11,124 nucleotides of DNA from Clostridiales bacterium (lineage in GTDB: Bacteria > Bacillota_A > Clostridia > Christensenellales > Aristaeellaceae): the NCBI GenBank assembly GCA_012514855.1, contig JAAYZL010000042.1, forward strand, positions 1 through 11,124, read 5' to 3'. The notes beneath the pieces were generated by a model. The model saw nothing but the letters and a program-made list of their open reading frames with translations. It was not told where the DNA came from and did not search any database. How positions within the stretch are numbered: position 1 is the stretch's first letter; every line of letters begins with the position of its first letter. Position numbers and translations under genes: made by a program. Positions 1 through 11,124 of the stretch are shown in pieces.

Positions 1-696
1 ATGGACCAGCGCTGCCTGAACGCCGACCCGTGGAAGAACCCGGCGCTTATCGAGGCGGGGCTGATGGTCGCGGCGATGGAGAAGGGCGCGAACATCTCGG
101 TGATGCTGCCGTACTCGGACGCGCTGAAGCTCATGAGCGACTGGTACGCGCAGCTCTGGGCGGAGAGCCTCGGGAAGAACGCGACCCTCGACGGACAGCC
201 GGTCAACGTCGGCCAGACGCCGGTCAAGGCGCTCGGCGTGACCGACCAGCACTCGCAGCTGCAGCTCTACACCGAGGGCCCGTTCGACAAGGTCATCACG
301 TTTCTGAAGGTCGAATCGTTCCGCTCTGAGACGCCGATCCCCCACGGCTGCGACGACGTCCCGACGATCGCGTTCCTGGGCGGCAGGAGCCACAACCAAC
401 TGATCGAGGCCGAGCGGCTCGGAACCGAGTACGCGCTCTACCGCGCGGGCAGGATGTGCCAGGTGATCGCGCTTCCGGCGATCGACGAGGAGACGGTCGG
501 CCAGCTTCTGTACTTCTTCGAGCTCGTGACCGCCTACGCCGGCGCGCTTCTGAACATCGACGCGTTCAACCAGCCGGGCGTCGAGGAGTCGAAGCTCGCG
601 GCCTACGCCGTCATGGGCTACGAGAGCGACAGGCACGCGAAAAAGCGCGAGGAGATGCAAAACCGCCCCGCGCCGAGACCGGAGTATAGATTCTGA
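1..696 (+). CDS. pgi: Glucose-6-phosphate isomerase, C-terminal part (5' end outside window)
   Basis: Interconverts glucose-6-phosphate and fructose-6-phosphate in the cytoplasm (glycolysis and gluconeogenesis). The visible 231 residues match the C-terminal half of bacterial Pgi. The TDQHSQ block (residues 81-86) carries the family's catalytic histidine. GGRSHNQ lies at about 127-133. The second Pgi signature spans 181-198 (GALLNIDAFNQPGVEESK) and ends in the conserved active-site lysine. The family is normally about 450 residues or longer, so some 200 or more N-terminal residues, including the sugar-phosphate binding SIS region and the true start, lie left of the window. The ATG at base 1 is most likely an internal methionine that happens to fall at the edge. 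The tail after residue 210 is charged and less conserved. The stop codon forms the base of a hairpin shared with the convergent glycosyltransferase gene. Confidence 0.96.
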   Translation: MDQRCLNADPWKNPALIEAGLMVAAMEKGANISVMLPYSDALKLMSDWYAQLWAESLGKNATLDGQPVNVGQTPVKALGVTDQHSQLQLYTEGPFDKVITFLKVESFRSETPIPHGCDDVPTIAFLGGRSHNQLIEAERLGTEYALYRAGRMCQVIALPAIDEETVGQLLYFFELVTAYAGALLNIDAFNQPGVEESKLAAYAVMGYESDRHAKKREEMQNRPAPRPEYRF

Positions 697-732
697 TTGA
701 AACGGAGCCGGCGACGGCTCCGTTTCAATCAG
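693..732. terminator. Stop-to-stop hairpin between convergent genes
   Basis: A perfect 18-bp stem (693-710 with 715-732) is capped by a GCGA tetraloop of the stable GNRA type. The pgi stop TGA (694-696) sits in the left arm and the stop of the convergent glycosyltransferase gene (complement of 729-731) in the right arm, so the two genes share one palindrome. Neither side is followed by a clear U-tract. It may therefore act as a 3'-end stabiliser or a non-canonical bidirectional terminator rather than a textbook intrinsic terminator. Confidence 0.75.
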
Positions 733-2243
733 GCGGCCTCCAGACGGTAGATCTTGAGCGAGTACCGCTCCAGCGCATAGGCGCCCAAGTCGGAATAGGC
801 GATCCCGCTTCCGTCGAAGGCCTCGGCCGCGGACGGCTTCGCGGAAGGGAGGCGCTCCACAAAATACACCGGCTGTCCGTCCAGAAGCCAATTGCGGATC
901 TCCGCGGTCTCGTAGACGTGGCGCATATCCGAATAGACGCTTTGGAGCGGCTTCTGATTCCAAAGATAGCAGTCTCTTCCCGTCAATTCCGGGATGGTGC
1001 CGCTCATGTGAGTATCGCTCGCCACGAAGCGCGCGTCCTCCTCGATCGTCTCAAGGCGGGCCTCCAGCTTTTCGAACGCGTTTTTCATGCGCAATTCGGC
1101 GGCGATAAAACTTCTGACGTTCAAAAGCGCCGCGCACAACAGCACGGCCGCCGCCGCAAGCCGCAGATATCGGGCGCGGCCTTCGAGCCTGCCGAGCAGG
1201 ACCGCGTAGCCGAGCCAGAGGCTGCCGAGCGCCGGAACCATATAGCGGGAAACAAACACGGGTCGAAAGATAAGCGACGCCGCGATGCCGAGCAGCACGG
1301 TACCGCCCCAATTGACCGCGCCGTTCACGCAAAACAGCAGGGCGTCCGTCTCATCCCGATCCCTGCGCCGGATGCTCCTGCGGATCGCGCCGACCACCAG
1401 CGCCAGATAGGACAGGACGAGGAACAGCGCGATCGACCACGCAATGATCCTTCCGCCGCCGGATCGAAAGGGATACTCCAAAATCGACGCCAACCCGCGC
1501 TTCGTGATCGGGGAAATCCAGTAGCTCTCACCGACCATCCTCAGCTGCCGAACGGACACCAGCAGCCACGGAAGATAGCCGATCACCGTCGCCCCCGCGC
1601 ACAACAGCCACCCCTTGAGCCGCGCCCGATCGTAAAAAAGGCATCGGATCAGCACAAACAGATAGGTAAAGGCGACCGTCGCGCAGGCGAAGTGATGCGT
1701 ATAGGCCGCGGCCAGGCTGAACAGCGTGAAAAGGCACCAATTCCTGAAGCCGCCGCTTCGCAGAACCTCGTGCGACCAGATATAGCTGGCCGTCACAAAC
1801 AGCAGCGCCCAGCTGTACATGCGGATTTCGACGCCGTAGCTGAGCATCTTCGGCATGGCGGCGGCGCACAGCGCAAACAGCGCCGCGGTCAGATTGCCCC
1901 ATGTCCTGCGAACCCTGGTCGCCGCGAGCAGCATCAGAAGCAGCTGCGGAATCGCCGAGACGCATTTTGCGACCACCGTGACGGAGAGTCCGCCGGCCAG
2001 CGCGCGCGCCGCGTCCACGAAGAACTTGAGGATAAAGTAATAGAGCGGCGGATGGACGTCCGTGGCTGTCCTGCGGATGATCTCCGCGTATGGGAGCCTG
2101 ATCATCCCGAGGGAAAACGCCTCGTCAAACCAGATGCTGCCGCTGTTTGCCGAGATGAACATCGCCAAGAGCGCGGCGATTGCCAGGCCCCAGCAGACCG
2201 CCGCGGCAATGCGGTCCATTCCCGAGCGCAATTTCGTCTCCAT
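729..2243 (-). CDS. GT-C fold membrane glycosyltransferase (PMT/ArnT-like)
   Basis: This 504-residue polytopic membrane protein probably transfers a sugar from a polyprenyl-phosphate donor to a cell-surface acceptor outside the membrane. After a first membrane segment (about 12-32) comes WFDEAFSL (38-45), the Asp-Glu motif in the first extracytoplasmic loop typical of GT-C enzymes, and then DVHPPLYY (62-69), a hallmark of the PMT_2/ArnT-like group. About ten hydrophobic segments follow, then a soluble C-terminal region from about residue 395. The reading frame stays open upstream to 2585, but the extra residues are out-of-frame remains of a broken GT2 gene. I chose the ATG at 2243 because an AGGAAGG ribosome site lies 9 nt upstream. 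That site overlaps the stop codon of the GT2 remnant, suggesting the two were translationally coupled. Donor and acceptor sugars are unknown. Confidence 0.85.
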   Translation of the reverse strand: METKLRSGMDRIAAAVCWGLAIAALLAMFISANSGSIWFDEAFSLGMIRLPYAEIIRRTATDVHPPLYYFILKFFVDAARALAGGLSVTVVAKCVSAIPQLLLMLLAATRVRRTWGNLTAALFALCAAAMPKMLSYGVEIRMYSWALLFVTASYIWSHEVLRSGGFRNWCLFTLFSLAAAYTHHFACATVAFTYLFVLIRCLFYDRARLKGWLLCAGATVIGYLPWLLVSVRQLRMVGESYWISPITKRGLASILEYPFRSGGGRIIAWSIALFLVLSYLALVVGAIRRSIRRRDRDETDALLFCVNGAVNWGGTVLLGIAASLIFRPVFVSRYMVPALGSLWLGYAVLLGRLEGRARYLRLAAAAVLLCAALLNVRSFIAAELRMKNAFEKLEARLETIEEDARFVASDTHMSGTIPELTGRDCYLWNQKPLQSVYSDMRHVYETAEIRNWLLDGQPVYFVERLPSAKPSAAEAFDGSGIAYSDLGAYALERYSLKIYRLEAA

Positions 2244-2257
2244 CGTTCTCCGCCTTC

Positions 2258-2486
2258 CTATGCCGATTCTTTCGGGAGAGGGATAATGCAGTGAACCCGC
2301 GGATCGGCGGCGTGCGGGCCGCGCGGAATTTCGAGCGTGCCGTCCTTGGAGCCGTCGTCGACGAATACGTACTCGAATTCGAGTTCGGGCATCGCCCCGC
2401 GTCCGCTCGGCTTCCGCATAAAAGAGGACCGGCGTTTCCCGCTCATTGTAGGCCGGAACGACCAGGGTCAACAGCGGCTTTTCCAT
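2258..2486 (-). pseudogene. Remnant of family 2 glycosyltransferase (polyprenyl-phosphate glycosyltransferase type)
   Basis: The ATG at 2486 has an AGGAG ribosome site (2495-2499) 8 nt upstream and begins MEKPLLTLVVPAYNE, the N-terminal signature of GT2 enzymes such as dolichol-phosphate mannosyltransferase-like proteins. After about 30 codons the frame is lost. The continuation, in another frame, reads ELEFEYVFVDDGSKDGT (the GT2 nucleotide-binding VDDGS motif) and then ADPRVHCI, before stopping at TAG 2258-2260. The family is about 300 residues, so roughly three quarters is missing in addition to the frameshift. These enzymes typically make the lipid-linked sugar used by a GT-C partner encoded next door. 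Here that partner follows 14 nt downstream and is intact. A single frameshift could be an assembly error, but the size of the deletion could not be. Confidence 0.82.
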
Positions 2487-2580
2487 TGTTCTCGCTCCTG
2501 AATGCGCTTGCCGCGGCGAAGCCGGTGATGGGAGTTTGCGCGGCGGAATCCCCTTCTCCGCACCCTCGCGCATGCGGAAT

Positions 2581-2609
2581 ATCATAACACAAATGTCGTT
2601 TTTTGTCTA
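2581..2609 (-). promoter_or_regulatory. SigA-type promoter of the glycosyltransferase operon
   Basis: On the minus strand TAGACA (-35, at 2604-2609) and TATGAT (-10, at 2581-2586) are separated by exactly 17 nt, each one base from consensus. Transcription would start near 2573, about 85 nt before the ATG of the GT2 remnant. The promoter therefore still looks intact although the first gene of the operon has decayed. Confidence 0.75.
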
Positions 2610-2667
2610 TATGCCGCCGCGCCTTCCGCGAAAATTAGCCCACTTTGTCGGAACCGGCCCGAATGAC

Positions 2668-2695
2668 AAAAGCTCCCCCCATCGGCGATGGGGGG
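2668..2695 (-). terminator. Intrinsic terminator of ohr
   Basis: A 9-bp GC-rich stem (2675-2683 with 2687-2695, triloop) is followed on the minus strand by AGCTTTTGTC. It starts about 20 nt after the ohr stop codon. The right arm lies in a run of ten G (2690-2699), a place where sequencing length errors are likely but outside any gene. Confidence 0.75.
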
Positions 2696-2717
2696 GGGGA
2701 AGGGGAACCGGGGCCGT

Positions 2718-3140
2718 CTACTCGACCGTCGCGGTCACGGTGACCTCTATGTTGCCGCGCGTGGCGTTCGAGTACGGACAGGTAAGGTGCGCCTCGGCGG
2801 CGACTTCGTCGGCGACCTTCTGATCGACCGCGCGGAACACCGCCTCGATCGCGGCCGTGAGCTGAAACTTGCCCTGATCGTTTCTGCCGATGCCGACCGT
2901 CGCGCGGACGTCCGGCGCGGAAATATCGAGCCTCTTTACGCGAATCACGTGCTGCAGCGCGCTTCCGAAGCAGGCGGCGTATCCGGCCGCGAACAGCTGC
3001 TCGGGATTGACGCCGCTCTCCTTCTTGCCGCCCATCTCCGCGGGCAGCGCCATCTCAAACTGGAGCGGCGAATTCTCGACCGTCACTTTGCCGTCGCGCC
3101 CGCCGGTCGCAATCGCCTTCGTCGCATACATGACCTTCAT
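2718..3140 (-). CDS. ohr: Organic hydroperoxide resistance protein Ohr (OsmC/Ohr family)
   Basis: A thiol peroxidase that reduces organic and fatty-acid hydroperoxides in the cytoplasm, usually with lipoylated proteins as electron donor. At 140 residues it has the standard Ohr length. The N-terminal ATGGRDG (11-17) holds the conserved arginine. NPEQLFAAGYAACF (45-58) holds the conserved glutamate and the peroxidatic cysteine C57, and CPYSNATRGN (121-130) the resolving cysteine C121. This pattern fits the Ohr subgroup better than OsmC. The start at 3140 has an AGGAG site 8 nt upstream. The gene is monocistronic, with its own promoter (3173-3201) and terminator (2668-2695). Ohr genes are often paired with the MarR-type repressor OhrR, but none is encoded here, so control must come from elsewhere if it exists. 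Confidence 0.95.
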   Translation of the reverse strand: MKVMYATKAIATGGRDGKVTVENSPLQFEMALPAEMGGKKESGVNPEQLFAAGYAACFGSALQHVIRVKRLDISAPDVRATVGIGRNDQGKFQLTAAIEAVFRAVDQKVADEVAAEAHLTCPYSNATRGNIEVTVTATVE

Positions 3141-3172
3141 GGGATCAACTCCTCTCTGCGTCCTGGAATGTC

Positions 3173-3201
3173 ATAGTACTGGAAATCAGGAATGCGTCCA
3201 A
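3173..3201 (-). promoter_or_regulatory. SigA-type promoter of ohr
   Basis: On the minus strand TTGGAC (-35, at 3196-3201) and TACTAT (-10, at 3173-3178) are separated by 17 nt. The predicted start near 3166 leaves a leader of about 25 nt with a good ribosome site. The spacer and part of the -35 box lie inside the outer arm of the structured repeat at 3184-3398. Confidence 0.7.
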
Positions 3202-3398
3202 AGCGGCGAGAGATTTTTCCGCCCCGCCAGGAGCCGGAGCGAGGCGTAGCCGGGAACCTGCGTTGAGCGGAGAGCGACACGCGAAGGTTTGATTTTCGAA
3301 GAAAATCAAAGTCGCTCTGCGACCGATCCGTTCAAATCGAAGATTTGAGCGGATCGCCGTGGCGGGAAAAGATCCGGCGCGACGACGCATTCATGGTT
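3184..3398 (+). repeat. Structured intergenic element, copy 1
   Basis: Fills most of the gap between ohr and the solute-binding protein gene. Predicted pairings on the plus strand: outer helix 3184-3198 with 3384-3398 (13 Watson-Crick pairs, one T-G, one mismatch, with perfect core GAATGCGTC/GACGCATTC); helix 3214-3223 with 3361-3370 (one T-G); 3271-3278 with 3311-3318 (8 bp) enclosing hairpin 3288-3297/3301-3310 (10 bp, GAA loop); and hairpin 3324-3338/3342-3356 (15 positions including one T-G, GAA loop). GTCGCTCTGCGAC (3311-3323) can instead fold on itself, competing with the 8-bp helix. It shares block order and short motifs (GATTTTTC, GGAGCC, GTAGC, GAGCGACA, GTCGC-n3-GCGAC, GGAAAAG or GGGAAAAG) with copy 2 at 5522-5763, while the hairpin sequences differ. 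No credible gene lies inside. Confidence 0.75.
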
Positions 3399-3475
3399 GG
3401 AATTAGTATTCCTTCCCTGCCTTTTATTTGGCCCGGATCGGGCGGGTTGAAACGCACATGGAAAAACTTCACATC

Positions 3476-3509
3476 AAAAAGGGAGGAGAGCGAATGAAGC
3501 TCCCCTCCC
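3476..3509 (-). terminator. Intrinsic terminator of the sugar ABC importer operon
   Basis: An 11-bp stem (3481-3491 with 3499-3509, one wobble pair, 7-nt loop) is followed on the minus strand by TTTTT (3476-3480). It begins 14 nt after the stop codon of the solute-binding protein gene, so this is a clear operon end. Confidence 0.88.
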
Positions 3510-3523
3510 CCTTCGCCGCAAGA

Positions 3524-4492
3524 TCAGCCGCCGAGGGCATCCTCAGCGGTGACGATCTGGACGCCCGTGTTGATGAACAGCGCGCCGATGGTCTCGTCGT
3601 ACGGGGCCTCGACCGCCTCGCCGTTGATCAGCTTGACCAGCGTCTCTACGCTCTGGTAGCCCATGTTGTAGAAGCTCTGGCCGACGGCGATGTCGAGCAC
3701 GCCCGCCTCGAAGAACGCCGGGGTCGTCTCCGGGAAGATGTCGATGGTGATGATCTTGTGGTTCGGGTCCGCGAGCTTCCACGCGTTGGTGTTGGGCATC
3801 GCGGTCACGTCGACGGTGTAGGGCCAGCCGCCGGACATGAACCACGCGTCGAAGTCCCCGCCGTTGGCGCGGCTGTACGCCTCGCAGCCCTCGATCGCCT
3901 CGTCGACGTTGTCGTTGCAGGCGAAGGTGTAGACGCTGTGGAGCTTCGAGCCCGCGATCGCGTCCTCGAAGCCGCGGATGCGCGCCTCGATGTCGTCCGC
4001 GCCGGGGATGCCGGCCAGGATCGCCACGCGGACCTCCTCGAGGTCGCTGTCCTTGTAGAGGTCGATCAGCAGCTCGCCGCAGGTGAAGCCGGCCTTGTAG
4101 TTCTCGGTGCCGATGTAATACTCGCGGTTCGAGTTCGGCGAGTCGACGTCGTAGCAGACGACCTGGATGCCCGCGTCGATCGCGGCGTTGATCGAGGCCA
4201 TCAGCGCGTCTCCGGTCGTGCAGGAGATCGCGATGCCGTCGACGTCGCCGCGGGAGATCAGGTTCAGCATGATCTCGTTCTGCAGCTCGGCCTCGGCGCG
4301 CAGCGGCGTCTGCCACTCCACCGACACGCCGAGGTCCTTGCCGGCGTCGTTCATGCCGACTTCGGCGTCGAGGAACACGACGTTGCCCAGCTGCTGGCCG
4401 ATCATGGCGATCACGATCTCGTCCTCGGCAAGCGCGGAGCCCATCGCAAGAACCAGCATTGCGACGATGAGGAGACTGAGTAGCTTCTTCAT
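3524..4492 (-). CDS. Sugar ABC transporter substrate-binding protein (periplasmic-binding protein type 4, RbsB-like)
   Basis: Captures the sugar outside the membrane and delivers it to the permease encoded just upstream. It has 322 residues. A signal peptide (1-22: MKK, a hydrophobic core, then GSALA before EDE) fits signal peptidase I cleavage. No cysteine lies near that site, so it is not a lipoprotein, which is unusual for a binding protein in a monoderm Firmicute. The mature part shows the RbsB-type type I fold: VIAMIG opening strand, DGIAIS (85-90), the hinge-side segment VVCYDVDSPNSNR (111-123) with aspartate and arginine positions that contact sugar in this family, then YIGTENYKAG (126-135). 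The start at 4492 has AGGGAGG 8 nt upstream and lies 46 nt after the permease gene. It is the last gene of the operon. The ligand cannot be told from sequence. Confidence 0.92.
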   Translation of the reverse strand: MKKLLSLLIVAMLVLAMGSALAEDEIVIAMIGQQLGNVVFLDAEVGMNDAGKDLGVSVEWQTPLRAEAELQNEIMLNLISRGDVDGIAISCTTGDALMASINAAIDAGIQVVCYDVDSPNSNREYYIGTENYKAGFTCGELLIDLYKDSDLEEVRVAILAGIPGADDIEARIRGFEDAIAGSKLHSVYTFACNDNVDEAIEGCEAYSRANGGDFDAWFMSGGWPYTVDVTAMPNTNAWKLADPNHKIITIDIFPETTPAFFEAGVLDIAVGQSFYNMGYQSVETLVKLINGEAVEAPYDETIGALFINTGVQIVTAEDALGG

Positions 4493-4538
4493 GGAAAAAT
4501 CCTCCCTTTATTTGATCCGGCATGGCGCCGGTCCTTCC

Positions 4539-5504
4539 CTACGATCGGGACTTGCGGATCTGGTCGATCGAGACGGCGACGATGATGACGGTTCCGATGA
4601 TCAGCGTCTGGAAGTACGGGTCGACGCTCAGGAGCACCAGCATGTTCCGAAGCACGCCGATGATGGCCGCGCCGATGACGGTGCCGACGACGGTTCCCTC
4701 GCCGCCGGAGAGCGTCGCGCCGCCGATGACGACCGACGCGATCGCGTCCATCTCAAAGCCGTTGCCGGCGGTCGGCTGCGAGACGCCGAGCTTCGAGGCG
4801 TTCATGATGCCGGCAAAGCCCGCCGTGACGCCGCTCAAGATAAAGCACAGTATCTTCAGCCGGCTCGTGTTGATGCCGGAGATGCGCGTGGCCTCCTCGT
4901 TGCCGCCCATCGCGAAGATGCGCCGCCCGGTCGTCGACTTGTTGCGGAACACCGCGAACAGCGCGATGATGATGACCATCGCGTACACCGCCATCGGAAT
5001 CTCCAGAAGATAGCTCTGCCCCAGCCACAGAAAATCCTTGCCGAGGCCGGAGATCGGATAGCCGCGCGTCAGTATGTAGCAGATGCCGCGGAAGATCATC
5101 TGCGTGCCGAGCGTCGCGATGTAGGGCGGCAGCTTGCAGTAGACCACGAGCAGGCCGTTGGTGCAGCCGCAGGCCGCGCCGACCAGAAAGCCGAGCAGCA
5201 TGCCCCAGATCGTCGGCACGCCGCCCTTGATCAAAAGCGCCGACACGACGCCGGCCAGCCCGTAGATCGAGCCGATCGATATGTCTATGCCGCCGATCAT
5301 GATCACCATCGACACGCCGATGCCCGCGATGGCGTACGCCGAAAACGCGCGCGCGACGTTCATCAGGTTCGTCATGTCGCCGAACGCCGGTTTGATCGCG
5401 TACAGCGCCCCGCACATCACCACAAAGATCGCAAAAATCGTCAGCGTCGAGGCGTTTGCCCCCCGGAACAGCCTGCGCCACGTGGAACCGGCCCTGGTCT
5501 GCAT
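4539..5504 (-). CDS. Sugar ABC transporter permease (RbsC-like, BPD_transp_2)
   Basis: The membrane channel of the importer, probably working as a homodimer because no second permease gene is present in the operon. The 321 residues contain about eight to ten hydrophobic segments after a basic cytoplasmic N-terminus. Family landmarks are all intact: GGIDISIG (71-78), PPYIATLGT (127-134), the cytoplasmic coupling loop AMGGNEEATRISGI (198-211) that contacts the ATPase, and GGATLSGGEGTVVGT (261-275). The start at 5504 is supported by AGGAGGGGG about 6 nt upstream. The gene is separated from the ATPase gene by about 250 nt entirely occupied by a structured element, an unusually long gap inside such an operon, but only 46 nt from the binding-protein gene downstream. 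Translation of permease and binding protein is therefore probably linked more closely with each other than with the ATPase. Confidence 0.93.
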   Translation of the reverse strand: MQTRAGSTWRRLFRGANASTLTIFAIFVVMCGALYAIKPAFGDMTNLMNVARAFSAYAIAGIGVSMVIMIGGIDISIGSIYGLAGVVSALLIKGGVPTIWGMLLGFLVGAACGCTNGLLVVYCKLPPYIATLGTQMIFRGICYILTRGYPISGLGKDFLWLGQSYLLEIPMAVYAMVIIIALFAVFRNKSTTGRRIFAMGGNEEATRISGINTSRLKILCFILSGVTAGFAGIMNASKLGVSQPTAGNGFEMDAIASVVIGGATLSGGEGTVVGTVIGAAIIGVLRNMLVLLSVDPYFQTLIIGTVIIVAVSIDQIRKSRS

Positions 5505-5521
5505 GTCGTTTCCCCCTCCTG

Positions 5522-5763
5522 CCTAGGTAAGCGATGATTTAATGAGGTGGTGGATTGCCGAGGCGATTTTTCGTCCCCACGCGGAGCCAGCAGGGAGCCG
5601 TAGCAGCGCTACGGCGACCGGATGAGCGACAGCGGCGTGCGATTCAAATTCATTTGAATCGCACGGTCGCGCAGCGACTTGGTTTCCCAAAGGGAAACCA
5701 ACCTTGCGGGGGCGGAAAAGCGACCGGCAGGCCCGCCGCCGAATAAGTCAGCGATTGCCTAGG
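5522..5763 (+). repeat. Structured intergenic element, copy 2, filling the ATPase-permease gap
   Basis: Predicted pairings on the plus strand: outer helix 5522-5543 with 5742-5763 (22 positions, 19 paired including two T-G); middle helix 5546-5560 with 5725-5740 (four T-G, one bulge, one A-C); inner helix 5567-5578 with 5708-5719 (12 bp, two T-G); hairpin 5597-5604/5608-5615 (perfect 8 bp); 5626-5630 with 5666-5670 enclosing the perfect 13-bp hairpin 5637-5649/5652-5664; and hairpin 5679-5688/5692-5701 (perfect 10 bp, AAA loop). GTCGCGCAGCGAC (5666-5678) can fold on itself as in copy 1. The outermost arm includes the ATPase stop codon (5759-5761). Nearly all non-Watson-Crick pairs are T on the left arm opposite G on the right, so they pair in a plus-strand RNA but not in the minus-strand operon mRNA. 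Same architecture as 3184-3398. Confidence 0.78.
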
Positions 5764-7276
5764 AAATGGCCATCTTCATCAGGATCTCCTGATTCGCGTC
5801 CTTCCGGTCGACCTCTCCCATGACCCGCCCCTCGTGCATCACGTAGATCCTGTCGGACATGCCGAGAATCTCGGGCAGTTCCGACGAGATCATCGCAATC
5901 GCGACGCCCTGCCTGGCCATCTCGGACATCAGCGCGTGTATCTCCTTTTTCGCGCCGACGTCGATGCCGCGCGTCGGCTCGTCCAGGATCAGAATCGAGG
6001 GGTTCGTCGCCATCCACTTCGCGATGACGACCTTCTGCTGGTTGCCGCCGGAGAGGTTGAGCACCTTCTGCTCGATCGACGGCGTCTTGACGCGGAGCTT
6101 GCCGACGTATTCGTCGACGAGCGCCTTCTCCGCCTTCGGGTTGATCATCCACCGCCTGGCGACCTTCGAGAGCGCCGCCAGGGATACGTTCCTGCGAACC
6201 GTCATCTTCAGAACCAGCGCCTGCTCCTTGCGGTCCTCCGGCACAAAGCCCATGCCGCAGCGCCGCGCGTCGACGGTGTTTCGGATGTCGACCCTTTTCC
6301 CGCGGACGAATATCTCGCCGGTCTCCCTGCGGTCGATGCCGAACACCGCGCGCATGACCTCGCTGCGCCCGGCGCCGACGAGGCCCGCGAAGCCCACGAT
6401 TTCGCCCGCGCGCACGTTGAAGCCGATGTCCTTCAGAAAGTTCTTCGTCGAGAGGCCCTTCACCTCGAGAACGACCTCCCCGATCGGCGCCTCGTCCTTG
6501 ACGAACAGGTTCTTCACGTCGCGCCCGACCATCGCCGCGATGACCTGCTGCTCGCCGACCTCGGAGGTGATCATCTTCTCCATCATCTCGCCGTCGCGCA
6601 TGACCGCGATCTCGTCGGAAATCTCGAACACCTCGTTCAGCCGGTGCGTGATGAACACGATCGCCACGCCCTCGCTGCGGAGCCTGCGGATGATGCCCAT
6701 CAGCATCGCCGTCTCGGTCTCGGTCAGGGACGAGGTCGGCTCGTCCATGATGATCAACTCCGCGTTGAACGACAGCGCCTTCGCGACCTCGACCATCTGC
6801 TTCTGCGCGGTCGACAGGAATTTGACCTTCGTGCGCGTGTCGAGCGAAAGCCCGACGCGCTGAAGCAGTTCCGCCGCGCGCTCGTGCTGGCGCCTGTGGT
6901 CGACGAGCCCGCCCCGCCGAAGCTCCCGCCCGACGAAGATGTTCTCGGCGATGTCGACGTTGTTCAGGACGCTCAGTTCCTGATAGATGATGCTGATGCC
7001 CATGCTCCGGGACGCCAGCGGGCCGTCGATCTGAACCGGCTTTCCCCTTAAATAAATCTCGCCCGCGTCGCGCCGGTAGATGCCGGAGAGTATCTTCATC
7101 AGCGTCGATTTCCCCGCGCCGTTCTCGCCGACCAGCGCCAGCACCTTGCCCGGATACACGGACAGGCTCACGTCGTTCAGCGCGCGCACGCCCGGAAAGC
7201 TCTTCGAAATGCCCCGCATCACGAGCAGAGGCTCCTGTCCCTGGCTCAACTGGCTCACCCCTTCATGGCCGTCCAT
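5759..7276 (-). CDS. Sugar ABC transporter ATP-binding protein, two ATPase domains (RbsA/MglA type)
   Basis: Powers the sugar importer from the cytoplasmic side. The 505 residues hold two ABC domains, the usual RbsA/MglA/XylG length. Domain 1 has Walker A GENGAGKS (50-57), signature LSTAQKQ (154-160) and Walker B LIIMDEP (174-180). Domain 2 has the degenerate P-loop GLVGAGRS (298-305) normal for this family, an intact signature LSGGNQQ (408-414) and Walker B ILILDEP (428-434). It is the first gene of the operon, read from the promoter at 7449-7477. The start is uncertain. The frame opens with a GTG at 7309 (516 residues); I prefer the ATG at 7276, but neither has a clear ribosome site. A GTG about 29 codons into the longest frame, with AGGAG 9 nt upstream, is a third option that would begin right at the conserved domain. 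The stop codon lies in the outer arm of the structured element downstream. Confidence 0.94.
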   Translation of the reverse strand: MDGHEGVSQLSQGQEPLLVMRGISKSFPGVRALNDVSLSVYPGKVLALVGENGAGKSTLMKILSGIYRRDAGEIYLRGKPVQIDGPLASRSMGISIIYQELSVLNNVDIAENIFVGRELRRGGLVDHRRQHERAAELLQRVGLSLDTRTKVKFLSTAQKQMVEVAKALSFNAELIIMDEPTSSLTETETAMLMGIIRRLRSEGVAIVFITHRLNEVFEISDEIAVMRDGEMMEKMITSEVGEQQVIAAMVGRDVKNLFVKDEAPIGEVVLEVKGLSTKNFLKDIGFNVRAGEIVGFAGLVGAGRSEVMRAVFGIDRRETGEIFVRGKRVDIRNTVDARRCGMGFVPEDRKEQALVLKMTVRRNVSLAALSKVARRWMINPKAEKALVDEYVGKLRVKTPSIEQKVLNLSGGNQQKVVIAKWMATNPSILILDEPTRGIDVGAKKEIHALMSEMARQGVAIAMISSELPEILGMSDRIYVMHEGRVMGEVDRKDANQEILMKMAIS

Positions 7277-7327
7277 ATGTTGAGGCAATGCCGCATAAAG
7301 AGGGCGCACGCCGGCGAGATGAATTTT

Positions 7328-7435
7328 CGTCGGATCGGGTTTGCAAAAGCCGCAGGCGCAGCAGGGCTACGCCAGGAATTTTCCAGGCCCGAGACGGCGG
7401 AAATGCAGCCGCCCGCGCCCGCACGATTTGTGCGG
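7328..7435 (-). other. Hairpin-rich 5' leader of the sugar importer operon
   Basis: The gap between the importer ATPase and spo0A is about 400 nt, and this part is transcribed as the importer leader (about 165 nt from the promoter to the ATG at 7276). Stems seen: 7419-7424/7430-7435 (6 bp); 7396-7400/7409-7413 (5 bp); a closing helix 7328-7331 plus 7335-7339 with 7388-7392 plus 7393-7396 (9 bp around a 3-nt bulge, sharing base 7396 with the previous stem); and within it 7355-7358/7370-7373 continuing to 7360-7362/7366-7368 (7 bp, one mismatch) and 7371-7374/7385-7388 continuing through a GGAA/TTCC stem. Some stems compete with each other. I do not recognise a known riboswitch class. The rest of the gap, about 7478-7684, holds the spo0A upstream region, where I find no convincing promoter. 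Confidence 0.45.
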
Positions 7436-7448
7436 TACTGCCTTGAAT

Positions 7449-7477
7449 ATTGTACTATTTTTTACGGCAATTGTCAA
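7449..7477 (-). promoter_or_regulatory. Strong SigA-type promoter of the sugar importer operon
   Basis: On the minus strand a perfect -35 box TTGACA (7472-7477) and TACAAT (-10, at 7449-7454) are separated by exactly 17 nt. This is the best promoter in the window. Transcription would start near 7441 and give a leader of about 165 nt. I found no obvious catabolite-repression (cre) site or LacI-type operator palindrome overlapping it. Confidence 0.88.
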
Positions 7478-7684
7478 GGTTACCGTGTTTTTTGGGCGTG
7501 AAGAAGGAGGCCGCGGCGGAGGGAGATGCGGCCAATCCGCCCCGGACAAACCCGGTATTCCCCTTGAATTTGAAATTTCCCCGTACACGGCCGCTGTTTT
7601 TTTGTCTTATTCGGTCATATTCTCCGGTTTTAGGCATACATAGTAAGGCAGATAGGGAATTTGTCCGAAAGGAACTGAAGAACC

Positions 7685-8461
7685 ATGGAGAAGATTCGCG
7701 TGGTGCTGGCGGACGACAACATGAGCGTTCTCCGCCTTCTGACAAACTTCTTTGCGGAAACGCCGGACATCGAGCTCGTAAAATCGGTCTCCGACGGCGC
7801 AAAGGTCGCCGATGCGGTGCGCGCGCACCGGCCCGACGTGCTCGTCACAGACATCATCATGCCCAGGCGCGACGGTTTCCGGATCCTCGAGGAACTGAAC
7901 GAACTGTCGGAGGAGGAGCGGCCGAAGGTCATCGTGCTGACCGGCCTCTCGCGCGACGACTTCATCCTGCGCGCGGTGAAGCTCGGCGCAAGCTACTACA
8001 TGGTCAAGCCCTTCGACATGCGGCTGCTCGCGAACCGCATCCGCGAGGTCGTGTCCTCGTTCGAGGACAGCGCGATCGCGGAGCTTCCGACGCCGCGCGA
8101 ACCCGCGTATCCGGACGTCGACGAGCAGGTCACAAACCTGTTTTTGACCATCGGCATCCCGGCGCACATCAAGGGCTATCACTACCTGCGCGAGGCCGTC
8201 CGGATGGTAATCTCCTGTCCGGACGTCATCAACCGCATCACGAAGGAGCTCTACCCCGGCATCGCGCGCAAGTTCGACACCACCGCAAGCAAGGTCGAGC
8301 GCGCAATGCGGCACGCGATCGACGTCGCCTGGTCGCGCGGAAGGCTCGATTCCGTCAACAGCATGTACGGCTACAAGGTGCTCTCCCCCGACGACAAGCC
8401 GACCAATGGGGAGTTCATCGCGCTGATCGCGGACAAGGTGGGGGTCAGGAAGAGCGCGTAA
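7685..8461 (+). CDS. spo0A: Sporulation transcription factor Spo0A
   Basis: The phosphorylation-activated master regulator of entry into sporulation; it binds 0A boxes and RNA polymerase. The 258 residues match the family length. Receiver domain (1-125): acidic pocket D10-D11, phosphoacceptor D56 in VTDIIMP, switch T86 and K108 in MVKPFD. A short linker (about 126-145) leads to the Spo0A-specific effector domain. GIPAHIKGYHYLREA (157-171) and the recognition-helix region TTASKVERAMRHAIDVAWSRG (199-219) are near-identical to the B. subtilis protein as I remember it. The NGEFIALIADK ending is also typical. The start is supported by AAGGA about 11 nt upstream and by the family's MEKIRV-type N-terminus. 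It stands alone here, divergent from a sugar importer. The usual clostridial neighbour spoIVB is not adjacent. Confidence 0.97.
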   Translation: MEKIRVVLADDNMSVLRLLTNFFAETPDIELVKSVSDGAKVADAVRAHRPDVLVTDIIMPRRDGFRILEELNELSEEERPKVIVLTGLSRDDFILRAVKLGASYYMVKPFDMRLLANRIREVVSSFEDSAIAELPTPREPAYPDVDEQVTNLFLTIGIPAHIKGYHYLREAVRMVISCPDVINRITKELYPGIARKFDTTASKVERAMRHAIDVAWSRGRLDSVNSMYGYKVLSPDDKPTNGEFIALIADKVGVRKSA

Positions 8462-8464
8462 AAG

Positions 8465-8526
8465 CCCTGTGCCGCAGGGATTTTCGCGGCTTCCCGGCAG
8501 AGTCCGGAGGAAGTCCCTCCGCTGCC
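8465..8526 (+). other. Hairpins directly after spo0A
   Basis: Two stems follow the spo0A stop. One is 8465-8469/8475-8479 (5 bp) followed by ATTTT. The other is 8496-8500/8522-8526 continuing, after a 4-nt bulge, into 8505-8510/8516-8521 (11 bp in total), with a T-run (8540-8544) some 15 nt further on. They could be weak terminators or stabilise the 3' end; the strong terminator lies further downstream. Confidence 0.4.
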
Positions 8527-8558
8527 AGACCTATGAATGTTTTTCGCCGGACCGACCA

Positions 8559-8610
8559 ACGCCTTTCCTCTATTGCCTCCGGCGGGGTGTAAAGGAAAGG
8601 CGTGTTTTTT
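8559..8610 (+). terminator. Intrinsic terminator of spo0A
   Basis: ACGCCTTTCC (8559-8568) pairs perfectly with GGAAAGGCGT (8594-8603) across a 25-nt loop and is followed by GTTTTTT (8604-8610). It lies about 100 nt beyond the spo0A stop, with no other plus-strand gene between them. Confidence 0.75.
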
Positions 8611-8659
8611 ATGAAAATGAACCGGATGATCGCGCTGTTCCGGATGGTTGCCCGCCGAC

Positions 8660-8705
8660 AAAAAACAAAACAGCGCCCTCCGACCGACGCGGCCGGAAGG
8701 CGCTG
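8660..8705 (-). terminator. Intrinsic terminator of the permease-SHOCT gene
   Basis: A 12-bp stem (8671-8682 with 8694-8705, one wobble) is followed on the minus strand by TTTTGTTTTTT (8660-8670). It lies 14 nt after the stop codon at 8719. Confidence 0.88.
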
Positions 8706-8718
8706 TGCGTTCGGCGCA

Positions 8719-9957
8719 CTAAAGCCCCGAGAGCAGCTCTTTTTTGCGATCCTCGAACTCCTCCTTCGAGAGCGCTCCCTCCTTGAACAGGTCGTACAGG
8801 CGGCCGATCTCGGCGTAGATCCCAGACTCGCGGTCCGGCGCGGACGGCGCGGACGGCGCGGCCGGCGCGGCCGGCGCTGTCGGGGCGGCCGGCGCTGTCG
8901 GGGCGGCCGGCGCTGTCTGCGCGACCGGCGCGGAATGGGGATATGGCTGCGGTTCCCCCGCCACCGTCGACGGACCCTGCGGGAGGCGCATGGGGATGCA
9001 GAAGAGGGCGTTGACGATGGCGAACAGCGAAATGATCGCGCCTGTGAACGTAGATTGGATGTAGGGGTTGACGCCCGCCAGGGTGAGCATATTGTTCCAC
9101 ATCGTCATCGACAGCGCGGCGATTATCACGCTGCCCAGCCCGAAGGCTGCCTCGCCCTTTCGGTGGGCCAGATTGGGAATCGCCACGCCGGCGCCCAGGA
9201 GGATGGCCAGCAGCGTAAACTCACTCCCCTGAAAGGCGATCGCCATGCCTGAGCCCAGCCTGCCGGTCATGAGGATGCCCGCCACCGACGCGAGCACCCC
9301 CGAGAGGAAGCAGGCCCAGAAGCGCTGGCCGCCGGTGCGCGCATCGCGCTCGCCGACCTCGCTGGCGTGGAAGAGGTACCTGCCGGATTTGGTCACGCTG
9401 AAGAGCACGAACGGCAGAGCGCACAGCACCATGCACAGCAGAAACGGCATGAGCCCCGCGCGCGCAAGCATGGCGATGAAGTTCACGCCGCCGCTCAAAT
9501 TGAGGGGCTTCCCGTCGGAGACCAGCATGGCGATGCCCCGCAGGAAATACAGCGAGCCCGCGGTGATGGCAAAGGTGATCAGCATCGTCCTTCGGCGAAA
9601 CAGCGCCGCGAACAGGCCGTTGAGGGAACCCACGGCGATGCCGACCATAAGCGCGCAGAACACGGCCGCCCCTTCGCCGGCGCCGTTGTTCACCATCGCG
9701 CCGATGATCACGGACACCAGCGCGCCGACGCCGGCCTGCGACACATCCAGACAGCCCGTGGCGAAGGTCAGCGCCATGCCGAAGGCCATCAGGCAGGGCC
9801 CCGAAAACTGAATCAGCACGTTTCGGAAGTTCATCGCCGTCATGAAGTTGCGTCCGCCCAGGGCCACGCCGAGCAGCGCCGCCGTCAGCAGAAAACCAAG
9901 GCAGCAGAAGAACCAAATCATCTTGAGGGGGGCCGCCCTTCCCGTTCTCTCACCCAT
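8719..9957 (-). CDS. RbsC-like ABC permease with Ala/Pro linker and C-terminal SHOCT-like domain
   Basis: The 412 residues form three parts. Residues 1-328 resemble a sugar ABC permease (BPD_transp_2) with about eight to ten hydrophobic segments. Landmarks are altered: the usual GGxDLSVG reads GCLDVSQAG (68-76), and the usual GGATLxGGxG reads LGAGVAIPNLAHRKGEAAFG (254-273). Residues 343-374 are a low-complexity Ala/Pro linker (TAPAAP units). Residues 379-412 (IYAEIGRLYDLFKEGALSKEEFEDRKKELL core) fit the SHOCT pattern, a short C-terminal helical-pair domain usually found on membrane or stress proteins, not on permeases. No ATPase or binding-protein gene adjoins it, so any transport role needs partners from elsewhere. 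The start at 9957 has GGAGAGGA-type purines upstream. The 274 nt upstream to the next gene hold that gene's terminator and AT-richer sequence, but no promoter I would call. Confidence 0.82.
   Translation of the reverse strand: MGERTGRAAPLKMIWFFCCLGFLLTAALLGVALGGRNFMTAMNFRNVLIQFSGPCLMAFGMALTFATGCLDVSQAGVGALVSVIIGAMVNNGAGEGAAVFCALMVGIAVGSLNGLFAALFRRRTMLITFAITAGSLYFLRGIAMLVSDGKPLNLSGGVNFIAMLARAGLMPFLLCMVLCALPFVLFSVTKSGRYLFHASEVGERDARTGGQRFWACFLSGVLASVAGILMTGRLGSGMAIAFQGSEFTLLAILLGAGVAIPNLAHRKGEAAFGLGSVIIAALSMTMWNNMLTLAGVNPYIQSTFTGAIISLFAIVNALFCIPMRLPQGPSTVAGEPQPYPHSAPVAQTAPAAPTAPAAPTAPAAPAAPSAPSAPDRESGIYAEIGRLYDLFKEGALSKEEFEDRKKELLSGL
8837..8935 (-). repeat. 9-bp minisatellite coding the Ala/Pro linker
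   Basis: Eleven consecutive 9-bp units, variants of GGCGCGGAC on the plus strand, run in frame. The middle part also repeats at 18 bp (GGCGCTGTC followed by GGGGCGGCC, twice). Each unit adds three residues of the type Ala-Pro-x, so gain or loss of units changes linker length without breaking the frame. Confidence 0.85.
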
Positions 9958-10186
9958 CGCAATCCTCTCCTTCTTCTCCTCAGACCATTCGCGTGGCGCG
10001 CCCCGTGACAGCGGCCGTATCCATTTTACGCCATATTTGTTAATTTCCTCATATCATCGCGGGTTCCTGTCGCGCTTTTAAATATTTCTTTCCCCCCGGC
10101 GGCGCTTTGGCCGTCCGGCGGGCGCTCGCGGGAACTGCTCGCTCGTCTCGCATGAAGTCCCTCAGGTAAAACCCTTCGCCGAGCCG

Positions 10187-10226
10187 AAAAGAAATCGGGC
10201 TCGCGCCGCAAATGCGGAAGCCCGAT
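10187..10226 (-). terminator. Intrinsic terminator of the DUF5655-DUF3795 pair
   Basis: An 8-bp outer stem (10194-10201 with 10219-10226) and an inner stem CCGC/GCGG (10206-10209 with 10214-10217) are followed on the minus strand by TTTCTTTTC. It starts 6 nt after the DUF3795 stop codon. Confidence 0.85.
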
Positions 10227-10231
10227 CCCCT

Positions 10232-10660
10232 CTATGGGTTAACTCCCTTCCCGACCCTCTTGTAATGCGGGTTTTGCGCCTCGCAATTGGGGCACTTCGG
10301 GCGGTGGACGCACAGCAGCGCCCCGCATTCCGAACAACTCCAGGTTTCCCCCGCCTCCGACAAAAACCGATCCGGCCCCTTTTCGCCGATCTGCCGGAAA
10401 TTTTCCATCAGGCTCTCGCCGTAATTCGTCGCATACCTCTTTTCGAGCGCCTTCAGGCGCCTGCACGGGAATTTTGAGCAAGCGCTGCAAAACCTCTTTG
10501 AATCCCCGCCCTTCTCCGGGCAGCGCACAATGGAGCATGTCGTGCAGAGAGTGGGTTTTTCGCCCTCCGCGGTGCAGCCCGCGCACCTGTTCTTCCGCCT
10601 CTGAAAGCCCGAGCACAGGTCGCAGATCAACCCGCACGGCGCGACGATCGAAACCGGCAT
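10232..10660 (-). CDS. Cysteine-rich DUF3795-type zinc-binding protein
   Basis: A small cytoplasmic protein of 142 residues with 16 cysteines. The N-terminal APCGLICDLC (7-16), then RCAGC (25-29), CTTCSIVRC (39-47) and FCSACSKFPCRRL (57-69) match the DUF3795 pattern, whose function is unknown. A C-terminal zinc-ribbon-like module follows (CSEC at 109-112, CPNC at 123-126, with a further cysteine at 117). Metal binding is inferred from cysteine spacing. I chose the ATG at 10660 because AAAGGAG lies exactly 8 nt upstream and the MPxSxxAPCG opening suits the family. The same frame is open further upstream, with an ATG at 10699 preceded by GGAGGG at 5 nt, so a version 13 residues longer is possible. 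It lies 60 nt downstream of the DUF5655 gene with no promoter seen between, so the two are probably cotranscribed and end at the terminator 10187-10226. Confidence 0.8.
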   Translation of the reverse strand: MPVSIVAPCGLICDLCSGFQRRKNRCAGCTAEGEKPTLCTTCSIVRCPEKGGDSKRFCSACSKFPCRRLKALEKRYATNYGESLMENFRQIGEKGPDRFLSEAGETWSCSECGALLCVHRPKCPNCEAQNPHYKRVGKGVNP

Positions 10661-10668
10661 GCAATCAT

Positions 10669-10675
10669 CTCCTTT
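10669..10675 (-). promoter_or_regulatory. Ribosome binding site that decides the DUF3795 start
   Basis: AAAGGAG on the minus strand, 8 nt before the ATG at 10660. It favours this start over the in-frame upstream starts at 10699 and 10717. Confidence 0.7.
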
Positions 10676-10720
10676 GACAGGCAAGCGCCCGCCGGTCATG
10701 CTATCCCTCCGAAGCAAAGC

Positions 10721-11095
10721 TCACTTCGCCATCGAAAAGTGAAACGCGGCGTCCAGCCACCCCATGAGCTCGGCGTCCAGATCCTCCTCGCGCGCGACCG
10801 GCACATGGTGCGTCCAGCGGTTGGGGTACGGCTCCACCGCCTGAACGATGCGCGGCGAATCCAGCCGATACGGGACGCCGAACGAGACGAGCATATAGAC
10901 CTCCGGGGCGCCCTTCATGCGGCGGAGCGGCAGCGAGACCATCGCGAACAGATGCCTGTTGCGGAAGGAAATCTGGGTCTTGTCGACCTTCACCCGCATG
11001 ACCGGGTATTTCTCGACGAGCCTTTCCCGGAGCGCCGCGTAGACCGAGCGCATCGGGGGCATTCTGTCGAAGAACAGAGCTTCGTCCATGTTCAT
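10721..11095 (-). CDS. DUF5655-type conserved protein
   Basis: A soluble protein of 124 residues with no signal or membrane segment. VDKTQISFRNRHLFAMVSLP (37-56) and the later EPYPNRWTHHVPV (88-100) match the DUF5655 pattern as I recall it (KTQxSF, then a region ending in RWTHH). The function is unknown. The conserved basic and histidine residues could suggest ligand or nucleic-acid contact, but nothing here proves it. The ATG at 11095 overlaps a TGA in another frame (ATGA), which suggests translational coupling to a gene beyond the window's right edge; the ribosome site is only a weak purine stretch (GGGAAGCGG). A second ATG two codons later is also possible. It is followed closely by the DUF3795 gene. 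Confidence 0.75.
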   Translation of the reverse strand: MNMDEALFFDRMPPMRSVYAALRERLVEKYPVMRVKVDKTQISFRNRHLFAMVSLPLRRMKGAPEVYMLVSFGVPYRLDSPRIVQAVEPYPNRWTHHVPVAREEDLDAELMGWLDAAFHFSMAK

Positions 11096-11124
11096 CTGTC
11101 CGCTTCCCGATCCATTTCTTTGTC
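11092..11124 (-). CDS. Possible C-terminal end of an upstream gene (partial)
   Basis: On the minus strand the last 33 bases read open as DKEMDREADR and end in a TGA sharing bases with the DUF5655 start (ATGA overlap). Such 4-nt overlaps are common between cotranscribed genes, and the charged tail is plausible for a protein end. Ten codons are too few to identify anything, and it may be chance. Confidence 0.25.
   Translation of the reverse strand, partial: DKEMDREADR

Follow-up and report, generated by a model that had tools for sequence, protein, structure and literature searches.

Bacterial MITEs with folding transcripts are a known kind of element, for which PMC3733652 gives RUP, nemis, bcr1, ERIC/YPAL, and EFAR as examples. 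The same source, in the part cited here, describes REP/BIME elements with RAYT transposases as short, high-copy palindromes that are targets for insertion. IS5-type insertion sequences have the target-site motif YTAR, according to the section of PMC10359306 used here. Hairpins maintained by template switching are described from rRNA and microRNA genes, where the cited part of PMC8794818 treats compensatory change with loop inversion as very rare.

We analyzed an 11,124-bp window (the whole of the stretch considered, from a Clostridiales bacterium) containing three rod-shaped elements, e1, e2, and e3, two of which carry a nested triple-hairpin module. Like the bacterial MITEs above, the rods are 70–300 bp long, intergenic, and multicopy, with inverted ends and a strong hairpin fold. 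Unlike those MITEs (compared by description, and at sequence level against Rfam only), they keep one conserved fold within several interchangeable end families, show heavy compensatory change, and harbor a second, nested hairpin unit. Target duplication is demonstrated for the present rods. Their 4-bp duplication is mostly YTAR, as in IS5; unlike IS5, neither a transposase nor a complete insertion sequence with these ends was found. Rod ends mostly start with GG, which we take to resemble IS5 ends. Like REP/BIME elements, the present elements are short palindromes, high in copy number and targets for other insertions. Unlike REP palindromes (20–40 bp), the module spans ~75 bp with three hairpins, a GTAG/CGTC foot was not seen, and no Y1 transposase consistently accompanies it (PF01797 matched in 5/8 genomes, two weakly, and not in G044, G029, or G148) or was seen linked to it; a REP/RAYT origin of the module was rejected. 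With template-switch hairpins the module shares multi-base compensatory change, perfect stems, and loop inversion; unlike those RNA-gene hairpins, it is a mobile unit. Among the titles and abstract openings listed from open-licence literature, none describes rods or module.

Rod-type elements in the window

The two structured elements reported by a first-pass annotation are both real and fold far below shuffled sequences: region 3170–3412 around e1 at −111.5 kcal/mol (z −6.9) and region 5515–5768 around e2 at −139.3 kcal/mol (z −9.8), with 0/200 shuffles equal in either case. Their hairpins and outer arms pair as described, and the listed short motifs run in the same order in both; a third rod, e3, had been overlooked (Table 1). 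It folds at −89.9 kcal/mol on the + strand versus −77.3 on the − strand. The ORF list shows only short overlapping ORFs at the elements.

Table 1. Rod-type elements and their parts, in coordinates of the window.
Feature	Position	Strand	Remarks
e1, rod-type, sister end family	3179..3406	+	228 bp including module; boundaries by end comparison
e1 flanks, TA	3177-3178 and 3407-3408
e1 left internal-loop motif CCAAAGCGGCGAGAG	3198..3212	+	conserved, several invariant columns in 16-row alignment A6
e1 apical hairpin GGCGTAG/CTGCGTT, GA...GA internal loop around it	3243..3264	+	read off the sequence; homologous hairpin in relatives
Triple-hairpin module, right arm of e1	3284..3358	+	forward orientation
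e1 right motif AAAAGATCCGGCGCGACGA	3367..3385	+	conserved in A6
e2 left target-site duplication CTAG	5523..5526
e2, rod-type, MITE-like	5527..5758	+	232 bp including module
Triple-hairpin module, right arm of e2	5634..5705	-	reverse orientation
e2 right target-site duplication CTAG	5759..5762
e3 left target-site duplication TTGA	7280..7283
e3, third rod-type element, of e2 kind	7284..7442	+	159 bp, without module; orientation by eye from ends
e3 right target-site duplication TTGA	7443..7446

That the outer arms pair is confirmed, but their differing sequences have another source: e1 shares the rod fold of e2 but is a member of a sister family whose ends differ, and ends are largely conserved within each of the two families (the e2 family has several end variants, and end sequences differ among rod subfamilies). 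The case made for setting these elements apart from MITEs, whose end sequence should be preserved, therefore fails. All three lengths lie within the 70–300 bp range of MITEs, and terminal inverted repeats of the usual ~15–30 bp characterize the e2/e3 type, those of e1-type rods being short and imperfect. Among 39 scored e2-type copies (rod row L203 left out), the target duplication is exact in 20 and has at most one mismatch in 33, at width 4 only; shuffled controls for exact duplication averaged 8.5 with a maximum of 15 (2000 shuffles). Left flanks were TTAA, TTAG, CTAA, or CTAG (YTAR) in 26/39, with variants including TCAG, TTTA, TAAG, and CAAG. The e2 site lacks the element in the close relative G148 and in G002 (where the right flank alone aligns), the e3 site is empty in G148, and a 97% identical e2 copy lies at a different place in G422. 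No clear target duplication was found for e1. On the − strand, the ATPase ORF ends in a stop codon formed by the first three bases of the right CTAG of e2.

Further copies with covarying stems, which the annotation had proposed to seek in related genomes, were found. Among 308 family genomes, DNA matches to e2 occurred in 74 and to e1 in 37 (E 0.01, many matches of 20–60 bases, two candidates scored per genome). Rod matches appeared in 13/60 genomes (G060 and G032 with ~20 bases only) and in 8/396 genomes of the order (G393 with 26 bases only). Of 84 intervals bounded by both ends, 55 measured 153–165 bp, nine 228–240 bp, and five 316–330 bp, as expected for zero, one, and two modules, class members not each having been inspected. 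Rfam 15 gave no match in the window, and searching 3100–5800 to E 10 returned seven weak hits, all under gathering scores; a known Rfam family was accordingly rejected, in agreement with the annotation, which had named no family.

Conserved structure with compensatory change was upheld on larger families against shuffled and slid controls. Rod alignment A3 showed compensatory change at 40/58 pairs, with 95.6% of cells paired versus 82.4% in shuffled and at most 51.6% in slid controls. The e1-family alignment A6 (16 rows) showed it at 23/43 pairs, with 94.3% paired versus 80.3% shuffled; its measure of further pair types was equalled by 30/500 shuffles. The + strand fold was the more stable in 35/35 rods of A3 and 15/16 of A6. 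With kinship ignored, GU outnumbered AC in A3 by 231 to 44 (union of both strands' fold pairs), and among pairs common to both strands' folds by 55 to 23 in A3 and 12 to 6 in A6.

The source of mobilization was sought in several ways. DDE_Tnp_1 (PF01609), the one Pfam family searched in six draft genomes, matched in G009 and G211 and not in G044, G005, G270, or G148. A repeat end at three G044 contig ends has the rod terminal inverted repeat, its interior being unassembled. An autonomous element was not found in 400 kb of the 3.39 Mb of G066. A search of the collected loci for end pairs spaced 500–3500 bp apart likewise brought no autonomous element to light; of the two pairs listed, one, in L162, lacks a matching duplication, and the other, in the window, joins e2 with e3. 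Locus L314, considered as a transposase fragment, proved to be another gene.

A nested triple-hairpin module

The main hairpins of e1 and e2 had been called unrelated in sequence, a result of wrong register: the same module lies forward in e1 and reverse-complemented in e2, and because of these opposite orientations hairpin A of one copy was compared with hairpin C of the other. The module starts with AAGG and ends with GCC. In rods it occurs at differing positions and in either orientation, and copies also lie outside rods and within another module; nesting was seen in L322, L319, and L329 (compared with L149) and in L098. The e2-type rods L380, L381, and L382 are uninterrupted by it. A proposed switch, in which GTCGC pairs with either of two GCGAC partners, is not supported. 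Of its two halves, GAGCGACA is part of the rod and GTCGC-n3-GCGAC forms hairpin B of the module inserted there, so that the supposed alternative pairings span units that arose separately, and seven e1-type rods from G148 all lack the module. GTCGC is kept in all window-type copies carrying both units, which represent at most two insertion lineages.

Module copies were gathered with a filter of at least six pairs in stem A, GT allowed. Alignment A5 (n = 30) comprises 26/46 candidates, the two window copies, and L172 and L173; excluded candidates were chance hits, duplicates, interrupted or truncated copies, or out of frame (L156). Compensatory change affected 18/26 pairs, and 99.0% of cells were paired versus 82.8% shuffled. 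A strict scan for three hairpins with seven or more pairs per stem found 12 chains in 412 kb versus none in one shuffled set; it missed the window copies because their hairpin B has five pairs. An 18-base module pattern occurred in 9/120 genomes, with zero hits throughout for the reversed control (several sites in G044 and G045 are other hairpin arrays), and module model R1 under strict filters gave 4/297.

The fold of the module was stronger on the + strand in 14/30 copies, with a mean strand difference of 0.0. Arms A and B contained 504 layers, of which 499 were Watson-Crick, four GT, and one AC. Eight distinct copies in G211 have identical A arms with loop AAA (5) or TTT (3) and no intermediates. 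Near-perfect arms, strand symmetry, and inverted A loops point to template switching, in which DNA is copied from one arm to the other. Hairpin C is at odds with such copying: it has a conserved G.G (17 cells) and 14 AC versus three GT, its loops are GAA or AAA in 26/30, and inversion was never seen.

Candidate origins and their implications

We assign a probability of about 0.65 to the full reading in which e1, e2, and e3 are non-autonomous mobile elements, with a module inserted in e1 and e2. A transposase from elsewhere, perhaps IS5-like given the mostly YTAR duplication, would recognize the inverted ends. The e2-type rods would have inserted at TTAA/CTAG-like sites, duplication and missing element being shown at e2 and e3 (flanking TA only at e1). 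The ~160-bp interior folds into an extended rod in which internal loops are fixed, better on the + strand, and its stems drift while selection on that strand's fold probably keeps them complementary. The module would have entered e1 and e2 as a second unit, in independent insertions judging by its opposite orientations, and one arm of its hairpins A and B may be rewritten from the other by template switching during DNA replication. Any effect on neighboring genes would be a by-product. Structured MITEs being a known kind, the present elements are a variant of it and not a new regulatory switch.

More tentatively, the module could be a mobile hairpin cassette of a new DNA class, entering hairpin arms without target duplication, probably via single-stranded DNA. 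In each of its first two hairpins, the two arms would constantly template one another, leaving sequence free to drift under perfect pairing. The carrier rod would add another layer, with selection acting on its + strand fold, perhaps to aid its own mobilization. Somewhat less probable is that DNA palindrome dynamics explain everything, rods and modules alike staying paired by template switching alone, with no RNA or strand-specific fold selected. The mechanism is described for RNA-gene hairpins (PMC8794818, in the part cited), and the module's near-perfect, strand-symmetric arms and inverted A loops agree with it; yet rods fold better on the + strand in 50/51 rows, and they retain G.U positions (35/35 rods, A3 columns 90–106) and internal loops (A3 and A6), mismatches that arm copying should erase.

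It is very unlikely that the module lacks mobility of its own, with recombination or gene conversion of repeats carrying it from rod to rod. No target duplication is visible around it, an own transposase was not seen (PF01797 being absent from 3/8 genomes), and the e2-type module holds a single rod position in the window as in G148 and G422, so the composite probably spread there as a whole; varied rod positions, both orientations, and copies inside a module or outside rods are nevertheless not what homologous exchange predicts.

The three elements each adjoin genes of one sugar ABC operon, antisense to it. A promoter/terminator scan was null (1 versus 0.8 expected; 5 versus 3.3 expected), and position and orientation were not fixed by gene class, as they would be in a riboswitch or attenuator: relative to neighboring ORFs, other rods were ++ in 12 cases, −− in seven, +− in five, and −+ in four (28/32 rods classified by crude ORF calling, which picked antisense ORFs in the window). 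Least probable of all is a cis-acting regulatory RNA (attenuator or riboswitch) of that operon, for which strong folds, covariation, and the shared operon speak, against which the operon mRNA carries the less stable strand and rods elsewhere take both orientations, and which was already weakened by the empty e2 and e3 places in G148 despite a 93.6% identical ATPase.

Compensatory change is usually taken as proof of functional RNA. The two units found together here bear opposite signatures, the rod strand-favored with wobble pairs kept, the module strand-symmetric and near-perfect with inverted loops. This contrast offers a ready comparison for telling RNA selection from DNA arm copying, a natural test of hairpin evolution, and a warning that mobile hairpins may be caught in covariation screens. 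The analysis also describes elements present in many copies, without a name in the literature searched, in a bacterial group most of whose members are uncultured.

Spread and mobility of the rods

The two structured elements proposed in the first-pass annotation (e1 and e2) are present and fold far more strongly than shuffled sequence, and neither had an Rfam match above gathering. With e3, they are rod-type elements, defined by a ~160-bp hairpin-folding interior; e2 and e3 differ from e1 in end family. Searching eight genomes with e2 returned a single match (L081 in G005), and this locus as query matched 13 of 60 family genomes (two via ~20 bases only), with at least 14 places in one genome. 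Across 308 family genomes, 74 matched e2 and 37 matched e1 at E 0.01, many of the matches being short. Near-full-length e2 copies (88–90% identity) and several e1-type copies occur in the relative G148, whose Spo0A is 97.7% identical to that of the window. A 97% identical e2 copy in G422 occupies a different genomic place, with CTAG flanking both sides.

Features of the window
Feature	Position	Strand	Remarks
e1	3179-3406
e2	5527-5758		flanks CTAG/CTAG
e3	7284-7442		flanks TTGA/TTGA
Module in e1	3284-3358	+
Module in e2	5634-5705	-	reversed
Promoter-like site	7477-7449	-
Spo0A		+	upstream of ABC operon
ATPase		-	PF00005
Permease		-	PF02653
Binding protein		-	PF13407
OsmC-like gene		-	PF02566, after sugar-type ABC operon
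Glycosyltransferase-like coding	2258-2585	-
Inverted repeat	693-732		18 bp, perfect, 4-base loop
Tandem repeats	8818-8943		units of 9 bases

The 4-bp flanks were identical in 20 of 39 scored rods and differed by at most one base in 33; shuffled flanks gave a mean of 8.5 and a maximum of 15 among 2000. No excess was found at 2, 3, 5 or 6 bp. According to PMC10359306, YTAR is the duplication motif of IS5. At the e3 place, G148 is empty, with one TTAA (TGTTAAATATTG). The e2 place in G002 lacks the element, its ATPase end reading TTTAGGAAATGG versus CTAG, e2, CTAGGAAATGG in the window, although the left side does not align. G148 has 131 different bases in this permease–ATPase interval (L377 248-378), without a blastn match to e2; they contain repeated GTCGGCG-type segments and are perhaps yet another hairpin element. 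The e1-type copies have TA at both ends, and from TA alone a duplication is indistinguishable from end sequence. At three G044 contig ends (L279, L284, L290), a repeat with the rod end sequence has another interior and, judged by eye, outward promoter-like sequence; it is possibly the end of an autonomous element.

Genomic setting

The minus strand encodes a sugar-type ABC operon followed by the OsmC-like gene. Since e3 lies between the promoter-like site and the ATPase gene, it is probably part of the operon leader. Spo0A is 87% identical to both L001 (uncultured Clostridia bacterium) and L006 (Candidatus Pullichristensenella avicola). The glycosyltransferase-like coding, assigned through YVFVDDGSKDGT, a motif of such enzymes, is apparently split across two frames, a possible frameshift, and adjoins a DUF6056-like ORF (match under the Pfam cut-off). 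The inverted repeat, between convergent ORFs, resembles a terminator without a T run. The tandem repeats fall within an ORF resembling membrane proteins (SHOCT match under cut-off), where they encode a segment rich in Ala and Pro.

Pairing and strand preference of the rods

Most of the folded relatives formed one and the same long rod, in which internal loops recur regularly; among 14 folded in one set, L182 was an exception. In 35 e2/e3-like copies, 40 of 58 predicted pairs showed compensatory changes, and 95.6% of cells were paired versus 82.4% when shuffled and at most 51.6% when slid. The 16 e1-type copies gave compensatory changes at 23 of 43 pairs and 94.3% pairing (80.3% shuffled, at most 45.2% slid); for this alignment, 30 of 500 shuffles equalled or exceeded the measure of further pair types. 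Rod ends vary among subfamilies (e.g. GGAAGCACTGATTAA, GGAAATACCGCGCAA, GGCAACACCGCACAA, GTAAACGATGATTTA) while complementarity is kept. The rod core at L181 1020-1182 (G034) has a perfect terminal repeat of its own, 28 bp long, which starts GGGCCTGTTCGAAAAAGATC and is entirely unlike the others.

The plus-strand fold was more stable in 35/35 e2/e3-like rows (mean difference -24.7 kcal/mol) and 15/16 e1-type rows (-18.7 kcal/mol). A pure DNA palindrome should hold equal numbers of G.U and A.C, whereas the rods show a G.U excess. With pairs taken from folds of both strands, counts were 231 G.U versus 44 A.C (union) and 55 versus 23 (shared) for e2/e3-like rods, and 60 versus 12 and 12 versus 6 for e1-type rods. 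Because the copies are related, this excess and the strand bias are support, not proof.

The nested triple-hairpin module

Inside e1 and e2 lies a ~75-bp module with the consensus AAGGTT-A-AAGTC-B-GACCG-C-GCC, where A, B and C are hairpins and C mostly ends in TCAAATCRAAGATTTGA. Among G148 rods it is present in L172, L173 and L385, and absent from the seven fetched e1-type rods and from three e2-type rods (L380-L382); the G422 e2 copy has it too. Elsewhere it occupies the right (L149) or left (L098) rod arm, and within rods at L322, L319 and L329 it is nested in hairpin C of another module, L149 providing the uninterrupted counterpart (CTCGG^TCGAATC). Inspection by eye revealed no target duplication around it. 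End-to-end intervals cluster at 153-165 (55/84), 228-240 (9/84) and 316-330 (5/84), cluster members not each having been inspected. Further multi-hairpin arrays with CAAATCGNAGATTTG, module-related and not identical, occur in G044 (L230, L239, L244) and G045 (L228, L237), and in G249 (L156 1350-1560) module-like hairpins adjoin repeated CCTTCCCCTTGAGGGGAAGG palindromes.

Arms A and B of 30 copies comprised 499 Watson-Crick, 4 GT and 1 AC among 504 layers, in copies chosen by a paired A stem (GT allowed) and segmented for maximal pairing, with unpaired innermost layers removed. There were 16 (A) and 13 (B) different left arms. The module alignment showed double changes in 18 of 26 pairs, and 99.0% paired cells versus 82.8% shuffled. 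The strands were equally stable (plus better in 14/30, mean difference 0.0). Eight distinct copies in G211 share the same A arms, with AAA loops in five and TTT in three. Template switching is expected to give multi-base compensatory change and loop inversion; in rRNA the two were found together very rarely (PMC8794818). Arm copying by itself does not account for hairpin C, which keeps a conserved G.G (17 cells), has 14 AC versus 3 GT, and has loops (GAA or AAA in 26/30) that are never inverted.

The proposed switch, in which GTCGC would choose between two GCGAC partners, is not supported: rod GAGCGACA and module GTCGC-n3-GCGAC originate in different units. GTCGC is kept in the module-bearing copies of this rod type (e1, e2, G422, L172, L173, L385), which represent at most two insertion lineages. 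Among the listed titles and abstract openings, none described these nested hairpin-forming elements. We read the elements as mobile, nested and hairpin-forming, of the MITE kind.
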